Of a stretch of 64,000 nt of DNA, positions 1 through 64,000 are shown piece by piece. Where the stretch lies: assembly GCA_009776305.1 (NCBI GenBank), contig WRLY01000005.1:1-64000 (forward strand). Direction: 5' to 3'. A program made the position numbers and the translations under genes. Origin of the DNA: Oscillospiraceae bacterium (GTDB taxonomy: Bacteria; Bacillota; Clostridia; Oscillospirales; Ruminococcaceae). The notes beneath the pieces were generated by a model. The model was given only the letters and a program-made list of their open reading frames with translations, was not told the origin of the DNA and ran no database searches. Position 1 is the stretch's first letter; every line of letters begins with the position of its first letter.

Positions 1-608
<608 letters not shown>

Positions 609-622
609 TTACCTTTCTTAAA

Positions 623-1000
623 TTATTTTAGTATTTCCGCAACAGCTTCTATTTCCACAAAAGAGCCTTTCGGTAAGGCTCTAACAGCGACACATGAACG
701 CGCGGGCTTTTGAGTGAAGAATCGGGCATAAACCTCATTAAATTCCGCAAAATTATCCATATCGGTCAAAAAACAAGTGGTTTTTATTACGCTGTCAAGA
801 CTGCTTTCAGCGGCAATTAACACTTCATTAAGGTTTTTAATTACTTGCTCGGTTTGCTCTTTAATTCCACCTTCGACTATTTCACCCGATTCCGGCGAAA
901 GAGGAATTTGCCCCGATGTGTAAACGAAAGTGCTTGTTACTATTGCTTGCGAATAAGCACCGATTGCCGCCGGAGCTTTGGTTGTTGTAATTGATTTCAT
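623..1000 (-). CDS. ridA: RidA-family enamine/imine deaminase
   Basis: This 125-residue protein has the full length of the RidA (YjgF/YER057c/UK114) family, which hydrolyses reactive 2-aminoacrylate and related enamines released by PLP enzymes. Visible family features are AIGAYSQA near the N-terminus, SGQIPL, and the C-terminal segment RSCVAVRALPKG carrying the conserved substrate-carboxylate Arg, followed by VEIEAVA. It starts 15 nt downstream of the serine acetyltransferase gene in the same operon. Cysteine synthases and desulfurases work on serine- and cysteine-derived PLP intermediates, so a role in clearing leaked aminoacrylate fits the context. That role is inference from neighbours. 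Confidence 0.93.
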   Translation of the reverse strand: MKSITTTKAPAAIGAYSQAIVTSTFVYTSGQIPLSPESGEIVEGGIKEQTEQVIKNLNEVLIAAESSLDSVIKTTCFLTDMDNFAEFNEVYARFFTQKPARSCVAVRALPKGSFVEIEAVAEILK

Positions 1001-1015
1001 TTTTTCCTTTTCCTT

Positions 1016-1864
1016 TTAGATTACATAATCCCAAAATTCGTTTTGCTCTAATTCGACTTTTTCAAGATTTGAGCTTTTACCGCTCTTGAATTGTAATTCG
1101 GGATTCTTAACACTAACCCTCGTTTTGTCAGGTACGGACTTTGTAACAAATGCGTTTCCTCCAATTGTCGCGCCCTCGCCGATAACCGTTTCGCCGCCTA
1201 AGATAGATGCCCCCGAATAAACCGTGACATAATCCTCCAAAGTCGGGTGTCTTTTTACGCTTTTAAGTTTTTGACCGCCCCTCGTTGACAACGCACCGAG
1301 GGTAACACCTTGATAGATTTTAACGTAATTTCCGATGATTGCGGTTTCGCCGATTACCACGCCCGTACCGTGGTCGATGAAGAAATACGCTCCGATTTTC
1401 GCGCCGGGGTGAATATCAATTCCGGTAATGCTGTGAGCGTGTTCTGTCATCATTCGCGGAATGAGCGGTACATTCAAATCGTACAAGACGTGTGCAATTC
1501 GCTGTACCATGACCGCAAAAACACCGGGATATGAAATTACTATTTCGGCACGACTGTAAGCGGCGGGGTCGCCCTCATACGCCGCTTCTACATCGGTTTT
1601 GAGTGTTTCCCGAAGTGAGGGTATTTTTGCGATAAAACTACCCGCCGTTTCCTCGGATACACCTTGACTTTTCAAGTCGGCATAGACATATTCAAGCGAC
1701 TTTACTAATTCGTTTTCTACACTTTTACCTTTACCGAAATACTCCGGAAAAAGAATAAATCTCATTTTCTCGATAATATCGCTGATTACATCTTTTTCCG
1801 GTTGTTTTTCAGTTACGGTTTTATCAAAGTTTTTCAAAATTTGCTCTGCAACAGACCTTATCAT
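1016..1864 (-). CDS. cysE: Serine O-acetyltransferase (EpsC/CysE type)
   Basis: This 282-residue serine acetyltransferase makes O-acetylserine from serine and acetyl-CoA, the acceptor for cysteine synthase. An alpha-helical N-terminal half (about 1-140) precedes a left-handed beta-helix of hexapeptide repeats (about 150-250) with DIHPGAKIG, FIDHGTGVVIGET (catalytic His and Asp region) and the KRHPTLED loop. The N-terminal half is long, as in EpsC-type enzymes often found beside Family 2A encapsulins. The C-terminus ends in ...FWDYVI; a terminal Ile is the residue CysE uses to dock into the CysK active site, so a cysteine synthase complex is possible. It lies 5 nt after the desulfurase gene. 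SufS-type desulfurases otherwise usually neighbour SufU or SufBCD, which are absent here. Confidence 0.94.
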   Translation of the reverse strand: MIRSVAEQILKNFDKTVTEKQPEKDVISDIIEKMRFILFPEYFGKGKSVENELVKSLEYVYADLKSQGVSEETAGSFIAKIPSLRETLKTDVEAAYEGDPAAYSRAEIVISYPGVFAVMVQRIAHVLYDLNVPLIPRMMTEHAHSITGIDIHPGAKIGAYFFIDHGTGVVIGETAIIGNYVKIYQGVTLGALSTRGGQKLKSVKRHPTLEDYVTVYSGASILGGETVIGEGATIGGNAFVTKSVPDKTRVSVKNPELQFKSGKSSNLEKVELEQNEFWDYVI

Positions 1865-1869
1865 AACAC

Positions 1870-3261
1870 CTAACTCCCTACAAGTTCATAAATCGCCCTT
1901 ACCATTACATCAATCTCCCCAAAAGTGTTATAAAACGCAAAGGTCGGGCGTACACTTGATTCCACGCCGAAGTGCCGCAGAATAGGTTGAGCGCAGTGGT
2001 GCCCCGTGCGAACCGCAATGCCGTAATTGTTGAGGTACTTTCCGACTTGCTCGGTTGTGAATCCGTCAAGCACGAACGACAAAACGCTTGTTTTCTCGGC
2101 GGCAGTACCAATCAACTTGACACCGCTTATTTTACCAAGTTCCGACGTTGCATAAGCCAATAAATCATGCTCGTATTTCAGAATATTCGGAAGACCTATT
2201 TCGCTGACATAATCCAAAGCCGCGCCTAAGCCCACGGCATCAGCGATACTCCCTGTCCCTGCCTCGAATTTAAGCGGCGCGGGATTGTAGACTGTTCGCT
2301 CAAAAGTAACGTCTTTAATCATGTTACCGCCGCCTTGATACGGCTGTGCAATTTCAAGCAATTCTTTTTTGCCGTATAGTGCGCCAATACCGGTCGGTGC
2401 ATAAATCTTATGCCCTGAAAACACAAAGAAATCAGCATCGAGAGCGGTTACGTTTACCGGAATATGCGAGATTGACTGCGCGCCGTCAACCAAAATCCGC
2501 ACACCGTGCCGATGAGCAATTTGTACCATTTCATGCACGGGGGTAATTGTACCGAGCGCGTTCGACACCTGCGTTACCGAAGCAAATTTGGTGTTATGAT
2601 TGAACAGCTTTTCATACTCCGAAAGTATAATTTGCCCTGTGCTGTCAACAGGCGCGACCTTGATTTTCGCGCCCGTTTCGGCGGCTATAATTTGCCACGG
2701 AACTATGTTGGCGTGATGTTCGAGCATGGTGAGGATAATCTCGCTGTTTTGGTTTAATAGCGGCTTGACGTAACTTTGTGCTACAAGGTTAATCCCCTCG
2801 GTAGTGCCGCGAACGAAAACTATATTTTCCGGTGAACCCGCCCCTATGAAATCGGCTACTTTCCCCCTTGCCGCTTCGTAAGCATCGGTAGAACGCGCCG
2901 CCAATTCGTGCGCCCCCCTGTGTACGTTGGAATTTTCATGCTCGTAGTAATAGCTGATTCTGTTTATTACTTGGCGCGGCTTTTGTGTAGTCGCGCCGTT
3001 GTCGAACCAAATTAAAGGCTTGCCGTTTACCTTTTCTGAAAGTATAGGAAAATCCGCACGGATTTTGTCTACACTCACATTACCGACATGAGCGACATTA
3101 TTACCGCCGAAATCCGTAAATGTATCACCGTAATAAGGTGCAATTACAGGAGAATGGGCGGCTTGCTCTTTTGCCTCTTCCTCTAATAATAATTCCTGGA
3201 GAATAGAATCAAAATATTTTGCCCCCGGCGGCTCGCCGGCGCCGGCGTAATCAATAGTCAT
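1870..3261 (-). CDS. SufS-type cysteine desulfurase, probable encapsulin cargo
   Basis: This PLP enzyme converts cysteine to alanine and an enzyme-bound persulfide. The catalytic core (about residue 64 on) has LEHHANIVPW, the PLP lysine in SGHK (about residue 285) and the catalytic Cys in RTGHHCAQP (about 423), the SufS/type II arrangement. The first 63 residues are not part of SufS: they are Gly/Pro/Ala-rich (AGAGEPPGAK), then acidic, then APYYGDTFTDFGG. Family 2A encapsulins load their desulfurase through such a disordered N-terminal domain. I chose ATG 3261 (MTIDYAG), which overlaps the shell gene by 11 nt; an upstream ATG at 3306 would overlap it by 56 nt and lacks a better SD. Translational coupling to the shell gene suggests matched expression. 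The loading role is inferred by family analogy. Confidence 0.92.
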   Translation of the reverse strand: MTIDYAGAGEPPGAKYFDSILQELLLEEEAKEQAAHSPVIAPYYGDTFTDFGGNNVAHVGNVSVDKIRADFPILSEKVNGKPLIWFDNGATTQKPRQVINRISYYYEHENSNVHRGAHELAARSTDAYEAARGKVADFIGAGSPENIVFVRGTTEGINLVAQSYVKPLLNQNSEIILTMLEHHANIVPWQIIAAETGAKIKVAPVDSTGQIILSEYEKLFNHNTKFASVTQVSNALGTITPVHEMVQIAHRHGVRILVDGAQSISHIPVNVTALDADFFVFSGHKIYAPTGIGALYGKKELLEIAQPYQGGGNMIKDVTFERTVYNPAPLKFEAGTGSIADAVGLGAALDYVSEIGLPNILKYEHDLLAYATSELGKISGVKLIGTAAEKTSVLSFVLDGFTTEQVGKYLNNYGIAVRTGHHCAQPILRHFGVESSVRPTFAFYNTFGEIDVMVRAIYELVGS

Positions 3262-4207
3262 AGTATTCACCCACTTCAACATCTTCGAGAACGCCGACCG
3301 CATCATCAGCCAAAATTGCGGCAGAGCAGTAGAGATTCAAGAGATACGAACCGATTCCTTTATTGTCAACCCCTCTGAAACGAATTGACAGACCGCGCCC
3401 GCCCTCGGCTTCAAGTCCCGCTTGATACAGCCCGACTACACCGCGCTTTGCTTCGCCTGTACGAACGAGCAGAATGTTCGTCTTGCCGCTCTTGCCTTTG
3501 GGATTTTTCAACCCATCCACGAATAATTTATCGGTCGGAATAAGCGGGATTCCGCGCCACAGTATAAACGTCCCACCGTGGATATTCGCAGTAACAGGCG
3601 GTACACCTCTTTTTGTACATTCACGCTCAAAAGCGGCGATTGCCCTCGGATGGGCAAGGAAAAAGCCCGGCTCTTTCCAAACCTTTGAGATTAACTCGTC
3701 TAAATCATCGGGGGTAGGCGCGCCTTTTCTTGTGCTGATTCTTTGGGAATCGGCGACATTTTTGAGAAGCCCGTAATCATCATTGTTGATAATCTGGCTT
3801 TCTTGCCGTTCACGCAGACTTTCGATTGCAAGCCGTAATTGCTCTTTGGTCTGGTCGTAAGGTTGCGAGAACACGTCCTGCACTGTCGAGTTTACGTTTA
3901 CAATTGTCGAGATACTGTTCAGAATGTACTCACGCGGTTTTGATTCATACTCAACAAACCCCTCCGGAATTTCATCGCCTTTTCTTTTAGTTGAGCAAAG
4001 CACGTCAAGCGGCGTTTCACCCTCGACTACTTTATTCACCCTGTAAATTCCGCTTTCAAGCCCCTTGAATTCAAGAAATTTTGTCAACCACCTCGGCGTA
4101 ATCGCCCCGAATTGTGGCTGTGTTTTGGCAACGTCCGCTAACTGATAGGCGGGTATACCACCCAAGGCAGTAGCTGCCCCCAGCGCGTTCAATTTGTTTT
4201 CTGCCAT
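3251..4207 (-). CDS. Family 2A encapsulin shell protein (SrpI-like)
   Basis: This 318-residue protein belongs to the HK97-fold Family 2 encapsulins, which assemble into icosahedral protein nanocompartments. Recognisable SrpI-like stretches are FGAITPRWLTKFLEFKGLE near the N-terminus, EYILNSISTIVNVNSTVQD, FFLAHPRAIAAFERECTKRG and the C-terminal SIRFRGVDNKGIGSYLL. No cyclic-nucleotide-binding domain is inserted, which separates Family 2A from 2B. ATG 4207 follows a perfect GGAGG SD; the upstream in-frame ATG at 4222 lies within that SD. The next gene is a SufS-type desulfurase with an N-terminal extension, the known cargo of this family, and then a serine acetyltransferase, also a known neighbour. 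Assignment rests on recognised sequence features, not a search. Confidence 0.93.
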   Translation of the reverse strand: MAENKLNALGAATALGGIPAYQLADVAKTQPQFGAITPRWLTKFLEFKGLESGIYRVNKVVEGETPLDVLCSTKRKGDEIPEGFVEYESKPREYILNSISTIVNVNSTVQDVFSQPYDQTKEQLRLAIESLRERQESQIINNDDYGLLKNVADSQRISTRKGAPTPDDLDELISKVWKEPGFFLAHPRAIAAFERECTKRGVPPVTANIHGGTFILWRGIPLIPTDKLFVDGLKNPKGKSGKTNILLVRTGEAKRGVVGLYQAGLEAEGGRGLSIRFRGVDNKGIGSYLLNLYCSAAILADDAVGVLEDVEVGEYYDY

Positions 4208-4277
4208 TATTTTTTCCTCCATAATATTTTATTTTTATTTTAAGCCGATTGCTTAAAGGTGAAGTAATTTTTGCCGT

Positions 4278-5729
4278 TCAATATATCGGCAATGCCGTGT
4301 CTACATCTCTTGCCCAACCTTTTATGCCGTCAATCAGATTAAAAAGTTTACCCGAATATCCCGCTTCGGTTAAATCTTCGATTGACAGTATGCTCTTTTT
4401 CCCCTCACGGCAAATGAGTACCGTGTCAACTTCGGGTTTTAACTCGTCCATTCTGCGAACAAGCTGTCCGGGCGGGATTACAACCGCACCGGGGAATTTG
4501 ACGATTGCGCGTTCGTGCGGCTCTCGAATGTCGATGATGGTGATTTTATCGCCGTTATCAAGCCGCTCCTTTAATTCTGTAGGCGTGATTGCAAGAATAG
4601 GTTTTTCCTGTTCTTGCTTTTTAATACCGCAAAATTCACAATAATACTCGTCACTACCGACTTCTGTTATTGTGGGATTCTCGCCGCAAAGGGGACAGTT
4701 AGGTGATTTTTCGAGGTTTAACTCATTAAACCGCATATTCCACGCATCGAAAGTGAGAAGTTTTCCGATTAGCGGCTTGCCCCCACCGACAATCAACTTT
4801 ATAACCTCACTTGCTTGCAATGTCCCGACAATCCCCGGTAATACCCCTAAAACTCCGCCCTCCGCACATGACGGAACAAGACCGGGCGGCGGCGGGCTTG
4901 GATAAAGACAGCGGTAACAAGCACCTTTTTCCGCATAAAACACGCTGACTTGACCCTCAAACTGAAAGACCGAGCCGTAAACATTAGGCTTACCCAAAAA
5001 CTTACAAGCATCGTTTACAATATATCGGGTTTGATAATTGTCCGTCCCATCGGCTACAATGTCAAAGTCTTTGATGATGTCAAGGGCGTTTTCACTTGAC
5101 AATGATTCATTGTAAGTAACGACGTTAATATGCTGATTTATGCTTTTGAGCCTGTCCTTTGCCGAAGCGACTTTCGGTCTGCCTACGTCCTTGACACCGT
5201 GGATAATCTGCCTTTGTAAATTCGATTCGTCCACATAATCAAAATCAACAAGCCCGATTGTCCCGACACCCGCCGCCGCTAAGTACAAAGCAAGCGGCGA
5301 ACCAAGCCCTCCCGTACCGATAATCAAAACCTTTGCGGCTTTGAGTTTCTTCTGCCCCTCAATGCCTATTTCCGGCAAGAGCAAGTGGCGTGAATAACGG
5401 GCGATTTCTTCATTAGATAAATCGTCACTCTCGCCAGCGGGGGCTCCCCGCCCGCCTGCGATTGCGGGGACAATCATCAAGGTATCGCCGTCCTTTAGCG
5501 GAGTGTTAAGCCCCTTTAAATTCTTGATATTGTCCGAGCCGAGGAAAACATTGACAAAATCTCTGAGATTTTCTTCATCAAGAAACAAGTGCTTTTTAAT
5601 CGCCGGGTACTGCTCCGTAAGATTTTGCAGAGCTTGCCCTGCCGTCGTGCCTTGCGCGCTGATTTCCGAATTTCGCTCCGTAAAAGAACGCAATGCCGTT
5701 GGAATTAAAATTGTAACTGCCATTTCCAT
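4278..5729 (-). CDS. CysO-like sulfur carrier fused to MoeZ-like ThiF-rhodanese protein
   Basis: Three domains lie in one 483-residue chain. Residues 1-93 match CysO, the ThiS/MoaD-like sulfur carrier of mycobacterial cysteine synthesis, and end in the Gly-Gly (AIAGG) at 92-93, the length of free CysO. Residues about 104-345 are an adenylyltransferase of the MoeB/ThiF type: RYSRHLLLPEIG, nucleotide loop GTGGLG (138-143), ESNLQRQ, the catalytic Asp region DGTDN (about 230), zinc-type pairs CYRC and CPLC, and the conserved SCAEGGVLG. A further CEFC pair follows. Residues 380-483 are a rhodanese with active-site loop CREGKKS (Cys about 440). ATG 5729 was chosen for its AAAGGA SD. The neighbours encode the Mec peptidase and a CysM-like synthase, so the fusion probably adenylates and sulfurates its own carrier, possibly after cleavage. 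Confidence 0.92.
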   Translation of the reverse strand: MEMAVTILIPTALRSFTERNSEISAQGTTAGQALQNLTEQYPAIKKHLFLDEENLRDFVNVFLGSDNIKNLKGLNTPLKDGDTLMIVPAIAGGRGAPAGESDDLSNEEIARYSRHLLLPEIGIEGQKKLKAAKVLIIGTGGLGSPLALYLAAAGVGTIGLVDFDYVDESNLQRQIIHGVKDVGRPKVASAKDRLKSINQHINVVTYNESLSSENALDIIKDFDIVADGTDNYQTRYIVNDACKFLGKPNVYGSVFQFEGQVSVFYAEKGACYRCLYPSPPPPGLVPSCAEGGVLGVLPGIVGTLQASEVIKLIVGGGKPLIGKLLTFDAWNMRFNELNLEKSPNCPLCGENPTITEVGSDEYYCEFCGIKKQEQEKPILAITPTELKERLDNGDKITIIDIREPHERAIVKFPGAVVIPPGQLVRRMDELKPEVDTVLICREGKKSILSIEDLTEAGYSGKLFNLIDGIKGWARDVDTALPIY

Positions 5730-5804
5730 ACCATTCCTTTCTTCACAAATAAGTATTGAAAAGTTTCGTTTTCCCCGTTTCAGTAGATTGATTTTCAAAC
5801 TTAT

Positions 5805-6227
5805 TCATTTCTCATTTTCTATTTCCTCTGAATTAAAGTTTTCTCTGTCGTCCGATAACTCCCAACTCGTAAAATCTTCTGCCCTACCTTTTATAACCGA
5901 AACTATTACATAAGAATAAAAAGGCAATGCGTGTTCTTTGTCGTATTCGGACGGCGCGGCAGGGTGGTCAGGGTGGGAGTGATAAAAGCCTATAATATCA
6001 AGTTTTTGCTCCCGTGCTTTCAGCTCGGCTTTTAGCATATTTTCGGGCGTAATCAAAAATCTGTGATACTGCTCACCGTCCTCGCTTGCATTTATAATCG
6101 GCTCAATGCTTACAGCTTTTTTGCAGTCGTCGTAATTACCATAAATAACCCCGCAACACTCATTGGGATAGGCTTTTTCGCCCTCTGCTTTTATTAGGTT
6201 TTTGATTTCTTCGGATATGTAAATCAT
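5805..6227 (-). CDS. mec: Mec-type JAMM/M67 metallopeptidase
   Basis: This 140-residue zinc peptidase carries the full JAMM signature: Glu in NECCG (about 23), then HSHP and PSEYD (His 83, His 85, Asp 96). In Mycobacterium tuberculosis, Mec+ removes cysteine from the C-terminus of the CysO-Cys adduct and regenerates the carrier. Here the carrier is the N-terminal domain of the next gene, so the peptidase could release cysteine and also cut the fusion after its Gly-Gly. ATG 6227 overlaps the stop of the CysM-like gene (ATGA) and has a GGAGG SD. The last 20 residues are acidic and look disordered. Function is well supported by motif and neighbours; cleavage of the fusion is inference. Confidence 0.92.
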   Translation of the reverse strand: MIYISEEIKNLIKAEGEKAYPNECCGVIYGNYDDCKKAVSIEPIINASEDGEQYHRFLITPENMLKAELKAREQKLDIIGFYHSHPDHPAAPSEYDKEHALPFYSYVIVSVIKGRAEDFTSWELSDDRENFNSEEIENEK

Positions 6228-7177
6228 AAATCCCTCCAAATCGGCTCTGTTAAATACCTATAGCCATTATCACATAAAATCGTCACTATGACGGCATCTT
6301 TCGGGGCGGTTTTGGCGATTTCGAGTGCGGCATGAACATTCGCGCCCGAACTTACCCCCACGAAAATCCCCTGTTCTTTCGCAAGCCGCCGCACCATGTT
6401 ATACGCTTCTTCTGTACCGACTTCGATTTCGCGGTCGGCGATTTCTCTATTGAAAAACCCCGGTTTGAGCGTAGTTTCCATGTGCTTCATGCCTTCTAAG
6501 CCGTGAAAAGGCGAATCAGGTTGCATGAGCGTTATGATTACATCGGGCTTGTCCTCTTTGAGCCGCTTTGCAATCCCCGTGAAAGTCCCGGACGTGCCTG
6601 TCCCTGCCACAAAGTGCGTAAGCGGGGAAGCCCCCGCAGACGACACTCGTCCCGCGGGCAAACCCGGCTTCGCCGGCGGCGATATTTCGGCAGTTTGTTT
6701 TAGTATTTCAACAGCAGTATTGTAATAATGCGCTTTCCAGTTAGCATCGTTGTTATACTGGTCGGGGAAGAAATACTTGTCCGGGTCGGACTTCGCAATT
6801 TCAACAGCTTTCAAATACGCACCGTCGGAACTTTCAAGCGGGTCTGTTTCGATAATTTCAGCCCCGTAAGCTTTGAGGATTTTCTTACGCTCCATACTCG
6901 CGTTTGAGGGCAAGCACAGCGTAACTTTATAACCCAAAGCCGCACCGAACATCGCATAGGCTATTCCCGTGTTTCCGCTTGTGGAATCGAGAATAATCTT
7001 ATCTTTCGTGAGCCGCCCGTCTGCGATTGCTTCAAGCAACATCAGTTTCGCCGCCCTGTCCTTAACCGAACCGCTCGGATTAAAATACTCGGCTTTGGCA
7101 TAAATACGGCAACCGTCCATGTTTATTTCAAGTAGCGGCGTATTACCGACACAATCTAATACATTCAAATCACTCAT
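6224..7177 (-). CDS. cysM: CysM-like cysteine synthase (PLP, fold type II)
   Basis: This 317-residue enzyme of the O-acetylserine sulfhydrylase family has GNTPL at the N-terminus, the PLP lysine in NPSGSVKDR (Lys 39), the substrate loop STSGNTG and the phosphate-binding GTGTSGTF. It diverges from the neighbouring CysK and resembles CysM more: no GPHKIQGIG-type segment and a C-terminus LCDNGYRYL. Next to Mec and a CysO domain, it is the best candidate to use protein thiocarboxylate as sulfur donor, with O-phosphoserine or O-acetylserine as acceptor (unknown). It overlaps CysK by 4 nt (ATGA). Residues about 167-185 are a Pro/Ala/Gly-rich insert absent from relatives I know, encoded by a GC-rich hairpin element (separate entry). 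Confidence 0.88.
6624..6682. repeat. GC-rich palindromic element inserted in frame in cysM-like gene
   Basis: About 60 bp is much richer in G+C than the surrounding gene and folds into consecutive hairpins: GCGGGG/CCCCCGC, CCCGCGGG and CCCGGC-ttc-GCCGG. It is a multiple of three and adds the peptide [18 protein letters not shown] between the EILKQTAEI helix and the [11 protein letters not shown] strand, probably a surface loop. Rickettsial palindromic elements behave like this. Smaller GC-rich blocks occur in the CysO-MoeZ linker (5438-5462) and the desulfurase N-terminus (3220-3247), but I cannot show they are the same family. Confidence 0.55.
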
Positions 7178-8145
7178 CTCCCCACATCAGATAACGGAGT
7201 AGCCAAATACCGTTCACCCGAATCGGGTAACATAGCGACTATGACTTTCCCTTTATTTTCGGGCTTTGCGGCAAGCGTAAGCCCAGCCCACACAGATGCT
7301 CCCGATGATATTCCGCAGAGTATGCCGTCCTCACGGCTGAGTCTTTTTGCGGTGTCGAAAGCATCATCGTTAGTCACCTTGATAATCTCGTCAATCACAT
7401 TGCGGTTGAGGATTTTCGGGACGAATCCCGCCCCGATTCCTTGAATCCTGTGGGGTCCCGCTTTACCGCCCGACAGTACAGGCGAAGCATCGGGTTCTAC
7501 TGCCACGATTTTTACAGACGGCTTTCGTTCTTTTAAGACTTCGCCTACCCCCGTAATCGTGCCGCCTGTGCCTACTCCTGCAACGAATATGTCAACATCG
7601 CCGCCTGTATCACGCCAAATTTCTTCGGCGGTGGTAACACGGTGAACTTGTGGATTGGCAGGATTCTCAAACTGGAGCGGCATGAACGCATCGGGGATTT
7701 GCGACAGCAACTCCCGCGCTTTTTTGATTGCGCCGTTCATACCCTCGCTACCCGGCGTTAAGATTAGCTCCGCACCGAGCATTTTTACTAATTTTCGCCG
7801 CTCAATCGACATTGTTTCGGGCATTGTCAAAATCAGGCGATAGCCTTGCGCCGCACAAGCGAACGCTAAACCGATTCCTGTATTGCCGCTTGTCGGTTCG
7901 ATAACCGTACCGCCGTCTTTGAGTTTACCGTCACGGCGAGCAACTTCAAGCATCGCCGCCCCTATGCGGCACTTTACACTTCCGGCAGGGTTGAACGCTT
8001 CGAGCTTGCCGAGCAACAACCCCGGCAGTCCCGCACCGATTTTCGGCAGACGTACAAGTGGAGTAGCACCGATTACGTCTGTGATTGTTTCGTAAGTTCT
8101 GCCTCTGAAATTTGTGAAACTCGCGAAATTTTCTGAATTACTCAT
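7174..8145 (-). CDS. cysK: Cysteine synthase A
   Basis: This 323-residue O-acetylserine sulfhydrylase forms cysteine from O-acetylserine and sulfide. It matches classical CysK closely: [12 protein letters not shown] lysine in SVKCRIG (Lys 58; the Cys after Lys is also present in Escherichia coli CysK), [43 protein letters not shown] and GISSGA. It sits directly downstream of the ABC transporter ATPase with a 4-nt ATGA overlap, and upstream of the CysM-like paralogue. Free sulfide is the expected sulfur donor, and the serine acetyltransferase in the same operon supplies the acceptor. Two synthases with different donors in one operon suggest division of labour. Confidence 0.95.
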
Positions 8146-9014
8146 ATACTATACCAACTTTCATGTATTGAATCATATTTGAACAACGAGTTTATACGTG
8201 ATTTTAAGTCCAATAACTCCGGGTCGCTTCGTCTGCGCGGACGTTCGGTATTCACCGCAAACCTATTTCTGATACAGCCCGGATTAGGCGAGAACACCAC
8301 GATTTCGTCCGACAAATACAACGCCTCGTCCGTGTCGTGCGTTACCATTACGATTGTCACGCCTGTTTCGTCCCACAATCGCAGTAAATCGTCTTGCAAG
8401 TGTTCGCGGGTAAGCACGTCAACGGCGGCGAACGGTTCGTCCATCAGAATAATTCGCGGTTCTACCGACAATGCTCGTGCAAGTGCCAATCTCTGCCTCA
8501 TTCCTCCCGACAGTTGTGACGGATATTTCCGCAAGGAATCCGTAAGCCCGACTTTTCGTAAGTAAACCAAAGCCTTTCCCTCACGCTCCTTTCGCGGAAT
8601 ACCGCGCAGTTTGAGAGCAAACATGACGTTTTGCAACACCGTCATCCACGGGAAAACTGCGTAATCTTGAAAAATCATAGCGATGTCGTGTTTCGGACGG
8701 TTTTTGAACATACTGTTGGCAAGCGGCGATAGTAGCTTATACTTGCGGCGATAGACTTCCATTTCTTTTCGGGTGGAGGGAAGGGGTTCAAGCACCTGCA
8801 CACCGTCAATGAACACGCTACCCTCGGTCGGGGCTTGCAAGCCGCCGAGAATTTCCAAAAAGGTAGACTTCCCGCAACCGGACGGACCAAGCAGACTTAT
8901 GATTTTCCCGTCCTCGATTGTCAGCGACACCGATAAAACGGCGGTAACACCGTCGGCGGTACGGTCTTCATTGATTATCGAAAAGAATTTACTTACATTT
9001 CGTGCTTCTATCAT
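8142..9014 (-). CDS. ABC transporter ATPase, sulfonate/taurine/nitrate type
   Basis: This 290-residue nucleotide-binding subunit energises the adjacent permease. It shows Walker [11 protein letters not shown]-loop [13 protein letters not shown], signature [15 protein letters not shown], Walker [13 protein letters not shown] and the H-loop VTHDTDEA. The PWMTV/NVMFAL segment is typical of the SsuB/TauB/NrtD family. Between Walker A and the Q-loop lie about 35 extra residues (roughly 75-110, basic, ending KNRPKHD) not found in ordinary SsuB of about 255 residues. It is followed by CysK with a 4-nt overlap and starts 2 nt after the permease gene ends, so it is cotranscribed. The substrate is not shown by sequence; the operon points to a sulfur compound. 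Confidence 0.92.
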
Positions 9015-9016
9015 GG

Positions 9017-9859
9017 TTATCTACCAACCTTCCAAACGGCTAATTTAATCTCGACAAACTTCAAGACTTCAATCAAGAACCAGCCAATCATTCCCAAAGT
9101 AGCCATACATACCACCATTTGAGAAATTCTGAAGTAGTCCTTTGCTTCGTTCAAAATGTAGCCGATGCCTGTTCGTCCGCCGTACATTTCGGCAATTACG
9201 AGCATGACAAGTCCCATAGCGATACCCGTCTTAACGCTCATGATAATCGCACCGATTGAGTGCCAAAAGTACACCCGAAGAATCAGCGTTAATTCGCTTG
9301 CCCCGAATATTCTTGCACTTGCTAAGTAACGCGGGTCGGTGTCCTTGACGGCTTGATAGGTATTGAACAAAATCGGATAGAAAGCCGCCAAGAAAATCAG
9401 AAAGGTTTGCATAGGCAGTCCCACCCCGAAAAGTATAATCGTAATCGGAACCCACGCAGGCGGCGGAATCGGCGAGAGCATTTGAAACAGCGGTAAAACA
9501 CGTTTTCTTATGGAAATGTTCCACCCCATAAGTAAACCGATGGGAATTGCCGCAATTATGGCAAGACCTAACCCCAAAAAGAATTTCACCATGCTGTTAC
9601 CTATGTCCGACAGGAAACCCCGCTGGGTCACCATGACCCAAAAGGTCACGGCGACTTCACTAAGCGGCGGGACAAGTCTGTCATTGACTACACCGAGCCG
9701 CGGCAACAATTCCCACAAAGCCAGCAACGGGATTAAGATAGTGATAAATTCCCATGTGAACAAATTTCCCGCCGCTCCTTTGAAGAAGTAGCCGATTTCA
9801 CGGAAAATAAGTCTTAAAACACTTTTTAATTTACTCATGCTGTTAATGCTCTTGCTCAT
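9017..9859 (-). CDS. ABC transporter permease, SsuC/TauC-like
   Basis: This 280-residue membrane protein has about six hydrophobic segments, beginning with ITILIPLLALWELLPRLG, and the BPD_transp_1 coupling region around ASARIFGASELTLILRVYF, the EAA-like loop that contacts the ATPase. The segment LSPIPPPAWVPITIILFG is characteristic of sulfonate/nitrate/taurine permeases. ATG 9859 overlaps the 3' end of the preceding lipoprotein gene by 17 nt and has a GGGGAA SD; ATG 9838 is an alternative. It forms one importer with the ATPase and one or both binding proteins upstream. Confidence 0.92.
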   Translation of the reverse strand: MSKSINSMSKLKSVLRLIFREIGYFFKGAAGNLFTWEFITILIPLLALWELLPRLGVVNDRLVPPLSEVAVTFWVMVTQRGFLSDIGNSMVKFFLGLGLAIIAAIPIGLLMGWNISIRKRVLPLFQMLSPIPPPAWVPITIILFGVGLPMQTFLIFLAAFYPILFNTYQAVKDTDPRYLASARIFGASELTLILRVYFWHSIGAIIMSVKTGIAMGLVMLVIAEMYGGRTGIGYILNEAKDYFRISQMVVCMATLGMIGWFLIEVLKFVEIKLAVWKVGR

Positions 9860-10715
9860 GCCTGTGTTCCCCTAATATTTCTATCAATTCGTTTCCGGCA
9901 ACAGAAAATTCCGGAACGGGTTGCCCTTGTAAAACCTCAAAATCTATCACGGTATTATCGGCGACAGCTTGCCGAAGTTGGTTTGGCGTAAGAGACCCTG
10001 TTTTTTCAAGTGCTTCAATAAGCGGTTTAACTTGGCTCTCCTTATCGCGCTGTACTAATAAAACAAGCGCGGTTTGGTCAATAATAGCAGGACAGCACTC
10101 GTCCCCTGCGGCAACTTCCCAATTCTGATAAAGTACAGTATGACCCTCATTAAGAGCGGTTACAGAATAGTGACCTTTGATAATCGCCGCATCAACAACC
10201 CCCGCTTCAAGCGCAGGGAGCATTGCGTCAAACGCCATATACTCGTACTTAACATCAGACAAGTCAGCGTTAAGCCGCTCTGCATCGCTTTCAAAAACCG
10301 CAAGCAACTTACATTCGGGAGAAGAAACAGCGATTTTCAGTCCGGCAAGTTCATTAAGCCGTAGATTTAATCCCTTTCGTAGAATGACTACCGCGCCATA
10401 GGGATAGGTTACTTTCCCGACAACCATAAGCCTTTCAAATCCGCCTAATTGCGAAAAGTCTACTATTTTATCAACTTCGACAAATCCCGCATCTAACGAC
10501 CCCGAAAGTAAGGCGTAAGCAACATCGGAAGATGAAGTAAATGTCTGAACATCAAAATTTGCTGTCTGTGCTGTCTGTTCAGCGGTAAGGGCATACAAGG
10601 CGGCAGACAGATACCCGCCGCCATGCCCGACTTTAAACATATCGGATTTTGCCCCGCATGAGGTGAAAGTTATTAAAGCTAATGCAAAAATCAGCAATGT
10701 TCGTAATATACGCAC
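9843..10715 (-). CDS. Second ABC substrate-binding lipoprotein (NMT1/PhnD-like)
   Basis: This protein of about 290 residues has a lipoprotein signal (LLIFALALITFTSC, lipobox Cys near residue 20) and a periplasmic-binding fold of the SsuA/PhnD/NMT1 type: GHGGGYLSAALYAL, SSDVAYALLSGSLDAGFVEVDK, LRKGLNLRLNELAGLKIAVS and ALEAGVVDAAIIKG. I chose GTG 10715, preceded by GGGGG, because it gives a normal signal peptide; a TTG at 10757 would place a polar tail, encoded by a short repeat, in front of it. It lies 57 nt after the first binding-protein gene. Two binding proteins for one permease could widen substrate range, or one may be a receptor. The ligand is unknown. Confidence 0.86.
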   Translation of the reverse strand: MRILRTLLIFALALITFTSCGAKSDMFKVGHGGGYLSAALYALTAEQTAQTANFDVQTFTSSSDVAYALLSGSLDAGFVEVDKIVDFSQLGGFERLMVVGKVTYPYGAVVILRKGLNLRLNELAGLKIAVSSPECKLLAVFESDAERLNADLSDVKYEYMAFDAMLPALEAGVVDAAIIKGHYSVTALNEGHTVLYQNWEVAAGDECCPAIIDQTALVLLVQRDKESQVKPLIEALEKTGSLTPNQLRQAVADNTVIDFEVLQGQPVPEFSVAGNELIEILGEHRHEQEH

Positions 10716-10734
10716 TTCTACCCCCACTTTCGAT

Positions 10735-10767
10735 AACTGTCCATTGTCAACTCTCAACTGTCAACTG
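10735..10767. repeat. Short heptad repeat (AACTGTC-type) in intergenic gap
   Basis: Heptads AACTGTC, CATTGTC, AACTCTC, AACTGTC and a partial AACTG follow each other without gaps between the two binding-protein genes. Comparable runs of GTTGACA-like heptads are, to my knowledge, scattered between genes in many bacterial genomes. It has no obvious fold and is not CRISPR-like. It lies inside the operon and contributes to the 57-nt spacer. Confidence 0.7.
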
Positions 10768-10772
10768 TTTCG

Positions 10773-11807
10773 TCACCATGTTACGCCCTTGAAAGCTTCT
10801 GCGAACATCGTGTCGCCCGGATTTTCCTTTATATCGTCCATAGCGACAAGCTCATCGGCGAGCTTTTTCAGCCCCTCGACCTCAAGGGTAATCCCGAACA
10901 AAAGTCGGTTATTCCCGTGTATAATTGCATCTTTGGGCGCGCCTGTGTAATTGTGTGCGATGTCTACTATGTTTTCGGCGGTCGGGTCGGCGAGAATAAT
11001 CCCGTTTGCTTCATCAATCGCTTTAACGAAATCTTTAAGCGCGTCTGAATTAGAGGACAAAAACCTCTCGCTTGCGTTAATCGTCCGGCAAGGAATATTC
11101 GCCGAAACATCGTCAAACTTTCTGACATAGCCCTCAAGTTCCGCGATACTCGCCTGCGGTTCTTCAAGAATCGAACCGTCAACCGAACCCGCTTGAAGTG
11201 CCTGTATTGCGGGACCGCCTGCAAGACGTTCAAGATTGAATGTCGCCCCCTCGTTTCGGGCGGCTACCGTGAGCGAAATGATTGCTTCACAAGTGGGGGA
11301 AATTCCCGAAATGTTCTTGCCGTCTAAGTCCGCGAGTTCTTTAATATCGGATTCGGGCGGCACTAACAAAACACTTGTGCAGGGCTTCTTGACTTGTGCG
11401 ATTGTTTTAATAGGCGCGCCGTTTGCGATTGCGGCAATTGCCGTAGTCGGGCAAGTCCAAAATACGTCTGCTCCGCCGCTGACTACAAGGTCACGTGCCG
11501 CCGCGTTATCGTCAACAGGGACGATTTCAACGTCAAGGTTGTACTTCTCAAAAAGTCCGAGTTCCTTTGCGACGTAGAGGTTTAAGTGGTGGGTGGTCTT
11601 GGCGTCGGCGACGACTATTTTAATAGGCTCGCTGACAGGTTCGGCGGTGTCTTCGTTGTTGTTGTCGCTGTTGGTTGTGTTTTGAGGAGTGGTCTGATTG
11701 GTACTTCCTCCATCGTTTGTATTACACGCTGTCATTCCTGTTATTAAGAGTGCGAGAGTTGCCAAAATTGCGATAAGCCTTTGGGATTGCTTTAGTTGCT
11801 TGAACAT
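10773..11807 (-). CDS. ABC substrate-binding lipoprotein, SsuA/NrtA type (operon's first gene)
   Basis: This 344-residue lipoprotein has the signal LAILATLALLITGMTAC (lipobox TAC), a low-complexity Thr/Gln/Asn/Glu linker (about 30-60), then an NMT1/SsuA-type binding domain: HLNLYVAKELGLFEKYNLDVEIVP, RDLVVSGGADVFW, AIAAIANGAPIKTIAQV and GSVDGSILEEP. This family binds sulfonates, taurine, nitrate, thiamine precursors or similar small molecules. As first gene behind the promoter at 11908-11936, it would be the most abundant product. The SD AAAGGAGG lies just upstream of ATG 11807. The ligand is not readable; with the sulfur genes downstream, an organosulfur compound is the best guess. Confidence 0.92.
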   Translation of the reverse strand: MFKQLKQSQRLIAILATLALLITGMTACNTNDGGSTNQTTPQNTTNSDNNNEDTAEPVSEPIKIVVADAKTTHHLNLYVAKELGLFEKYNLDVEIVPVDDNAAARDLVVSGGADVFWTCPTTAIAAIANGAPIKTIAQVKKPCTSVLLVPPESDIKELADLDGKNISGISPTCEAIISLTVAARNEGATFNLERLAGGPAIQALQAGSVDGSILEEPQASIAELEGYVRKFDDVSANIPCRTINASERFLSSNSDALKDFVKAIDEANGIILADPTAENIVDIAHNYTGAPKDAIIHGNNRLLFGITLEVEGLKKLADELVAMDDIKENPGDTMFAEAFKGVTW

Positions 11808-11872
11808 TTCATGTTCCTCCTTTAAATAGTCGGCTCAGTTTTGTTTCAACGAGGCGAAGCCGAAGTTGTATA

Positions 11873-11898
11873 CATACAATTCATATATAAATGGTATG
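11873..11898. promoter_or_regulatory. Imperfect dyad over the sulfur-operon start site
   Basis: A 26-bp dyad runs from CATAC to GTATG with an ATATAT centre and matched ATT/AAT arms. It begins 9 bp downstream of the -10 box of the sulfur-operon promoter, where a repressor would block initiation. A further small hairpin (CAAC...GTTG, 11848-11869) lies between it and the first gene. Which regulator binds is unknown; CymR-like Rrf2 or LysR-type sulfur regulators are possible. Confidence 0.5.
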
Positions 11899-11907
11899 TT
11901 ATGAAAT

Positions 11908-11936
11908 ATTATACACTAATTATTTTGATATGTCAA
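11908..11936 (-). promoter_or_regulatory. Sigma-A promoter of the sulfur operon
   Basis: On the minus strand, TTGACA (11931-11936), a 17-bp spacer and TATAAT (11908-11913) make a full consensus promoter. Transcription would start near 11900, leaving a leader of about 95 nt before ATG 11807. No T-box or known sulfur riboswitch is recognisable in that leader. Confidence 0.85.
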
Positions 11937-11940
11937 GGAG

Positions 11941-12171
11941 GTTTTAGGAAGAAATAAAAAAATATTTGTTGAGGGGCTGAAAAAAACGAATTTTACCCCC
12001 TTTCGGCGTTTACCCGCTCCTTGATAGAATTTTTTCGTTCGCTTTTCTATCACTTTTGCGGTAAACTCTTTAAAGGTGACGGTCAGCGCGTTAATATCTT
12101 TTACCGCACCTTACTTATTCAATTTTCTCAACAAAAAAATCCCTTTGTTATAAAGGGCGCGGGGATACTAT
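11941..12171. other. Gene-free stretch with nested inverted repeats
   Basis: Two inverted repeats are seen: TGATAGAA/TTCTATCA at 12022-12052 and TGCGGTAAA/TTTACCGCA at 12057-12108. On the minus strand the same stretch is open for 65 codons (12110-11916) with a basic peptide containing EFTAKVIEKRTKKFY but no start codon or SD. It could be a decayed gene end or a structured RNA. I see no other feature. Confidence 0.3.
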
Positions 12172-12200
12172 TTGACTTTGTTTTTTTATTATGATATAAT
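12172..12200 (+). promoter_or_regulatory. Sigma-A promoter for small membrane peptide gene
   Basis: TTGACT (12172-12177), a 17-bp spacer and TATAAT (12195-12200) precede the 36-codon reading frame by about 75 bp. Confidence 0.75.
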
Positions 12201-12275
12201 GAAAATTGAGTTGAAACTTGAAAAAATTAATTTTAATATATAAAAGAAGATATTTATTGTGAGAGGTTTGAAATT

Positions 12276-12386
12276 ATGATTATAATCGCTATTGACGCGA
12301 TGACAATTGTGATGACGATACTTAGTACAAGTATACTTATAGGAGCCGGCATATTAATATATAGATATGCCAAAAAGAAAAAATGA
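12276..12386 (+). CDS. Small single-pass membrane peptide (36 aa)
   Basis: This 36-residue frame has its own near-consensus promoter, an SD-like GAGAGG seven bases upstream and a terminator at 12431-12459, so it is probably a real gene. The peptide starts MIIIAIDAMTIVM, continues as one hydrophobic helix (STSILIGAGILIY) and ends RYAKKKK, giving a membrane span with a positively charged cytoplasmic tail. This layout is shared by type I toxin peptides and by small regulatory membrane proteins. No antisense RNA partner is evident. I do not recognise a family. Confidence 0.6.
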   Translation: MIIIAIDAMTIVMTILSTSILIGAGILIYRYAKKKK

Positions 12387-12430
12387 TATAGCAAATTTTT
12401 ATTAGTCCAAACGGCGATACGGATTAACAA

Positions 12431-12459
12431 AACCGCGGCTTAAAAAGCCGCGGTTTTTA
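12431..12459. terminator. Bidirectional intrinsic terminator
   Basis: Arms AACCGCGGCT and AGCCGCGGTT enclose a short A-rich loop and are followed by TTTT on the plus strand. The site lies between the small peptide gene and the 3' end of spoIIR and can serve both. Confidence 0.85.
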
Positions 12460-12461
12460 TT

Positions 12462-13091
12462 CTATCCGAAGAACCCCGTCCACCACTCATAAACCTTAAA
12501 CTTAGCCTCAACCTTGCCCCCGCCGTTTTCTATTATTTTGCTTGCTTCGGCTGAAAAATAAGGCTCGCCGTTTTTTGCAGAGGCGGCAGGCAGACAAAGC
12601 GGCGGGAAAGCAACGCACCACCAATTCTGCCCGTCGCCCGCGCCAATCGTGACCCTCAGCGCGTCATAATTGCCGGCGGGCATGGTGATGTTTTCATAAT
12701 TACGGGTGGTGAAATACATGTTGACAAGCGATACCTCAACCTCGTAATCAAAACCCTGCGCCTTTATGAATTCCGAGGCGCTTTTTTCAATTTTTGTGAG
12801 ATTTTGGGCGGCTATACGTTTGGCGTCGTCAAGGGTTTCGGCGTCGGCAAATAGCGTTTCTACGTCTTCTATGAGAAAATCCCTGAGCATGTATTTAAGT
12901 CTTTGGTCTTCGTAGTTGTCGGAATTAGGGAGAATGTGCAGGCGCAGAACCTCTCTTTTCACACTTTCGCATTGAGCCGCGAATTCGGCGAAAGAAGCAA
13001 ACGTCGCCAATAACAGTGCTGCGAGCGCACCTATAAGCATTGAAATGGTGAGGATACTACGATTCTTAAAAAGTCTTTTATAAAATGTCAT
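12462..13091 (-). CDS. spoIIR: Stage II sporulation protein R
   Basis: SpoIIR is made in the forespore under sigma-F and is secreted across the septum to trigger SpoIIGA processing of pro-sigma-E. This 209-residue protein has an N-terminal membrane/signal segment (about 15-35) and the family hallmarks VLRLHILPNSD, EDQRLKYMLRD, YDALRVTIGAGDGQNWWCV and FPPLC. Length is normal. It stands alone between a terminator and an upstream region that carries a possible sigma-F promoter. Its presence is the strongest evidence here for an endospore former. Confidence 0.96.
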   Translation of the reverse strand: MTFYKRLFKNRSILTISMLIGALAALLLATFASFAEFAAQCESVKREVLRLHILPNSDNYEDQRLKYMLRDFLIEDVETLFADAETLDDAKRIAAQNLTKIEKSASEFIKAQGFDYEVEVSLVNMYFTTRNYENITMPAGNYDALRVTIGAGDGQNWWCVAFPPLCLPAASAKNGEPYFSAEASKIIENGGGKVEAKFKVYEWWTGFFG

Positions 13092-13147
13092 GGCTGTAAT
13101 CCTTTCAATTAACCTTCCGATAAATCAGCGCGTTATGGCGCATAATA

Positions 13148-13176
13148 ATTGTTGACCGAATACGTAAATTATATAC
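13148..13176 (-). promoter_or_regulatory. Possible sigma-F promoter of spoIIR
   Basis: On the minus strand GTATA (13172-13176), 14 bp, then GGTCAACAAT (13148-13157) resembles the sigma-F/G consensus, with one mismatch in the -10 region. It lies about 57 bp upstream of spoIIR, which is sigma-F dependent in Bacillus subtilis. Weak by itself. Confidence 0.4.
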
Positions 13177-13326
13177 AGCTTGACAGGACTTTGTTTTTGG
13201 GGTACAATAAAAAAGATAAAAAATTGCTTGTTTTTTTGTTTTTTTGCGTATGCAACGGCGCAATTGCCCAAAATTGCAGGTATTTAGTATTTTTAGCTGA
13301 CAAAATTTAAATTTTCAGTAAAAAAA

Positions 13327-13354
13327 TGAAACTTTTTTACAATAAACCCGTACT
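13327..13354 (+). promoter_or_regulatory. ECF-type promoter, probable autoregulation
   Basis: TGAAAC (13327-13332), a 16-bp spacer and CGTACT (13349-13354) match the ECF sigma consensus (TGAAAC-N16-CGTA). It sits just upstream of an ECF sigma gene, the usual arrangement for self-activation. Confidence 0.7.
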
Positions 13355-13389
13355 ACTTAATTAGCGGGGCAAGAAAAGAGGTGGCACTC

Positions 13390-13974
13390 TTGGCGCTCTC
13401 GGATAACACCCGCGCCTCCGGCGGTAATCGGATGACGTCGGGAGATATTAATCATTACTTTAACGAGGTCTATAGCGAAACTTTTCAAGCAATATCTCGT
13501 TTCGTGGTAAGCAAATGCGGAAATATTCTCGACAGCGAGGATATTATACAAAATATATATACTCGTTTTTTCTCCCGTATAAAGAAAAAAGGTTACGGCG
13601 ACATCGAAAGCCCCGAGGCTTTTCTTATAAATATAGCCAAGTTTGAGTGCAGAAACTATTTCGGCGTTTTGAAAAAGCGTAATAAAACATCTTCTTTCGG
13701 AGAATATTCCGAAGAGCAGATGGTGGAAATAGAGGCGGAAATGTCCCGTAGTGAAAAAAGGCTTGAGGATGTTTTATGCAACGAGCTTTTGGCAAGACAG
13801 ATTTTTGACGATATAACGGGAGACGACCCTGTAACAGGAAAAATCTTTTATATGCACTTTGTTTTGGATATGAAGCTTGAACAAATAGCCGACACGCTTG
13901 AATTGAATCTTTCTTCGGTGAAAAACAGGCTTTACAGGACAATTGAAAGGCAGAAGAAGAAATTTAACATATAA
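13390..13974 (+). CDS. ECF-type RNA polymerase sigma factor
   Basis: This sigma-70 family protein of about 194 residues has region 2 (SEDIIQNIYTRFFSRI and INIAKFECRNYF) in its N-terminal half and region 4 (LDMKLEQIADTLELNLSSVKNRLYRTIERQKK) at the C-terminus. There is no region 3, so it is an ECF alternative sigma. The start is uncertain: TTG 13390 has the best SD (AGAGGTGG), GTG 13381 lies too close to it, and ATG 13432 has a weak one. The next gene encodes a single-pass membrane protein 79 nt downstream, the likely anti-sigma or sensor. Confidence 0.92.
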   Translation: MALSDNTRASGGNRMTSGDINHYFNEVYSETFQAISRFVVSKCGNILDSEDIIQNIYTRFFSRIKKKGYGDIESPEAFLINIAKFECRNYFGVLKKRNKTSSFGEYSEEQMVEIEAEMSRSEKRLEDVLCNELLARQIFDDITGDDPVTGKIFYMHFVLDMKLEQIADTLELNLSSVKNRLYRTIERQKKKFNI

Positions 13975-14053
13975 TTTTCTATCTTTTTCATGGATTCCTT
14001 TTGTAAATTCCCGGCACATGATTTATTATTATCTTACGTAAGGAGGTCGCATC

Positions 14054-15808
14054 GTGAACAAACATGATTTCTACAAGGAAATAATGGCTCAGTATACTTT
14101 TGATGAGGAAAAGATACGCAGAAACGCAAAGCGTGCGCCCTCCACGGCATTTTTAATGCGTAACTCCAAATGGTTGCCTCTTACCACGGCGGCGGCGGTT
14201 TTTGTTGCCGTGTTCGGCGGATATATGCTTTTCGCGAATCCTGATAACGGCAGGTTTGAGCCTCCCCCGACGGTTATCGGCGCAGGCGCGAGCCATAAAG
14301 ACCGTATGGACGACATAATATTGTTTGAGGAAATGTTGCTTAGTCATTCGTCCTCATTGCAGGGAAATATCTTTATATCGTTTTCAAAACCCCTGACATA
14401 TAAGGAATTTGACTCGATTTTAAACCTTGTAGCTTCCGATACCGGTTACATTGAAGTAAAATCCTTATGGAACGGCGAGTTTGTTGACGCTGAAGTAGCT
14501 GCAGAACAACAGTTATATTTAGGCTCAGATGTGTTTTACAGCGGTGCTAAGGTTTGGGCGTCGGTTGACGGTTCTTTGTATTCCGCCCTTTCGGAACGAC
14601 CCGAATTCTCGGCGGTAGAGCGCGAGGGAAGGGTTAATGAAAATAACTTTGAGCCTTTAATCACCAACGCGAGCCCCGAAGACGTTTATACGCCCGCTAC
14701 AGTTATTCCCCCTGACGAAACGACTGCCGGCGTTTCAAACAATATTGAAACGCCCGCAACAGTACTTCTTTCGGATGATGAAGTGCCTGATGCCGCAGAT
14801 GTTGAAATTTCCGATGTTACCACAGGCGATACAGAAAACCCCGATGACGTTCTGCAGGAAGACATCATTCTTGAAATAGAGGCGGAAAATGTAAAATTCG
14901 CCGAATTCATAAGCGAAAATAATCTTGTATTGCTGACCAAAGACCAAATTATGCTGTATCAGGTAGACCTGCTTTTGGCTTATGACAACGATGAGCGCAA
15001 TGAGCAAGCTGATGTTTACACATGTAATATAGTAAAAAGCTTTGACGCGGCGAATCCTAAAGTCATTTTCACCGATACCGAAACAGGAACACTGTTAATC
15101 ACGGCTACCGATTATTTCGGACGGCAGACCCGACTCTTTATCGTTGACGGTATAAAAGAGGAATTAGTCGAGCTGAATACCTCAAATATAACTCAGGGCT
15201 TTACCGATGTAGAAATAAACTACGCGTTCTATAGTAACGGCGAAATTGTCTTAAAGGCGCAGAACGCTTATTATCAGGCGATTTACCTTGCCCGTGTAAA
15301 CGATTATTACAACTTTAACGGCTTTGAGAAGTTTGCCGAAAGCCAAAATAAGCTCATTATTTTAAACCATGACGGTAAAGGGTTCTTCTACGTTCGGGAA
15401 TTCGAGGACGGCACATTTAGAGTAAACAGGCACTTTACAGCTGATAACAGCGAGGAAGAGCTTGACTTGCAGGGGCTTGGCATAGGCGGACAGCTAAAAT
15501 TCGAGCGCAGTCCCGATGCAAAGAATTTTGCGGTGATTACCGAAAGCGGTACGTATATTTGGAACAACCAATTAAGCGCGCTGACCGATAACACGGCAGA
15601 CATATCACAGGTTAAATTCCACAGATATTCAGGCAATATATTCAGCGACGGCGCGAACAGATACTTCATGCTTTATGGTAATGAAATAGTTTCGGTCACT
15701 GAGAGCGAAGCCGAAGCCCTTGCCCTTGCTGAAAAGCCGGTATTCTCATCGTCATACAGGCTATACGAAATAACCGCCGAGACGGTCAGTATTGAAATCA
15801 TCTTATAA
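14054..15808 (+). CDS. Large single-pass membrane protein, putative anti-sigma/sensor
   Basis: This 584-residue protein starts at GTG 14054 behind a perfect AGGAGG. A short N-terminal cytoplasmic part (1-42, basic) and one membrane helix (WLPLTTAAAVFVAVFGGYML, about 40-60) precede a large extracytoplasmic region. That region has a Thr/Pro/Asp-rich linker with two TPATV motifs (about 215-270) and then about 300 residues of short beta-strand repeats (for example ITATDYFGRQTRLFIVDG and FAVITESGTYIWNNQ) reminiscent of a beta-propeller. Position behind an ECF sigma gene makes it a candidate anti-sigma or signal receptor. There is no zinc-finger anti-sigma motif. I do not recognise a named family. 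Confidence 0.7.
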   Translation: MNKHDFYKEIMAQYTFDEEKIRRNAKRAPSTAFLMRNSKWLPLTTAAAVFVAVFGGYMLFANPDNGRFEPPPTVIGAGASHKDRMDDIILFEEMLLSHSSSLQGNIFISFSKPLTYKEFDSILNLVASDTGYIEVKSLWNGEFVDAEVAAEQQLYLGSDVFYSGAKVWASVDGSLYSALSERPEFSAVEREGRVNENNFEPLITNASPEDVYTPATVIPPDETTAGVSNNIETPATVLLSDDEVPDAADVEISDVTTGDTENPDDVLQEDIILEIEAENVKFAEFISENNLVLLTKDQIMLYQVDLLLAYDNDERNEQADVYTCNIVKSFDAANPKVIFTDTETGTLLITATDYFGRQTRLFIVDGIKEELVELNTSNITQGFTDVEINYAFYSNGEIVLKAQNAYYQAIYLARVNDYYNFNGFEKFAESQNKLIILNHDGKGFFYVREFEDGTFRVNRHFTADNSEEELDLQGLGIGGQLKFERSPDAKNFAVITESGTYIWNNQLSALTDNTADISQVKFHRYSGNIFSDGANRYFMLYGNEIVSVTESEAEALALAEKPVFSSSYRLYEITAETVSIEIIL

Positions 15809-15820
15809 TATAGGGCGAAA

Positions 15821-15866
15821 AGACGGCGAACCCGCGGGGAAGTATTCCTGCGGGCTTTCGTCGTTT
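15821..15866 (+). terminator. Intrinsic terminator after the ECF pair
   Basis: An extended hairpin (ACGGCGAACCCGCGGGG paired with CCTGCGGGCTTTCGTCGT) ends in a T-rich stretch 13 nt after the upstream stop codon. Confidence 0.75.
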
Positions 15867-15938
15867 ATTGTTTATACTATTATAATATAAATACAGGTGG
15901 CGGGAATTAAACCGTCGCCTTTATATAGCGGCATGCCG

Positions 15939-16583
15939 TTATTCAATCAAGCCGCGAATCACTCCAGCCTCCGGCGGGGAGAGGTGTTTTTCGGTTATTC
16001 GAGCCGCCGCGCTTATAAGCAAGCCGTAAAGGAGAGAAATCATGGAAACCGCTATAATACTGCCAACAGTATAGGGGTCTGACTGCATTTTATGAAGCAT
16101 AGTCATTATTCCGATTATCCATATAATTACCCCCGCATAAAGCGCCCCCGTTTTAAGAGCGCCCAAAAATCTGAGCAGTGACATTTCCTTACCGCAATGT
16201 AAAAGTGCATACGCCGCCGATAAGCCCCCGACAAGAATCAGACTTGGTAAATCAATAAAAAAGGCTAACTCCCCGCCGATTGTGTAAAAACCCAAAGCTA
16301 AAATAAGAACCGCGACTGCTAACCCTATGCCAATCGTAACCAATCCCCTGCACGAGAAACTCATGCGGTTTGCCGCCGAAATGCGCCGCCCCAATGTTTC
16401 GGGGTCGCCCATACGTTTTACGGTTTCAAGGGCGGCGGTTTCGGGTGCAAGCCCTTCTTTTAAAAGTTCGCCGTAACGCTCGTTTATATGGTCGGCAAGC
16501 TCGCCCCTTGCTGCCTGACGCAACGTATTACCGCGTATAGCGGCGCAAACCCTGTCAAGGTAATCGGACATGTCTTTTTGCAT
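15939..16583 (-). CDS. PadR-linked membrane protein (HAAS/DUF1700-like prefix domain)
   Basis: This 214-residue protein starts with a short helical permease-prefix/HAAS-like domain (SDYLDRVCAAIRG, ELADHINERYGELL, AALETVKRMGDPETLGRRIS, residues 1-70). About four membrane helices follow (about 80-200), then a short polar tail. Such proteins are encoded next to PadR regulators and are thought to act in envelope stress or transporter assembly, but their activity is not established. The SD GGAGGG lies inside the coding sequence of the upstream PadR gene, and the two genes overlap by 100 nt in different frames. Confidence 0.8.
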   Translation of the reverse strand: MQKDMSDYLDRVCAAIRGNTLRQAARGELADHINERYGELLKEGLAPETAALETVKRMGDPETLGRRISAANRMSFSCRGLVTIGIGLAVAVLILALGFYTIGGELAFFIDLPSLILVGGLSAAYALLHCGKEMSLLRFLGALKTGALYAGVIIWIIGIMTMLHKMQSDPYTVGSIIAVSMISLLYGLLISAAARITEKHLSPPEAGVIRGLIE

Positions 16584-16912
16584 AATTGTTCCCTCCGTAA
16601 AATTTTACTTACCATACTTGAAAAATCTAACCATTCCTGTCGCTTGCTTTCAAACAGTTTTGAGCCTTTGTGCGTCAGATGATAATATTTGCGTTTTCTC
16701 ATGCCGCTTTCCTCCCAGTAGGAGGAAATATTACCTTCTTTTTCAAGCTTGTGCAACACGGGGTACAGCGCCCCCTCGTTGAGCATGAAAACGCTGTCGG
16801 AGCGCCCCTCCAGCTCTTTAATGATTTGATAGCCGTAGCGGTCGTTCTCGGACAAAAGCTTCAGCACCATAATGGAAACGGTGCCTTTTAATAGTTGCCC
16901 GTCATAGCTCAT
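16484..16912 (-). CDS. PadR-family transcriptional regulator with extended 3' end
   Basis: The first 108 residues are a canonical PadR winged helix: LLKGTVSIMVLKLLSE, RYGYQIIKELEGRS, NEGALYPVLHKLEKEG and KRKYYHLTHKGSKLF. These repressors respond to phenolics, drugs or envelope stress. Homologous genes usually stop near the start of the HAAS gene; here the frame continues 33 codons into it, and the added tail has no PadR character. A lost stop codon is one explanation. The gene follows a promoter embedded in a perfect palindrome (16924-16962), almost certainly its own operator. Confidence 0.9.
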   Translation of the reverse strand: MSYDGQLLKGTVSIMVLKLLSENDRYGYQIIKELEGRSDSVFMLNEGALYPVLHKLEKEGNISSYWEESGMRKRKYYHLTHKGSKLFESKRQEWLDFSSMVSKILRREQLCKKTCPITLTGFAPLYAVIRCVRQQGASLPTI

Positions 16913-16923
16913 AAAATCACCTG

Positions 16924-16970
16924 CCTAAGTTTCTTATGTATATTGTACATAAGAAACTTAGGCTTGTCAA
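16924..16970 (-). promoter_or_regulatory. Promoter with perfect 17-bp inverted repeat (PadR operator)
   Basis: Arms of 17 bp (16924-16940 and 16946-16962) are exact inverted copies around a 5-bp centre. On the minus strand TTGACA (16965-16970), a 17-bp spacer and TACAAT (16942-16947) place the palindrome between and over the promoter elements. Binding by the PadR product would block transcription of its own operon. Confidence 0.85.
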
Positions 16971-17161
16971 TAGGATTCCTAAAAATATTATATAGAACGG
17001 TGATTTTCGTGAAAATTATACATTTCTACCCGTTACAATGTATTTATTTTCTACAAATCCCGATTTTTTAATGTTCTACGACATAAAATCACGTAATAAA
17101 ATCAAACATTCTTAAAGTTTTCAAATTTTCGCAAGCTAAAGCGAGGAGCGTAAAATCGCCA

Positions 17162-17636
17162 TTTCCAACACTTTCCACTGAATTTTCCACAGAAAATCTG
17201 ATAAAACACTGAAACCATTGTGAAACCGCATGCTTTTCAACACTTTCAACAGGAAAAAGTCGTTGAAAACTTGAATCGACATAATTCTTCAGGCTGTAAA
17301 AAAATAAGTATTCAATAGGTATAAATGTCGAAATATATACCGTTTGTTTAGATGTATTAAACATAAGCTTTTGTGTCGAAATTTTGTTAAAGTTCAAAAG
17401 TTAGTTAAAATAATAACAATCTTTTTTTGTCAGACGGTCGTCAAATTAATTTGTAGTACTGATTAAATTTGTTAGGCGCTAAAATTAAGTTAAAATTAAG
17501 CATGCGGTAAATTTGCGTAATAATGCGGTTTTAAACATTTTCAACTGAATTTTCAACAAAAAAATTTGTCGAAGAAATAGAAAAGGAGAGTTAATATCGA
17601 GTTTTCAACATTTTAAGCAGTAAAACCTGTTGAAAA
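17162..17636. repeat. Cluster of TTTTCAACA-like motifs in a gene-free region
   Basis: The gap 16971-17690 carries no convincing gene. At least nine copies of a 9-bp motif near TTTTCAACA occur in both orientations (17162, 17172, 17183, 17234, 17243, 17262, 17538, 17550, 17602, 17628). Longer similarity links 17164-17191 with 17538-17558 (TTTCxACTGAATTTTCxACA) and 17262-17272 with 17629-17640 (GTTGAAAACTTG). The copy TTTTCCACA is one mismatch from a DnaA box. The minus-strand frame at 17089-17397 reads through these repeats and is not credible as a gene. Confidence 0.6.
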
Positions 17637-17723
17637 CTTGCATAAACTATAAGCCTGTCTCCAACAATAAAATTATAATAAAAAAACCGATTGGACGAAA
17701 AATTTAAAAGAAAGGCAAAACTT

Positions 17724-17990
17724 ATGCTAAAAGGCGTAAATAAATTGATAATAGAAGTGAGCAATCCCGAAAGCGATTTTTTTGAGCGGGCTATTTTTTT
17801 CGTTAAGCCTGAAAAGAGCAATATAGTAACCAAGGAAATGAACCGTAACGTACAGGACATAATGGGCAAGGCGTGCGACATAGAGCCCAAAAAAACAAAG
17901 AACAAAAAAAGCCGCGCCCTGTTGAAATTTGCGGGGGCGGCAGGGGCGGGGGCGGCAGTTGCAGGGGTTCTTTTAAAGCTTTTAGGGTGA
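17724..17990 (+). CDS. Small conserved-looking protein with hydrophobic C-terminus
   Basis: This 88-residue protein starts at ATG 17724 behind AGAAAGG; a TTG 33 nt upstream lacks a comparable SD. The N-terminal part reads MLKGVNKLIIEVSNPESDFF and ERAIFFVKPEKSNI, followed by a Lys-rich stretch (KKTKNKKSR) and a C-terminal Ala/Gly-rich hydrophobic segment (LLKFAGAAGAGAAVAGVLL) that could be an amphipathic or membrane helix. I believe similar short proteins occur in other Clostridia but know no function. Its 3' end overlaps the convergent VanY-type gene by 9 nt. Confidence 0.65.
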   Translation: MLKGVNKLIIEVSNPESDFFERAIFFVKPEKSNIVTKEMNRNVQDIMGKACDIEPKKTKNKKSRALLKFAGAAGAGAAVAGVLLKLLG

Positions 17991-18737
17991 GAGCGGGTAA
18001 CGCTCGATATATTCTTCTAATGTAAACCCCGAGTTATAAATCTGCTCGGCTCTGTCAATCCCCACAAATCTGAAATGCCACGGCTCGTAGATAAAGCCGG
18101 TTATTTCCTCCATGCCCTTTGGATAGCGCAGAATAAAGCCGTATTTCCATGAATTTTTCTCAAGCCATTTGAATTCGGGCGTTTGGTCAAAGCTGTCGGT
18201 TACGTCGTTGTTATATAAAAACCAGTCCTCACTTAATATATCAAGCGCCAGTCCCGCGTTATGCTCGCTTGCACCCGGCAGGGCAATCTGAGAAGCGGTA
18301 TAAATCACAGCTTCACTCTGGCTGTAATTTTCGCGCATAAGCCTGTCAACATAGCTTCTGAATGTTTCGTCCTGCCTTTGGCGTGAGCGGTAGGCTGAAA
18401 CCACCGAAAGGCGAACCCCGTCAAGCTTCGCAGCTTTCAACATTTCATTAGCGTAACCGACGCAGCGTGCGTCAAGTTCAAAGTTGCCCCGCCCGAAATC
18501 GGATTCGTCATCGGGAAATTCAATCACCATAAGTTCCGGCTCGTAATCTTCGGGCAGGGGATTTTTATTATTGATAAGGAAAAATGCCCAGTCATGGTTT
18601 AAGTCTTCGGCGGCGCTTTGGGAAACCGTACCGGCACTTTCATCAAAATCAGAAGAAAGCGCCGCCGTTATTGACAGAGCCAATACAAAAATCAGACACA
18701 AGGTTATATTTACAGCGCAAAGAAGTTTTCGGTTCAT
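17982..18737 (-). CDS. D-alanyl-D-alanine carboxypeptidase, VanY/M15B type
   Basis: This 251-residue zinc peptidase trims the terminal D-Ala from peptidoglycan stem peptides. A signal/anchor helix (about 8-30) precedes the catalytic domain with SVVSAYRSRQRQDETF, the zinc-binding SEHNAGLALDI (His and Asp) and EPWHFRFVG (catalytic Glu and zinc His). The protein would act outside the membrane. The SD GAGGAG precedes ATG 18737. No van resistance genes are nearby, so housekeeping or sporulation wall trimming is more likely than glycopeptide resistance. Confidence 0.93.
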   Translation of the reverse strand: MNRKLLCAVNITLCLIFVLALSITAALSSDFDESAGTVSQSAAEDLNHDWAFFLINNKNPLPEDYEPELMVIEFPDDESDFGRGNFELDARCVGYANEMLKAAKLDGVRLSVVSAYRSRQRQDETFRSYVDRLMRENYSQSEAVIYTASQIALPGASEHNAGLALDILSEDWFLYNNDVTDSFDQTPEFKWLEKNSWKYGFILRYPKGMEEITGFIYEPWHFRFVGIDRAEQIYNSGFTLEEYIERYPLSP

Positions 18738-18852
18738 GGAAGTACTCCTCGAGGTTGCTTTAAGGGCGACAGGTTAAATTTTCGCCTGTACTATATAATA
18801 TCGGCAGTTTTTAGGGTAATATTTAGAGGGCGGAGATTTTTTTATTTTCCAC

Positions 18853-18881
18853 TTTACAAAAATATTGAATTATATTATAAT
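18853..18881 (+). promoter_or_regulatory. Sigma-A promoter of GH105 gene
   Basis: TTTACA (18853-18858), a 17-bp spacer and TATAAT (18876-18881) lie about 30 bp upstream of the GH105 start codon. Confidence 0.7.
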
Positions 18882-18911
18882 ATAATAAGAACAAAAAACC
18901 GGAGGGCTACC

Positions 18912-19874
18912 ATGAACCTACATACTCGCGTAAAAAACGCAATGCTTTCAATGCAACGCTCCTCGTGGGAGCAGGGATTTGCGGCGCAAAGCCTGCTTGA
19001 GGCGGGTGATACCGAGCTTTTTGTGACTATGGCGCACGAAGCCGTAATCAGGCAAAGAGAAGACGGTCGTCTCGGCATGTTATCGGGCGAATCAGCCATA
19101 ACTGACCCCGGTGCGAACGGCGAGGCGGTTTGGCGGGCTTATGAGGTCACGGAAAATGAAATTTTCAAGCAAGCCGCCAATAAAATGCTGGAGTACCTTA
19201 TGGTTTTTGCTCCGCATACCGAGGACGGGGTGATTTATCACAGCGAGGTTTCTTACCATGAGGGGTTTACGTCCAAGCAGCTTTGGTCGGACTCAGGCTA
19301 TATGGCGCCGCCTTTTTTGGCAGTAATGGGCGAGCTTAACGAAGCCACCAAGCAGATTTTCGGGTTGATGAATTATCTTAGGGACGACGACACCGGCTGT
19401 ATGTTTCATATTTTTGACGCGGGGTCGGGCAAGTTTGTGCGGCGTAAGCTTTGGGCTACAGGTAACGGCTGGACGCTCCTCGGAATTGCCAAGGTTCTTC
19501 ACGAGGCAAAAATAGTCGGTGACGTTACAGCTTATAAGACCCTTTTGCAATCGGGCAAAGAAATTCTTGACTGTATGCTTAAATTTCAGCGTAGCGACGG
19601 TATTTTTCATGATATTTTGGACGAACCCGATTCTTTCACTGATGGTACGTCGGCTTTGATGTGCGCGGCGTTTATTTACAGGGGAATCAGCGAGGGCTGG
19701 CTTGACAGGAAATATAAGCAAAACGCCGACCAAATACGCAAAACTGTCGCCAAAAACATAGATGAATTGGGTATAATCCGCGGGGTTTGCGGTGCGCCGT
19801 ATTTTATGTCGCAGGGCGTTTCGGCAGAAGCGCAGGCGGCGTGGCTCATGATGGACGCATGGGCTAAAAAGTAA
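18912..19874 (+). CDS. Glycoside hydrolase family 105 (unsaturated rhamnogalacturonyl hydrolase-like)
   Basis: This 320-residue protein has the alpha/alpha-barrel features of GH88/GH105 enzymes, which hydrate and remove unsaturated uronic acids from the ends of pectin or similar oligosaccharides. Visible pieces are SMQRSSWEQG near the N-terminus, the acidic WSDSGYMAPPFLAVMG, RRKLWATGNGWTL and SDGIFHDILDEPDSFTDGTSALM. There is no signal peptide, so it acts in the cytoplasm on imported oligosaccharides. SD GGAGGG precedes ATG 18912. It forms a single-gene unit with promoter and terminator. Exact substrate is unknown. Confidence 0.9.
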   Translation: MNLHTRVKNAMLSMQRSSWEQGFAAQSLLEAGDTELFVTMAHEAVIRQREDGRLGMLSGESAITDPGANGEAVWRAYEVTENEIFKQAANKMLEYLMVFAPHTEDGVIYHSEVSYHEGFTSKQLWSDSGYMAPPFLAVMGELNEATKQIFGLMNYLRDDDTGCMFHIFDAGSGKFVRRKLWATGNGWTLLGIAKVLHEAKIVGDVTAYKTLLQSGKEILDCMLKFQRSDGIFHDILDEPDSFTDGTSALMCAAFIYRGISEGWLDRKYKQNADQIRKTVAKNIDELGIIRGVCGAPYFMSQGVSAEAQAAWLMMDAWAKK

Positions 19875-19905
19875 AGTGTATAAAGTTTAAACAATTACAT
19901 AAGCC

Positions 19906-19942
19906 CATGCCCGCGCTTTTAATTTGCGCGGGCATGTTTTTT
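19906..19942 (+). terminator. Intrinsic terminator after GH105 gene
   Basis: Perfect arms CATGCCCGCGC and GCGCGGGCATG are followed by six T residues. Confidence 0.92.
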
Positions 19943-19962
19943 AGCTTAAACCTTTGAAAGAA

Positions 19963-20041
19963 GCGGGGGGGTAAACGCCCCGCTTAGTGGAAACCCACCG
20001 CCTACAGAGCCGGGGGAATTTCGCCTACGGCGGCTCGTAGG
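19963..20041. repeat. GC-rich multi-hairpin element
   Basis: Three consecutive foldbacks are seen: GCGGGG/GCCCCGC, GTGG/CCCAC and a longer CCTACaGAGCC/GGCTCGTAGG. The stretch contrasts with the AT-rich flanks and lies just upstream of the ECF promoter at 20063. It looks like a mobile palindromic repeat, but only one clear copy of this form is present in the window. Confidence 0.45.
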
Positions 20042-20062
20042 TTAAAAAAATTTCAAAATCTT

Positions 20063-20090
20063 TGTAACGAAACACAAATTACTCCGTCTA
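20063..20090 (+). promoter_or_regulatory. ECF-type promoter of second sigma gene
   Basis: TGTAAC (20063-20068), a 16-bp spacer and CGTCTA (20085-20090) match SigV/SigX-like ECF promoters, 30 bp upstream of an ECF gene. Autoactivation is likely. Confidence 0.7.
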
Positions 20091-20119
20091 ACCAATGAAT
20101 CCGAAAGAAAGGAGACAAT

Positions 20120-20608
20120 ATGGACGCAGACTTTGAGAAACTATATAATGCCTACTACATGAAAGTTTACTCTTTTGTTATGACTTTGGCTAAAAACAGG
20201 CATGATTCTGAGGAAATAACGCAAAAGACCTTTTTCAAAGCAATGACCGCAGACAAAAAGCATAGCGGCAACTCGTCCGAATTTACCTGGTTGTGCGCGA
20301 TTGCGAAAAATCTGTTTCTTGACCAGGCGAGAGTCCGCAAACGAATAAGCGAGCTTGATTTAAAAGATGGGGAAACGGTTTCGGAAACCGATATAGAAAA
20401 GGCGTTTGACGATGGGGAGACCGCTTTTCGTATTCATCAGGTACTGCATAATTTGGAAGAACCGTACAAGGAGGTATTCGGGTTGCGAATATTCGGTGAA
20501 TTGTCATTTCAGAAAATCGGTTTGTTATTCGGTAAAACAGAGAACTGGGCGCGGGTTACATATCATCGTGCACGTCTGAAGGTTTTGGAAAGGATGGATT
20601 TGAGTTGA
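20120..20608 (+). CDS. ECF-type RNA polymerase sigma factor
   Basis: This 162-residue sigma factor has region 2 (FEKLYNAYYMKVYSFV, DSEEITQKTFFKAM, FTWLCAIAKNLFLDQARVRKR without gaps) and region 4 (EEPYKEVFGLRIFGELSFQKIGLLFGKTENWARVTYHRAR). It is of the SigW/YlaC size class. The downstream gene, 70 nt on, encodes a zinc-finger anti-sigma factor. An SD AAAGGAG precedes ATG 20120. Target genes beyond its own operon cannot be read here; the metal ATPase at 21970 has its own sigma-A promoter. Confidence 0.93.
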   Translation: MDADFEKLYNAYYMKVYSFVMTLAKNRHDSEEITQKTFFKAMTADKKHSGNSSEFTWLCAIAKNLFLDQARVRKRISELDLKDGETVSETDIEKAFDDGETAFRIHQVLHNLEEPYKEVFGLRIFGELSFQKIGLLFGKTENWARVTYHRARLKVLERMDLS

Positions 20609-20678
20609 AAAACAAACAAGGTATAAGAAAAAAATTATTTTATGGCTTAACGGCGTCGGAAAGGTATGGTGCAAAAAT

Positions 20679-21746
20679 ATGAATATTTCATGTGATATTA
20701 TTATGGATTTACTGCCGCTTTACTATGACGGAGTATGTAACGAAAACAGCAGAAAGGCTGTTGAGGAACACTTGACAGAATGTGATAAGTGCAAAAATGT
20801 ACTTGAAAAAACAGGGAATAACACGATTGACAATTTTTTGAAGAAAGAACGGGAAGAGGTCGTGGCTCATCACGCAAAGGCGGTTAAAAGAAAATCCCTC
20901 ATTGTAGGAATCAGCATAGCTTCGGTTATGGCAATCCCTGTATTAATCACCTTGATTGTAAATCTCGCTACAGGTCATGCGCTGGATTGGTTTTTCATTG
21001 TTTTAACTTCGCTTATGACGCTTGCCTCGCTTACGGTTGTGCCGCTTATTTTTGAAAAAGAAAAAAGGCTTTGGACTTTGGGGAGCTTTACGGCAAGCCT
21101 GACCCTGTTATTGCTCTCCTGCTCCGTATATGACGCATACACCGGCGGCGATGGGCTTTGGTTTTTTGTAGCAATCGTTCCTGTATTTTTCGGGTTATCG
21201 GTTTTGTTTGCGCCTTTTGTAATCAAACGGTTGCACGCTTTAGGGATTTTGACAGGATTCGCGGCGCGTCATAAAGGACTGCTCGCTATGTCGGTTGATA
21301 CTATTCTTTTGTACGCTGTGATTGCTGTAATCGGATTATTCGCGCAAAATAAAACCATAGTTATGCAGGAAGCGGAAAGGGCGGTTGTTGTATACGGGCA
21401 AAATGGACTCGGGCTTGATTATTGGCGTCCCGCGCTGTTAATCACATCTCTATCCTTACTTTTCCCGTGGGGGCTGTTTCTCATCATTCGTTATCTTAAA
21501 GCAAATTCCTTTATAAGAGCGGGGATTTGCGTAATATTCAGCGGGCTGTTTCTCACTATGATTGAAAATATGATTAATTGGATTCTGGAAGGCGTTTTGC
21601 GTTTCCAATTCAGAAACGCGAATCTGCTTGTCTGGAACAGCAACAGCGTTATAGACGCGAATATCTGGCTTTTGATTTTTCTTTCCGGTTGCGTTATCGG
21701 CGGCGTGTTGCTTGGCGTCGGATTGTTGCGGAAAAAAAAGAGTTGA
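20679..21746 (+). CDS. Anti-sigma factor with zf-HC2 domain and membrane bundle
   Basis: This 355-residue protein begins with a zinc-binding anti-sigma domain (CDIIMDLLPLYYDGVC, EEHLTECDKC: the His-X3-Cys-X2-Cys arrangement, residues 1-45) that holds the cognate sigma factor. From about residue 70 it has seven or eight membrane helices with short loops, ending in a KKK tail. Most zf-HC2 anti-sigmas have a single helix, so the multi-span part may sense a membrane signal itself. It is cotranscribed with the ECF gene upstream. Confidence 0.88.
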   Translation: MNISCDIIMDLLPLYYDGVCNENSRKAVEEHLTECDKCKNVLEKTGNNTIDNFLKKEREEVVAHHAKAVKRKSLIVGISIASVMAIPVLITLIVNLATGHALDWFFIVLTSLMTLASLTVVPLIFEKEKRLWTLGSFTASLTLLLLSCSVYDAYTGGDGLWFFVAIVPVFFGLSVLFAPFVIKRLHALGILTGFAARHKGLLAMSVDTILLYAVIAVIGLFAQNKTIVMQEAERAVVVYGQNGLGLDYWRPALLITSLSLLFPWGLFLIIRYLKANSFIRAGICVIFSGLFLTMIENMINWILEGVLRFQFRNANLLVWNSNSVIDANIWLLIFLSGCVIGGVLLGVGLLRKKKS

Positions 21747-21785
21747 AAATGTTTTATTAACCCTGAAAAAATATTCAAAAACCCC

Positions 21786-21814
21786 TTGACAATCCCCCAA
21801 AAATGTCTTATAAT
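21786..21814 (+). promoter_or_regulatory. Sigma-A promoter of metal ATPase gene
   Basis: TTGACA (21786-21791), a 17-bp spacer and TATAAT (21809-21814) form a full consensus promoter, about 155 bp upstream of the ATPase start. Confidence 0.88.
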
Positions 21815-21816
21815 AT

Positions 21817-21947
21817 AATTGAGCGAATGTTCAACCAAAATCGCTCAATTATTTTTTCTTTTAATGATTGAACGATTGAGCAACCATATTAAGAACCTGT
21901 GTTCAACACCCGAAATATGGGCGTTGAGCGGTATTGAACATAGGTTC
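21817..21947 (+). promoter_or_regulatory. Structured leader / operator region of metal ATPase gene
   Basis: An inverted repeat AATTGAGCGA...TCGCTCAATT (21817-21850) followed by a T-rich run starts at the transcription start. ATTGAGC recurs at 21874-21880, so GCTCAAT could pair with either copy. A second long hairpin pairs GAACCTGTGTTCAA (21893-21906) with TTGAACATAGGTTC (21934-21947) with one mismatch. Repeated TTGA/TCAA half-sites suggest an ArsR/SmtB-type operator; alternative pairing suggests attenuation. I cannot decide between them. Confidence 0.5.
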
Positions 21948-21969
21948 TAAATGAAAGGAATTGAAAAAC

Positions 21970-23841
21970 ATGAAAGAACACAAATTCAAAATTATCCGTC
22001 TTGCAACAGGGGCTTTAATTTTCGCGGTTGGGATAATCACAAGCGGATATTTAGAAATTCCGCTGTTCATCGCCTCCTACATAATACTCGGGTACGACGT
22101 GCTTTTTCAGGCGGTGAAAAATATACTGAAAAGTGGAAACCGCTTGAGTGGTAAGGTGTTCGACGAGAATTTTTTAATGAGTATAGCCACCTTGGGGGCA
22201 ATTATAATCGGCGAATACCCGGAAGCGGCGGCAGTCATGCTGTTTTGGCAGACGGGGGAATTTTTTCAGGAAATCGCGGTTACACGCTCCAGAAAATCTA
22301 TTACAGAGCTCATGGACATAAGACCGGACTACGCGAATTTACTTTTAAATAATGAAATATCGGTCATAAACCCGTCAGATGTGAAAATCGGCGATTCTAT
22401 TATAATAAGAGCCGGTGAGAAAATCCCTCTTGACGGCGTAGTCGTCGCTGGGGAGTCAAGCGTTAATACCGTCGCTCTAACGGGAGAATCTGCCCCGCGG
22501 TACGCGGGAGTGGGAGACGAGGTTATTTCAGGCTGTGTTAATATTACGGGGGTTTTGACGGTAAAGGTCACAAAAAGCTTTGGTGAATCTACTGCCGCCA
22601 AAATACTTGAGCTTACCCAAAACGCCGCGTCCAAAAAGGCGCGTACAGAAAACTTCATAACCTCATTTTCAAGGATTTACACCCCTGTTGTGGTTATTGC
22701 GGCGCTACTGATAGGAATAATTCCGTCGCTTTTTGGCGGGCAGTGGAGCGAATGGCTCAGACGGGCGTTAGTGTTTTTAGTAATATCCTGCCCCTGCGCT
22801 CTTGTGGTATCGGTGCCTCTCGGTTTTTTTGCGGGAATCGGTGCGGCGTCTAAAAAAGGAGTATTGGTAAAAGGCGGGAATTACCTTGAAGCCTTAGCCG
22901 AGCTCGACATAGCCGCTTTTGACAAAACAGGCACGCTTACTAAGGGCAATTTTAAAGTAACCGAAATAATTCCGCATGGCGATTTCACCGAAACCGAATT
23001 ACTCAAAGCGGCGGCGCAAGCGGAAAGCCTTTCAAAGCACCCTATTGCGGCGGCGGTGAGGGAGGCTTGGAGGCGGCTTATGCCAAGCGGGGGTGAAATT
23101 GAACCGAGCCAAGTTTCAGATTATAAAGAAAAAGCGGGACGGGGAGTAACCGCCGTTGTAAACCAAAATAGTCTATTGGTGGGGAGCGCGGAATTTTTAA
23201 AAGAAAGCGGCGTGGATTTTGAAGAAATTGATAGAGCAGGCACAAAACTTTATGTAGTAATTGATAAAAAATATACAGGTTGTATAATTGTTTCTGACCA
23301 AATAAGAGAGGACAGCAGATTCGCCGTTTTGGGGCTTCGCAAGGCGGGCGTCAGGAAAATCGTGATATTAACAGGCGATAACCTTTATGCCGCCGATGTT
23401 GTTGCCCGGGAAGTCGGCGCCGATTATGTAAAAGCGGGGCTACTCCCCCAAGAGAAGGTAGCGGCTGTCGAGGCGTTGGAATCGGAAAAACGCCCCAAGG
23501 GTAAAATCGCCTTTATCGGCGACGGCATAAACGACGCTCCTGTTTTGGCGCGGGCGGATTTAGGCGTTGCTATGGGAGGTTTCGGCTCTGACGCGGCAAT
23601 CGAAGCCGCCGATGTGGTTCTTATGACAGACAGCCCGTCAAAGCTTACGGAGGCGGTAAGCATCGCCAAACGCACAAGGCGCATAGTTAAAGGGAACATA
23701 ATCTTTGCCCTGACGGCAAAGGTCGGGTTTCTCATATTAGGCGCACTTGGAATAGCGACTATGCGCGAGGCGGTTTTCGCCGATGTGGGGGTTAGTCTTT
23801 TGGCAATTTTAAACACCCTCAGAATCTTAAAAGTACGCTGA
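21970..23841 (+). CDS. Heavy-metal P1B-type ATPase (Zn/Cd/Co-like)
   Basis: This 623-residue cation pump exports metal ions across the membrane. It shows LTGES (about 170-174), the membrane metal site SCPCALVVS (CPC about 274-276), the phosphorylated Asp in DKTGTLTKG (about 318), SKHPIAAA (HP locus of P1B pumps) and GDGINDAP. The N-terminal metal-binding domain found in most relatives is missing: the chain begins with the first membrane helices. ATG 21970 is 10 nt after AAAGGA; the TTG at 21961 is too close. The metal is not decided by sequence; CPC pumps of this size are usually Zn/Cd/Pb. The structured leader upstream suggests metal control. Confidence 0.93.
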   Translation: MKEHKFKIIRLATGALIFAVGIITSGYLEIPLFIASYIILGYDVLFQAVKNILKSGNRLSGKVFDENFLMSIATLGAIIIGEYPEAAAVMLFWQTGEFFQEIAVTRSRKSITELMDIRPDYANLLLNNEISVINPSDVKIGDSIIIRAGEKIPLDGVVVAGESSVNTVALTGESAPRYAGVGDEVISGCVNITGVLTVKVTKSFGESTAAKILELTQNAASKKARTENFITSFSRIYTPVVVIAALLIGIIPSLFGGQWSEWLRRALVFLVISCPCALVVSVPLGFFAGIGAASKKGVLVKGGNYLEALAELDIAAFDKTGTLTKGNFKVTEIIPHGDFTETELLKAAAQAESLSKHPIAAAVREAWRRLMPSGGEIEPSQVSDYKEKAGRGVTAVVNQNSLLVGSAEFLKESGVDFEEIDRAGTKLYVVIDKKYTGCIIVSDQIREDSRFAVLGLRKAGVRKIVILTGDNLYAADVVAREVGADYVKAGLLPQEKVAAVEALESEKRPKGKIAFIGDGINDAPVLARADLGVAMGGFGSDAAIEAADVVLMTDSPSKLTEAVSIAKRTRRIVKGNIIFALTAKVGFLILGALGIATMREAVFADVGVSLLAILNTLRILKVR

Positions 23842-23934
23842 AAATCCAGACATGGCATATTGCACAAACAAAACGCAAAAAGGTCGGGGGTTTATATGCT
23901 AAATTAACATATTTGACATATTTGTAAAAAAACA

Positions 23935-23964
23935 TTGACAAAATACATCTAAATATGGTAATAT
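23935..23964 (+). promoter_or_regulatory. Sigma-A promoter of sugar importer operon
   Basis: TTGACA (23935-23940), an 18-bp spacer and TAATAT (23959-23964) lie about 85 bp upstream of the lplB-like gene. Confidence 0.65.
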
Positions 23965-23979
23965 TGTTTATGTAAATGA

Positions 23980-24018
23980 CGTGAAAACTCGGTGTTACAG
24001 GCGATTTTCACGTTTTTT
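23980..24018 (+). terminator. Terminator-like hairpin in importer leader
   Basis: CGTGAAAA (23980-23987) pairs with TTTTCACG (24005-24012) and is followed by TTTTTT. It lies after the promoter and before the first gene, so it could attenuate the operon. It could equally stop read-through from the ATPase gene. Confidence 0.6.
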
Positions 24019-24048
24019 ATCTTAAAATTACATACGGGAGGCAGAAAA

Positions 24049-25014
24049 ATGGCGGCACCGATTACAAAAACTTCCGAAGCGCCGGTATTCGGATTGTGGC
24101 TCGGCAGGAATTTGAGGTACTTAAAGCGATATTGGACGCTGTATTTATTACTACTCCTTCCCATCGTTTATTTTGTTATTTTCAGATATGTGCCTATGGG
24201 GAACATTCTGCTGGCTTTTAAGAAAAATGACATTATACTTCCCGTTTGGCAGGTTGAATGGGCAGGTAATTACGGTTTTGAATGGTTTTCAAAGGCTTTT
24301 GCAGACCGCGATTTCCGTTATGCCCTGCGTAACACCCTTATGCTTAACGGGCTTGATTTGATTCTCGGATTCCCCGCGCCGATTATACTGGCGATTTTAC
24401 TTAACGAACTCGCATTTAAAAAATTCAAACGGGTAACCCAAACCGTAGCTTACATGCCGCACTTCCTTTCGTGGGTAATCATAGCCGGTTTGGCAAAGTA
24501 TCTTTTTGCCCCTACAAGCGGTCTTGTCAATATTTTGATTATGCGAATGGGGCTTGACGCCGTACCTTTTCTTAACAGCTCATTCCACTGGGTTTGGACT
24601 TATGTATTCCTCGGAATTTGGCAAAGCGTGGGCTGGAACACCATTATTTATCTTGCCGCAATAACCGGTATAAACCCTGAGCTTTACGAAGCCGCTTCGG
24701 TTGACGGTGCTAACCGTATGCGGAAAATCTGGCACATCACCCTTCCCGGGCTTAAACCTACCATTGTAGTTCTCTTAATCATGAGCCTCGGACGTATATT
24801 GGGTAGCGACTTTGACCGACCGATGGCACTTAGGAATCCGCTTGTCCGTGACGTTTCGACGGTTATATCCATCTTCGTTTATGAACGCGGTATTCAAGGC
24901 TTGCAATTCTCGCTTGCCACAGCGGTAGGCTTATTCCAGTCGGTAATCTGCGTAATATTCCTGCTTGCGGCAAACAAAATCGCCGAAAAAGCGGGCGAGC
25001 GCGGAATTTGGTAA
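24049..25014 (+). CDS. lplB: CUT1 sugar ABC permease, LplB type
   Basis: This 321-residue protein has six membrane helices and the ATPase-coupling EAA loop EAASVDGANRMRKIWHITLPG. The N-terminal FRYVPMGNILLAFK region and NTIIYLAAITGINPELYEAA are typical of the LplB/YteP group that imports oligosaccharides. ATG 24049 follows GGGAGG; an upstream in-frame TTG/ATG lies within the leader hairpin and is not used. It works with the next two genes. No ATPase is encoded nearby, as usual for these systems, which share an MsmX-type ATPase. Confidence 0.93.
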   Translation: MAAPITKTSEAPVFGLWLGRNLRYLKRYWTLYLLLLLPIVYFVIFRYVPMGNILLAFKKNDIILPVWQVEWAGNYGFEWFSKAFADRDFRYALRNTLMLNGLDLILGFPAPIILAILLNELAFKKFKRVTQTVAYMPHFLSWVIIAGLAKYLFAPTSGLVNILIMRMGLDAVPFLNSSFHWVWTYVFLGIWQSVGWNTIIYLAAITGINPELYEAASVDGANRMRKIWHITLPGLKPTIVVLLIMSLGRILGSDFDRPMALRNPLVRDVSTVISIFVYERGIQGLQFSLATAVGLFQSVICVIFLLAANKIAEKAGERGIW

Positions 25015-25095
25015 GGGGGAATGAGTTTTGAAAAATAATTATTGCTTAAAAGGTATTTTTAAGGCTCATTTGTGCCTGAAGGGAATGGTGGGGAA

Positions 25096-26334
25096 ATGAT
25101 AAAAACAACAGGAGCTAAAGTCGGCGACTGGATTATTGCCGCTATATGCTTTTTCTTAATACTTATATGTTTGTTGCCGGTATTAAATATTCTGTCGCGT
25201 TCGTTAAGCGACCCGCTGGCGCTTGTAAGGAACGAGGTTCTGCTTTTACCCCAAACCTATGATAGAGATACCGCCTTTAATTACATATACAATGAAGACG
25301 GCTCTAAAATGCTTGTAACCGCGGTTATAGAAAACACTTTTGACAACCGTACCCAAAGTGTTGTCAGTGAAACCTTTATAGTAAAAGAAGTGACAGAAGG
25401 CGGCGTTACCGAAACCGTATATGTTCCGCTGAATGAGGAATTTGACCCGTTACTTTTCGGCAAGGTTGAAGTCAGCTTGGATACCGGGATTGAAGTCGAT
25501 TCGGTTGAGGTGGGCGATACAACTTTCATCAATGACTTTGATGAAGAGACGCTGACCGGAACAATTATTGTCGAGGACGTTGAGGTAAGGCAGGTTTCGT
25601 CTGATAACGCCAGCAAGCTCGGTGTGGACTTTACCGCTTATACCGAAATCTTAAAGGATTCAAGATATACCTGGTCGTTGGCATGGACTGCGATGCTTAC
25701 TGTAGGATGCGCTATATTCTCGGTACTTATGACGGCGATTTGCGCCTACCCGCTTACTTATGATAACCTTAAAGGGCGCAAGTTCTTCAACACCATGATA
25801 ATACTGACCATGTATTTCAGCGCGGGAACTATACCAACCTATCTGCTTTTGAAGAACCTTAACCTCATTAACCATCCGTTAGTGCTGGTACTTCCGTTTT
25901 GTTTGAGCGTTTTCAACATGATAATCATGCGGAGCTATTTTTACGGAATACCGCTCAGTCTGCGTGAATCGGCGGAACTTGACGGCGCGGGTCCCGTAAG
26001 AACTATGATTTCTATATATCTTCCGCTTTCGATGCCGGTTATCGCCACGCTGTTGCTTTTTTACGCGGTGGGGCGTTGGAACGGATACTCGGACGCTATG
26101 ATGTTCATGAACCAAAACAGGTTTTTTTACCCGATTCAATATCTCTTGTTTAACATGATGAATAACTCAATGTCGCCTGACGTCATGCTTTCCGACCCCG
26201 ACACCATGCTCGGCAGGGGTGAGTCTATGAGAATGGCTATGGTTATGTTCGCGATGGTGCCTATTATTTGCGTATATCCGTTTTTGCAAAGGTATTTTAT
26301 CGCTGGAGTGACCCTTGGCGCTGTTAAGGAATAA
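25096..26334 (+). CDS. ytcP: CUT1 sugar ABC permease, YtcP type, with extra extracellular domain
   Basis: The 412-residue chain matches the YtcP group (about 295 residues): a first membrane helix LILICLLPVLNILSRSLSDP and, after a gap, FTAYTEILKD, the remaining five helices and the coupling loop ESAELDGAGPVRTMISIYLPLSMP. Between them, residues about 54-177 (25255-25626) are an additional acidic, Val/Thr/Glu-rich stretch predicted as beta strands, on the outer side of the membrane. It has no similarity I recognise. ATG 25096 is preferred over GTG 25072. The inserted domain may contact the binding protein or the wall. Confidence 0.9.
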   Translation: MIKTTGAKVGDWIIAAICFFLILICLLPVLNILSRSLSDPLALVRNEVLLLPQTYDRDTAFNYIYNEDGSKMLVTAVIENTFDNRTQSVVSETFIVKEVTEGGVTETVYVPLNEEFDPLLFGKVEVSLDTGIEVDSVEVGDTTFINDFDEETLTGTIIVEDVEVRQVSSDNASKLGVDFTAYTEILKDSRYTWSLAWTAMLTVGCAIFSVLMTAICAYPLTYDNLKGRKFFNTMIILTMYFSAGTIPTYLLLKNLNLINHPLVLVLPFCLSVFNMIIMRSYFYGIPLSLRESAELDGAGPVRTMISIYLPLSMPVIATLLLFYAVGRWNGYSDAMMFMNQNRFFYPIQYLLFNMMNNSMSPDVMLSDPDTMLGRGESMRMAMVMFAMVPIICVYPFLQRYFIAGVTLGAVKE

Positions 26335-26373
26335 TGATAAATAATTATGATGAGTCATAATTAATTATAATCC

Positions 26374-26403
26374 GAGCTTACTTGCGGAAACGTGAATAAG
26401 CTC
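26374..26403 (+). other. Intercistronic hairpin before binding-protein gene
   Basis: GAGCTTA (26374-26380) pairs with TAAGCTC (26397-26403) in the gap between permease and binding-protein genes. Without a T run it is probably an mRNA-stabilising or processing hairpin, common before highly expressed binding-protein genes. Confidence 0.4.
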
Positions 26404-26437
26404 AAAAGAAGTCTATTCAATTTTTTAGGAGGAAAAC

Positions 26438-28276
26438 ATGAAACTGAAAAAAAGCAAAATCTTATGTCTTCTGCTTGCAGGCGTTATGGCTTTGGCTCTG
26501 ACTGGCTGTATCAGCGAAGATGAAAGCGGCACTACCACAACGGGAACAGGGGGCGCTCCCGAAACTACCGAGCCCGTTGTAAGCAGCGAACCCGTTGAAA
26601 TTGACGACGATGAACTGGCTGCAATTCTTGAAGAAGAAGGCTTGGAAATAGTTGACGGTAAGTACAGATTTAAAGACACCAGAACTATCTCGGTTGAAAT
26701 CTTTGACCGTGGACTTGACGCAGGTAGGGTAGAACCCCTTGACAGCTATTGGACAAAATGGATTCAGGCACAGGTTCTCGCAGACCACAACATTCAGGTT
26801 GAATTCCAAACCGTTCCGCGCTGGACAGAGGCACAGGAAATCAACAACCTCTTGGCGGCAAGAAGTGCGCCAGACATCATATATACTTATAACTATACAG
26901 CTATTCTTACTTATGCCGAGGACATGAACGGTATAATTGACTTAGCGCCTTTTGTTGACGAGCTTGGTTTCCTTGCCCCGAATTTATGGGGACTTTTGGG
27001 TGAAGACCTGATTTATTTCAACAAACACCCCAGTAACGGTACAATTTGGGCTATTGAGGGCATCAGATTCACCGACAACAGAATAAACACCTTTGTTCGT
27101 GAAGACTGGCTTGCAAAGCTTAGTTTAGAGCCTCCGACAACCCTTGAAGAATTTGAGGCTATGCTTTATGAATTCCAGGCAAACGCGGAACTTCTTCTCG
27201 GCGACCAAGCCGACAAGATGATTCCATTTACAATTGGCGTGGATATCGGCTGGCGTGCCGACCACCTTTTCGCTTCCTATTTCCCCAATGACATGACTGA
27301 CAAGGAAATGTTTGTACGCGGATTTGACGACAGATACTTCTTATATCCCGGCTTTAAAGAAGGTGTAAGAAAGCTTAATGAATGGTATAACGCGGGGCTG
27401 ATTTGGCAGGATTTCCCGCTTTATGAGATGCAAGACCCCACTGAGGACAACAACTCTAAAGCCGGCTTTGTCGGTTCAATGATTCACAACTGGAACTATC
27501 CTTACCGCGATAACGAACAGGGACTCCAAGGCATGATGCAGGTATCGGTAGGACCAGAGGCGGCATTTATTCCCGTAGCCGCGTTCAAGAATGAAGCCGA
27601 CTTGTACAAAAAGATTATACCTTTCCACGTAGACCGCAAAATTGCTTTCCCCATGACCAACGATGAACCGGTCGCCTCCCTCATTTACCTTGACTTTATC
27701 AGCAGACAGGACGTGAGGTCATACCTCGGCTCAGGTGAGGAAGGAATCACCTTTGAGTTGCTTGAAAACGGTACGGTAAGAACGCTTGACCCCACACAGG
27801 AAGCTGTCAGGGATAATGTATTTGAAGCCGCTTTCACCGACAACACAGGCAAAACCCAGTGGACTTATGCGGAAATGATAATGAACTCGCCCAACAACAT
27901 TGACTACCTCTTAACTTTCAACTCCGAGGGTATTTATTACAGAGATGACGAAACCGCAAGAGCGTCTGTCGCCAACTCTTTCCCTGCGACTACGCCCGAG
28001 GTAATTCACAGAGCGGTTGAGCTGACCAGCCTTGACATGCGTATTAAGAGAGACCCCAACGTAGGCACGATTGAAGCTGAGAGCGGAATGGGTACTACCC
28101 TCCCCGAGAAACGTAACGCCGTACTCGCAAACTCTGTTACGACCAGTCCTGAAAACTTCGACTCGGTATTCGACAGCGGAATGCAGGATTATCTCAACTC
28201 CGGCGGTCAGGCAATTATTGACGAGCGTACCGCTAAATGGGAAGAATTTTTCGGAGACCTTGAAAATTTCGATTAA
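26438..28276 (+). CDS. lplA: Sugar ABC substrate-binding lipoprotein, LplA/YtcQ type
   Basis: This 612-residue lipoprotein has the signal LLAGVMALALTGC (lipobox TGC), a Thr/Glu-rich linker, and a large family 1 solute-binding domain: LAARSAPDIIYTYN, FVREDWLAKLSLEPPTTLEEFEAML, FVGSMIHNWNYPYRD and a Trp/Tyr-rich binding region. Large binding proteins of about 500-600 residues pair with LplB/YtcP permeases and take up uronate or oligosaccharide ligands. SD TAGGAGG precedes ATG 26438. With the GH105 hydrolase about 7 kb upstream and an AraC regulator downstream, a plant-polysaccharide ligand is plausible but not shown. Confidence 0.94.
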   Translation: MKLKKSKILCLLLAGVMALALTGCISEDESGTTTTGTGGAPETTEPVVSSEPVEIDDDELAAILEEEGLEIVDGKYRFKDTRTISVEIFDRGLDAGRVEPLDSYWTKWIQAQVLADHNIQVEFQTVPRWTEAQEINNLLAARSAPDIIYTYNYTAILTYAEDMNGIIDLAPFVDELGFLAPNLWGLLGEDLIYFNKHPSNGTIWAIEGIRFTDNRINTFVREDWLAKLSLEPPTTLEEFEAMLYEFQANAELLLGDQADKMIPFTIGVDIGWRADHLFASYFPNDMTDKEMFVRGFDDRYFLYPGFKEGVRKLNEWYNAGLIWQDFPLYEMQDPTEDNNSKAGFVGSMIHNWNYPYRDNEQGLQGMMQVSVGPEAAFIPVAAFKNEADLYKKIIPFHVDRKIAFPMTNDEPVASLIYLDFISRQDVRSYLGSGEEGITFELLENGTVRTLDPTQEAVRDNVFEAAFTDNTGKTQWTYAEMIMNSPNNIDYLLTFNSEGIYYRDDETARASVANSFPATTPEVIHRAVELTSLDMRIKRDPNVGTIEAESGMGTTLPEKRNAVLANSVTTSPENFDSVFDSGMQDYLNSGGQAIIDERTAKWEEFFGDLENFD

Positions 28277-28311
28277 TAAAACCGCATTCTAAAATAACCA
28301 ATTCATGATGA

Positions 28312-28343
28312 AATGTAGGGGCAGACCTGTCTGCCCCTACATT
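28312..28343. repeat. Perfect palindrome AATGTAGGGGCAGAC-type
   Basis: AATGTAGGGGCAGAC and its inverted copy GTCTGCCCCTACATT flank a 2-bp centre. Palindromes with a TGTAGGGGC core are, to my knowledge, a common dispersed repeat in gut Bacillota. Here it follows the binding-protein gene and could also assist termination. Confidence 0.65.
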
Positions 28344-28354
28344 ATTATAAAACA

Positions 28355-28385
28355 AAAAAACCGGACTAAAGTCCGGTTTAATTTT
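28355..28385. terminator. Bidirectional intrinsic terminator
   Basis: AACCGGACT (28359-28367) and AGTCCGGTT (28370-28378) form a tight hairpin with A runs upstream and T runs downstream. It serves the importer operon and the convergent surface-protein gene. Confidence 0.9.
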
Positions 28386-28395
28386 GCTTTTTTTC

Positions 28396-28713
28396 TTACT
28401 TCTTTTTGCGGCTGAATATTACAGCACCAGTAGCGATAAGAGCGATTGCGGAAGCAACTGCCACGTCGCCCACACCGGTGTCTGCGCCTTTGTCTTCAAC
28501 ACCTGTCAAGCCTTCATTAACGGTTTCTTCTGTGGTTTCGTCAGCTTCATTAACAGTTTCTTCTTCAGTTGTGAGAACTTCTTCTTCAACTGAAGTGTCG
28601 TCTTCTTCAACGATTTCATCGGTTTCGCCAACCGCATCTTCAGCCGAAGCGGTAAATGCGAGTGTCAATGCCATCATAGCGGCAACTGTCAAAATTAGAA
28701 CTTTCTTTAACAT
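28396..28713 (-). CDS. Small acidic surface protein with LPXTG-like C-terminus
   Basis: This 105-residue protein has a signal peptide (KKVLILTVAAMMALTLAFTASA), a very acidic Glu/Thr/Val-rich middle with degenerate repeats (EETVNEADETTEETVNEG), and a C-terminal sorting-like signal: GADTGVGDVA, a hydrophobic helix and SRKKK. In relatives the motif is usually NPDTG or NPSTG; here it is GADTG, so sortase processing is doubtful and the protein may simply stay membrane-anchored. SD AAAGGTG precedes the start. Function unknown. Confidence 0.75.
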   Translation of the reverse strand: MLKKVLILTVAAMMALTLAFTASAEDAVGETDEIVEEDDTSVEEEVLTTEEETVNEADETTEETVNEGLTGVEDKGADTGVGDVAVASAIALIATGAVIFSRKKK

Positions 28714-29187
28714 TGTATTATTTTCACCTTTCTGATTTGCTTACGGTATTTTTCCGTAAAACTTTTTTGTAAATTGTTTAATACATCCACATGAAAGTAG
28801 TATACTAAAGATTCAAAGCTTTGTCTTATCATATATTGCTCCTATTTTATCAAATATTGCGCTTAAAGGCGTTTTCCAACATTTTTCAGCAAAATTTAAC
28901 TTAAATTCAAAGACGCTCTCTTAATGGTAAAAACCCTGTATGAATAGGGGTTTAAGAATATATAAGCAAGGCTTTTTCAAAAAAATTCAAGGCGGGATTT
29001 GTTTAAATTTCATGAAATGATTTAACAATTTTCCGCAAAATTTGACTTGCTTCATCTAAATGCGCATTAAATCAGCATTTTACAACATTGCTCATAAAAA
29101 TGTCCTGCCATTTATTTAAGCGTGAATTTTAACGCCTCTTTTCTTTTTCAATCCTTGGATTATCAAATATTGCTAAAATTTTCCCTA
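28714..29187. other. Gene-free AT-rich region
   Basis: I see no gene, RNA or clear repeat here apart from a small hairpin TACGG/CCGTA at 28742-28758 in the leader of the surface-protein gene. The rest is AT-rich and stop-laden in all frames. Confidence 0.5.
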
Positions 29188-29216
29188 TTGACAATTTTTG
29201 ATAAGTGGTGTATTAT
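29188..29216 (+). promoter_or_regulatory. Sigma-A promoter of araC-type gene
   Basis: TTGACA (29188-29193), a 17-bp spacer and TATTAT (29211-29216) lie about 50 bp upstream of the regulator. Confidence 0.75.
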
Positions 29217-29265
29217 TTATATTATATATAGTACTGTTATTAAAGTATAAGGGGTTTTTCCTGAT

Positions 29266-30150
29266 ATGGGCAAAAAACTTGAGGGAATACTCGAAACGGC
29301 TGAATATGACGTTTCAACACTTTTTACGCTCTGCAATAACATTGAGACCGCCGATTGCCGGGGGCATCGTCACAGCGCGATTGAAATAATTATGCCTTTA
29401 AAAGGTAGTTGTGACGTGAAAGTTAATGAGCAAGCCTATAGTCTTGAAGAATTTGACATTATCATTATCCCCTCCGGAGCAAGTCATGAAGTTCACGCGC
29501 CGAAAACAGCGGGCGGCAGATTGGCATTGCAGTTTGATTTCACTCTTTTGAAGACGGTAAGAAATCTTGCCGACGCCCGGTATATGTTTTATGAGCCGAG
29601 GTTGATTACTCACGGGGAATCCCCTGAGATTCACCGAGCCGTAAAATCGTTGCTACTTGATTCTTTGGATGAATATGAAAAAAAGCGTGAATATTATGAA
29701 GCAAGCATTACCGCAAAATTAATAAGTTTAACAATTTTAATTGCAAGAAAACAACAGGAGAACGCCGTCGGGGCGCTTTCTTTGAATTTATCCGAGCATT
29801 TAATAAAAAGAAAGGCGCATGTCGTAAACTTCAACCGCTGTATCGAATACATACATCAGCACTACAGGGACGACCTTTCGCTGGAATATGTTTCGGGCAT
29901 ATCGGGATTCAGCAAGTATCATTTTACCCGTTGGTTTAAGCGGTTCGCGGGAATGTCTTTCTATGATTATCTAACTCGTGTCAGAATAAAGGTAGCCGAA
30001 GCTATGCTTATAAATTCCGAATCCCCCATAACCGAAATCGCGTTAGAATCGGGGTTTCAAAGCATAGCGACTTTTAACAGGGTTTTTAAAAACAGTAAAA
30101 ATTTAACGCCGACCGAGTTCAGGCAGACGGCGGCTAATAATGTGAATTAA
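29266..30150 (+). CDS. AraC-family regulator with cupin sensor
   Basis: This 294-residue regulator has an N-terminal cupin-like sugar-sensing half (HRHSAIEIIMPLKGSCDV, FDIIIIPSGASHEVHAP) and a C-terminal pair of helix-turn-helices (LSLEYVSGISGFSKYHFTRWFKRFAG and ITEIALESGFQSIATFNRVFKNSKNLTPTEFR, given here as family hallmarks). It follows the LplB/YtcP/LplA importer after one intervening gene, so control of that operon is the obvious suggestion. The start ATG 29266 has no strong SD. Confidence 0.93.
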   Translation: MGKKLEGILETAEYDVSTLFTLCNNIETADCRGHRHSAIEIIMPLKGSCDVKVNEQAYSLEEFDIIIIPSGASHEVHAPKTAGGRLALQFDFTLLKTVRNLADARYMFYEPRLITHGESPEIHRAVKSLLLDSLDEYEKKREYYEASITAKLISLTILIARKQQENAVGALSLNLSEHLIKRKAHVVNFNRCIEYIHQHYRDDLSLEYVSGISGFSKYHFTRWFKRFAGMSFYDYLTRVRIKVAEAMLINSESPITEIALESGFQSIATFNRVFKNSKNLTPTEFRQTAANNVN

Positions 30151-30152
30151 AT

Positions 30153-30204
30153 AAAAAAACGCCCTAAAACGGGCGTACACAAAGCGCGGCAATCTGCCGC
30201 GCTT
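30153..30204 (-). terminator. Tandem terminators of tRNA-Thr
   Basis: Downstream of the tRNA on the minus strand, GCGCGGCA/TGCCGCGC (30183-30202) is followed by a second hairpin ACGCCC/GGGCGT and a run of seven T residues (30153-30176). Confidence 0.85.
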
Positions 30205-30210
30205 GTGAAA

Positions 30211-30282
30211 GCTGGAAACGTGACTTGAACACGCGACCTGTGCATTACGAATGCACTGCTCTACCAACTGAGCTATTCCAGC
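30211..30282 (-). tRNA. tRNA-Thr (anticodon CGT)
   Basis: On the minus strand the sequence folds as a standard cloverleaf: acceptor GCTGGAA paired with TTCCAGC, D arm TAGCTCAGTTGGTAGAGCA, anticodon stem GTGCA/TGCAC around the loop TTCGTAA, and T arm with GTTCAAGTC. The anticodon CGT reads ACG (Thr). CCA is not encoded. Tandem terminators follow. Confidence 0.96.
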
Positions 30283-30380
30283 ATATTTGTTTTTAAAACA
30301 CTACTTGCAAAAAGCCTTTTTTAATGTTATAATAATCAATAATAATTCAAAAATATATAAAACTCGAACATGTATGATAT

Positions 30381-30409
30381 ATTTTACAACAAATTTTTAG
30401 TTTTGTCAA
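30381..30409 (-). promoter_or_regulatory. Probable promoter of tRNA-Thr
   Basis: On the minus strand TTGACA (30404-30409), a 17-bp spacer and TAAAAT (30381-30386) lie about 95 bp upstream of the tRNA 5' end, which implies a processed leader. Confidence 0.55.
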
Positions 30410-30437
30410 TAGAAATTTTAAGAAAGGAGCGATTTTT

Positions 30438-31625
30438 ATAGAGCTCAAAAGAAAGCCTGCCGAGCTGTTTGTTCGCGGAGCTTGCGGTTTCCTTGCGCTT
30501 TTGACCTTGTTTTTGCTTACCCTGTCGCTTATTTTTTCTTTCGGCGGCGACGCACCCAGCCTTTTCGGTAAAAATATTTACATAGTAAAAACCGACGCCG
30601 TGGAAGACTTACAGCCGGGAACGGCGCTGATAACCTCAAAGGTTCCCTTTGAGCAAATAACCGAAGGGGATATAGTGGTCTTTCAGAACTCCGATAACAG
30701 GGCGGGCATAGCAGAAATTGTTTCAACGCGGTATAACGATAACGTTTACGGGTTCAGCGCAATAAGCGAGCGTGGGACGGAAATCACCCTCACCCAAAGC
30801 CAAATTGTGGGGAAAGCCACCCATTACAGTAGCTTTTTAGGGGCGCTTATAAGTTTCGTAAAGTCGCCTGCGGGGGTCTTAGTAATAGCGGTTATACCCT
30901 GCGTTATTATATTGATTTATGAGGCTGCAAAGTCTGCTTTCACATCTGCCGGAAAAGGTCGAAGAGAAAAAGAAATAACCCCCGTGAAAAAACAGGACGA
31001 GATTCCCACCTATATACCGAGGCAAAAAATGTCCGCCGCCATAAGCGCATATTCCAAAACCGAGGCGATTCCCGACTTTTCAGATTTTTCTGACAGTAAA
31101 GATGACGGTTATAAAGACAGTTATGCTGAAAAATTAGCCCTCAGGGCTGAAACAGCTAACGAAAAAAGGCAAAAAGACATAATCGAAAAGGATAATTACC
31201 CCCTCTTCAAGTCGCCGACTTCAAAATCGGTAAATGTAAATTCTGCAAAATCCGAGAAACCGCGCTCCGCGCCCCTGTCGCAAAAGCGGCTTAACGAGGC
31301 AATTGCCGCCGTTAATGCTCAAAAAGGCGTCCGCTCTCCGGGGCTTGCGGGACTTGAAGATACGGGCGATTTTAACACGAGCGATATAAGCCAAATAGTC
31401 CGCACGGTTCAAGCCGAGCAGTCAGCCCAAGCCAAAGTAAGCAGTGAACCGATAACCGAAAACGTAAGACAATACATGCCGAAAAAAAGCGTCGGTGCCC
31501 GAATTTCGCAAACCTCCGCCATTCCGAACCTTGACCGGCTTTTGCGGGACGAAGATGAAACCGACGGCGAAAATACAAGGTACAACCTTGAGGACATACT
31601 TTTTTCGGTGGACAAGAAGAGGTAG
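30438..31625 (+). CDS. Signal-peptidase-I-like membrane protein without catalytic Ser motif; apparent ATA start
   Basis: A reading frame with a natural N-terminus (ELKRKPAELFVRG, then a membrane helix to about residue 45) begins at ATA 30438, eight bases after a good AAAGGAG. The first ordinary in-frame start, TTG 30501, would cut into that helix and has no SD. Residues about 50-130 resemble the S24/S26 signal-peptidase beta fold (PGTALITSKV, ITEGDIVVFQN), but the SGSMEP serine motif is replaced (KTDAVEDLQ). A second helix (about 145-165) precedes a long charged disordered C-terminal part. It is probably an inactive SipW-like protein. The M23 peptidase follows 53 nt downstream. Confidence 0.65.
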   Translation: MELKRKPAELFVRGACGFLALLTLFLLTLSLIFSFGGDAPSLFGKNIYIVKTDAVEDLQPGTALITSKVPFEQITEGDIVVFQNSDNRAGIAEIVSTRYNDNVYGFSAISERGTEITLTQSQIVGKATHYSSFLGALISFVKSPAGVLVIAVIPCVIILIYEAAKSAFTSAGKGRREKEITPVKKQDEIPTYIPRQKMSAAISAYSKTEAIPDFSDFSDSKDDGYKDSYAEKLALRAETANEKRQKDIIEKDNYPLFKSPTSKSVNVNSAKSEKPRSAPLSQKRLNEAIAAVNAQKGVRSPGLAGLEDTGDFNTSDISQIVRTVQAEQSAQAKVSSEPITENVRQYMPKKSVGARISQTSAIPNLDRLLRDEDETDGENTRYNLEDILFSVDKKR

Positions 31626-31678
31626 GAGCGCGCATTGCGCGTCTGTAAAAACGTATTTTGACAGAAAGGACGTAAAAA

Positions 31679-33001
31679 ATGAACGCAAGAAAAATGAAAA
31701 AGTACATAAGATTTAACATCAAGCGGCTCACGGCTTTAATTCTTGCCGTATGCCTGACCCTGCCTTTGGTCGCGAGCGGAACTTCTCACGATGATATTGA
31801 CGAGCGAATCAGGCAGGCAAATGAAAGAGCCGACAAGTTACAGGCGGAAAACCGCGAGCGTGAAGCAAGAATAAAGGTAAGTCAAAGTGAAGTGGGCGAC
31901 TTAGAACAACAGAAAGTTCTGATTGAGGAAAAAATGAACGGCGTTCAGGCGCGTATAGGCGCGCTTAATGAAGTCATAGAACTGCAAAAAGAAGCAATAA
32001 ACAACAAACAGGCTGAAATAAACAGTCTTCTCGAAGACATTGCCGATACCGAGGCGGAAATTGAGCGCTCTTATGAAAAAATAAAAGCCTTAGACGAGGA
32101 GAACGAGGAAAATATAGAAAAGTTCGCTCAAATGGTTAAAAGCGACTATATGACCGGCAGGCAAGGTTATTTAGACGTTATTTTGAGCTCTGCCGATTTT
32201 TTTGACCTTGTATTCCGCACGGAGGTTTTACGTAAGGCGGGGGAATTAAACGTCGAATTCATGAACGAGTTGCTTGATGCAATACGCGAGCAGGAGCGGC
32301 TTATTGAGGCGCTTAAAGACTTACAGGCACAGCTTGACCTTGACCGTGTCGCCTGCGAGCAGGAAAAAGCCGTGCTTGAAGAAAAGTTATCGGAGCTTAA
32401 CGAGGGTATGGTAAGCCTTGACGCCGAGAAACAAAGGGAGCAGAGCGTACTCCTTGAATATGCCGCCGACATATCGGAGCTTCAGGGTGCTATTAATAAC
32501 ATGTACCGTCAGTATAACGCAACCGAAGCCGAAATCGAGGAGGCAAACAGATTAGTCAGCGCCCTCATTTTGGAAAAGCAAAGCTTAGACCGCCCCAATT
32601 ATTCCGGCGACGGTTTTATGTGGCCTTTGGAAAACCGTTTCAGAATGATTACCTGTGACTACGGCTACGACCCGTGGAGAGGCGGTATGCACCGCGGAAT
32701 CGACGTAGGAAATTCGGGTATTAACGGTACGCCTATTTATGCGGTGCAGTCGGGTACGGTAATTGTGGCAAACATCGGGGGCTGGGGCGGCGGCTACGGC
32801 ACTTACATAGTTATTGACCACGGCGGCGGAGTGACTACCCTTTACGCTCACATGCAAAGTGCGAATGTTTCGGTCGGGCAGGAGGTCACAAAAGGCGATG
32901 TGATAGGTCTGGTGGGAAGTACGGGCTGGTCTACAGGTCCGCATTTGCATTTTGAAGTTCGCGAGAACGGCACGGCAGTAAGTCCGTGGGGATACCTTTA
33001 G
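31679..33001 (+). CDS. M23 peptidase with coiled coil (EnvC/NlpD-like murein hydrolase or activator)
   Basis: This 440-residue exported protein has a signal peptide (RLTALILAVCLTLPLVASG), a long coiled coil (about 35-290) and a C-terminal LytM domain. The zinc ligands are present: HRGIDVG (His and Asp) and HLHFEV, with YGTYIVIDHGGG and LYAHM between, so the domain may be active rather than a degenerate activator. Proteins of this layout cut peptide cross-links or regulate amidases during division. The adjacent convergent SpoIID homologue suggests a possible link with engulfment-type wall remodelling, where SpoIIQ is an M23 relative, but this is inference. Confidence 0.93.
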   Translation: MNARKMKKYIRFNIKRLTALILAVCLTLPLVASGTSHDDIDERIRQANERADKLQAENREREARIKVSQSEVGDLEQQKVLIEEKMNGVQARIGALNEVIELQKEAINNKQAEINSLLEDIADTEAEIERSYEKIKALDEENEENIEKFAQMVKSDYMTGRQGYLDVILSSADFFDLVFRTEVLRKAGELNVEFMNELLDAIREQERLIEALKDLQAQLDLDRVACEQEKAVLEEKLSELNEGMVSLDAEKQREQSVLLEYAADISELQGAINNMYRQYNATEAEIEEANRLVSALILEKQSLDRPNYSGDGFMWPLENRFRMITCDYGYDPWRGGMHRGIDVGNSGINGTPIYAVQSGTVIVANIGGWGGGYGTYIVIDHGGGVTTLYAHMQSANVSVGQEVTKGDVIGLVGSTGWSTGPHLHFEVRENGTAVSPWGYL

Positions 33002-33013
33002 ATTAATCACCAA

Positions 33014-33997
33014 TCAGCAGGGAACAATAACCACATCGGTGTAATAATAATTCAGTATTTCTTCGGCGGTATATCCCCTTTGCGCCATATAATCTGCGCC
33101 GAACTGGCTTAAACCTACGCCGTGACCGTGCCCTTTTGTGGTCGCCGTGAAAACGCTGCCGGTGTATTCAATCACGAAAGCGGCGGAGCGTAGGTTTAAA
33201 AGCCGCCAGAGGTCGCCGCCCGAAAGGGTCTGGTTTCTCGCGCTCACCGCCATGACGTACCCGCTCGGGTCGGCGGCGTATTCGGAAAACCACAGGGCGT
33301 AGTCAAGCGGCATGATTATATTGGGGTCGTAGCTTAATAAAAGCTTACGAACTTCGTTGGTTGTAAATTCGTTAGTGCTGATAAAGTGAATGAATTCTCT
33401 GTCCCAGTCGCTCGGAACGCTTTTCAGATAGGGGAAATCCACATCCCATATATAACGCGCCGTATTGGTCGCCCCTGCCGAAACACTGTGATATACCGAG
33501 TAAATCGGCTCTGCACCGTAGAGTATGACCCGCGCCGCGCCGTATTCGGCGGCTTGCCTTATTTTGTCGTAATACAGATTGTATTCCTCGCCGTAATACT
33601 CGCGGGCTTTTTCTTGGGTGAAAAAAGGCTGACAGGTTACGCTGTTGTCGGAAATGTCGGCGCTTTTACCGTTAAGGGTGTATTGCGGGGAATTTTTGTT
33701 GTTTAAAGCAATCCTTAACGCGTAGGTATGCGCGGCGACGGCTTGCGCGTTTAACGTTTCAAGGGAATAACCGGGCGGAATCTGGGCGTAAAGACAGCCG
33801 ATTAGATAATCCACCCTGCTTATTTCGACAATTTCAATTATTTCGCCGTTTTCTGTAAGCGCGAGCCGAAAATTTTCAGGCACGGAGTATTCGGTAGCCG
33901 CTGAAATTGCCCCGTGAGGAAACGCCCGATTCCATAAAAAAGGCGTTAATAACAGCAGAGAGCAGAACATAATAAGGATTAAAACAACGTTTTTCAT
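33014..33997 (-). CDS. spoIID: SpoIID-family lytic transglycosylase homologue with Gln at catalytic position
   Basis: This 327-residue protein has one N-terminal membrane helix and the SpoIID/LytB domain: VDYLIGCLYAQIPPGYSLE, TLNAQAVAAHTYAL and the C-terminal GHGHGVGLSQFGADYMA and GYTAEEILNYYYTDV. SpoIID cuts glycan strands during forespore engulfment. The catalytic acid in the family is the Glu of the (A/S)EMP motif; here that motif reads AQIP, Gln at about residue 72. Otherwise length and motifs are complete. It may be inactive, a structural paralogue, or active through another residue; another spoIID may exist elsewhere in the genome. Confidence 0.92.
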   Translation of the reverse strand: MKNVVLILIMFCSLLLLTPFLWNRAFPHGAISAATEYSVPENFRLALTENGEIIEIVEISRVDYLIGCLYAQIPPGYSLETLNAQAVAAHTYALRIALNNKNSPQYTLNGKSADISDNSVTCQPFFTQEKAREYYGEEYNLYYDKIRQAAEYGAARVILYGAEPIYSVYHSVSAGATNTARYIWDVDFPYLKSVPSDWDREFIHFISTNEFTTNEVRKLLLSYDPNIIMPLDYALWFSEYAADPSGYVMAVSARNQTLSGGDLWRLLNLRSAAFVIEYTGSVFTATTKGHGHGVGLSQFGADYMAQRGYTAEEILNYYYTDVVIVPC

Positions 33998-34038
33998 TTT
34001 TGACCTTCCTTTCGTTTTGGGTTTTCACTTAATTTTCA

Positions 34039-34067
34039 TTGACTTGCGGTTAAAAATGAGCTATAAT
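34039..34067 (+). promoter_or_regulatory. Sigma-A promoter of the unknown membrane gene / recG operon
   Basis: TTGACT (34039-34044), a 17-bp spacer and TATAAT (34062-34067) precede the next gene by about 95 bp. Confidence 0.75.
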
Positions 34068-34162
34068 GAATAAGGTAATGCGCTAAACATGCCATATCGA
34101 AACAATATATGCTTGTCCAACGATTAATATACACTAAATATAAACAAAGGGAGCTTCTGTGA

Positions 34163-35032
34163 ATGAAAAAAAAGCTTTCATTTTTAATTATTTTTTTTAT
34201 TATAGCTTGCGCCGGGGCGACTGTTGTCCGTTACGTCCAGTTAATTTCGGAAACTATTGATTTCAGCACAGGTTTTTTTGACCATCATGCGGGTATTTTA
34301 AAATATCTGCATTATATTGTTTTAGGCGTGTCACTTTTGGGATTTATTATTTTAACGCTCATCGAAAAACGCAGAAAAACCCGGTTTTTCACTAAAAGAA
34401 TGGGGCATTTTGATGATGCCGACGCTGCGCTTTGCGGAATTATGTTTTTATTAGCGGGTTTTGCGGTTATTTATACTGCGGTTTATAACGGCTTTTTAGG
34501 GTTTAGTCTGCACGAAAAGGTTACAGTAGCTCTCGGAATGTTCTCTTACGGCTATGCAGGGGTTGCCCTGCTTTTCCGCAGAAGGGCGCTCCCGTCAATC
34601 GGGATTGCTTTGCTGGGGCTGTCGGGTTATTATATAATAAGGCTTATGGATATTTTCCTTGATAATTACATCATTCTAAGTATGCCGGAGCATATTGTAA
34701 GGCTGATTTTGATTGTATTTTTAGCGCTTTTTTACCTTTCGGCGGGGAGAATGTTTTTGCGCGCCGAGAGCAAATCCACCCGTGCAAAAGCCTGCATTTT
34801 TGGTTTTTTCGCGGCTACGATTGCGGCTTCTGAAATAACGGCAAAGATGATTTTTTGGCTTGGCTCGCCTACGGTTATGCGGGACAATTTACTGCGTTCC
34901 GATACCACAAGGTTTATTATGCCCGATATGCTTGCCGCCTCTGAGGCAATCGCGCTTTTAGTTTTCCTTGCTTGTATGACAAGGTATAAAAGCGAAAGGG
35001 TTAAAATCGACGGGGAGGCGGACGCCGAGTGA
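34163..35032 (+). CDS. Multi-spanning membrane protein of unknown function
   Basis: This 289-residue protein has seven or eight predicted membrane helices (the first LSFLIIFFIIACAGATVV, others near 45-65, 90-110, 120-140, 145-165, 180-200, 210-230 and 255-275), with basic loops (IEKRRKTRFFTKR) on the inside. SD AGGGAGC lies upstream of ATG 34163. Its stop overlaps the start of a lipoprotein gene, so the two are coupled and probably act together, followed by recG. I do not recognise a family. Confidence 0.6.
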   Translation: MKKKLSFLIIFFIIACAGATVVRYVQLISETIDFSTGFFDHHAGILKYLHYIVLGVSLLGFIILTLIEKRRKTRFFTKRMGHFDDADAALCGIMFLLAGFAVIYTAVYNGFLGFSLHEKVTVALGMFSYGYAGVALLFRRRALPSIGIALLGLSGYYIIRLMDIFLDNYIILSMPEHIVRLILIVFLALFYLSAGRMFLRAESKSTRAKACIFGFFAATIAASEITAKMIFWLGSPTVMRDNLLRSDTTRFIMPDMLAASEAIALLVFLACMTRYKSERVKIDGEADAE

Positions 35033-36423
35033 TGATTCCTAAGGTAAAGGGAGTAAAACATAGCATTTGGACGTTTATTTTAGCAGGGATTTTTGTAATA
35101 ACGATGGGGTGCGGTTTCGGGCTCGGCACTGTAGAAGACCTGCTTTCCCCCCCGCGTCTTACCGACCAGCAGTCGGCAATCTATAAAGCCTTGACCGACA
35201 GTAAAGGTGCCGGATTTAAACTGAAATATCCGAGAAGCGGCGAACACAGAAGCGCCTTTGTGGTTTACGGCGACGAAGAGGACGCCGCAATTGTTTTTTA
35301 TGAGATTTCGGGGGCAAACATACCCCGTTCGCTTTGGGTAAACTTTCTTTATAAAAACGACGACGGCGTTTGGGAGTCGCTCTACGACCTTTCGCTTGCC
35401 GACGGAACTGATATAGAAAGCGTGAGCTTTGAGGAATTTGGAGAGGACGAGGAAACCACCCTGATTATAAGCTATTCCATCAGCCAAAACGAAAAAAAGC
35501 TCATGGTTATAAGCAACATCTACGACCGACCGGTCAAGCAATTTGACGATTTTTATTCATTCATGCAGGTGGATTATTTCTTCGGCAAAGACATAAAAGA
35601 GCTCATGATTATCAGAAATTACCGCTTTGCGGAATCGGCGGAGGCGGTGTTTTGCAACATCAGGGACGGACAGCTCTCAATGGACGTATGGTACGAGCTT
35701 GACCCATCGGCAGGGGAATATACCGGAATCATGCAGGGCGAAATTGTGAGAGGGCTTCCCGCTTTGTTTATCAACCACAGGAAGTATGACAACGCCGACA
35801 ATTTCGGCACTGATGTGCTTTATTACAGTGGTACACGACTGCGGAATCCGATGATTTTCAATCCTGACAACCCTGCCAGGGCGCTTCGCATTACCAACCC
35901 CTTAACAGAGCTTGCCAACCCCCGGGACATAGACGGTAACGGAATAATAGAGATTCCTTCAAGCGCGGGGGAATTCCCCGGTTACGGTAATCTGCCGAAC
36001 TCGGAAAAATTGCGTCCTGTCATTTGGCGAAATCTTGAAAGCGGAAGGCTTGAGGACAGGCACTATTCCTATTATACCGAAAGATGCGACTATGTGTTTC
36101 TTCTTCCGCCGAGATGGGTGGGAAGTGTGACGGTTAAGGTCGATTTTGATGAAGAGACCGTGAGTTTTTTCAGGGCGGACGGGCCGATTGACGAGGTGGA
36201 CCAACTGCTTTTAAGTATTAAAACCGTTGGGAATAACCAAGATTCACAGCCTGTTAATTTAGCGGAATGGACATTCTTTCGGCAGGGAGTTGAAAATAAT
36301 CTTTCATATTATGTAAAAATCGACCAAACCGAAGACCCTTTAGCACTTACTGCCGATGAACTTGAATTCGCGTTTCGGATTCTTAGTGAAATAAAATATG
36401 AGCCTGACGACACAACCGGTTAA
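35032..36423 (+). CDS. Lipoprotein of unknown function
   Basis: This 463-residue lipoprotein has a signal ending FVITMGC (lipobox near residue 28). The extracytoplasmic part contains many short beta-strand-like segments (FVVYGDEEDAAIVFYEI, FMQVDYFFGKDIKELMIIRNY, LFINHRKYDNADNFGTDVLYY) and a DIDGNGIIEIP loop resembling a calcium-binding Asp-rich turn. I assigned ATG 35032, which overlaps the upstream stop as TGATG; GTG 35029 is an alternative. The order membrane protein, lipoprotein, recG suggests cotranscription, but no function can be assigned. Confidence 0.65.
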   Translation: MIPKVKGVKHSIWTFILAGIFVITMGCGFGLGTVEDLLSPPRLTDQQSAIYKALTDSKGAGFKLKYPRSGEHRSAFVVYGDEEDAAIVFYEISGANIPRSLWVNFLYKNDDGVWESLYDLSLADGTDIESVSFEEFGEDEETTLIISYSISQNEKKLMVISNIYDRPVKQFDDFYSFMQVDYFFGKDIKELMIIRNYRFAESAEAVFCNIRDGQLSMDVWYELDPSAGEYTGIMQGEIVRGLPALFINHRKYDNADNFGTDVLYYSGTRLRNPMIFNPDNPARALRITNPLTELANPRDIDGNGIIEIPSSAGEFPGYGNLPNSEKLRPVIWRNLESGRLEDRHYSYYTERCDYVFLLPPRWVGSVTVKVDFDEETVSFFRADGPIDEVDQLLLSIKTVGNNQDSQPVNLAEWTFFRQGVENNLSYYVKIDQTEDPLALTADELEFAFRILSEIKYEPDDTTG

Positions 36424-36433
36424 AATAAAAATT

Positions 36434-38485
36434 ATGTTAAACAATGAACTTACAAGTCTGCGCGGTATTTCAGTCAAGCGCGCCGCGCTTTATAAAAAAG
36501 TAGGTATAATCACCGTGCGGGACTTGATTTTTCATTTCCCGCGCGGTTATATTAATTATACCGCGCCGATTAAAATAAGTGAGGCTGAAATCGGCGAAGC
36601 ATGTACTGTAAAGGCAAGGGTGGTTAAAAAGCTTTCGCCGTTTTTTGCGTCGGGCGGCAGGCTCGGTATTTATAAGGTCGTATTAGACGATGGTGAAAGT
36701 GAATTTATCTGTATTTTTTTTAACTCTGAGTATAATTTCAACAAACTTGTCATTGGGGAAAGTTATGTTTTCCACGGCAAAGCAGGAGGAACCGAGCTTA
36801 TGCGGGAAATATCATCCCCAAGCTTTATCCAAGAAAATGCCATTAACGCACTGATTCCGAAATACCGCCTTACGGCGGGTTTATCTCAAAATATGATTGC
36901 GAATAATTTGAAAACTGCGTTATCCGAATTTTCGGCTTGTTTTGATGAAGAAGAAGTATTCCCGAAAGAAATCTTAGAGGAATTTTCACTTTTAACTAAA
37001 AAATCAGCAATAGAAAAAATACATTTCCCGTCGTCAATTGAAGAATCGGAGGCGGCGAAAAGAAGGCTTGCTTTCGAGGAGCTTTTGATTTTACAGCTTG
37101 GAATGACCATGCTGAAGACCCGCAACCGTAAATTAACCGGAACTTTAATGGGAGAGCGGGATTTAACCGAGTTTTTTAAGACCCTGCCCTTTGAGGCTAC
37201 AAACGCCCAAAAACGCGCTGTCGCGGATTGCATAAGCGACATGCAAAAATGTGTGCCGATGAATCGGCTTTTGCAGGGGGATGTAGGAAGCGGGAAAACT
37301 ATGGTCGCCGCCGCCGTCTGCTTTTTTGCTTACAGAAACGGCTTTCAGTCTACTTTTATGGCGCCGACCGAGCTTTTGGCGGTACAGCACTGCAATACGC
37401 TGAAAGGGTTTTTAGAGCCTCTCGGAGTAAGGGTGGAGTTATTGACCGGTTCACTTTCGGCGGCGGAGAAAAAAGCGGCGAAAGAACGTATTAAAAGCGG
37501 AGAGGCGGGCGTTATAACGGGTACGCAGGCGCTCATTCAAAAAGGGGTAGAATTTTGCAACCTCGGGTTGGTAATTACCGACGAGCAACACAGATTTGGT
37601 GTTAATCAGCGCGGAACCCTGATTTCCAAGGGAGAGAATCCACACACGCTGGTCATGTCGGCAACGCCTATTCCAAGGACGTTGGCGCTGATTATTTACG
37701 GAGATTTGGATATTTCACTGCTTGACGAAATGCCCAAAGGCAGAATCCCAATCAACACCTACGCCGTAGATACGAGCTATCGCGAGCGGTTGTATAAATT
37801 TATACTGAAAAATGCCGCCGCGGGAAGTCAGTCTTATATAGTCTGCCCCTTAATCGGCGACGGTGACAGCGAACCTAATGAAAAAGTCAGCGCGGTGAAT
37901 TATTACAATGAACTTAAAAGCACCTATTTAAAAGACATAAACGTGGGTCTGCTCCACGGAAAAATGAAGCAGACGGAAAAGGATGCGGTTATGGCTGAAT
38001 TCAAAAAAGGTAATATATCCGCCTTGATTTCAACTACGGTTATAGAAGTCGGAATAGACGTTCCGAACGCCGTGATTATGCTTATAGAGAATGCCGAGCG
38101 TTTCGGTTTGTCGCAATTGCATCAGTTGCGCGGGCGGGTAGGGCGGGGAGAAAAGCAGTCCTACTGCATACTTGTGACCGATAGCGTAACGCCTTATACC
38201 AAGGCGCGACTTGAAACCATGACAAGGACTTCAAACGGCTTTGAGGTTGCCAACGAGGACTTAAAGTTACGCGGACCGGGTGACTTTTTCGGCTCAAAAC
38301 AGCATGGTTTGCCTGAGCTTAAAACAACGACTTTCGCGGAGGATGTTTCCTTGGTTGACCAAACTAAGGAATTGGCAAAACGGTTTCTTGACAATGATGC
38401 GGGCTTTAAAAAGCCTGAATACGAGAAACTGCATCAAAGAATCAACAGACTTTTTTCGGAGATAAACGAGCATGGATTTAATTAG
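36434..38485 (+). CDS. recG: ATP-dependent DNA helicase RecG
   Basis: RecG reverses stalled replication forks and processes branched DNA. The 683-residue chain has the wedge domain at the N-terminus (LRGISVKRAALYKKVGI, FPRGYINY), Walker A GDVGSGKTMVA, the DEQH box in TDEQHRFGVNQRG, SATPIPRT, the TRG-region STTVIEVGIDVPNA, and the C-terminal QLHQLRGRVGRG. ATG 36434 gives the usual length; an upstream ATG at 36398 lies within the preceding gene and lacks an SD. It overlaps rsmE by 14 nt. Confidence 0.96.
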   Translation: MLNNELTSLRGISVKRAALYKKVGIITVRDLIFHFPRGYINYTAPIKISEAEIGEACTVKARVVKKLSPFFASGGRLGIYKVVLDDGESEFICIFFNSEYNFNKLVIGESYVFHGKAGGTELMREISSPSFIQENAINALIPKYRLTAGLSQNMIANNLKTALSEFSACFDEEEVFPKEILEEFSLLTKKSAIEKIHFPSSIEESEAAKRRLAFEELLILQLGMTMLKTRNRKLTGTLMGERDLTEFFKTLPFEATNAQKRAVADCISDMQKCVPMNRLLQGDVGSGKTMVAAAVCFFAYRNGFQSTFMAPTELLAVQHCNTLKGFLEPLGVRVELLTGSLSAAEKKAAKERIKSGEAGVITGTQALIQKGVEFCNLGLVITDEQHRFGVNQRGTLISKGENPHTLVMSATPIPRTLALIIYGDLDISLLDEMPKGRIPINTYAVDTSYRERLYKFILKNAAAGSQSYIVCPLIGDGDSEPNEKVSAVNYYNELKSTYLKDINVGLLHGKMKQTEKDAVMAEFKKGNISALISTTVIEVGIDVPNAVIMLIENAERFGLSQLHQLRGRVGRGEKQSYCILVTDSVTPYTKARLETMTRTSNGFEVANEDLKLRGPGDFFGSKQHGLPELKTTTFAEDVSLVDQTKELAKRFLDNDAGFKKPEYEKLHQRINRLFSEINEHGFN

Positions 38486-39227
38486 TTTAAAATTTCCGCG
38501 ATTTTTCGTAAATGAAAAATTAATGGTCGGCGGGGAAACCGGAATATTCGGGGACGACGCTAAACATATTTCAGATGTTTTACGCATGAAAGCGGGCGAA
38601 AAAGTTGTTTTGTGCGATGGTTTGGGTTGTGATTACCCGTCGGAAATAATTTCAATCGACAAAAACAAGATAGAATTCAAGGTTTTGGAGAAACGTGATA
38701 ATGATTCCGAGCCTAAAATTTATATCAGATTATTCCAGTGCGTACCCAAGCTTGAAAAGCTTGATTTTATCGTGCAAAAAGCTACCGAACTTGGTGTTTC
38801 GGAAATTATTCCCGTCATTTCAAAGCGCTGTGTTTCACGACCGAATAATTCTAAATTTAACAAGCTTTTGCGTCTGCAAAAAATAGCTGAAAACGCCGCA
38901 AAGCAGTCGGGGCGAGGAATAATCCCGAAAGTGCATGGATTTACAGAATTTAAAAGTGCGCTCGAACTTTATAAAACGGGAAATTTGGGTATAATATTCT
39001 ATGAGAACGGCGGCGCGAGAATCAATGATATTTTGAAACTTAAAGGTATACGGGAGTTGTCGGTTGATATTTTTATCGGTAGCGAGGGCGGCTTTGAATA
39101 TGGTGAAATTGAGGCGGCGGAAGGTAAAGGATTTATCACCGCAAGTCTCGGTAAGCTTATTTTAAGAGCTGAAACCGCACCAATTGCCGCCATTTCAATA
39201 ATAATGAATTTAGCGGGCGAAATATAG
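38472..39227 (+). CDS. rsmE: 16S rRNA m3U1498 methyltransferase RsmE
   Basis: This 251-residue SPOUT methyltransferase modifies U1498 of 16S rRNA with S-adenosylmethionine. Family features are RFFV and HISDVLRMKAGE in the N-terminal PUA-like domain, KLEKLDFIVQKATELGVSEIIP, and the C-terminal knot region IGSEGGFEYGE and LGKLILRAETAPIAA. The gene begins inside the 3' end of recG, so it is translationally coupled. Confidence 0.95.
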   Translation: MDLISLKFPRFFVNEKLMVGGETGIFGDDAKHISDVLRMKAGEKVVLCDGLGCDYPSEIISIDKNKIEFKVLEKRDNDSEPKIYIRLFQCVPKLEKLDFIVQKATELGVSEIIPVISKRCVSRPNNSKFNKLLRLQKIAENAAKQSGRGIIPKVHGFTEFKSALELYKTGNLGIIFYENGGARINDILKLKGIRELSVDIFIGSEGGFEYGEIEAAEGKGFITASLGKLILRAETAPIAAISIIMNLAGEI

Positions 39228-39241
39228 AGGGCATAAATTTG

Positions 39242-39270
39242 TTGACAAAATAATAAATTTATGGTATTAT
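39242..39270 (+). promoter_or_regulatory. Sigma-A promoter of small acidic protein gene
   Basis: TTGACA (39242-39247), a 17-bp spacer and TATTAT (39265-39270) lie 40 bp upstream of the next start codon. Confidence 0.75.
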
Positions 39271-39309
39271 AGAAAATGACAAAATTTTGAAAAGGACGGG
39301 TGTAAAGCT

Positions 39310-39540
39310 ATGGGAAAAGGCGCAGGATTTTTAATTTTAGGGATTTTGGCTATTTTGGGCGGCGCGATTTTCGCGGCGTTGGTTATTAAAAACAGGCTGT
39401 CCGCAGACGATGACATCGACTTTGATGAATTCGACGATTTTGACGATGTGGTTGACGACGACGAGCTGGAGCATTTCCTCGGCGAGAAAAAAGCTCCCGG
39501 CACTGTTCAAAATCCGGAAGAAGACGGAATAGTTGAATAA
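39310..39540 (+). CDS. Small membrane protein with acidic tail
   Basis: This 76-residue protein has one membrane helix near the N-terminus (FLILGILAILGGAIFAALVI) followed by a strongly acidic cytoplasmic tail with about 20 Asp/Glu residues (DDIDFDEFDDFDDVVDDDE). It has its own promoter and a terminator behind it. No family is recognised; the tail could bind cations or basic proteins. Confidence 0.7.
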   Translation: MGKGAGFLILGILAILGGAIFAALVIKNRLSADDDIDFDEFDDFDDVVDDDELEHFLGEKKAPGTVQNPEEDGIVE

Positions 39541-39549
39541 TTAAAAAAT

Positions 39550-39585
39550 CAGGGGCGGGGCTGTTTTTAAAAAGCCTCGCCCCTG
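39550..39585 (+). terminator. Intrinsic terminator-like hairpin
   Basis: CAGGGGCG...CGCCCCTG arms with an inner GGCT/AGCC stem follow the small acidic protein gene by 10 nt. The T run after it is short. Confidence 0.65.
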
Positions 39586-39604
39586 TAATTTCGGAGAATC
39601 TGAT

Positions 39605-40078
39605 TTGATAAAATACTTAAAAACAATACTTTTTGCCATTAATCCCAAAAACAGAAAAAATCTTTCGGAACAGCAGAGAGAAATTGCGCTGTACGTGATT
39701 TTCGGCGTACTGACGACTGTAATATCATTCGTATCGTATTTTCTCTTCAGGTTGATTTTGCCTGAGAGCGTTATTTCGGCGACCGCCCTGCCTGTTGCGT
39801 TTTCGTGGATTTGCGCCGTAACTTTTGCTTATATAACAAATAAGATTTGGGTGTTTAAAAGTAAGCAGGAGAATATTTCGGGCGTTATCCGCGAGTTTTT
39901 TGGGTTTTATGTAGCAAGGCTTTTTACGCTGTCGGTTGACTTGGCGGCAATGTTTTTACTGGTGGATTTGGCGGGCTTAAAAGGCGGTTGGCATGAGCTT
40001 TTAGCCCGCGTTTTGGTGAGTGTTGCCGTATTAGTGCTTAATTATATACTAAGCAAGGTTTTTATATTTAAAAAATAG
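39605..40078 (+). CDS. GtrA-family membrane protein
   Basis: This 157-residue protein with four membrane helices matches the GtrA family, thought to help flip or transfer lipid-linked sugars in cell-surface polysaccharide assembly. Family pieces are YVIFGVLTTVISFVSYFLF, ITNKIWVFKS and the C-terminal LNYILSKVFIFKK. The start codon is TTG 39605 behind CGGAGAA. No glycosyltransferase partner is adjacent. Confidence 0.9.
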   Translation: MIKYLKTILFAINPKNRKNLSEQQREIALYVIFGVLTTVISFVSYFLFRLILPESVISATALPVAFSWICAVTFAYITNKIWVFKSKQENISGVIREFFGFYVARLFTLSVDLAAMFLLVDLAGLKGGWHELLARVLVSVAVLVLNYILSKVFIFKK

Positions 40079-40091
40079 AGGCGGCGGGACA

Positions 40092-40120
40092 TTGACAAAC
40101 ATACTATAATTTGATATAAT
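40092..40120 (+). promoter_or_regulatory. Sigma-A promoter of symporter gene
   Basis: TTGACA (40092-40097), a 17-bp spacer and TATAAT (40115-40120) are full consensus. Confidence 0.85.
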
Positions 40121-40135
40121 TTCGTAGGAATATAA

Positions 40136-40166
40136 TTAACTTAAAATCCTATAGATTTTAAGTTAA
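40136..40166. promoter_or_regulatory. Perfect 13-bp inverted repeat downstream of symporter promoter
   Basis: TTAACTTAAAATC (40136-40148) and its exact inverted copy GATTTTAAGTTAA (40154-40166) enclose a 5-bp centre, beginning about 10 bp after the predicted transcription start. The AT-rich composition suggests a repressor operator rather than a terminator. Confidence 0.65.
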
Positions 40167-40225
40167 TCGGATTATATTATATTGCCATAGTGAAATAATA
40201 TGCAACTTAAAACAGGAGAATAAGC

Positions 40226-41749
40226 ATGGGAATCATCATCGGAATAACTGCGGTTTACATAGCGCTTGTGGTATTCACAGGAATTTATTTTACAAGGAAA
40301 TCAAGGACGGTTTCCGACTTTGTTTTAGGCGGAATGACGCTCGGACCGTGGATTACCGCTTTTGCTTACGGCACATCTTACTTCTCGGCGGTGGTCTTCG
40401 TCGGGTTCGCGGGGCGGTTCGGCTGGGCTTACGGGCTGTCTGTGGTATGGATTGGACTTGCTAACGCATTTATCGGCTCTTTAGCGGCATGGGCGGTTTT
40501 AGGGCGGCGTACTCGCGTAATGACACAGTACTTCGGCAGTGCGACCATGCCCGACTTTTTTGAAAAACGCTATATGAGTAAGGCAATAAAAACCGTTTCG
40601 GCGGTTATTGTGTTTGTGTTTTTAATTCCTTATACGGCTTCTATTTATAACGGTCTTTCGCGGCTGTTCGCAACGGCTTTCGGGACGGGCGATGACAGCT
40701 ATGCTTATTTTGTAATAGGTATAGCGGCAGTAACGGCGGTTTATGTTATTTTGGGGGGATATAAGGCGACCGCTTACAATAATCTGTTCCAAGGCGTGAT
40801 TATGTTAGTCGGAATTGTCGCCGTTATCATGGCGACGCTGAACTTAAAGGGCGGCTTTACAAGCGCGGTTGCTGAATTATCACAGGTTGAGAACACTACG
40901 GGCGCTTTTGCGGGAATGAACGGCGCGTTTACCTCATTTTTCGGACCTGACCCGATTAATCTTCTCGGGGTTATGATTTTAACCTCCCTCGGAACATGGG
41001 GACTTCCGCAAATGGTGCATAAGTTTTATACCATAAAGGACGAGCGTTCAATCAAGGCGGGTACGGTAATCTCCACGGTTTTTGCGGTTATAATAGCGGG
41101 CGGGTGTTATTTCCTCGGCGCTTTCGGCAGAATCTTTTGGACGGGAGACGCCCCGTCAGGCGGCGCATTTGATGAAATTATACCGGCTATGATGGAACAG
41201 CTCCCGGTAATTCTGCTCGGAATCGTTGTGGTGTTAGTCCTCAGCGCGTCGATGTCCTCACTTGCGGGGTTGGTTTTATCCTCGAGCTCGACGCTGACCA
41301 TAGATATGATTAAGCCTATGTTCAAAGATAAAATAGACGAGAAAAAGTCGGTTTTGATTATGCGGGTTTTTATAGGCGTATTTATATTTATTTCGGTGCT
41401 TATCGCGCTTAACAGGAACGCGCTGATTTCAGACCTTATGGGATACTCGTGGGGGGCGCTTTCGGGGGCTTTCCTTGCGCCGTTCATGTACGGGCTTTTT
41501 TGGAAGAAGACCACAAAGGCTTCGGTCTGGGTGAGCTTTATTTTGGCTTCTGCCGCGTCGGTTTTGCATCTTATATTCAAACCCGCGTGGGTTATCGGCG
41601 GATTCAACCTTGCCTCTCCTGTCAACTTCGGCGCGGTGCTTATGGTTGTTTCGCTCATCATTGTACCCGCTGTCAGCCTTGTCACGGCAAAGCCGGATAA
41701 GGCTCAGGTGGACGAGATGTTTAAATGCCTTGAGCATTTGAAAATATAA
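40226..41749 (+). CDS. Sodium:solute symporter (SSS family)
   Basis: This 507-residue transporter has about 13 membrane helices of the LeuT-like SSS fold that couples solute import to sodium. Family features are VSDFVLGGMTLGPWITAFAYGTSYFSA, GLANAFIGSLAAW, DFFEKRYMSKAIK, ILGGYKATAYNNLFQGVIM and the sodium-site region LVLSASMSSLAGLVLSSSS (listed in fragments). The pattern is closest to the PutP/PanF subgroup, but the solute is not decided. SD CAGGAGAA precedes the start. A decayed lipoprotein gene and paaK follow on the same strand. Confidence 0.93.
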   Translation: MGIIIGITAVYIALVVFTGIYFTRKSRTVSDFVLGGMTLGPWITAFAYGTSYFSAVVFVGFAGRFGWAYGLSVVWIGLANAFIGSLAAWAVLGRRTRVMTQYFGSATMPDFFEKRYMSKAIKTVSAVIVFVFLIPYTASIYNGLSRLFATAFGTGDDSYAYFVIGIAAVTAVYVILGGYKATAYNNLFQGVIMLVGIVAVIMATLNLKGGFTSAVAELSQVENTTGAFAGMNGAFTSFFGPDPINLLGVMILTSLGTWGLPQMVHKFYTIKDERSIKAGTVISTVFAVIIAGGCYFLGAFGRIFWTGDAPSGGAFDEIIPAMMEQLPVILLGIVVVLVLSASMSSLAGLVLSSSSTLTIDMIKPMFKDKIDEKKSVLIMRVFIGVFIFISVLIALNRNALISDLMGYSWGALSGAFLAPFMYGLFWKKTTKASVWVSFILASAASVLHLIFKPAWVIGGFNLASPVNFGAVLMVVSLIIVPAVSLVTAKPDKAQVDEMFKCLEHLKI

Positions 41750-41766
41750 CATAAAGGAGAATTATC

Positions 41767-42178
41767 ATGAACACTAAAAAGCTTATTTCAATCATTGTAG
41801 TAGCCGCTATATTTGCAGAAATCTTAATTTTTTCGGGCTGTGAAACCCGAGCAGCCGCAAAATGAAGACGTCGCCCTTACCCCCGGCGAATGCACGGAAG
41901 AGCCTAAAACCGAATCTCCGATAACTACCACGCCGGAACCGACAACTACACCGGAAGAAACTGCGGAATCCACACAACCCTTGCCTGTATCTACAGAAGA
42001 AATAAGAGTGGATTTACGTAGGTGGAATATAACCGATAAACGGCTTGCCGAAATGGTGCAAAGCGGTGAAATACCGCAGAATGTTACGTATTTGGATTTG
42101 CGGGGTAACCAAATCAAGTATATGCACTTCAATCATCTTTACCAAATTGCGATATCACCTGGTAGACACACACAAACA
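41767..42178 (+). pseudogene. Decayed LRR-type lipoprotein gene (frameshift, lost 3' end)
   Basis: ATG 41767 behind AAAGGAG starts a lipoprotein signal (LISIIVVAAIFAEILIFSGC) but the frame stops at 41865 after 32 codons. A second frame, offset by one base around 41840-41855 (near CCC), continues as a lipoprotein linker (PEQPQNEDVALTPG, Thr/Pro/Glu-rich) and then TEEIRVDLRRWNITDKRLAEMVQ and VTYLDLRGNQI, a leucine-rich-repeat start. The repeat domain is cut after one unit and the frame runs without a stop into paaK. A single-base change plus truncation explains this. Confidence 0.7.
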
Positions 42179-42202
42179 ACCAAACTAAATAGGAGAGCCA
42201 CC

Positions 42203-43498
42203 ATGTTTTTCGATAAAAACGCCGAAACCATGCCGCGCAATGAGCTTGAAACCTTACAGCTTGAACGGCTGAAAAAAACAGCCCAATTATGCTATGAAAA
42301 GTCGCCGCTTTATAAGCGGAAATTCGACAGCGCGGGACTTAAACCCGAAAATATAAAAACCTTATCGGATTTAAAGAATGTGCCGTTTACGTTAAAAGAG
42401 GATTTTCGTGAAAATTATCCTTTCGGAATGTTTACCGTGCCTATGAAAGAAATTTTGCGCCTGCACGCGTCATCAGGGACGACAGGAAAACCGACGGTGG
42501 TGGGGTATACAAGAAAAGACCTTGAAATCTGGAGCGATTGCGTAGCGCGTTTAATCGTGGCAGTAGGGACAACCGATAATGATATAGCGCAGGTGGCTTT
42601 CGGATACGGGCTGTTTACGGGTGCGTTGGGACTGCATTACGCTTTGGAGAAAGTGGGGGCGTCAATTATCCCCATATCTTCAGGCAATACCGAAAAGCAG
42701 GTTATGTTAATGCGTGACTTCGGGACGACGGTGCTGATTGCTACGCCGTCTTACGCCCTGCATATAGGCGAAATAGCCGCCGAAATGGGGGCAAGTAAAG
42801 ACTTGAAGCTTAGGCTCGGGCTTTTCGGCTCGGAGGGCTGTACCGAGGAAATGCGCTCACAGGTTGAGAAAACCCTTGGATTATTCGCTACTGACAATTA
42901 CGGAATGAGCGAGGTTATGGGACCCGGGGTTTCGGGCGAGTGCGAATATAGGCGCGGACTGCATTTCAACGAAGACCATTTTCTCCCCGAAATAATAAAC
43001 CCCGATACAGGCGAGATTTTACCGGAGGGTGAAAAGGGAGAATTAGTTATTACAACGCTGACAAAAGAGGGTTTGCCTGTTTTGCGCTATCGTACACGGG
43101 ATATAACCCGCCTTACTTATGAAAAATGTCAATGCGGCAGAACCCATGCAAGAATGGACAAAACCACCGGACGTACCGACGACATGCTGAAAATTCGCGG
43201 CGTAAACGTCTTCCCGTCACAGATTGAAAGCGTAATAATGACAATTGAGCAGGTCGCGCCTTATTACGAATTAGTGGTGGACAGGGACGGCGCGCACGAT
43301 AGCCTTGAGGTAAAGGTTGAGCTTGTGGACGGCTCGGTTTTGGAAAGTTATGCGGGACTTGAGGCGTTGAGGGCAAAAATAAGGCACGATTTAAAAACCG
43401 TCCTGGGACTTGACGTCAGGGTGTCGTTGGTAGAGCCGAAAAGTCTTGTAAGACATGTGGGGAAAGCCAAGAGGGTTGTGGATAACAGGAAGAAGTAA
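42203..43498 (+). CDS. paaK: Phenylacetate-CoA ligase family enzyme
   Basis: This 431-residue adenylate-forming ligase activates an aryl or short carboxylic acid with CoA. Motifs present are the N-terminal LKKTAQLCYEKSPLYKRKF, the P-loop ASSGTTGKPTVVGYT, GAEG-like FGSEGCTEEMR, DNYGMSEVMGPGV, YRTRDITRL and the C-terminal GRTDDMLKIRGVNVFPSQIE. ATG 42203 has the SD AGGAGAG; the longer open frame starting at 41840 is a fused remnant. In anaerobic Bacillota such enzymes often accompany indolepyruvate oxidoreductases, which are not seen here. The substrate is therefore open. Confidence 0.94.
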   Translation: MFFDKNAETMPRNELETLQLERLKKTAQLCYEKSPLYKRKFDSAGLKPENIKTLSDLKNVPFTLKEDFRENYPFGMFTVPMKEILRLHASSGTTGKPTVVGYTRKDLEIWSDCVARLIVAVGTTDNDIAQVAFGYGLFTGALGLHYALEKVGASIIPISSGNTEKQVMLMRDFGTTVLIATPSYALHIGEIAAEMGASKDLKLRLGLFGSEGCTEEMRSQVEKTLGLFATDNYGMSEVMGPGVSGECEYRRGLHFNEDHFLPEIINPDTGEILPEGEKGELVITTLTKEGLPVLRYRTRDITRLTYEKCQCGRTHARMDKTTGRTDDMLKIRGVNVFPSQIESVIMTIEQVAPYYELVVDRDGAHDSLEVKVELVDGSVLESYAGLEALRAKIRHDLKTVLGLDVRVSLVEPKSLVRHVGKAKRVVDNRKK

Positions 43499-43506
43499 AA
43501 AAACAC

Positions 43507-43535
43507 TTGTAAATTTTGGGATAATAGTGTATAAT
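43507..43535 (+). promoter_or_regulatory. Sigma-A promoter of scaffold/GGGtGRT operon
   Basis: TTGTAA (43507-43512), a 17-bp spacer and TATAAT (43530-43535) precede the scaffold gene by about 68 bp. A GTAGC/GCTAC foldback at 43556-43581 lies in the leader. Confidence 0.75.
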
Positions 43536-43603
43536 AAAAAGGTCATTATATTAAGGGTAGCAAGATTCAAGCCGCGCTACTCTGAGGAAAGGAATTTGAA
43601 CGT

Positions 43604-44299
43604 ATGATAAGCTATTCACACGAAGTAGAAAACATGTGTATGGTCGCTAAAGGCGCCAGCCACGGTCCCGCGCCCATTCCCGAGGAGGGAAAGTGGGTAA
43701 AGGCTTACGAAATCAAGGACATCAGCGGGCTTACGCATGGCGTAGGCTGGTGCGCCCCTCAACAGGGAGCTTGTAAGCTGACCCTTAACGTCAAGGACGG
43801 CATTGTCGAAGAAGCGCTGGTTGAGACGCTCGGCTGTTCCGGTATGACCCATTCGGCGGCTATGGCGGGAGAGGTTTTGCCGGGCAAAACTATTCTCGAA
43901 GCCATGAATACTGACCTTGTATGCGACGCGATTAATGTTGCCATGAGGGAATTATTCTTACAAATCATCTACGGACGCACCCAAACAGCCTTCTCGGAGG
44001 GCGGTCTCCCCGTCGGAGCGGGGCTTGAAGACCTCGGCAAGGGCTTGCGCTCGCAGGTCGGCACGATTTTCTCCACCAAAGCCAAGGGCGTGCGCTATAT
44101 GGAAATGGCAGAGGGCTATATTCTCAAGCTCGGCTTGGATAAAAACGGCGAGGTGATTGGTTATCAGTTCGTAAAAGTAGGAAAAATGCTTGAAGACATA
44201 CGCCGCGGCAAAACCCCCGACGAGGCTTATAAGGCAAACATCGGGCAGTACGGCAGGTTTGACGAAGCGGCTAAGTATATTGACCCGCGCGAAGAATGA
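43604..44299 (+). CDS. Iron-sulfur cluster assembly scaffold (IscU/NifU-like) protein
   Basis: This 231-residue protein contains a NifU_N/IscU-type fold with three well-placed cysteines: GWCAPQQGAC (about 50 and 58) and LGCSGMT (about 77), and the helix AMNTDLVCDAINVAMRELFLQI. It is longer than IscU (about 130 residues), with an extra C-terminal half containing a beta segment (YILKLGLDKNGEVIGYQFVKVG). It is known as the partner of the GGGtGRT protein, encoded two genes downstream. A role in building or holding an iron-sulfur cluster for that partner is likely but not demonstrated. Confidence 0.88.
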   Translation: MISYSHEVENMCMVAKGASHGPAPIPEEGKWVKAYEIKDISGLTHGVGWCAPQQGACKLTLNVKDGIVEEALVETLGCSGMTHSAAMAGEVLPGKTILEAMNTDLVCDAINVAMRELFLQIIYGRTQTAFSEGGLPVGAGLEDLGKGLRSQVGTIFSTKAKGVRYMEMAEGYILKLGLDKNGEVIGYQFVKVGKMLEDIRRGKTPDEAYKANIGQYGRFDEAAKYIDPREE

Positions 44300-44313
44300 G
44301 GTGAAATTCCGTT

Positions 44314-44490
44314 ATGCAGAAAAAACTTTATCGCTCAAGAAATAATAGGTGGTTAGCGGGAATTTGCGGCGGTATGGGAGAATATTTCGGAATCGACCCT
44401 AACATTTTTTGCGTGCTCGTGATTTTTATTCCAGGGGTAAATCTTTTAGCGTACCTTATACTCGCTATTATCATTCCGATTGAACCGTAA
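44314..44490 (+). CDS. PspC-domain protein (58 aa)
   Basis: This short protein is a minimal PspC domain: KKLYRSRNNRWLAGICGGMG, EYFGIDPN and a hydrophobic segment FCVLVIFIPGVNLLAYLIL ending in PIEP. PspC proteins sit in the cytoplasmic membrane and are linked to envelope stress. It is placed between the scaffold and GGGtGRT genes, 14 nt after the former, so it is cotranscribed. Confidence 0.85.
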   Translation: MQKKLYRSRNNRWLAGICGGMGEYFGIDPNIFCVLVIFIPGVNLLAYLILAIIIPIEP

Positions 44491-44539
44491 CGGATAAATT
44501 ACTAAAGTCAGTTAAAATTAAACGAAAGGAAATTTATAC

Positions 44540-45544
44540 ATGTCTAATATAAAATTTGAGGGTCAGGACAGGCGTGAAAAGAAAATAAACGCCTGCCTTA
44601 AAGAGTACGGCTTTAACAGCCTTGAGGCGGCGCGGGATTTATGCCTTGAAAAAGGCATTAACGTGGAGGAAATCGTTAAGGGCGTACAGCCCATCGCCTT
44701 TGAAAACGCGGTTTGGGCATACACGCTCGGTACGGCAATCGCGCTTAAAACAGGCGCTTCCAAGGCGGCAAAAGCCGCCGCTACAATCGGCGTAGGCTTA
44801 CAGGCGTTTTGCATACCCGGCTCGGTAGCCGAAAGCCGCGACGTGGGGCTCGGTCACGGAAACTTAGGCGCAATGCTTTTAGAGGAAGAAAACAAGTGTT
44901 TTTGTTTTCTCGCGGGACATGAAAGCTTTGCGGCGGCAGAAGGTGCAATCGGTATTGCCCGCACCGCTAATAAAGCCCGAAAAGAACCTTTGAGGGTTAT
45001 ACTCAACGGTCTCGGTAAAGACGCGGCTTACATTATTTCTAGAATCAACGGTTTCACTTATGTTGAAACTGAGTACGACATTCAAAAAGATGATTTAAAG
45101 ATAAAAAAAGAAGTCGCCTTTTCCGACGGCGACAAATCTAAGGTAAAATGCTACGGTTGCGACGATGTAACCGAGGGTGTGGCAATCATGAAAAAAGAGG
45201 CGGTGGAAGTTTCCATAACAGGTAATTCCACCAACCCCACCCGATTCCAGCATCTTGTGGCGGGCACTTACAAGAAGTGGTCAACGGAAAACAACAAGAA
45301 ATATTTTTCTGTGGCTTCGGGCGGCGGAACCGGCAGAACCCTGCACCCCGATAACATGGCGGCGGGACCGGCTTCATACGGACTTACCGACTCTATGGGC
45401 AGGATGCACGGCGACGCGCAGTTTGCGGGTAGTTCAAGTGTTCCGGCACACGTTGAAATGATGGGCTTAATCGGAATGGGTAACAACCCGATGGTCGGTG
45501 CAACGGTAGCCTGTGCGGTGGCGATTGAGGAAGCGCTGAAATAA
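44540..45544 (+). CDS. GGGtGRT-family protein
   Basis: This 334-residue protein carries the motif that names its family, SGGGTGRTLHPDN, near residue 255, followed by a Gly/Ala/Met-rich C-terminus (MGRMHGDAQFAGSSSVPAHVEMMG). The N-terminal half has an Ala/Gly-rich helical region and AFCIPGSVAESRDVGLGHGNLGA. The family is found in anaerobes next to the IscU-like scaffold; its biochemical role is unknown to me. SD GAAAGGAAA precedes ATG 44540. The scaffold partner suggests it receives an iron-sulfur cluster. Confidence 0.88.
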   Translation: MSNIKFEGQDRREKKINACLKEYGFNSLEAARDLCLEKGINVEEIVKGVQPIAFENAVWAYTLGTAIALKTGASKAAKAAATIGVGLQAFCIPGSVAESRDVGLGHGNLGAMLLEEENKCFCFLAGHESFAAAEGAIGIARTANKARKEPLRVILNGLGKDAAYIISRINGFTYVETEYDIQKDDLKIKKEVAFSDGDKSKVKCYGCDDVTEGVAIMKKEAVEVSITGNSTNPTRFQHLVAGTYKKWSTENNKKYFSVASGGGTGRTLHPDNMAAGPASYGLTDSMGRMHGDAQFAGSSSVPAHVEMMGLIGMGNNPMVGATVACAVAIEEALK

Positions 45545-45561
45545 TTAATAAAACATTAAAA

Positions 45562-45592
45562 AACCTGTTCGTCAAAATGGACAGGTTTTTTT
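45562..45592. terminator. Bidirectional intrinsic terminator
   Basis: AACCTGT and ACAGGTT arms with a 12-nt loop are flanked by A and T runs, between the convergent GGGtGRT and prfB genes. Confidence 0.88.
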
Positions 45593-45601
45593 GTATAAGC
45601 T

Positions 45602-46717
45602 CTAAAAATTCTTCTCCAAACTCTTAGCCTTTAAATAGGCGTTTATAAACCCGTCAAGTTCGCCGTCCATAACCGCGTTTATATTCCCGATTTCAAAGCC
45701 GGTTCTGTGGTCTTTCGCCATGGTATAAGGCATAAAAACATAAGAGCGGATTTGTGCCCCCCAGGCGATTTGCAGTTGCTCGCCTTTTATGTCCGAGATT
45801 TTGTCAAGATGCTCCCGCTCTTTAATTTCAATCAGCTTGGATTTAAGCATACGCATGGCGTATTCACGGTTTTGCAACTGACTTCTTTGGGTCTGACAGG
45901 CGCAGACTATTCCCGTCGGCTTGTGGGTAATCCGCACGGCGGAGCTTGTTTTATTAACCTTTTGTCCTCCGGCACCGCTTGCCCTGTAAACCTCAAAATC
46001 TATATCTTCGTCACGGATTTCTATATTTACGTCTTCGTCAATTTCCGGCATAACCTCAAGGCTGGCGAAACTTGTATGCCTGCGCCCCGAAGAATCAAAC
46101 GGCGAAACCCTCACAAGCCTGTGAACCCCATGCTCCGACTTTAACAAGCCGTAGGCATTCTGCCCTGCAATCAGCACCGACACGCTTTTTATGCCCGCCT
46201 CCTCGCCGTCAAGATAGTCAAGTAATTCAACCTTGAAATCATGCCGCTCCGCCCAGCGAGTATACATGCGGTAAAGCATTTCCACCCAGTCCATAGCCTC
46301 CGTCCCGCCCGCGCCCGCGTGGAGGGTAATAATGGCGTTCCTGCCGTCGTATTCCCCCGAAAGCAGGGTTACAAGCTTTTGCTTTTCAAGCTCGGCTTTA
46401 ACCCTTCGGACGGCTTCGGTTATTTCATCAGCAAGCGACGGGTCGCCCTCCTCCTCCGCAAGCTCGACCATAGTTACAGCATCTTCGAAATCGTTTTGTA
46501 ACTTTAAGAAAGCATCGCGGGTATTTTTCATAGCGCCGAGCTTTTGATTTACCAACCTCGCATTGTCTGCGTCGTTCCAAAAGTCCGCTCCCGACGACAA
46601 CCCGTCAAGCTCGGCGATTTCTTTTTCAAGCCTCGCAAGCCCCAAAGCCTCCGACAGCTCGGTTATTTCAGGCTTTATGGCGAGAAGGTCGGCTCTTATT
46701 TCATCATATTCAAGCAT
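45602..46717 (-). CDS. prfB: Peptide chain release factor 2
   Basis: RF2 recognises UGA and UAA and releases the finished peptide. The 371-residue chain has the SPF recognition tripeptide (VRVSPFDSS, about 205-207) and the catalytic GGQ (SGAGGQKVNKTSSAVR, about 250-252). The start MLEYDEIRADLLAIKP is in the same frame as the rest, so the programmed +1 frameshift found in many prfB genes near codon 25 is absent. Length is normal. Confidence 0.96.
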   Translation of the reverse strand: MLEYDEIRADLLAIKPEITELSEALGLARLEKEIAELDGLSSGADFWNDADNARLVNQKLGAMKNTRDAFLKLQNDFEDAVTMVELAEEEGDPSLADEITEAVRRVKAELEKQKLVTLLSGEYDGRNAIITLHAGAGGTEAMDWVEMLYRMYTRWAERHDFKVELLDYLDGEEAGIKSVSVLIAGQNAYGLLKSEHGVHRLVRVSPFDSSGRRHTSFASLEVMPEIDEDVNIEIRDEDIDFEVYRASGAGGQKVNKTSSAVRITHKPTGIVCACQTQRSQLQNREYAMRMLKSKLIEIKEREHLDKISDIKGEQLQIAWGAQIRSYVFMPYTMAKDHRTGFEIGNINAVMDGELDGFINAYLKAKSLEKNF

Positions 46718-46834
46718 AGAATAGTTACCTCGTTTAATTTGTTTTGTTCTGACGGAAAATGCTTATAATGTAATGTATTTGCATATTATCAAAATATAAA
46801 TTCACCTTGTTGTTAAAGCGCAACCTCGATTCAT

Positions 46835-47365
46835 TTACTCAAACAACGTCACCCGCAGTAACGTCCCGGGGTCTATAATCCTGATTTTTTTATTGTTCTT
46901 TTTTGCATACTCCACTGTCTGCATAGTTCCCCCCCTTTTGCCGTCATAAACGGCTAATAAAAGGTCACAGGTTTCCACAAGATACCTGTTACGAATTTGC
47001 ATACACCCATCGAAATATGCGGAATTGCTGAGAAATTTAATTTCGCTTGCGTTTTCAAGCAGATAATGATATTTTTCCCGTTGTTTTTGATTCCACGATT
47101 TCTCCTGCCCTGTACAGGGGATAATTGCGTTGAATTTCACGCGGGGGTATTTTTTTTTAAATTCAAGCGCGGCTTCGGCAAAAAGCATGTCCGAGCCTAA
47201 AGCCATTCCGCACTGAAAAACCGAAAAATCCCGCGAGATTAAATCATCAATTTCAGCGTTTAGTTTATTTTTCAGTCCTGTAATATCGCTCTGCCCACCG
47301 AACGCCTCATAAAGCTTTTTAAAACGATAGCCCGTAAAAGAGCAGACTTTTTCGGAAAAGTTCAA
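46835..47365 (-). CDS. SLOG-family (DUF1273/YoqJ-like) protein
   Basis: This 176-residue protein resembles the DUF1273/YoqJ members of the SLOG nucleotide-binding superfamily: KVCSFTGYRFKKL at the start, VFQCGMALGSDMLFAEAAL, the loop NSAYFDGCMQIRNRYLVETCD and LLAVYDGKRGGTMQTVEYA. SLOG proteins bind nucleotide-like ligands, and several work in signalling or phage defence. It is 5 nt after the hybrid histidine kinase gene and probably cotranscribed with it. Ligand unknown. Confidence 0.85.
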   Translation of the reverse strand: MNFSEKVCSFTGYRFKKLYEAFGGQSDITGLKNKLNAEIDDLISRDFSVFQCGMALGSDMLFAEAALEFKKKYPRVKFNAIIPCTGQEKSWNQKQREKYHYLLENASEIKFLSNSAYFDGCMQIRNRYLVETCDLLLAVYDGKRGGTMQTVEYAKKNNKKIRIIDPGTLLRVTLFE

Positions 47366-47370
47366 AATAA

Positions 47371-50190
47371 CTACCTCGCTAATTGCTCAAGCTTTTCGGA
47401 AACCTTTTCTGCCGCCCCCTCAAAATCGCTGTGTAAAAACAGCATATCGCGGACTTCCTCAAACATAGCCGACGTTTGCTTTTTCCAGGGGTTTTTCTTG
47501 TCCCGCAAGCGGTCAAGCGCGTCGTAAGCCGCCGCGTCGTCATACTCTTCGCAGGCATTTTTTATAATTAAAAGCTGTTCGTATAAGTAAGCCGTATCTT
47601 CCGTCAGAACCTCGTCGCTTTTATCGTTTCCGCTGTTTTCACCGTTTTCAGAATACCCGGTGACAAGGGTTTGCGCTAAGGTTTCAAGCGATTTGATAAA
47701 ATCATTCGCGTTTGCGGAAATAAACTCAATGTCGCCGCTATGTCCTGCGTCCTCAAGCTTCGATGCGGTTTTAGATTTTTCGGCTTCGCCTATACTCGCC
47801 AAGGCGGATTTCATAGCGTGAACGGTTATTGTGAAAAGCTTTATATCCCCGTTTTTGACGGTTTTCCTTAACGTGGCTACGGCATCTTCCGCGTCGTGCC
47901 GGAATACTTCAAGCATTTTGGGGCTCATTTGCACAGTTTTGATTATGGCTTGCGGCATAACGGGTTTAGAGGTGTATTTTTCAGCTTCTTCAGGATGTCT
48001 GTCCCGGACGAATCTGTTCAACACCTCATTTAAGTTCCATGCGTCAATAGGTTTCGGCACAAATCCGTCAAATCCGTTTTGCCTGAACATCTCGTAGCTA
48101 CCCACCAGAGCGTTGGCTGTAAGCGCCACGATGACCCCTTTATATCCGAGGGAGCGTAGCTTTTGTGTCGTCTCAATTCCGTCCATTAACGGCATCATGT
48201 GGTCCATAAAAATTATATCATACATTTCGCCGTTTTCAATTTTGTCAATTACCTCAAAGCCGCTGTAGGCAGTTTCTATTTTAAGCCCGTAAGGGAGTAA
48301 CATACCCTCGGCTACATACAAATTAGTATTCACGTCGTCAACCACAAGCACCCTTCCGTAAGGCATAAACTCGCGGAGGATATTAATTTCAGCTAACTGC
48401 TTGTTACCTGCAAACTTAAAACTTTTAAGGCGCTCTGAAATCTCAGTGCCGATTTTTTCGTCTCCTACGACTTTTTGCCTGACCGTTACGATAAATCTGC
48501 TACCCTTACCGTATTCGCTTTCAGCCTCAATAGTGCCGTTCATCATACCCACAAGGTTCTTTGTTATACTTAGACCTATTCCGGTACCCTCTATATACTG
48601 ATTAGCCGAAATGTTAAAGCGCGAGTACTCCGAGAATAATTTTGCCCGGTCTTCCGGTTTCATGCCCTGTCCGGTATCCTCGACTGTAAAGCGCAATATT
48701 ATATCCCGGTCGTTTGCTGACGAAAAATAGCTAACCGACAGCTTAACACTTCCTTTATCGGTATATTTTATAGCGTTTGAAAGTAAATTATTCAATATTT
48801 GCTTCAACCGCAATTCGTCGCCGTATAACCTTAACGGCAAATTTTCATCTATATCAAGGATAAATTCAATCTTCTTTGAGCCTAACCTCACAATATTGAT
48901 TTGCGCCGCGTCATTAATCAGACAGGGCAGGTTGTATTCGGAAAGATTAAGCTCTAATTTCCCTGTTTCTATTTTAGACATATCAAGAACGTCGTTGATT
49001 ATTCCGAGCAGACCGTTGCCTGAATTATATATGCTTATCAGTGCCTTGGCGTATTCATCGGGAAGCCTTCCTTTTTGCAGTTCAATTTGCGCTATTCCGA
49101 TAATCGCGTTCATAGGCGTGCGTATTTCGTGGGACATGGTAGCGAGGAAGTTACTTTTAGCGCGTGAGCCTGATTCCGCCTTTCGGTTAGCTTCACGCAG
49201 TCTCGCGTTTTGTTCACGCATCTCATGTTCCGAATGGGCGACAAAAATATTTATAATAATAAACAAGACCAAAATCATAGACAACATTCCGAAGAATACA
49301 ATGTTCATGGATTGATTCAGCGCCAAATAACCGGGCAGAGGATAAAACGACAGCGAGTACCAGCTAAGTGTGGGAAGCGACCTCACCATATACATATTAT
49401 CACCGAATATATAACTACGGCTCTCTTCGTCCGTAAGCGTTTCGGCGACTCTGACAGCTTCCTCTCCCGCAGCGCCTAAATAATCCGTGACCAAAACTTT
49501 ATTTGAAATAAGCTCAAAATCATCAATCGAAGTAATTTCCCAAAGACCGTTAAATAAATATGAAGTTATATTTTCGTCATATTCCTTGCCTGTGGAATTC
49601 ACAAAATCCGTAAATTCGGTTAAATCAATCCCTGTGCCGAGCATACCAATCGGGTTATTAAATTCATCAAATACCGGAACGTTGACCCAAAGGTTAATCA
49701 CGTTCATATCGCTGTTATAATTTATATTGAAGTTATATGTTTCGGTTTGGTACAAAGTTAAGTTATACCAATAATATTCAGGGTTTTGCGGGTCTACCGA
49801 ATACGGCTCAAAGCCGGGCGCGTAGAAGATTTTATCAATATCATTGACCCAAAAGACTACTTTGTCCCTGATATGTTCCTGAAATAAATCAAATTCTTCG
49901 TAGGCGTTCTTCGCAATCAAGGGGTCTTCGGGATTTAAAAAATACGCCTTGACAGCGGGAGACGAGCCTAATTTCAAAACAAGAGCTAATTCACTGCTTA
50001 CTTCTTTCGACAGATGAAGCTTTATGGCTTCACTTGTGATAGTGAGCTGTTGTTCAATATGGTCAAGGTTGATCTGGCGCACGGCAAACACATAGGCGGT
50101 AAAAGCCGTTAAAGAAAAAACCAAAAAAAGCGCACAGGAAAACACCTTAAAGTTTTTACGTATATGGGTTTCTAAAGGTTTTTTAATCAT
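47371..50190 (-). CDS. Hybrid sensor histidine kinase (Cache sensor, HisKA, HATPase, REC, Hpt)
   Basis: In this 939-residue multi-domain kinase, two membrane helices (about 16-38 and 295-318) flank an extracellular Cache-type sensor with FWVNDIDKIFYAPGF and MLGTGIDLTEF. Then follow HisKA with phosphorylated His in SHEIRTPMNA (about 354), HATPase with NNLLSNAIKY, DTGQGM and GTGIGLSI, a receiver with VLVVDDVNTN and Asp in FMDHMMP (about 663), and a C-terminal Hpt with His in VHAMKSAL (about 791). ATG 50190 was preferred over codons upstream that lie before the SD. No separate response regulator gene is adjacent, so the output partner is elsewhere. The SLOG gene follows. Confidence 0.94.
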   Translation of the reverse strand: MIKKPLETHIRKNFKVFSCALFLVFSLTAFTAYVFAVRQINLDHIEQQLTITSEAIKLHLSKEVSSELALVLKLGSSPAVKAYFLNPEDPLIAKNAYEEFDLFQEHIRDKVVFWVNDIDKIFYAPGFEPYSVDPQNPEYYWYNLTLYQTETYNFNINYNSDMNVINLWVNVPVFDEFNNPIGMLGTGIDLTEFTDFVNSTGKEYDENITSYLFNGLWEITSIDDFELISNKVLVTDYLGAAGEEAVRVAETLTDEESRSYIFGDNMYMVRSLPTLSWYSLSFYPLPGYLALNQSMNIVFFGMLSMILVLFIIINIFVAHSEHEMREQNARLREANRKAESGSRAKSNFLATMSHEIRTPMNAIIGIAQIELQKGRLPDEYAKALISIYNSGNGLLGIINDVLDMSKIETGKLELNLSEYNLPCLINDAAQINIVRLGSKKIEFILDIDENLPLRLYGDELRLKQILNNLLSNAIKYTDKGSVKLSVSYFSSANDRDIILRFTVEDTGQGMKPEDRAKLFSEYSRFNISANQYIEGTGIGLSITKNLVGMMNGTIEAESEYGKGSRFIVTVRQKVVGDEKIGTEISERLKSFKFAGNKQLAEINILREFMPYGRVLVVDDVNTNLYVAEGMLLPYGLKIETAYSGFEVIDKIENGEMYDIIFMDHMMPLMDGIETTQKLRSLGYKGVIVALTANALVGSYEMFRQNGFDGFVPKPIDAWNLNEVLNRFVRDRHPEEAEKYTSKPVMPQAIIKTVQMSPKMLEVFRHDAEDAVATLRKTVKNGDIKLFTITVHAMKSALASIGEAEKSKTASKLEDAGHSGDIEFISANANDFIKSLETLAQTLVTGYSENGENSGNDKSDEVLTEDTAYLYEQLLIIKNACEEYDDAAAYDALDRLRDKKNPWKKQTSAMFEEVRDMLFLHSDFEGAAEKVSEKLEQLAR

Positions 50191-50503
50191 AATACACTTT
50201 TCCCCATTTATCATAACCACTGCAAGAATCTGCATCGGAACATGCCAACGTAGCCGCTCCATGACTGAAAGACGAACGCTCGGCGATATTTATTGTCCTT
50301 TAATTTAAAATTTGTTCAATTTTTTATTAAAGGGAATTGCGCTGTTGCGACTATAATACAGGCTCTATGTTTAATTTTAGCATTTTCCGTCACTATTTTC
50401 TATTGGCAATATTAAATAATGTGTATAAATGCTTTTCGTGAATATTGCACAAATCAGTGTTTTCTATAGGTTTATAAATATTTATTATAGGCTCACAAAT
50501 TCA
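50191..50503. other. Gene-free divergent region
   Basis: AT-rich divergent gap between the histidine kinase and the aldo/keto reductase. I see no further gene or clear repeat; the reductase promoter lies at its right end. Confidence 0.5.
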
Positions 50504-50532
50504 TTGACGTAGCGATGAATTTATGTTATGAT
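50504..50532 (+). promoter_or_regulatory. Sigma-A promoter of aldo/keto reductase gene
   Basis: TTGACG (50504-50509), a 17-bp spacer and TATGAT (50527-50532) lie about 72 bp before the start codon. Confidence 0.75.
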
Positions 50533-50604
50533 ATAGTCAAATAAAAAAACTATATTTTTTAATTGAACGGCAATAACAACATGAAAGGTTTTGGAGGTAT
50601 AACA

Positions 50605-51753
50605 ATGATTTACAGAGAATTCGGGAATACGGGAATAAAGCTTTCCGCGCTTGGCTTTGGGGCAATGCGGTTGCCCATGACGGAAGTAAACGGTGTTAAA
50701 ACAGTTAATTATGAGCTTTCCACGCCACTTATGCAAAAAGCGTTTGAAATGGGGGTAAATTACGTTGACACCGCTCCCTATTACTGCGAAAAAAACAGCG
50801 AAATTGCCGTCGGAAAGGCACTGAAAGGTTGGCGGAATAAGGTTTATCTCTCGACGAAAAATCCCGTGGAGAACGCTTCGGGTGCGGACTGGAGAAAGCG
50901 TCTTGAAACCTCTCTTGAAAAGCTCGATACCGATTACATAGATTTTTACCACATGTGGGGAATAAGTCTTGAGGCTTATCGGGATAAAATCGACGTAAAA
51001 GACGGACCCCTTGAGGCGGCGCATAAAGCCAAGGCTGAGGGGCTTATCAAGCATTTGTCTTTTTCTTTCCATGACAAGGCTGAAAACATGCGCCCCATAA
51101 TCGACAGCGGTCAGTTTGAGTCGGTATTGTTACAGTATAATCTGCTTGACCGCTCCAACGAGGAAAACATAGAATACGCCAATAAAAAAGGACTCGGCGT
51201 GGTTGTAATGGGTCCCGTAGGCGGCGGTCGTCTCGGCGCGCCGTCAGAGGTGATTAAAAACCTAATAGGCAGGGATATAAAAAGTTCGGCAGAAATGGCA
51301 ATGCGTTTCGTAATCGCGAATAAGGGGATTCATGTCGCGCTTTCGGGAATGGAAAACCTTAAAATGCTTGAGGAAAACGCAAAAATCGCCTCTATAGAGG
51401 GCTCTTTAACCGAGGCTGAAATCGGGCAAATCAATGCCATGATGATTGAAAACAAGAAATTGTCCGACCTCTATTGTACCGCCTGTCGTTATTGTCTGCC
51501 CTGTCCGCAGGGAATTAATATACCGCATGTTTTCTCGCTTATGAATTATCATAAGGTTTATGAGCTTACCGATTATTCAAAAGCGGAGTATAAAAACCTT
51601 TATATCCCTATGGAAACCCGTACCGCCCCTTGGGAAATTGACTGGGGCGTTGACGCGTCCAAATGTATCGAGTGCGGTGCTTGCGAGGACAAGTGTCCGC
51701 AGAAACTGAAAATTATTGAGCAGTTAAAGGAAACCCACTCGGTTTTAGGATAA
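50605..51753 (+). CDS. Aldo/keto reductase with C-terminal 4Fe-4S domain
   Basis: This 382-residue protein has an AKR barrel (about 1-285) with MIYREFGNTGIKLSALGFG, the Asp/Tyr catalytic neighbourhood VNYVDTAPYY, and SLEKLDTDYIDFYHMWG. A C-terminal ferredoxin-like region carries two Cys clusters, CTACRYCLPCPQGI and CIECGACEDKCP. ATG 50605 follows GGAGG. Such fusions are common in anaerobes and probably pass electrons between an iron-sulfur donor and a carbonyl substrate; the substrate is unknown. The plus-strand promoter upstream is its own. Confidence 0.93.
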   Translation: MIYREFGNTGIKLSALGFGAMRLPMTEVNGVKTVNYELSTPLMQKAFEMGVNYVDTAPYYCEKNSEIAVGKALKGWRNKVYLSTKNPVENASGADWRKRLETSLEKLDTDYIDFYHMWGISLEAYRDKIDVKDGPLEAAHKAKAEGLIKHLSFSFHDKAENMRPIIDSGQFESVLLQYNLLDRSNEENIEYANKKGLGVVVMGPVGGGRLGAPSEVIKNLIGRDIKSSAEMAMRFVIANKGIHVALSGMENLKMLEENAKIASIEGSLTEAEIGQINAMMIENKKLSDLYCTACRYCLPCPQGINIPHVFSLMNYHKVYELTDYSKAEYKNLYIPMETRTAPWEIDWGVDASKCIECGACEDKCPQKLKIIEQLKETHSVLG

Positions 51754-51774
51754 ATTTTGAAGTTAAACGACTAT

Positions 51775-51808
51775 AAAAAATTCCCGTTTTTTAAAGCGGG
51801 AATTTTTT
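51775..51808. terminator. Bidirectional intrinsic terminator
   Basis: AAAATTCCCG and CGGGAATTTT arms between convergent genes, with T runs on both strands. Confidence 0.9.
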
Positions 51809-51815
51809 ATTTTTA

Positions 51816-52340
51816 TTAACCCTTAGACGGTTCCAGCACTGCATAATGCCCGTCATCCCTTTTATAAACCACATTCACATCGCCCGTTTCGGCGTTCTTG
51901 AACATAAAGAAAGCATGTCCCAACAGATTCATTTGCAAAACAGCCTCGTCAACGCTCATGGGGCGAAGAATAAACTGCTTTTTCCTGATAATCTCATAAG
52001 ACGACTGCTCATCAACGTCTTCAATGAATTCCGACGAGTTGAAAGCCGAAGCCTGCAAACGTTTTTCAACCTTGGTCTTGTTTTTGCGTATTTGTCTGAT
52101 AATCCTTTCAATGCAAGCGTCAAGCGCGTCATTTTTATCCTGCGCTGATTGCTCCGCCCTGAAAATTAAGTTGTCGTGCTTTACGGTAAGCTCTATTGTC
52201 GCCATGCCGCGCTGTGATGACGCTGTGATTTTTGCGTCAAAATTTTCCCCGAAAAATCTTTCAAGCTTGCTTAATCTTGCCTCGGCGTATTCCACCAAGC
52301 CCTCGACCTGCATTTTTTTGGCGGTTACTTTTACAGTCAT
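51816..52340 (-). CDS. hpf: Long ribosome hibernation promoting factor
   Basis: This 174-residue protein has the N-terminal RaiA/HPF domain (about 1-100: YAEARLSKLERFFGE and the helical NDALDACIERIIRQIRKNK) and the C-terminal dimerisation domain (about 118-174: EIIRKKQFILRPMSVDEAVLQMNLLGHAFF) of long HPF. It joins 70S ribosomes into 100S dimers in stationary phase. ATG 52340 has SD AAGGAGG. Length and domains are normal. It has its own promoter. Confidence 0.95.
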   Translation of the reverse strand: MTVKVTAKKMQVEGLVEYAEARLSKLERFFGENFDAKITASSQRGMATIELTVKHDNLIFRAEQSAQDKNDALDACIERIIRQIRKNKTKVEKRLQASAFNSSEFIEDVDEQSSYEIIRKKQFILRPMSVDEAVLQMNLLGHAFFMFKNAETGDVNVVYKRDDGHYAVLEPSKG

Positions 52341-52373
52341 TGCCCGTCCTCCTTATTTGGAATGAATATATTA

Positions 52374-52402
52374 TACCATAAAAGTAAAAAATATACAAGT
52401 CT
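52374..52402 (-). promoter_or_regulatory. Sigma-A promoter of hpf
   Basis: On the minus strand TTGTAT (52397-52402), a 17-bp spacer and TATAAT (52374-52379), about 35 bp upstream of hpf. Confidence 0.7.
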
Positions 52403-52433
52403 TTGAATGATTATTTAGAATTATTTTGCAAAT

Positions 52434-53336
52434 TTATTCCATTAATTTTACCATAACCGCTTTTTGGGCGTGCAGACGGTTTTCCGATTCGTCAAAAATG
52501 GCGTCGGCGTGTTCTTCAAAAACCTTTTCGGTAATTTCCTCGCCTTTATGAGCCGGCAGACAGTGCAAAACCATAACGTCGGGTTTTGCGAGCGCGATGA
52601 TTTCGTCGTTGACTTGGTAACCCGCGAAGTCTTTTCTGCGTTTTTCGGTTTCGGACTCCTTGCCCATAGAAGCCCACACGTCGGTAACTAATACGTCGGC
52701 GTTTTCGGCGGCTTTGCGTGGTTCTCGAACAAGCTCAAAGTCAGAGAAATTCTTTGCGAATTTAAGCGCTTCTTTGTCGGGGTCGTACCCCTCGGGGATA
52801 CAAAGACTTACTTTCATACCGACTTTCAGACAGCCTATGGTCAGGGAATTCGCCATGTTGCCGCCGTCGCCTATAAAGCAGAGTTTTAAGCCCTCTAACT
52901 TGTTTTTATACTCTCGAATTGTCATCAAATCGGCTAAAACCTGGCAGGGGTGCGAAACGTCGGTCAAACCGTTTATGACGGGAATCGAGCTGTGGCGCGC
53001 TAATGTTTCCACGTCAGATTGATTAAACGTCCTAATCATTATACCGTCAAGATACCGCGACAAAACCCGCGCCGTGTCTTCAATAGGCTCGCCTCTGCCA
53101 ATTTGCAGTTCCTTTGACGACAAGAACAGCGCGTAGCCGCCAAGCTGATACATTCCCGTTTCGAAAGAGACCCGCGTTCTTGTGGAGGCTTTCTCAAAAA
53201 TCATGCCTAAGGTTTTACCGCTCAAGCTTTTGTGGGGGATTCCGTGTTTTTGCTCGTATTTTAACTGGTCGGCAAGGTTTAATATTTCTGTAATTTCCTC
53301 AGTTGTTAAATCAAGCATTTTCAGTAGGTGTTTCAT
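52434..53336 (-). CDS. argF: Ornithine carbamoyltransferase
   Basis: This 300-residue enzyme makes citrulline from ornithine and carbamoyl phosphate. It shows the carbamoyl-phosphate motif STRTRVSFETG, HPCQVLADL and the ornithine loop LPAHKGEEITEKV with its preceding HC. Length is typical. It is the last gene of the arginine cluster, 19 nt after a small XRE regulator gene. Carbamoyl-phosphate synthase genes are not in the window. Confidence 0.96.
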   Translation of the reverse strand: MKHLLKMLDLTTEEITEILNLADQLKYEQKHGIPHKSLSGKTLGMIFEKASTRTRVSFETGMYQLGGYALFLSSKELQIGRGEPIEDTARVLSRYLDGIMIRTFNQSDVETLARHSSIPVINGLTDVSHPCQVLADLMTIREYKNKLEGLKLCFIGDGGNMANSLTIGCLKVGMKVSLCIPEGYDPDKEALKFAKNFSDFELVREPRKAAENADVLVTDVWASMGKESETEKRRKDFAGYQVNDEIIALAKPDVMVLHCLPAHKGEEITEKVFEEHADAIFDESENRLHAQKAVMVKLME

Positions 53337-53355
53337 GGTTTATTCCTTTCGGGGT

Positions 53356-53583
53356 TTATGTTAATTTTTTATGTGCGTTTTGATTTTGCGTTCTGCCAAG
53401 CAAATAATCAATGGATACATTAAGATATTCTGCTATTTTATGAAGATTATCTATAGAAATTTTACTGCGCCCGTTAGTCCATTGAGAAAACGAACCGCTT
53501 GAAAATCCTAAATCTCTGCTCATTTGAGAGCCTGTTATATTTCTTTCAGATAAAACATATTTTATATTCTGTATAATATCCAT
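53356..53583 (-). CDS. Small XRE-family regulator between argD and argF
   Basis: This 75-residue protein is a single HTH_3 domain: NIKYVLSERNITGSQMSRDLGFSSG, SFSQWTNGRSKIS and LHKIAEYLNVSIDYLLGR. It lacks any effector domain, as in phage or cassette-type regulators. It shares the IDYLLGRT-like ending with the other XRE gene of the cluster at 55785. Its own promoter overlaps two palindrome-like sites, which suggests autoregulation and a separate control step for argF. Confidence 0.9.
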   Translation of the reverse strand: MDIIQNIKYVLSERNITGSQMSRDLGFSSGSFSQWTNGRSKISIDNLHKIAEYLNVSIDYLLGRTQNQNAHKKLT

Positions 53584-53600
53584 AAAATAACCTTTAAATA

Positions 53601-53638
53601 TTTGTATAAAAAACTGTTGATACCCTTACAAATGTAAG
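53601..53638 (-). promoter_or_regulatory. Promoter and operator-like palindromes of the argD-argF XRE gene
   Basis: On the minus strand TTGTAA (53626-53631), a 17-bp spacer and TATACA (53603-53608). Near-palindromes CTTACAAATGTAAG (53625-53638) and TTTGTATAAA (53601-53610) cover the -35 and -10 elements; the latter resembles TTTGTACAAA sites at 54883 and 56024. Confidence 0.6.
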
Positions 53639-53685
53639 ATATCGTGAATTTATGAAGCAAATTGCAGAAACGGGGTTAAATAGCT

Positions 53686-54864
53686 TTATTGCAATACTTC
53701 CGCCAAAATCGAAAGTCCCCTATCAAGGCTTTGATAATCAATCGTCAGCGGCGGCAACAGCCTTAATTTTTCCTTTGCCGTCAGCGTCAGCAGACCTTTT
53801 TCAAGGGCGGCGTTCATGACGTCTTTGGCGATTTTGGTTTTGAGGGTGATTCCGAGCATAAGACCCAAGCCGTCGATTTTTTCAATTTCATCCAGTTGTA
53901 ATAACTGCTCCCGGATGTAATCGCCCTTTTTCACAACCTCGTCAAGGAAATCGGGATTTGAAACCTTTTCAAGCACTACCAGTCCCCCCGCCATTACAAT
54001 CGGATTTCCGCCGTAGGTAGAGCCGTGAGTACCCGGGGTGAGAACCCCCGCGCATTTTTCGCCGCTCATGCAGACCCCGCCGGGTAAGCCTCCGAATAAG
54101 CCTTTGGCTAATGTGGTTATGTCGGCTTTTTTACCGTTTTTGGGGTAATTCGCGCCGCAGAGGAATTTACCGGTACGCCCTGTACCCGTCTGCACTTCGT
54201 CCGCGATGACAAGAACATCTTTCATAGTGCAAAGCTTGAAAACTTCATTTACAAAATCAATATCAAGCGGGCAAACGCCCCCCTCGCCCTGAATATATTC
54301 AAGCATAACGGCACAGACCGAATCGTCAAGCTTTTGGTTTAAATCGGAGATATTGTTAGGCTCAACGTGGATGAAGCCCTCAAGAAACGGGAAGAAATAA
54401 TTATGAAAATCCTCCTGTCCGGTCGCCGAGAGGGTCGCGATTGTCCTGCCGTGGAAAGAGCCTTTGAGGGTAATGATATTCTGCCTGCCTGTTCCTTTTC
54501 CGTATTTGTCAAAGCTGTATTTTCGCGCGATTTTTATGGCGCACTCGTTTGCCTCTGCACCGGAATTGCTGAAAAACATGTTGGTATAACCTGTAATTTC
54601 ACATAATTTTTCCGCAAAATCCGCGCCGGGCTTATTGTAGTAATAATTTGAGTTATGCTGTAAGGTTTTTAGCTGTTCAGATACAGCCTTAACCCAGTCG
54701 TCGTCGCAGAAACCAAGGGAGTTTGTACCGATTCCCGAGCCGAAGTCGATGTATTTTTTACCGTCTTCGGCGGTAAGGTTTACTCCGTTGCCGTTGGCAA
54801 CGGCAAGGGGGAGCCTCCCGTAGGACTTCATAATGTATTTATCGTGTTTTTCTATAGTATTCAT
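53686..54864 (-). CDS. argD: Acetylornithine aminotransferase
   Basis: This 392-residue PLP class III aminotransferase of the ornithine pathway has FGSGIGTNSLGF, FFSNSGAEANECAIKIAR, LKGSFHGRTIATLSATGQ, VIADEVQTGTGRTG and the PLP lysine in TTLAKGLFGG. ATG 54864 follows AAGGAAGG; an in-frame TTG/ATG upstream at 54891 lacks one. It lies 51 nt after argB. Confidence 0.96.
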   Translation of the reverse strand: MNTIEKHDKYIMKSYGRLPLAVANGNGVNLTAEDGKKYIDFGSGIGTNSLGFCDDDWVKAVSEQLKTLQHNSNYYYNKPGADFAEKLCEITGYTNMFFSNSGAEANECAIKIARKYSFDKYGKGTGRQNIITLKGSFHGRTIATLSATGQEDFHNYFFPFLEGFIHVEPNNISDLNQKLDDSVCAVMLEYIQGEGGVCPLDIDFVNEVFKLCTMKDVLVIADEVQTGTGRTGKFLCGANYPKNGKKADITTLAKGLFGGLPGGVCMSGEKCAGVLTPGTHGSTYGGNPIVMAGGLVVLEKVSNPDFLDEVVKKGDYIREQLLQLDEIEKIDGLGLMLGITLKTKIAKDVMNAALEKGLLTLTAKEKLRLLPPLTIDYQSLDRGLSILAEVLQ

Positions 54865-54882
54865 AGTAGCCTTCCTTTGTAT

Positions 54883-54892
54883 TTTGTACAAA
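54883..54892. promoter_or_regulatory. TTTGTACAAA palindrome before argD
   Basis: Exact 10-bp palindrome in the argB-argD gap. The same sequence occurs at 56024-56033 before the second XRE gene. It is a candidate operator for one of the small XRE proteins. Confidence 0.45.
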
Positions 54893-54915
54893 TATAGTCA
54901 GTTTCAATTCCGCCG

Positions 54916-55773
54916 CTACTTGATAAACATTGTACCCGCGCCCATGTCAGTCAATAATTCTATTAAAATCGAGTGGGGAATTCTGCCGTCTATAATATTC
55001 GCCTTTTTTACCCCCCGGCGCACCGCCTCAACACAGCAGTCGATTTTCGGAATCATGCCGCCTGAAACGATTCCCTGCTCTTTCAAAAGCGGCACGGTGC
55101 TGACGTGAACCGTGTGAATCAGCGTATCTTCGTCGTCCTTGTCCTCAAGTAGCCCTTTTATGTCGGTCAGCAAAATCAGGTTATCCGCGCCTGTTTCGGC
55201 GGCTATGAGGGACGCGGCGGTGTCGGCGTTTACGTTATAAGGAGCGTCCGCCCCGCCCGAATCCGCCACTGTAGCGATTACGGGAATATATCCGTTGTCT
55301 AAAGCCGTGAAAATAACCTCGGGGTTGACCTTGGTTATTTCCCCCACGTAGCCTAAATCCTCGCTTAACTTAACTGCTTCAAGCAGACCGTTATCCAACC
55401 CGCAAAGCCCAATCGCTTTTCCGCCGTGCGAATACAATAAATCTACCAAATCCTTATTCACCTTGCCGCACAGCACCATTTGCACTATTTCGGCTGTTTC
55501 CTTATCGGTATAGCGCAGACCGTTGATAAATTTCGGCTCTTTTCCGATTTTGTTAAGCATGGAGTTTATTTCAGGTCCGCCGCCGTGGACAAGGACAATT
55601 TTGATTCCCACAAGCGATAAAAGTACTATATCGGACATGACGGCGTATTTAAGCGCGTTGTTTGTCATGGCGTTTCCGCCGTATTTTACGACTACGATTT
55701 TGCCGGAGTATTGCTGAATGTAGGGCAATGCCTCAATGAGGACATTTGCGCGGGTGTTGGTGTCTATAAACAT
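54916..55773 (-). CDS. argB: Acetylglutamate kinase
   Basis: This 285-residue enzyme phosphorylates N-acetylglutamate. Family features are KIVVVKYGGNAM, VLVHGGGPEINSML, the N-acetylglutamate site ATVADSGGADAPYNVNADTAA in pieces, LILLTDIKGLL and GGMIPKIDCCVEAV. The N-terminal residues (IDTNTRANVLIEALPYIQQY) resemble the helix that makes arginine-sensitive hexameric forms, so feedback by arginine is likely. Confidence 0.96.
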   Translation of the reverse strand: MFIDTNTRANVLIEALPYIQQYSGKIVVVKYGGNAMTNNALKYAVMSDIVLLSLVGIKIVLVHGGGPEINSMLNKIGKEPKFINGLRYTDKETAEIVQMVLCGKVNKDLVDLLYSHGGKAIGLCGLDNGLLEAVKLSEDLGYVGEITKVNPEVIFTALDNGYIPVIATVADSGGADAPYNVNADTAASLIAAETGADNLILLTDIKGLLEDKDDEDTLIHTVHVSTVPLLKEQGIVSGGMIPKIDCCVEAVRRGVKKANIIDGRIPHSILIELLTDMGAGTMFIK

Positions 55774-55784
55774 TTTGCGTCTCC

Positions 55785-56006
55785 TTATGGATTTATTTCG
55801 GGATTGTCGGTACGCCCCGCTAAATAATCTATTGATATATTTAAATAATCGGCGATTTTGGCGGTGGTGTCAAGTTTAGGTATTTGCCCCCTTTTTAAAT
55901 TATCAACATAGGCTTTTACACCGCATGATGTTAAGAGTTTATTACGGCTCATACCTTGTTTCTTGGCTAACAAATCAATTCTTTCTATCATTTGGTCAAC
56001 ATTCAT
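55785..56006 (-). CDS. Small XRE-family regulator between argJ and argB
   Basis: This 73-residue HTH_3 protein has MIERIDLLAKKQGMSRNKLL, SCGVKAYVDNLKRGQIP and IADYLNISIDYLAGRTDNPE. ATG 56006 follows GAGG; the ORF reaches further upstream but without an SD. It is read into argB (11 nt spacing). Divergent from it lies a 32-codon frame (56124-56222), so the two look like a small cassette inside the arginine cluster. Confidence 0.88.
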   Translation of the reverse strand: MNVDQMIERIDLLAKKQGMSRNKLLTSCGVKAYVDNLKRGQIPKLDTTAKIADYLNISIDYLAGRTDNPEINP

Positions 56007-56023
56007 AATAAACCTCACATTAA

Positions 56024-56093
56024 TTTGTACAAACATACGAATCTTTTAAGTAACAGAGAAAACATTGAAATCTGTAAGTTAAAAGATTATAAT
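56024..56093. promoter_or_regulatory. Divergent control region of the XRE cassette
   Basis: It contains TTTGTACAAA (56024-56033), an inverted repeat CTTTTAAGTAACAGA/TCTGTAAGTTAAAAG (56043-56057 and 56071-56085, 13 of 15 pairs) and a plus-strand promoter TTGAAA (56065-56070), 17 bp, TATAAT (56088-56093). The repeat overlaps the promoter spacer, as expected for XRE repression. Confidence 0.6.
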
Positions 56094-56123
56094 TAAAATA
56101 ACAAAACCCGAAAGGAGCAGATT

Positions 56124-56222
56124 ATGGAAAATATAATCCGAGAAATGTTTAATGATGAAATACAACCTATCAGCAATAAATATCGTTATTATTATGAAGA
56201 CGAGTACAAAGCGTCAAAATGA
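56124..56222 (+). CDS. Short peptide divergent from XRE gene (32 aa; DUF6809-like N-terminus)
   Basis: ATG 56124 follows AAAGGAG and a sigma-A-like promoter. The peptide MENIIREMFNDEIQPISNKY continues YRYYYEDEYKASK and stops one base before the convergent argJ stop. It resembles the first third of small Bacillota proteins (DUF6809-type, about 80-100 residues) often encoded beside XRE regulators; if so, it is truncated, perhaps by the junction with argJ. This family match is from memory and tentative. Confidence 0.5.
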   Translation: MENIIREMFNDEIQPISNKYRYYYEDEYKASK

Positions 56223-57470
56223 TTATGTCCTGTACTCTGCGTTTATTTTAACATAATCATAGGTCAAATCGCAACCCCACGCGACCGACCGATTTAATTC
56301 GGCGTTTTTTTCCTGCAGGTCAATCATTATGGTAACTTCATCGGCTGAAAGAACCTTGTGCGCCAGTTCCTCTGAATAATCCGCACCCGCGCCGTTTTCA
56401 CAGACCAAAACCTTGCCGTTAGCCGACATAATGCTTACCGAAATCTTTTGGGGCTCAAACGCCGCGCCTGAGTATCCCGCCGCGCATAAAATTCTGCCCC
56501 AGTTTGCGTCCGCCGCAAAAACAGCGGTTTTTACAAGACTTGAAGAAATCACCGATTTTGAAATCAGAGAGGCGTCGTCTACGCTCGGCGCGTTTAAAAC
56601 CACACATTCGAGGAGTTTAGTCGCCCCTTCGCCGTCCCGCGCGGTTTCACGCGCTAAGTTGACCATTACGGCGCAAAGAGCGTTAAAAAATACTTCAAAA
56701 TCCGCGTTTTCTGCGGTAATTTCCGTGTTCCCCGCAAGTCCCGACGCCATAACGCAGACCATGTCGTTGGTCGAGGTGTCGCCGTCAACGTTTACGCGGC
56801 TGTAGGAATCAAGGTTCGCGTCGGAGAGAGCTTTTTTAAGCATTAGGGGAGAAATATTCGCGTCTGTTGTAATAAAGCCGAGCATGGTTGCCATATTGGG
56901 ATTTATCATACCGCTACCTTTTGAGATACCGCCGATATGGCAGGTTTTACCGCCGAGTTCAAATTCAAAAGCGAATTCTTTAAGCCGCGTGTCGGTGGTC
57001 ATAATCGCCTTGCATGCGGCTGTGCTTGCAGTTTCAGAATTGCTAAGGTTTCCCGCCAATAGCGGAATATGCTTTTCCAAAGGTGCGGGAGATAATTTTT
57101 GACCTATTACGCCGGTGGACGCAACAATCACGTCTTCGCGGTTTATTTTAAGGCTTTGCGCTGTTAATTCACACATTAATTCGGCAATTTCAACACCGTT
57201 TGAATTACAGGTATTGGCGTTACCTGAATTTACGACCACAGCCTGCGCTATGCCGTTTTTAAGGTGATTTTGAGTTACAGTTATAGGCGCGCCTTTCACT
57301 ACGTTGGTGGTGTAAACCGCCGCCGCCGCGCAGTTTTTTTCACAGTAGATTATGGCTAAATCGTCTTTTTGCGAGCTTGCCTTAATCCCCGCCCGCGTAC
57401 TGCCCGCCGTAAAGCCTTTAGCGGCGCAGACGCCGCCGTTTACAGGCTTACAATTGTCAAAAGAAATCAT
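56223..57470 (-). CDS. argJ: Bifunctional ornithine acetyltransferase / N-acetylglutamate synthase
   Basis: This 415-residue enzyme recycles the acetyl group from acetylornithine to glutamate. It has the self-cleavage site in GMINPNMATMLGF (Thr nucleophile, about residue 195), GISKGSGMI before it, the N-terminal half GVCAAKGFTAGSTRAGIK and the C-terminal WGRILCAAGYSGA. ATG 57470 follows AGGAGAA. It is 12 nt after argC. Downstream lies the XRE cassette, which separates it from argB. Confidence 0.96.
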   Translation of the reverse strand: MISFDNCKPVNGGVCAAKGFTAGSTRAGIKASSQKDDLAIIYCEKNCAAAAVYTTNVVKGAPITVTQNHLKNGIAQAVVVNSGNANTCNSNGVEIAELMCELTAQSLKINREDVIVASTGVIGQKLSPAPLEKHIPLLAGNLSNSETASTAACKAIMTTDTRLKEFAFEFELGGKTCHIGGISKGSGMINPNMATMLGFITTDANISPLMLKKALSDANLDSYSRVNVDGDTSTNDMVCVMASGLAGNTEITAENADFEVFFNALCAVMVNLARETARDGEGATKLLECVVLNAPSVDDASLISKSVISSSLVKTAVFAADANWGRILCAAGYSGAAFEPQKISVSIMSANGKVLVCENGAGADYSEELAHKVLSADEVTIMIDLQEKNAELNRSVAWGCDLTYDYVKINAEYRT

Positions 57471-57482
57471 GTCGTTCTCCTG

Positions 57483-58397
57483 TTAAGTTTTCATTATCTC
57501 AAAGCATTGAACCGCCGCGCCGCTTGCGCCCTTGCCGAGGTTGTCAAGCCGCGCTGTCAGCAGAATTCGCTCGTTTTCAGGGTCGGAGTTGACAAAAATC
57601 TCTAAACCATCAGTTTTACTCAACGCGTTTGCCGCTAAGAAATTATCGTCATACCGCCCAATAATCTTAACCCGCCCGTTCGGATTATTATAATGCTCTT
57701 TATAAACGGAAATTATTTCTTCAGCTGTGAATTTTTTCGGCAGTGTTCGTGTCTGCAAAGGTACGCAGACCACCATTCCGCTGTAGAAATCATCAATAAT
57801 CGGATTAAACATTGGAGGAAAGTCAAGCCCTGAAAGTTTCTGCATTTCGGGCAGATGTTTATGCTGTTGTGAAAGGGCGTAAAGCCTTGCGCTTTCAAGC
57901 TCTAAATTACGGTTTTCGGCTTCATATTCGGTAATCGTTGCCTTGCCGCCGCCGCTGTAGCCCGAAATCGCGTGACAGTAAACGGAATAAACGCGAGGAA
58001 TAATGCCCGCTTTAACAAGCGGATAAACCAGCGAAACAAATCCACCCGCATAACAGCCGGGTACAGCAACCCGCTTTGAATTACGGATTTTTTCCTCCTG
58101 CGCCGTTGATAATTCAGGGAAACCGTAAGTCCATTCGGGGTTTGTTCTGTGGGCTGTGGAGGCGTCAATAACCCGTGTATTGTCGTTTTCAATCAGTGAA
58201 ACAGCTTCCCGCGCCGCGTCGTCGGGGAGGCAGAGGAATACAAAATCAGCGGCGTTGAGCAGCTTTTTACGCTCCTGCACATCTTTGCGTAGTTCAGCGT
58301 CAATTTTTAATATTTCAATATCATTTCTGTTTTCAAGGCGTTCGCGGATATTTAAGCCTGTCGTACCCGCCTCGCCGTCGATGTAGATTTTCTTCAT
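57483..58397 (-). CDS. argC: N-acetyl-gamma-glutamyl-phosphate reductase (type 2)
   Basis: The 304-residue enzyme starts IYIDGEAGTTGLNIRERL, the NADP loop of the shorter type 2 ArgC, and carries the catalytic Cys in VPGCYAGGFVSLVYPL and the His-containing SGYSGGGK. It reduces N-acetylglutamyl phosphate to the semialdehyde. It follows a GNAT gene with 4-nt spacing. Confidence 0.95.
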   Translation of the reverse strand: MKKIYIDGEAGTTGLNIRERLENRNDIEILKIDAELRKDVQERKKLLNAADFVFLCLPDDAAREAVSLIENDNTRVIDASTAHRTNPEWTYGFPELSTAQEEKIRNSKRVAVPGCYAGGFVSLVYPLVKAGIIPRVYSVYCHAISGYSGGGKATITEYEAENRNLELESARLYALSQQHKHLPEMQKLSGLDFPPMFNPIIDDFYSGMVVCVPLQTRTLPKKFTAEEIISVYKEHYNNPNGRVKIIGRYDDNFLAANALSKTDGLEIFVNSDPENERILLTARLDNLGKGASGAAVQCFEIMKT

Positions 58398-58401
58398 TGT
58401 T

Positions 58402-58827
58402 TTATTCCTTTTCGTAATGTATACTCATTCCCGCGCCGTATATATCGCCGAACGGACGGGTTTTGAACCCGAATTTCTCATAAAATAATTCCTTACCCTT
58501 AACGGAAAACAAGAAAACCGATACGTTCTCGCCTTTTACCACTGAATTGTCAACATATTCAAGAAAATCTCCGACTAATTTCTTTCCGAGCCCCTGACTC
58601 TGATATTCGGGAAGTATGATTAAGTCTGTAATAATCCAGTAGTAACCGTTGTCGCCAAGCCCCTTTATCATTCCTACAGCTTTGCCGTTATGCTTTGCCG
58701 CCGCAAAATAGCGTAAATTTTTCAGTCCGAGTTCAAACTGCCTTTCGGAAACGCTCTGCCAACCCGCCGAAACGCGCAGGGCTTTATAATCCTCATAGCT
58801 GATTGTGTTGTCAAATGTATAATCCAT
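58402..58827 (-). CDS. GNAT N-acetyltransferase between argH and argC
   Basis: In this 141-residue GNAT fold protein, the acetyl-CoA loop is in EYQSQGLGKKLVGDF (Q/R-x-x-G-x-G/A type) after ITDLIILP, and the C-terminal FYEKFGFKTRP. The substrate is not shown. Tight packing (3 nt after argH, 4 nt before argC) suggests a job in the pathway, possibly anaplerotic N-acetylglutamate formation, or it may simply be carried along. Confidence 0.85.
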   Translation of the reverse strand: MDYTFDNTISYEDYKALRVSAGWQSVSERQFELGLKNLRYFAAAKHNGKAVGMIKGLGDNGYYWIITDLIILPEYQSQGLGKKLVGDFLEYVDNSVVKGENVSVFLFSVKGKELFYEKFGFKTRPFGDIYGAGMSIHYEKE

Positions 58828-58830
58828 GCC

Positions 58831-60174
58831 TTAACCTTTCATGTAACTGCCCGCCGCGCCTTCGCTTTTTCTGTTTAATACGCAGTTTTCAAGCTTAATA
58901 GCCTCATAAATATCATCATCGAATAAATGACTCGCCTTTTTGTAATCTTCAAGCGGCAGATTCTCTAAATCCGCGCTTTTTTTTATGCAAACCGAAACTA
59001 ATTCGCCCGTGATTTTATAAGCGTCACGAAACGCTATGCCTTTTTTGACTAAATAATCGGCGCAATCGGTGGCGTTCAGAAAGCCCGAAGCGGCGGCGTT
59101 TCTCATGTTTTCTTTATTAACTTTGATTGTGGCAAGCATTGGCGTAAAGGTTTCAAGGCATAATTTCACAGTATCAACCGCATCGAAAACAGCTTCCTTC
59201 TCCTCCTGCATATCTTTGTTATAAGCAAGCGGCAAGCCTTTCATCATAACAAGTAAAGTCTGCAAATCCCCGAATACCCGCCCCGCCTTTCCGCGGATAA
59301 GTTCGGCTACGTCGGGGTTTTTCTTTTGGGGCATAATGCTTGAGCCTGTTGAATAGGCGTCGTCAAGCTCGATAAACTTAAATTCCCACGAGCACCATAA
59401 AATTATTTCTTCCGAAAACCGCGAAAGGTGAACCATTATAATTGATAAAGCGCTTGCAATTTCGATACAAAAATCACGGTCGGAAACGCCGTCTAAAGAA
59501 TTATCGCAAGGCTTGTCAAAGCCTAATTTTTCCGCCGTCATTTTGCGGTCAATCGGATAGGTCGTCCCCGCGAGCGCGCCGCTCCCGAGGGGGCAATCTT
59601 CATCCATGCGGGTTTTGGCGTCCTTTAATCGCCCTATATCTCTTGAAAACATTTTAACGTATGCAATTAAATGATGCCCAAAGGTTATCGGTTGCGCCCT
59701 CTGCAAATGCGTGTAGCCGGGCATAATTGTTTCAAGGTGATTATTTGCCGTTTTGACAAGGGTGTCAGTTAAACTGATAAGCAGGTCTTGAATTTCTTTA
59801 ATTTTCCGCCTTAAATAAAGCCTTAAATCTGTAGCTACCTGGTCGTTTCTCGAACGGGCGGTGTGCAGTTTTTTCCCCGCCTCGCCGATACGTTTTGTAA
59901 GTTCAGATTCTATGAACGTATGAATGTCTTCGGCTTCGGGTTCAAAAAGCAAATCGCCGTTTTCTATGTCTTTTAATATTTTTTCAAGTCCGGCAATTAT
60001 TTTTTTACTGTCATCAAGGGGGATAATCCCCGTTTTGCCCAGCATTTCGGCATGGGCAATGCTTCCCTCAATGTCTTCGCGAAACATTCTGCAATCGAAA
60101 GCAATTGACGAGTTAAAGGCGTTTACCTTGCTGTCGGTTTCTTTTGAAAAACGCCCCGCCCATAATTTATCCAT
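58831..60174 (-). CDS. argH: Argininosuccinate lyase
   Basis: This 447-residue enzyme splits argininosuccinate into arginine and fumarate. It shows [14 protein letters not shown] at the start, [19 protein letters not shown], the fumarase-superfamily signature [12 protein letters not shown] and [16 protein letters not shown] 60174 gives the normal length; the open frame extends upstream through the preceding GNAT gene without relation to it. Confidence 0.96.
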
Positions 60175-60178
60175 AAAG

Positions 60179-60616
60179 TCAATCCTTTTCTTTATATCTG
60201 TGCTTACGGGTAGCCGCCTTAGTTTCTTCCTTAAACCCGGCTTTCTCCCAAAAAGCGTTGCCTTCTTCATTTTCGCACAGGACAAACGCCATAGATACAG
60301 TTACGCCTTCTTGATGTAACGCTTCAACCGCTCGGCTCACCAAAGCCTTGCCTGTTCCGCGCCCCTGAAATTCTTCCGCTACGGCAAGGCGGTAGATGAT
60401 ACCGCTTCTGCTGTCGTGTCCCGCGAGAATTGTTCCTATGACTTGACCGTTTTCTTCCGCTATAAAACAGGTATTTGGATTTCTTGTTAGGAATTTGACA
60501 AGTTCCGCCTCGGAGTCATAAAACGCGCATTTTGCGCACATACAGATTCCTTTTGAGTTTTGCCACAGAGCGTAAGCGGCGTTATAATCCGACGGGAAAA
60601 ATTCCCGAATCATCAT
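60179..60616 (-). CDS. GNAT N-acetyltransferase between argG and argH
   Basis: This 145-residue GNAT protein starts [19 protein letters not shown] and has the acetyl-CoA loop [21 protein letters not shown] and C-terminal [26 protein letters not shown] motif near residue 25 gives a Cys-rich patch. It is 3 nt after argG and 4 nt before argH. ArgH fused to GNAT (N-acetylglutamate synthase) is known in some bacteria, so a separate GNAT here could be a N-acetylglutamate synthase; this is inference. Confidence 0.85.
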
Positions 60617-60619
60617 TTT

Positions 60620-61879
60620 TTATCCCTCTCTTTTGCCTAAAAGCGCCCTGACCTTTATCGGCAGTCCGAACAGGTTGATAAACCCTTCGGCGTCCTTTTG
60701 GTCGTAGACGTCTTCGGTGTTGTCGATGCCGTCGTTAAAAGTCGCGTAATCCTCGCTGTAAAGCGAATAGGGCGACTTAACGCTTGAAGTGATGATATTA
60801 CCCTTATAAAGCTTTAGTTTAACCTCTCCCGTGACGGTTTCCTGCGTTTTGTCGGCAAAGGCGTCCATAGCCTCTCTGAGTGGCGTGTACCACTGACCGT
60901 TATAGACAAGCTCGGCGTACCTGAGCGCCATTGCCGCCTTGTAATGTGTTGTATCTTTATCAAGGCAGAGGGTTTCCAAAACCTCGTGGGCGCGATATAA
61001 AATCGTACCGCCCGGCGTTTCATAAACTCCCCGCGACTTCATTCCGACAATTCGGTTTTCCACCAAATCAAATAAGCCTATGCCGTTTTCACCGCCGATT
61101 TTATTTAAGGTTTTAATTAGCTCCACGCCGTTCATTTTTTTGCTGTCAAGAGAAACGGGAATACCCTTTTCAAAACCAATGGTTATATAAACAGGTAAGT
61201 CGGGGGCTTTTTCGGGGGAAACACCGAGTTCGAGAAAGCCCTCTTGGTTATATTTCGGTTCTTTTTCGGGGTCTTCCAAATCCAAGCCCTCGTGGGAAAG
61301 ATGCCAAAGATTCATATCCTTTGAATAATTGGTTTCGCGGTTTATATTCAATGGAATATTATGCTTTTCGGCGTAATCAATGGCTTGGTCGCGGCTTTTT
61401 ATGTTCCAGACCCTCCAGGGGGCTATAATCTTCATTTCAGGAGCCAACCCCTTTACGGCAAGCTCAAAGCGAACCTGGTCGTTACCCTTGCCTGTACAGC
61501 CGTGGCAAATCGCGTCGGCGTTTTCTTTTTTTGCTATTTCAACCAACCTTTTGGCAATAATTGGTCGCGCAAAAGCCGTACCGAGCAGATAGCCCTCATA
61601 TTTTGCTCCCATTTTTATGGTGGGAAAGATAAAGTCCCGAACAAATTCGTCCTGAACATCTTCAATGTAAAGCTTAGACGCGCCGGATTTTTTCGCCCTT
61701 TCCTCCAAGCCGTCAAGCTCGGAATCCTGCCCGACGTTTGCCGACATGCAAATTACCTCGCAACCGGGATAATTCTCTTTAAGCCACGGAATTATAATTG
61801 AAGTATCCAAACCGCCCGAATAGGCTAACGCAATTTTTTTAACCGGTGTACCGCCGAAAGTTAATTCTTTTTCTGCCAT
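60620..61879 (-). CDS. argG: Argininosuccinate synthase
   Basis: This 419-residue enzyme condenses citrulline and aspartate with ATP. The PP-loop [51 protein letters not shown] and [15 protein letters not shown] are present. ATG 61879 follows GGGGAAA. It is the first gene of the minus-strand arginine cluster and has its own promoter at 61923-61950. Confidence 0.96.
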
Positions 61880-61922
61880 AAAATTTCCCCGTACTTTCAC
61901 TTAACTTATGTACCTAATGAAT

Positions 61923-61950
61923 ATTATACATTATTTTCCGCCAATGTCAA
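61923..61950 (-). promoter_or_regulatory. Sigma-A promoter of the arginine cluster
   Basis: On the minus strand TTGACA (61945-61950), a 16-bp spacer and TATAAT (61923-61928). Flanking sequence has several TGAAT half-sites (61918 on the minus side and 61991-62006), compatible with weak ArgR boxes, but no full ARG box is evident. Confidence 0.75.
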
Positions 61951-62035
61951 GGAATAATATAATCCCAACTGCATAATATTCGGCTATATTTGAATATTGA
62001 ATGAATAATTGATTTTTAATGTATAAAATTATGGC

Positions 62036-62078
62036 TTGACTTTTGTTTTGTTCATGTGTATAATGTAAACGTGAACAA
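62036..62078 (+). promoter_or_regulatory. Promoter with palindromic operator of XRE gene at 62103
   Basis: TTGACT (62036-62041), a 17-bp spacer and TATAAT (62059-62064). TTGTTCA (62048-62054) and TGAACAA (62072-62078) are inverted arms that flank the -10 box, an arrangement typical of self-repression. Confidence 0.75.
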
Positions 62079-62102
62079 TTTTAAAGAAAAAGAGGCGAGA
62101 AT

Positions 62103-62498
62103 ATGTTATTAAGCGAAAAGCTTGAGGTTTTGATTCGGCGCAAGGGGATGAAGAAAACCGAGTTTGCCGAGCAAATCGGCATAACCTACCGCGCCCTTGC
62201 CAATTACATTTCCGGCGCGCGCGAGCCTAAAAAGTCGGTACTTTTAAAAATTGCCGACGCCCTTGACACCGATATGGTTTTTTTAACCGATAACAGCCGC
62301 GGCATAGTCCTTTCGAGTGAGGAAAGGTTTTATTTCGGCGCGACTTCAGAGGGGCGCGGGCTTTTGGACGCTATGTTTTACCTTGATAAAACCCGCGAGA
62401 TTTTCGGCGGGGAAAAGCTGTCCGAGGAGGACAAGCAGGCGCTTTTCACCTGCGTTACCGAGATTTATTTTGATGCAAAAAACAGGCTCGGAAAATAG
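62103..62498 (+). CDS. XRE-family transcriptional regulator
   Basis: This 131-residue protein has an N-terminal HTH_3 (KLEVLIRRKGMKKTEFAEQIGITYRALANYISG, positions 6-60, named here by family hallmark) and a C-terminal helical region (about 75-131) with SEERFYFGATSEGRGLLDAMF. The second half may dimerise. It is divergent from argG and preceded by a palindrome over its own promoter, so it is likely a repressor of itself and perhaps neighbours. Confidence 0.9.
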   Translation: MLLSEKLEVLIRRKGMKKTEFAEQIGITYRALANYISGAREPKKSVLLKIADALDTDMVFLTDNSRGIVLSSEERFYFGATSEGRGLLDAMFYLDKTREIFGGEKLSEEDKQALFTCVTEIYFDAKNRLGK

Positions 62499-62536
62499 GA
62501 GGGTTTTACTTCGAGAGCGGTGGAATTAAGCCGCCT

Positions 62537-63247
62537 CTAAAAGGGGCTTTTCTCAAACCAGCCTTGCTCTTTCCAATATCTGCTATCAGCTGTATCCGCT
62601 TCGGTTTCTTTTTTGAGCATACTTCGGCTAAAATAAAACATGAATTTTGTAAGTAAATAAGGGCTACGCTTTTTGCCCGAGATGATTTCTTTATAAAACC
62701 GTTCGGCTGATTTTTTGAGTTTTTTCTCGAATTTCGACCTGCGTTTTGGGTTCATGGTTTCAAAATTACCCGCTAACATGGCAATGCCCAACGAATGAAT
62801 CCTGTTTACGCCCCAGAATTTCAGGTTAGTAACAATCGTTTTCATCGCCGCTTTTGTTCCCGCGCCTGCCGTGGTTGAAATCACAAACGCCTTTTTTCCG
62901 AACATTTCGGGGCGCGCCCGATGTACGATAAATATAAATCCGAAGTGGTCGAGAAAAGCCTTGACCGCTCCCGTCGTCTGCAAAACGTAAACCGGCGTTG
63001 TAAAAATCAAAGCGTCGGCTTTTAACATAGCATCTAAAATCGGCATGGTGTACTCGGTGTGAGGGCAGGACTGTTCGCTTTTTTCAAAGCATAAAAAACA
63101 CCCTCTGCAAAATTCGGGCAGAGCCTGCGGCAGGAAAAACTCGGTGAATTCTATGTTCCCCGATTTTTCCATTTCTTTTTTAAAGTTTTGCGTAGCGGCA
63201 TAGGTGTTGCCTTTTCTGGGGCTGCCGTGGAATACTGTTATTTTCAT
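62537..63247 (-). CDS. NADPH-dependent FMN reductase / flavodoxin-family oxidoreductase
   Basis: This 236-residue protein starts with the FMN phosphate loop FHGSPRKGNTYAA and has a Cys-rich stretch (CRGCFLCFEKSEQSC, about residues 48-62) and FTTPVYVLQTTGAVKAFLDHFG, as in iron-sulfur flavoproteins and the NADPH:FMN reductase family. The C-terminal third is basic and helical and may be membrane-associated. Physiological substrate unknown. It lies 11 nt after metG in the same direction. Confidence 0.9.
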   Translation of the reverse strand: MKITVFHGSPRKGNTYAATQNFKKEMEKSGNIEFTEFFLPQALPEFCRGCFLCFEKSEQSCPHTEYTMPILDAMLKADALIFTTPVYVLQTTGAVKAFLDHFGFIFIVHRARPEMFGKKAFVISTTAGAGTKAAMKTIVTNLKFWGVNRIHSLGIAMLAGNFETMNPKRRSKFEKKLKKSAERFYKEIISGKKRSPYLLTKFMFYFSRSMLKKETEADTADSRYWKEQGWFEKSPF

Positions 63248-63258
63248 TGGCGTTTCTC

Positions 63259-64000
63259 CTATGTTTTCGGGTTCAGCGACTCCAAATGCTCAAGCTCCTT
63301 TGCTACGTCAAACCTTGGGAAGATGATTTCCCCCCTTTTTACAGTGACGTTTTGAGGAAGTATCCCCCATTCTCCCGATTTGGAATAAGCAAGAGAGTCT
63401 CCGTTTGCCCCTATTTGCTCCCAAACCTTAGGCATGGTTGACGGCATAAACGGCGAAAGCAGTACCGACGTGATTCTTATAGTTTCAAGCAAGTTATAAA
63501 GCACGGCGGCAAGGCGCGGCTTGTCGTCGTGGTTTTTTGCCAAAATCCACGGGGTTGTTTCGTCAATATATTTATTGGCGCGGGAAATCACCTTGAAAAT
63601 CTCGGTCAGCGCGTTGCCTAACTGCGGTATTTCAATAAGGTCGTCGATTTTTTCCTTTAAACCGGTTGCCATGCTGATTAATTCGTCATCTTGTTCACTG
63701 TTTTGCAGTTTTTGCTCGGGCAGGGTCGAAGCAAAGTATTTTTCAACCATTGCTACAGTCCGCGAAACAAGATTACCTAAATCATTGGCTAAATCTGTGT
63801 TTATGCGGTTGAGCATAAATTCGTTTGAATAATCCATGTCGCCTGAAAAGGGCATATCCCGCAACATCTGATACCTCACCGCGTCCACGCCGAAACGTTC
63901 CCCTAAAATAAAGGGGTCTACCACGTTTCCTGTGCTTTTGCCCATTTTTTTGCCGCCGAAGTTAATCCAGCCGTGGGAATAAAGCCTTTTCGGGAGCGGC
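63259..64000 (-). CDS. metG: Methionyl-tRNA synthetase, C-terminal part (continues beyond window)
   Basis: The visible part reads from YSHGWINFGGKKMGKSTGNVVDP through the alpha-helical anticodon-binding domain (NEFMLNRINTDLANDLGNLVSRT, LLSPFMPSTMPKVWEQIG) to the stop at 63259. The KMSKS catalytic loop appears as KMGKS. No C-terminal tRNA-binding (EMAP-like) domain follows, so this is the short-ended form. The 5' part lies past position 64000. Confidence 0.94.
   Translation of the reverse strand, partial: PLPKRLYSHGWINFGGKKMGKSTGNVVDPFILGERFGVDAVRYQMLRDMPFSGDMDYSNEFMLNRINTDLANDLGNLVSRTVAMVEKYFASTLPEQKLQNSEQDDELISMATGLKEKIDDLIEIPQLGNALTEIFKVISRANKYIDETTPWILAKNHDDKPRLAAVLYNLLETIRITSVLLSPFMPSTMPKVWEQIGANGDSLAYSKSGEWGILPQNVTVKRGEIIFPRFDVAKELEHLESLNPKT

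Follow-up and report, generated by a model that had tools for sequence, protein, structure and literature searches.

What would place an encapsulin nanocompartment and a carrier-protein route to cysteine side by side in one row of genes? Two questions are joined at such a locus, namely the fate of the sulfur of desulfurase-loaded encapsulins and the feeding of the rhodanese of MoeZ/CysO systems. In other Family 2A systems an encapsulated desulfurase has been reported to leave sulfur in the shell, and the 2A encapsulin of A. baumannii is a sulfur-storing compartment. For MoeZ/CysO, a report of 2011 states that the origin of the sulfur "so far remains unknown" (PMC3227635). We analysed a stretch of 64,000 nt (the window) from Oscillospiraceae bacterium GCA_009776305.1 (contig WRLY01000005.1, positions 1 to 64,000, forward strand), in which a sequence-only reading had described a 2A encapsulin in one operon with a cysteine pathway of this type and an importer.

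The row runs on the minus strand from 11807 to 623 in the order importer, CysK, CysM-like synthase, JAMM peptidase, CysO-E1-rhodanese fusion, 2A shell, desulfurase, serine acetyltransferase and RidA (Table 1), with all genes assigned by family models, that is, by sequence. Every gene named in the sequence-only reading was found on this strand where it had been placed, in agreement with the family models, and the tight spacing and single consensus promoter claimed there were borne out, with distances of -17 to 81 nt when likely starts are used and a full consensus match ahead of the row. The ATPase and CysK genes and the CysK and CysM genes share four-base overlaps, and shell and desulfurase overlap by 11 nt if the desulfurase begins at the ATG at 3261. 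A promoter and terminator between cysO-moeZ and the shell gene had been named as evidence against a single unit; our scan of that gap (4223-4277) gave neither a terminator-like nor a promoter-like site. Inside the fusion gene, the minus strand has five promoter-like sites of lower score (9-10 matches out of 12), so an internal promoter is possible; the promoter scan of 16 kb gave 36 such sites, and shuffled sequence gave 23.5 (sd 4.9). An Rfam scan of the window at gathering thresholds returned one tRNA and nothing else, and leaders of the riboswitch or T-box kind were rejected on that ground.

Table 1. Features of the row and its surroundings in the window.
Feature	Position	Strand	Basis or remark
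Promoter-like site TTGACA-17-TATAAT before row	11908..11936	-	12/12 consensus match, pattern only
Substrate-binding protein 1, NMT1/SsuA superfamily, accessory	10773..11807	-	lipoprotein-like start by eye
Substrate-binding protein 2, accessory	9843..10757	-	weak SsuA-family match
ABC permease (BPD_transp_1), accessory	9017..9859	-	family model
ABC ATPase, accessory	8142..9014	-	family model
CysK, O-acetylserine sulfhydrylase A	7174..8145	-	TIGR01139 452 bits vs cut-off 351
CysM-like cysteine synthase (PALP)	6224..7177	-	EGx[KR]H signature
Mec-type JAMM peptidase (Prok-JAB)	5805..6239 (likely start ATG 6227)	-	metal motif HxHx7Sx2D complete
CysO-E1(MoeZ/Uba4-like)-rhodanese fusion	4278..5798 (ORF; likely start ATG 5723)	-	family models
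CysO-like carrier domain, ends ..IVPAIAGG, not C-terminal	5451..5723	-	family models, structure-sequence match
Family 2A encapsulin shell	3251..4222 (ORF; likely start ATG 4207)	-	NF041162
SufS-type cysteine desulfurase, putative cargo	1870..3306 (ORF; likely start ATG 3261)	-	family models
Serine O-acetyltransferase (EpsC/CysE), C-terminal Ile	1016..1864	-	EpsC 157.8 vs 150
RidA-type protein, not conserved in unit	623..1000	-	family model
O-acetylhomoserine sulfhydrylase (MetY), N-terminal 89 codons, broken near contig end	282..551	-	family models

The shell scored 474.2 bits against NF041162 (cut-off 380), its 2B model score fell under the cut-off of that model, and its match to SrpI (6x8m) had an E-value of 4.9e-109. 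Like SrpI of S. elongatus, the window encodes a 2A shell with a SufS-type neighbour, and by hand count in the alignment it keeps the SrpI residues named for cargo contact (F262, Y273) and for the pore (G194, P196) (PMC8049743). The desulfurase had been called extended, and an N-terminal extension of low pLDDT does exist, as in 2A cargo systems, but it is short (about 60 aa), and the protein scored 789.3 against the cargo model, with a cut-off of 800. The first N-terminal motif was unrecognisable by eye, and the second is YxPxV-like, with P38 invariant in 25 rows, where published 2A cargo has AASPYYFLDG; regular expressions for the extension motifs matched 43/71 and 48/71, too loosely to count as proof. 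The desulfurase is probably housed in the shell.

The novel point of the present analysis, absent from the sequence-only reading, is that the carrier, as judged from its encoded form, is a precursor. ThiS, ThiF and rhodanese occupy a single 506-codon frame, of which the ThiS portion is a CysO-like beta-grasp domain (47.2 bits; match to 3dwg_C, E 4.7e-12). Solved CysO terminates at GG, whereas here a tail or the E1 followed the GG in all 65 readable carriers (66 scored), none of which had a free C-terminal GG as encoded; in the structure model of the fusion, the GG falls within a low-confidence linker. The E1 with its C-terminal rhodanese has intact catalytic residues, and the rhodanese Cys and the E1 crossover Cys, which we take to be catalytic, were invariant across 22 rows. 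Since a tail or E1 follows the GG, something must cut the carrier, most simply the JAMM peptidase, whose metal motif was complete in 47/47 cases, window included. MoaX and the MoaD-MoaE fusion of D. radiodurans likewise have a carrier GG followed by a further domain that needs a cut (PMC8832034, PMC4326299); MoaD-MoaE is cut by a JAMM enzyme that leaves a C-terminal Gly (PMC8832034), and the protease of MoaX is given as unidentified in PMC4326299. Unlike these proteins, the carriers described here are joined to their own activating enzyme or have a short tail only.

Of the two synthases, the second is CysM-like by fold and by the EGx[KR]H signature, which was present in 47/47 module CysMs; it scored under the curated CysM cut-off (312.6 vs 394.2), and its use of carrier thiocarboxylate and O-phosphoserine is putative. 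The acetyltransferase ended in Ile in 35/35 members of the related set, like the acetyltransferase of the CysE-CysK cysteine synthase complex, for which this Ile presumably serves; here the gene stands beside an encapsulin. Serine acetyltransferase is a described neighbour of 2A encapsulins (Andreas & Giessen, PMC8346489).

To ask how far the arrangement extends, we took a related set of 88 shells, that of the window among them, with identities of 69% or more, from listed matches that gave 80 of the 477 close shells. Genetic linkage between the 2A shell and CysO/MoeZ-rhodanese, Mec and CysM proved conserved, with E1 and rhodanese in one frame near 68 of the 88 related shells and two more cut by contig ends, against 0/33 more distant Family 2 shells, for which the E1 count alone was used. 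In 64 of the 68 loci the shell had the E1 on its upstream side, and in 61 of these 64 the distance was at most 384 nt. Where at least 3 kb was available before the E1 (53 loci), a carrier was found in 51, a JAMM peptidase in 41, CysM in 39 and all three in 37, with CysM and CysK neighbours counted by best-hit assignment. A neighbourhood survey for co-occurrence in relatives had been proposed as a check, with a lack of co-occurrence as the contrary outcome, and it found that the module recurs. The combination had also been flagged as not known to be described as one unit in Clostridia; the linkage is real, but the E1-linked loci among the listed matches span 11 named phyla, and we rejected a Clostridia-only trait.

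A branch of the shell tree with an SH-aLRT of 99 had every E1-linked row to one side of it, and 28 phylum changes were counted over the whole tree, so that, on sequence, the E1-linked loci are one well-supported group that has crossed phyla. Shell and E1 identities were correlated over 66 loci (r 0.65, with 0/999 permutations as high) and over 1584 cross-phylum pairs (r 0.46); by this measure the two proteins diverge together. Among 199 relatives, the window's genome included, 15 had both fusion and shell and 180 had neither, with one genome having only the shell, on a contig ending in rhodanese, and three only the fusion, two of these at contig ends. An adjacent JAMM gene was missing in 12 of the 53 E1 loci and CysM in 14; of 12 genomes without an adjacent JAMM gene that were searched for one elsewhere, 10 had one, mostly at 29-37% identity, and 2 gave none. 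A claim that the module is universal among relatives was dropped, since it is missing from some well-flanked ones. In L029 and L046, CysM and Mec run up to the contig end, so the missing E1 may have been cut off.

Recurrence of this pairing of shell and cysteine machinery in many unrelated bacteria points to a store of sulfur that comes with a withdrawal route of its own. We hold tentatively, at somewhat short of even chances, that the row is a sulfur "deposit and withdrawal" cassette, in which the encapsulated desulfurase deposits and the rhodanese-E1, carrier, CysM and peptidase withdraw. For deposit, the N-terminal extension would load the desulfurase into the 2A shell, where it would strip surplus cysteine, the sulfur staying inside as persulfide or elemental sulfur. 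The SrpI pore measures 3.7 Å (PMC8049743), and if the pore here resembles it, the rhodanese domain cannot enter the shell; a diffusible sulfur form must for this reason be assumed. Sulfane sulfur would then exit as a small diffusible form, or become available at the shell surface, and be taken by the rhodanese of the E1; the persulfide hand-off from compartment to rhodanese put forward in the sequence-only reading is plausible. The precursor carrier would be cut after GG by the JAMM peptidase, then adenylated and thiocarboxylated by the E1-rhodanese, which is known MoeZ/CysO chemistry. The CysM-like enzyme would use the thiocarboxylated carrier to make carrier-cysteine, from which the peptidase would free the carrier again, with O-acetylserine provided by the serine acetyltransferase and CysK serving, in the window genome, as a parallel sulfide route. 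A broader form of this proposal, in which the store is mobile and has moved between phyla of bacteria living in the gut and probably of further anaerobes, a dedicated ubiquitin-like carrier is inactive in its tail-blocked or E1-fused form until JAMM cuts it, and shell sulfur is the missing source for the CysO pathway, we regard as possible but doubtful.

Several observations count against such a store. Flow from cysteine to cysteine would, without storage, be a futile cycle, and in one genome (G068) the fusion is followed by 8 kb of sequence that contains no shell gene. Three related loci flanked on each side by over 9.5 kb (L027, L041, L083) have CysK and no E1, and L050 has neither. Co-location by itself does not distinguish hand-off from co-regulation. 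Under a shared regulon, one promoter would serve the CysO route together with the shell and desulfurase (which would detoxify or store cysteine) because both are called for when sulfur is limiting or oxidants are present, and the sulfur of E1 and desulfurase would be unconnected. We consider this somewhat unlikely. It agrees with the common collection of one nutrient's enzymes in gene rows, with the induction of SrpI by sulfur starvation (PMC8049743), with a pore that would block direct transfer, with the module kept without a shell in G068, and with the genome's seven further Aminotran_5 places that pass the Pfam cut-off, four of them close to full length, as possible sulfur donors; a mere regulon would, however, be expected to be looser than neighbours that stay together and co-diverge across phyla. 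E1 and CysK also tend to replace each other, which speaks against it: in the 75 related loci with at least 2.3 kb upstream, 4 had both, 59 only E1, 7 only CysK, and 5 lacked the two (Fisher p 1e-4, uncorrected for descent).

Carrier sulfur might alternatively go to O-acetylhomoserine sulfhydrylase (homocysteine), tRNA, a cofactor or protein conjugates, with CysM as one user among others, which would avoid a cysteine-to-cysteine cycle. The start of MetY comes after the row in the window, MetY stands with a second, rhodanese-less ThiF and a JAMM gene near the encapsulin in several same-genus loci (L098, L099, L102, L107, L109), and carrier operons linked to MetY have been described (Iyer et al., PMC1779556). 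The conserved neighbour is nevertheless CysM (39/53) rather than MetY, and the MetY clusters own an E1 without rhodanese, making this reading improbable. An assembly or binning artefact is hardly credible, although the contig comes from a 71%-complete genome and the far end of the row is broken off there, a large share of the relatives are MAGs, and L070 and L071 have identical shells in two phyla and are for that reason a likely binning error. Carrier, JAMM, CysM and E1 occur together in 37 loci, and the module lies on a 4.06 Mb contig of a Spirochaetota-group genome of about 4.1 Mb (G1550, L145) and on shorter contigs (189, 105 and 88 kb). A chance neighbourhood was rejected, being refuted by the recurrence in related loci.

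The open-licence papers listed as matches gave no account of an encapsulin together with CysO/MoeZ/JAMM. Compared with SrpI-type 2A systems, the window adds the CysO carrier, E1-rhodanese, JAMM peptidase and CysM. The four activities are those of M. tuberculosis CysO/MoeZ/CysM/Mec, in one row here, and operons of ThiS, E1-rhodanese, JAB and cysteine synthase appear in row 4c of Iyer et al. 2006 (PMC1779556); the present loci differ from both in the carrier, a precursor or E1-fused rather than GG-ended, and in the link to an encapsulin and serine acetyltransferase. If the hand-off from our proposed store is true, a bacterial nanocompartment would store a nutrient and have the way out encoded alongside, with a ubiquitin-like carrier that a cut of the deubiquitinase kind would activate as part of it. 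The loci with and without E1, CysK and JAMM offer a sizeable natural collection of gene sets for testing.

Comparison of related neighbourhoods led us to reject RidA and MetY as core members. The importer had been described as sulfonate-type and as part of the unit; its binding proteins do belong to the NMT1/SsuA superfamily, but the assignment goes no further because both miss the SsuA cut-off (71.5 and 37.4 vs 163.5). Its place in a conserved unit was rejected as well, since, among the loci compared, a closely similar set in identical order occurred only in the window and in a Treponema locus (L055), the latter without the second binding protein. Distant ABC genes lie upstream in four further loci (L042, L052, L075, L079).

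An E1 domain and a rhodanese in one reading frame, lying on the same strand and within 9 kb, accompanied 68 of the 88 shells at least 69% identical to that of the window, and two further loci were cut by a contig end. Near the 33 more distant shells, whether of the 2A or 2B subtype of Family 2 encapsulins, no E1-rhodanese was found. The 121 loci compared came from three sources: named genome contigs (the best 80 of 477 loci), the window's own genome together with its relatives (16) and draws by phylum (25 more regions). The sample includes the window and is weighted to its nearest kin; gene counts around the 88 closer shells were made with best-hit assignment. At E 0.001 the 2A model matched 7/398 genomes of the window's phylum (taken as Bacillota) and 12/299, 28/198, 13/246 and 4/247 genomes of draws centred on Pseudomonadota, Bacteroidota, Actinomycetota and Spirochaetota, centres included, and long frames make many matches of the last three draws look 2B-like. 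Besides the centres, the regions compared were 6/6, 11/11, 4/27, 2/12 and 2/3, respectively.

The E1 lay upstream of the shell in 64 of the 68 linked loci, 61 of those within 384 nt by hit ends, and downstream, after the acetyltransferase, in four. Among the 53 loci in which 3 kb or more precede the E1, 51 had the carrier, 41 a JAMM peptidase, 39 a CysM and 37 all three. Shell-linked E1s occurred in Bacillota, Myxococcota, Pseudomonadota, Synergistota, Spirochaetota, Actinomycetota, Thermodesulfobacteriota, Planctomycetota, Deferribacterota, Fibrobacterota and Campylobacterota, nearly all from MAGs, and some of these phylum labels may be wrong. Several titles carry rumen, ileum or termite names, and many isolate codes presumably stand for termite guts. 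In one genome of the Spirochaetota draw (G1550, locus L145; about 4.1 Mb) the module sits on a contig 4.06 Mb long, and elsewhere it was present on contigs of 88-189 kb. In L018, the closest relative (an entry titled Oscillospiraceae bacterium, with a shell 92% identical), CysM-JAMM-fusion-shell-desulfurase was retained, with no importer, CysK or acetyltransferase nearby. CysK was near the shell in 7 of 12 related loci without the E1 versus 4 of 63 with it, a comparison uncorrected for descent; it stood in place of the E1 module beside the shell in L027, L041, L083, L020, L025, L032 and L049 (Fibrobacterota, Spirochaetota). A second carrier-activation cluster, made up of MetY, a ThiF without rhodanese and a JAMM, lay no more than about 10 kb from the encapsulin row in loci of the window's genus (L098, L099, L102, L107, L109).

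A midpoint-rooted shell tree was built from 120 of the 121 rows. In it, a branch with SH-aLRT 99 sets apart 86 rows, and these contain every E1-linked locus. The E1 state changed 7 times among the evaluable rows and phylum 28 times over the whole tree, the phylum labels of some rows having been assigned from the search centre. Loci with more similar shells also had more similar E1s (r 0.65, 66 loci; 0/999 permutations as high), also across phyla only (r 0.46, 1584 pairs), and one Planctomycetota-labelled and one Bacillota-labelled locus shared shells 95% and E1s 91% identical. These observations fit a transfer in which the cassette moved as a whole. Two identical shells from one project, in MAGs labelled Bacillota and Bacteroidota (L070, L071), probably reflect a binning error. 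Among 199 relatives, the shell was found in 16, the full carrier-E1-rhodanese fusion in 18 and both in 15 (Fisher p ~1e-18, kinship ignored). In the sixteenth shell genome (L112) the contig stops inside the rhodanese; of the fusion-only relatives, two (L128, L129) are on contigs that stop shortly after the fusion, and G068 (L130), with 8 kb of other genes downstream and no shell, is a candidate natural loss.

Excerpts of earlier work already describe 2A shells with desulfurase, serine acetyltransferase and rhodanese (PMC8346489) and operons of carrier, E1-rhodanese, JAB and cysteine synthase (PMC1779556). Among the matches listed from the open-licence literature, we found no description of the encapsulin and the carrier/E1-rhodanese module as one conserved unit, of the spread of the combined unit, or of a precursor carrier throughout it. 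Some of these E1 fusions may already be counted under the 'rhodanese' category of the encapsulin survey (PMC8346489).

The window opens contig C5 of a genome assembled in 7 contigs (1.54 Mb, 71% complete). Spacing within its row is small, with four-base overlaps between some genes, and no promoter-like or terminator-like site was seen in the scanned gap between fusion and shell; a pattern scan gave five weaker promoter-like sites inside the fusion gene on the minus strand. The desulfurase ATG most commonly lay 11 nt before the shell stop (31/71 related loci), by a scripted choice that is unreliable where the match reaches into the shell gene, as in the window. To judge from sequence, the arrangement looks like conserved translational coupling. 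The SpoIIR-family gene directly upstream of the operon suggests that the host probably belongs to a spore-forming lineage. At the contig start, where the MetY frame breaks off, the RHS/YD-repeat-like frame had no Pfam match; the arrangement stems from an insertion or else from a chimeric end of the contig.

Features of the encapsulin row and its flanks, in order along the minus strand
Feature	Position	Strand	Remark
SpoIIR-family protein	12462-13091	-	directly upstream of operon
Promoter-like site	11936	-	TTGACA-17-TATAAT, pattern match; heads the row
Binding protein 1		-	importer
Binding protein 2		-	importer
ABC permease		-	importer
ABC ATPase		-	importer
CysK		-	
CysM-like synthase		-	
JAMM peptidase		-	
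CysO-like carrier/E1/rhodanese fusion		-	
Family 2A encapsulin shell		-	
SufS-type desulfurase	3261 (ATG)	-	ATG placed 8 nt ahead of shell stop codon
Serine acetyltransferase		-	
RidA		-	
MetY		-	first 89 codons, then frame ends
RHS/YD-repeat-like frame	within 1-551 (contig start)	-	by eye; follows MetY, continues to contig end

The carrier domain contains PAIAGG or a near variant, and residues follow the GG in all 65 carriers in which the motif was found (66 scored; that of L126 did not match the search pattern). Of these, 37 are separate carriers with 1-28 extra residues and 28 are fused to the E1, three of them in fusion-only relatives; the position that follows GG differs between carriers (S, A, R, G, K and others). 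In contrast, solved CysO (3dwg_C, 93 aa) and 4n6e_B (90 aa) stop, by alignment coordinates, exactly at the equivalent GG. Since adenylation by an E1 requires a free terminal glycine, the carrier is encoded as a precursor that has to be cut. The metal motif was kept in 47/47 neighbouring JAMM peptidases, and 10 of 12 genomes searched for lack of a JAMM adjacent to the E1 carry one elsewhere; these were 11 of the 12 such loci in the count of 53 plus L111, which replaced L078 (JAMM about 2 kb off), with the window's genome as positive control. An AlphaFold model of the window's fusion predicted the three domains mostly well, with pLDDT below 50 for residues 87-102 and 104-116, which hold the GG (90-91) and the residues that follow. 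A known JAMM frees the C-terminal Gly from a MoaD-MoaE fusion (PMC8832034, excerpt), and release of fused carriers by such a cut was proposed by Iyer et al. (PMC1779556, excerpt).

On our analysis, topology would be the main difficulty of a hand-off from shell to rhodanese. The shell of S. elongatus, SrpI, has a 3.7 Å pore (PMC8049743, excerpt), which would bar a rhodanese, so that sulfur would have to exit in small-molecule form or be passed on at the shell surface, as an excerpt of Andreas and Giessen suggests for rhodaneses (PMC8346489). The window's shell retains F262, Y273, G194 and P196 of SrpI, read by hand from the alignment, with roles taken from the same excerpt of PMC8049743. Storage would give purpose to a cysteine-to-cysteine cycle: cysteine might be put away in times of plenty and remade in times of shortage. 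Elemental sulfur storage by 2A systems appears in the title of Benisch et al. 2024 as cited in PMC10960027, and an excerpt of PMC12407261 cites these systems for 'sulfur storage'.

The acetyltransferase ended in Ile at 35/35 related loci versus 6/19 others. Ile-ending tails of this enzyme bind CysK. EGx[KR]H is common to all 47 CysM proteins of the module, at a site where CysK has, by eye, PHxIQGIG. In the desulfurase, the contexts of a Lys and a Cys, which we take to be the PLP-binding and persulfide residues, are conserved, and its extension of about 60 residues, modelled at low confidence, holds a YxPxV-like motif, the Pro of which does not vary across the 25 aligned rows. In four Myxococcota-labelled loci (L036, L054, L063, L067), Pro/Ala/Gly-rich stretches of 319-538 residues in open frame precede the desulfurase core.
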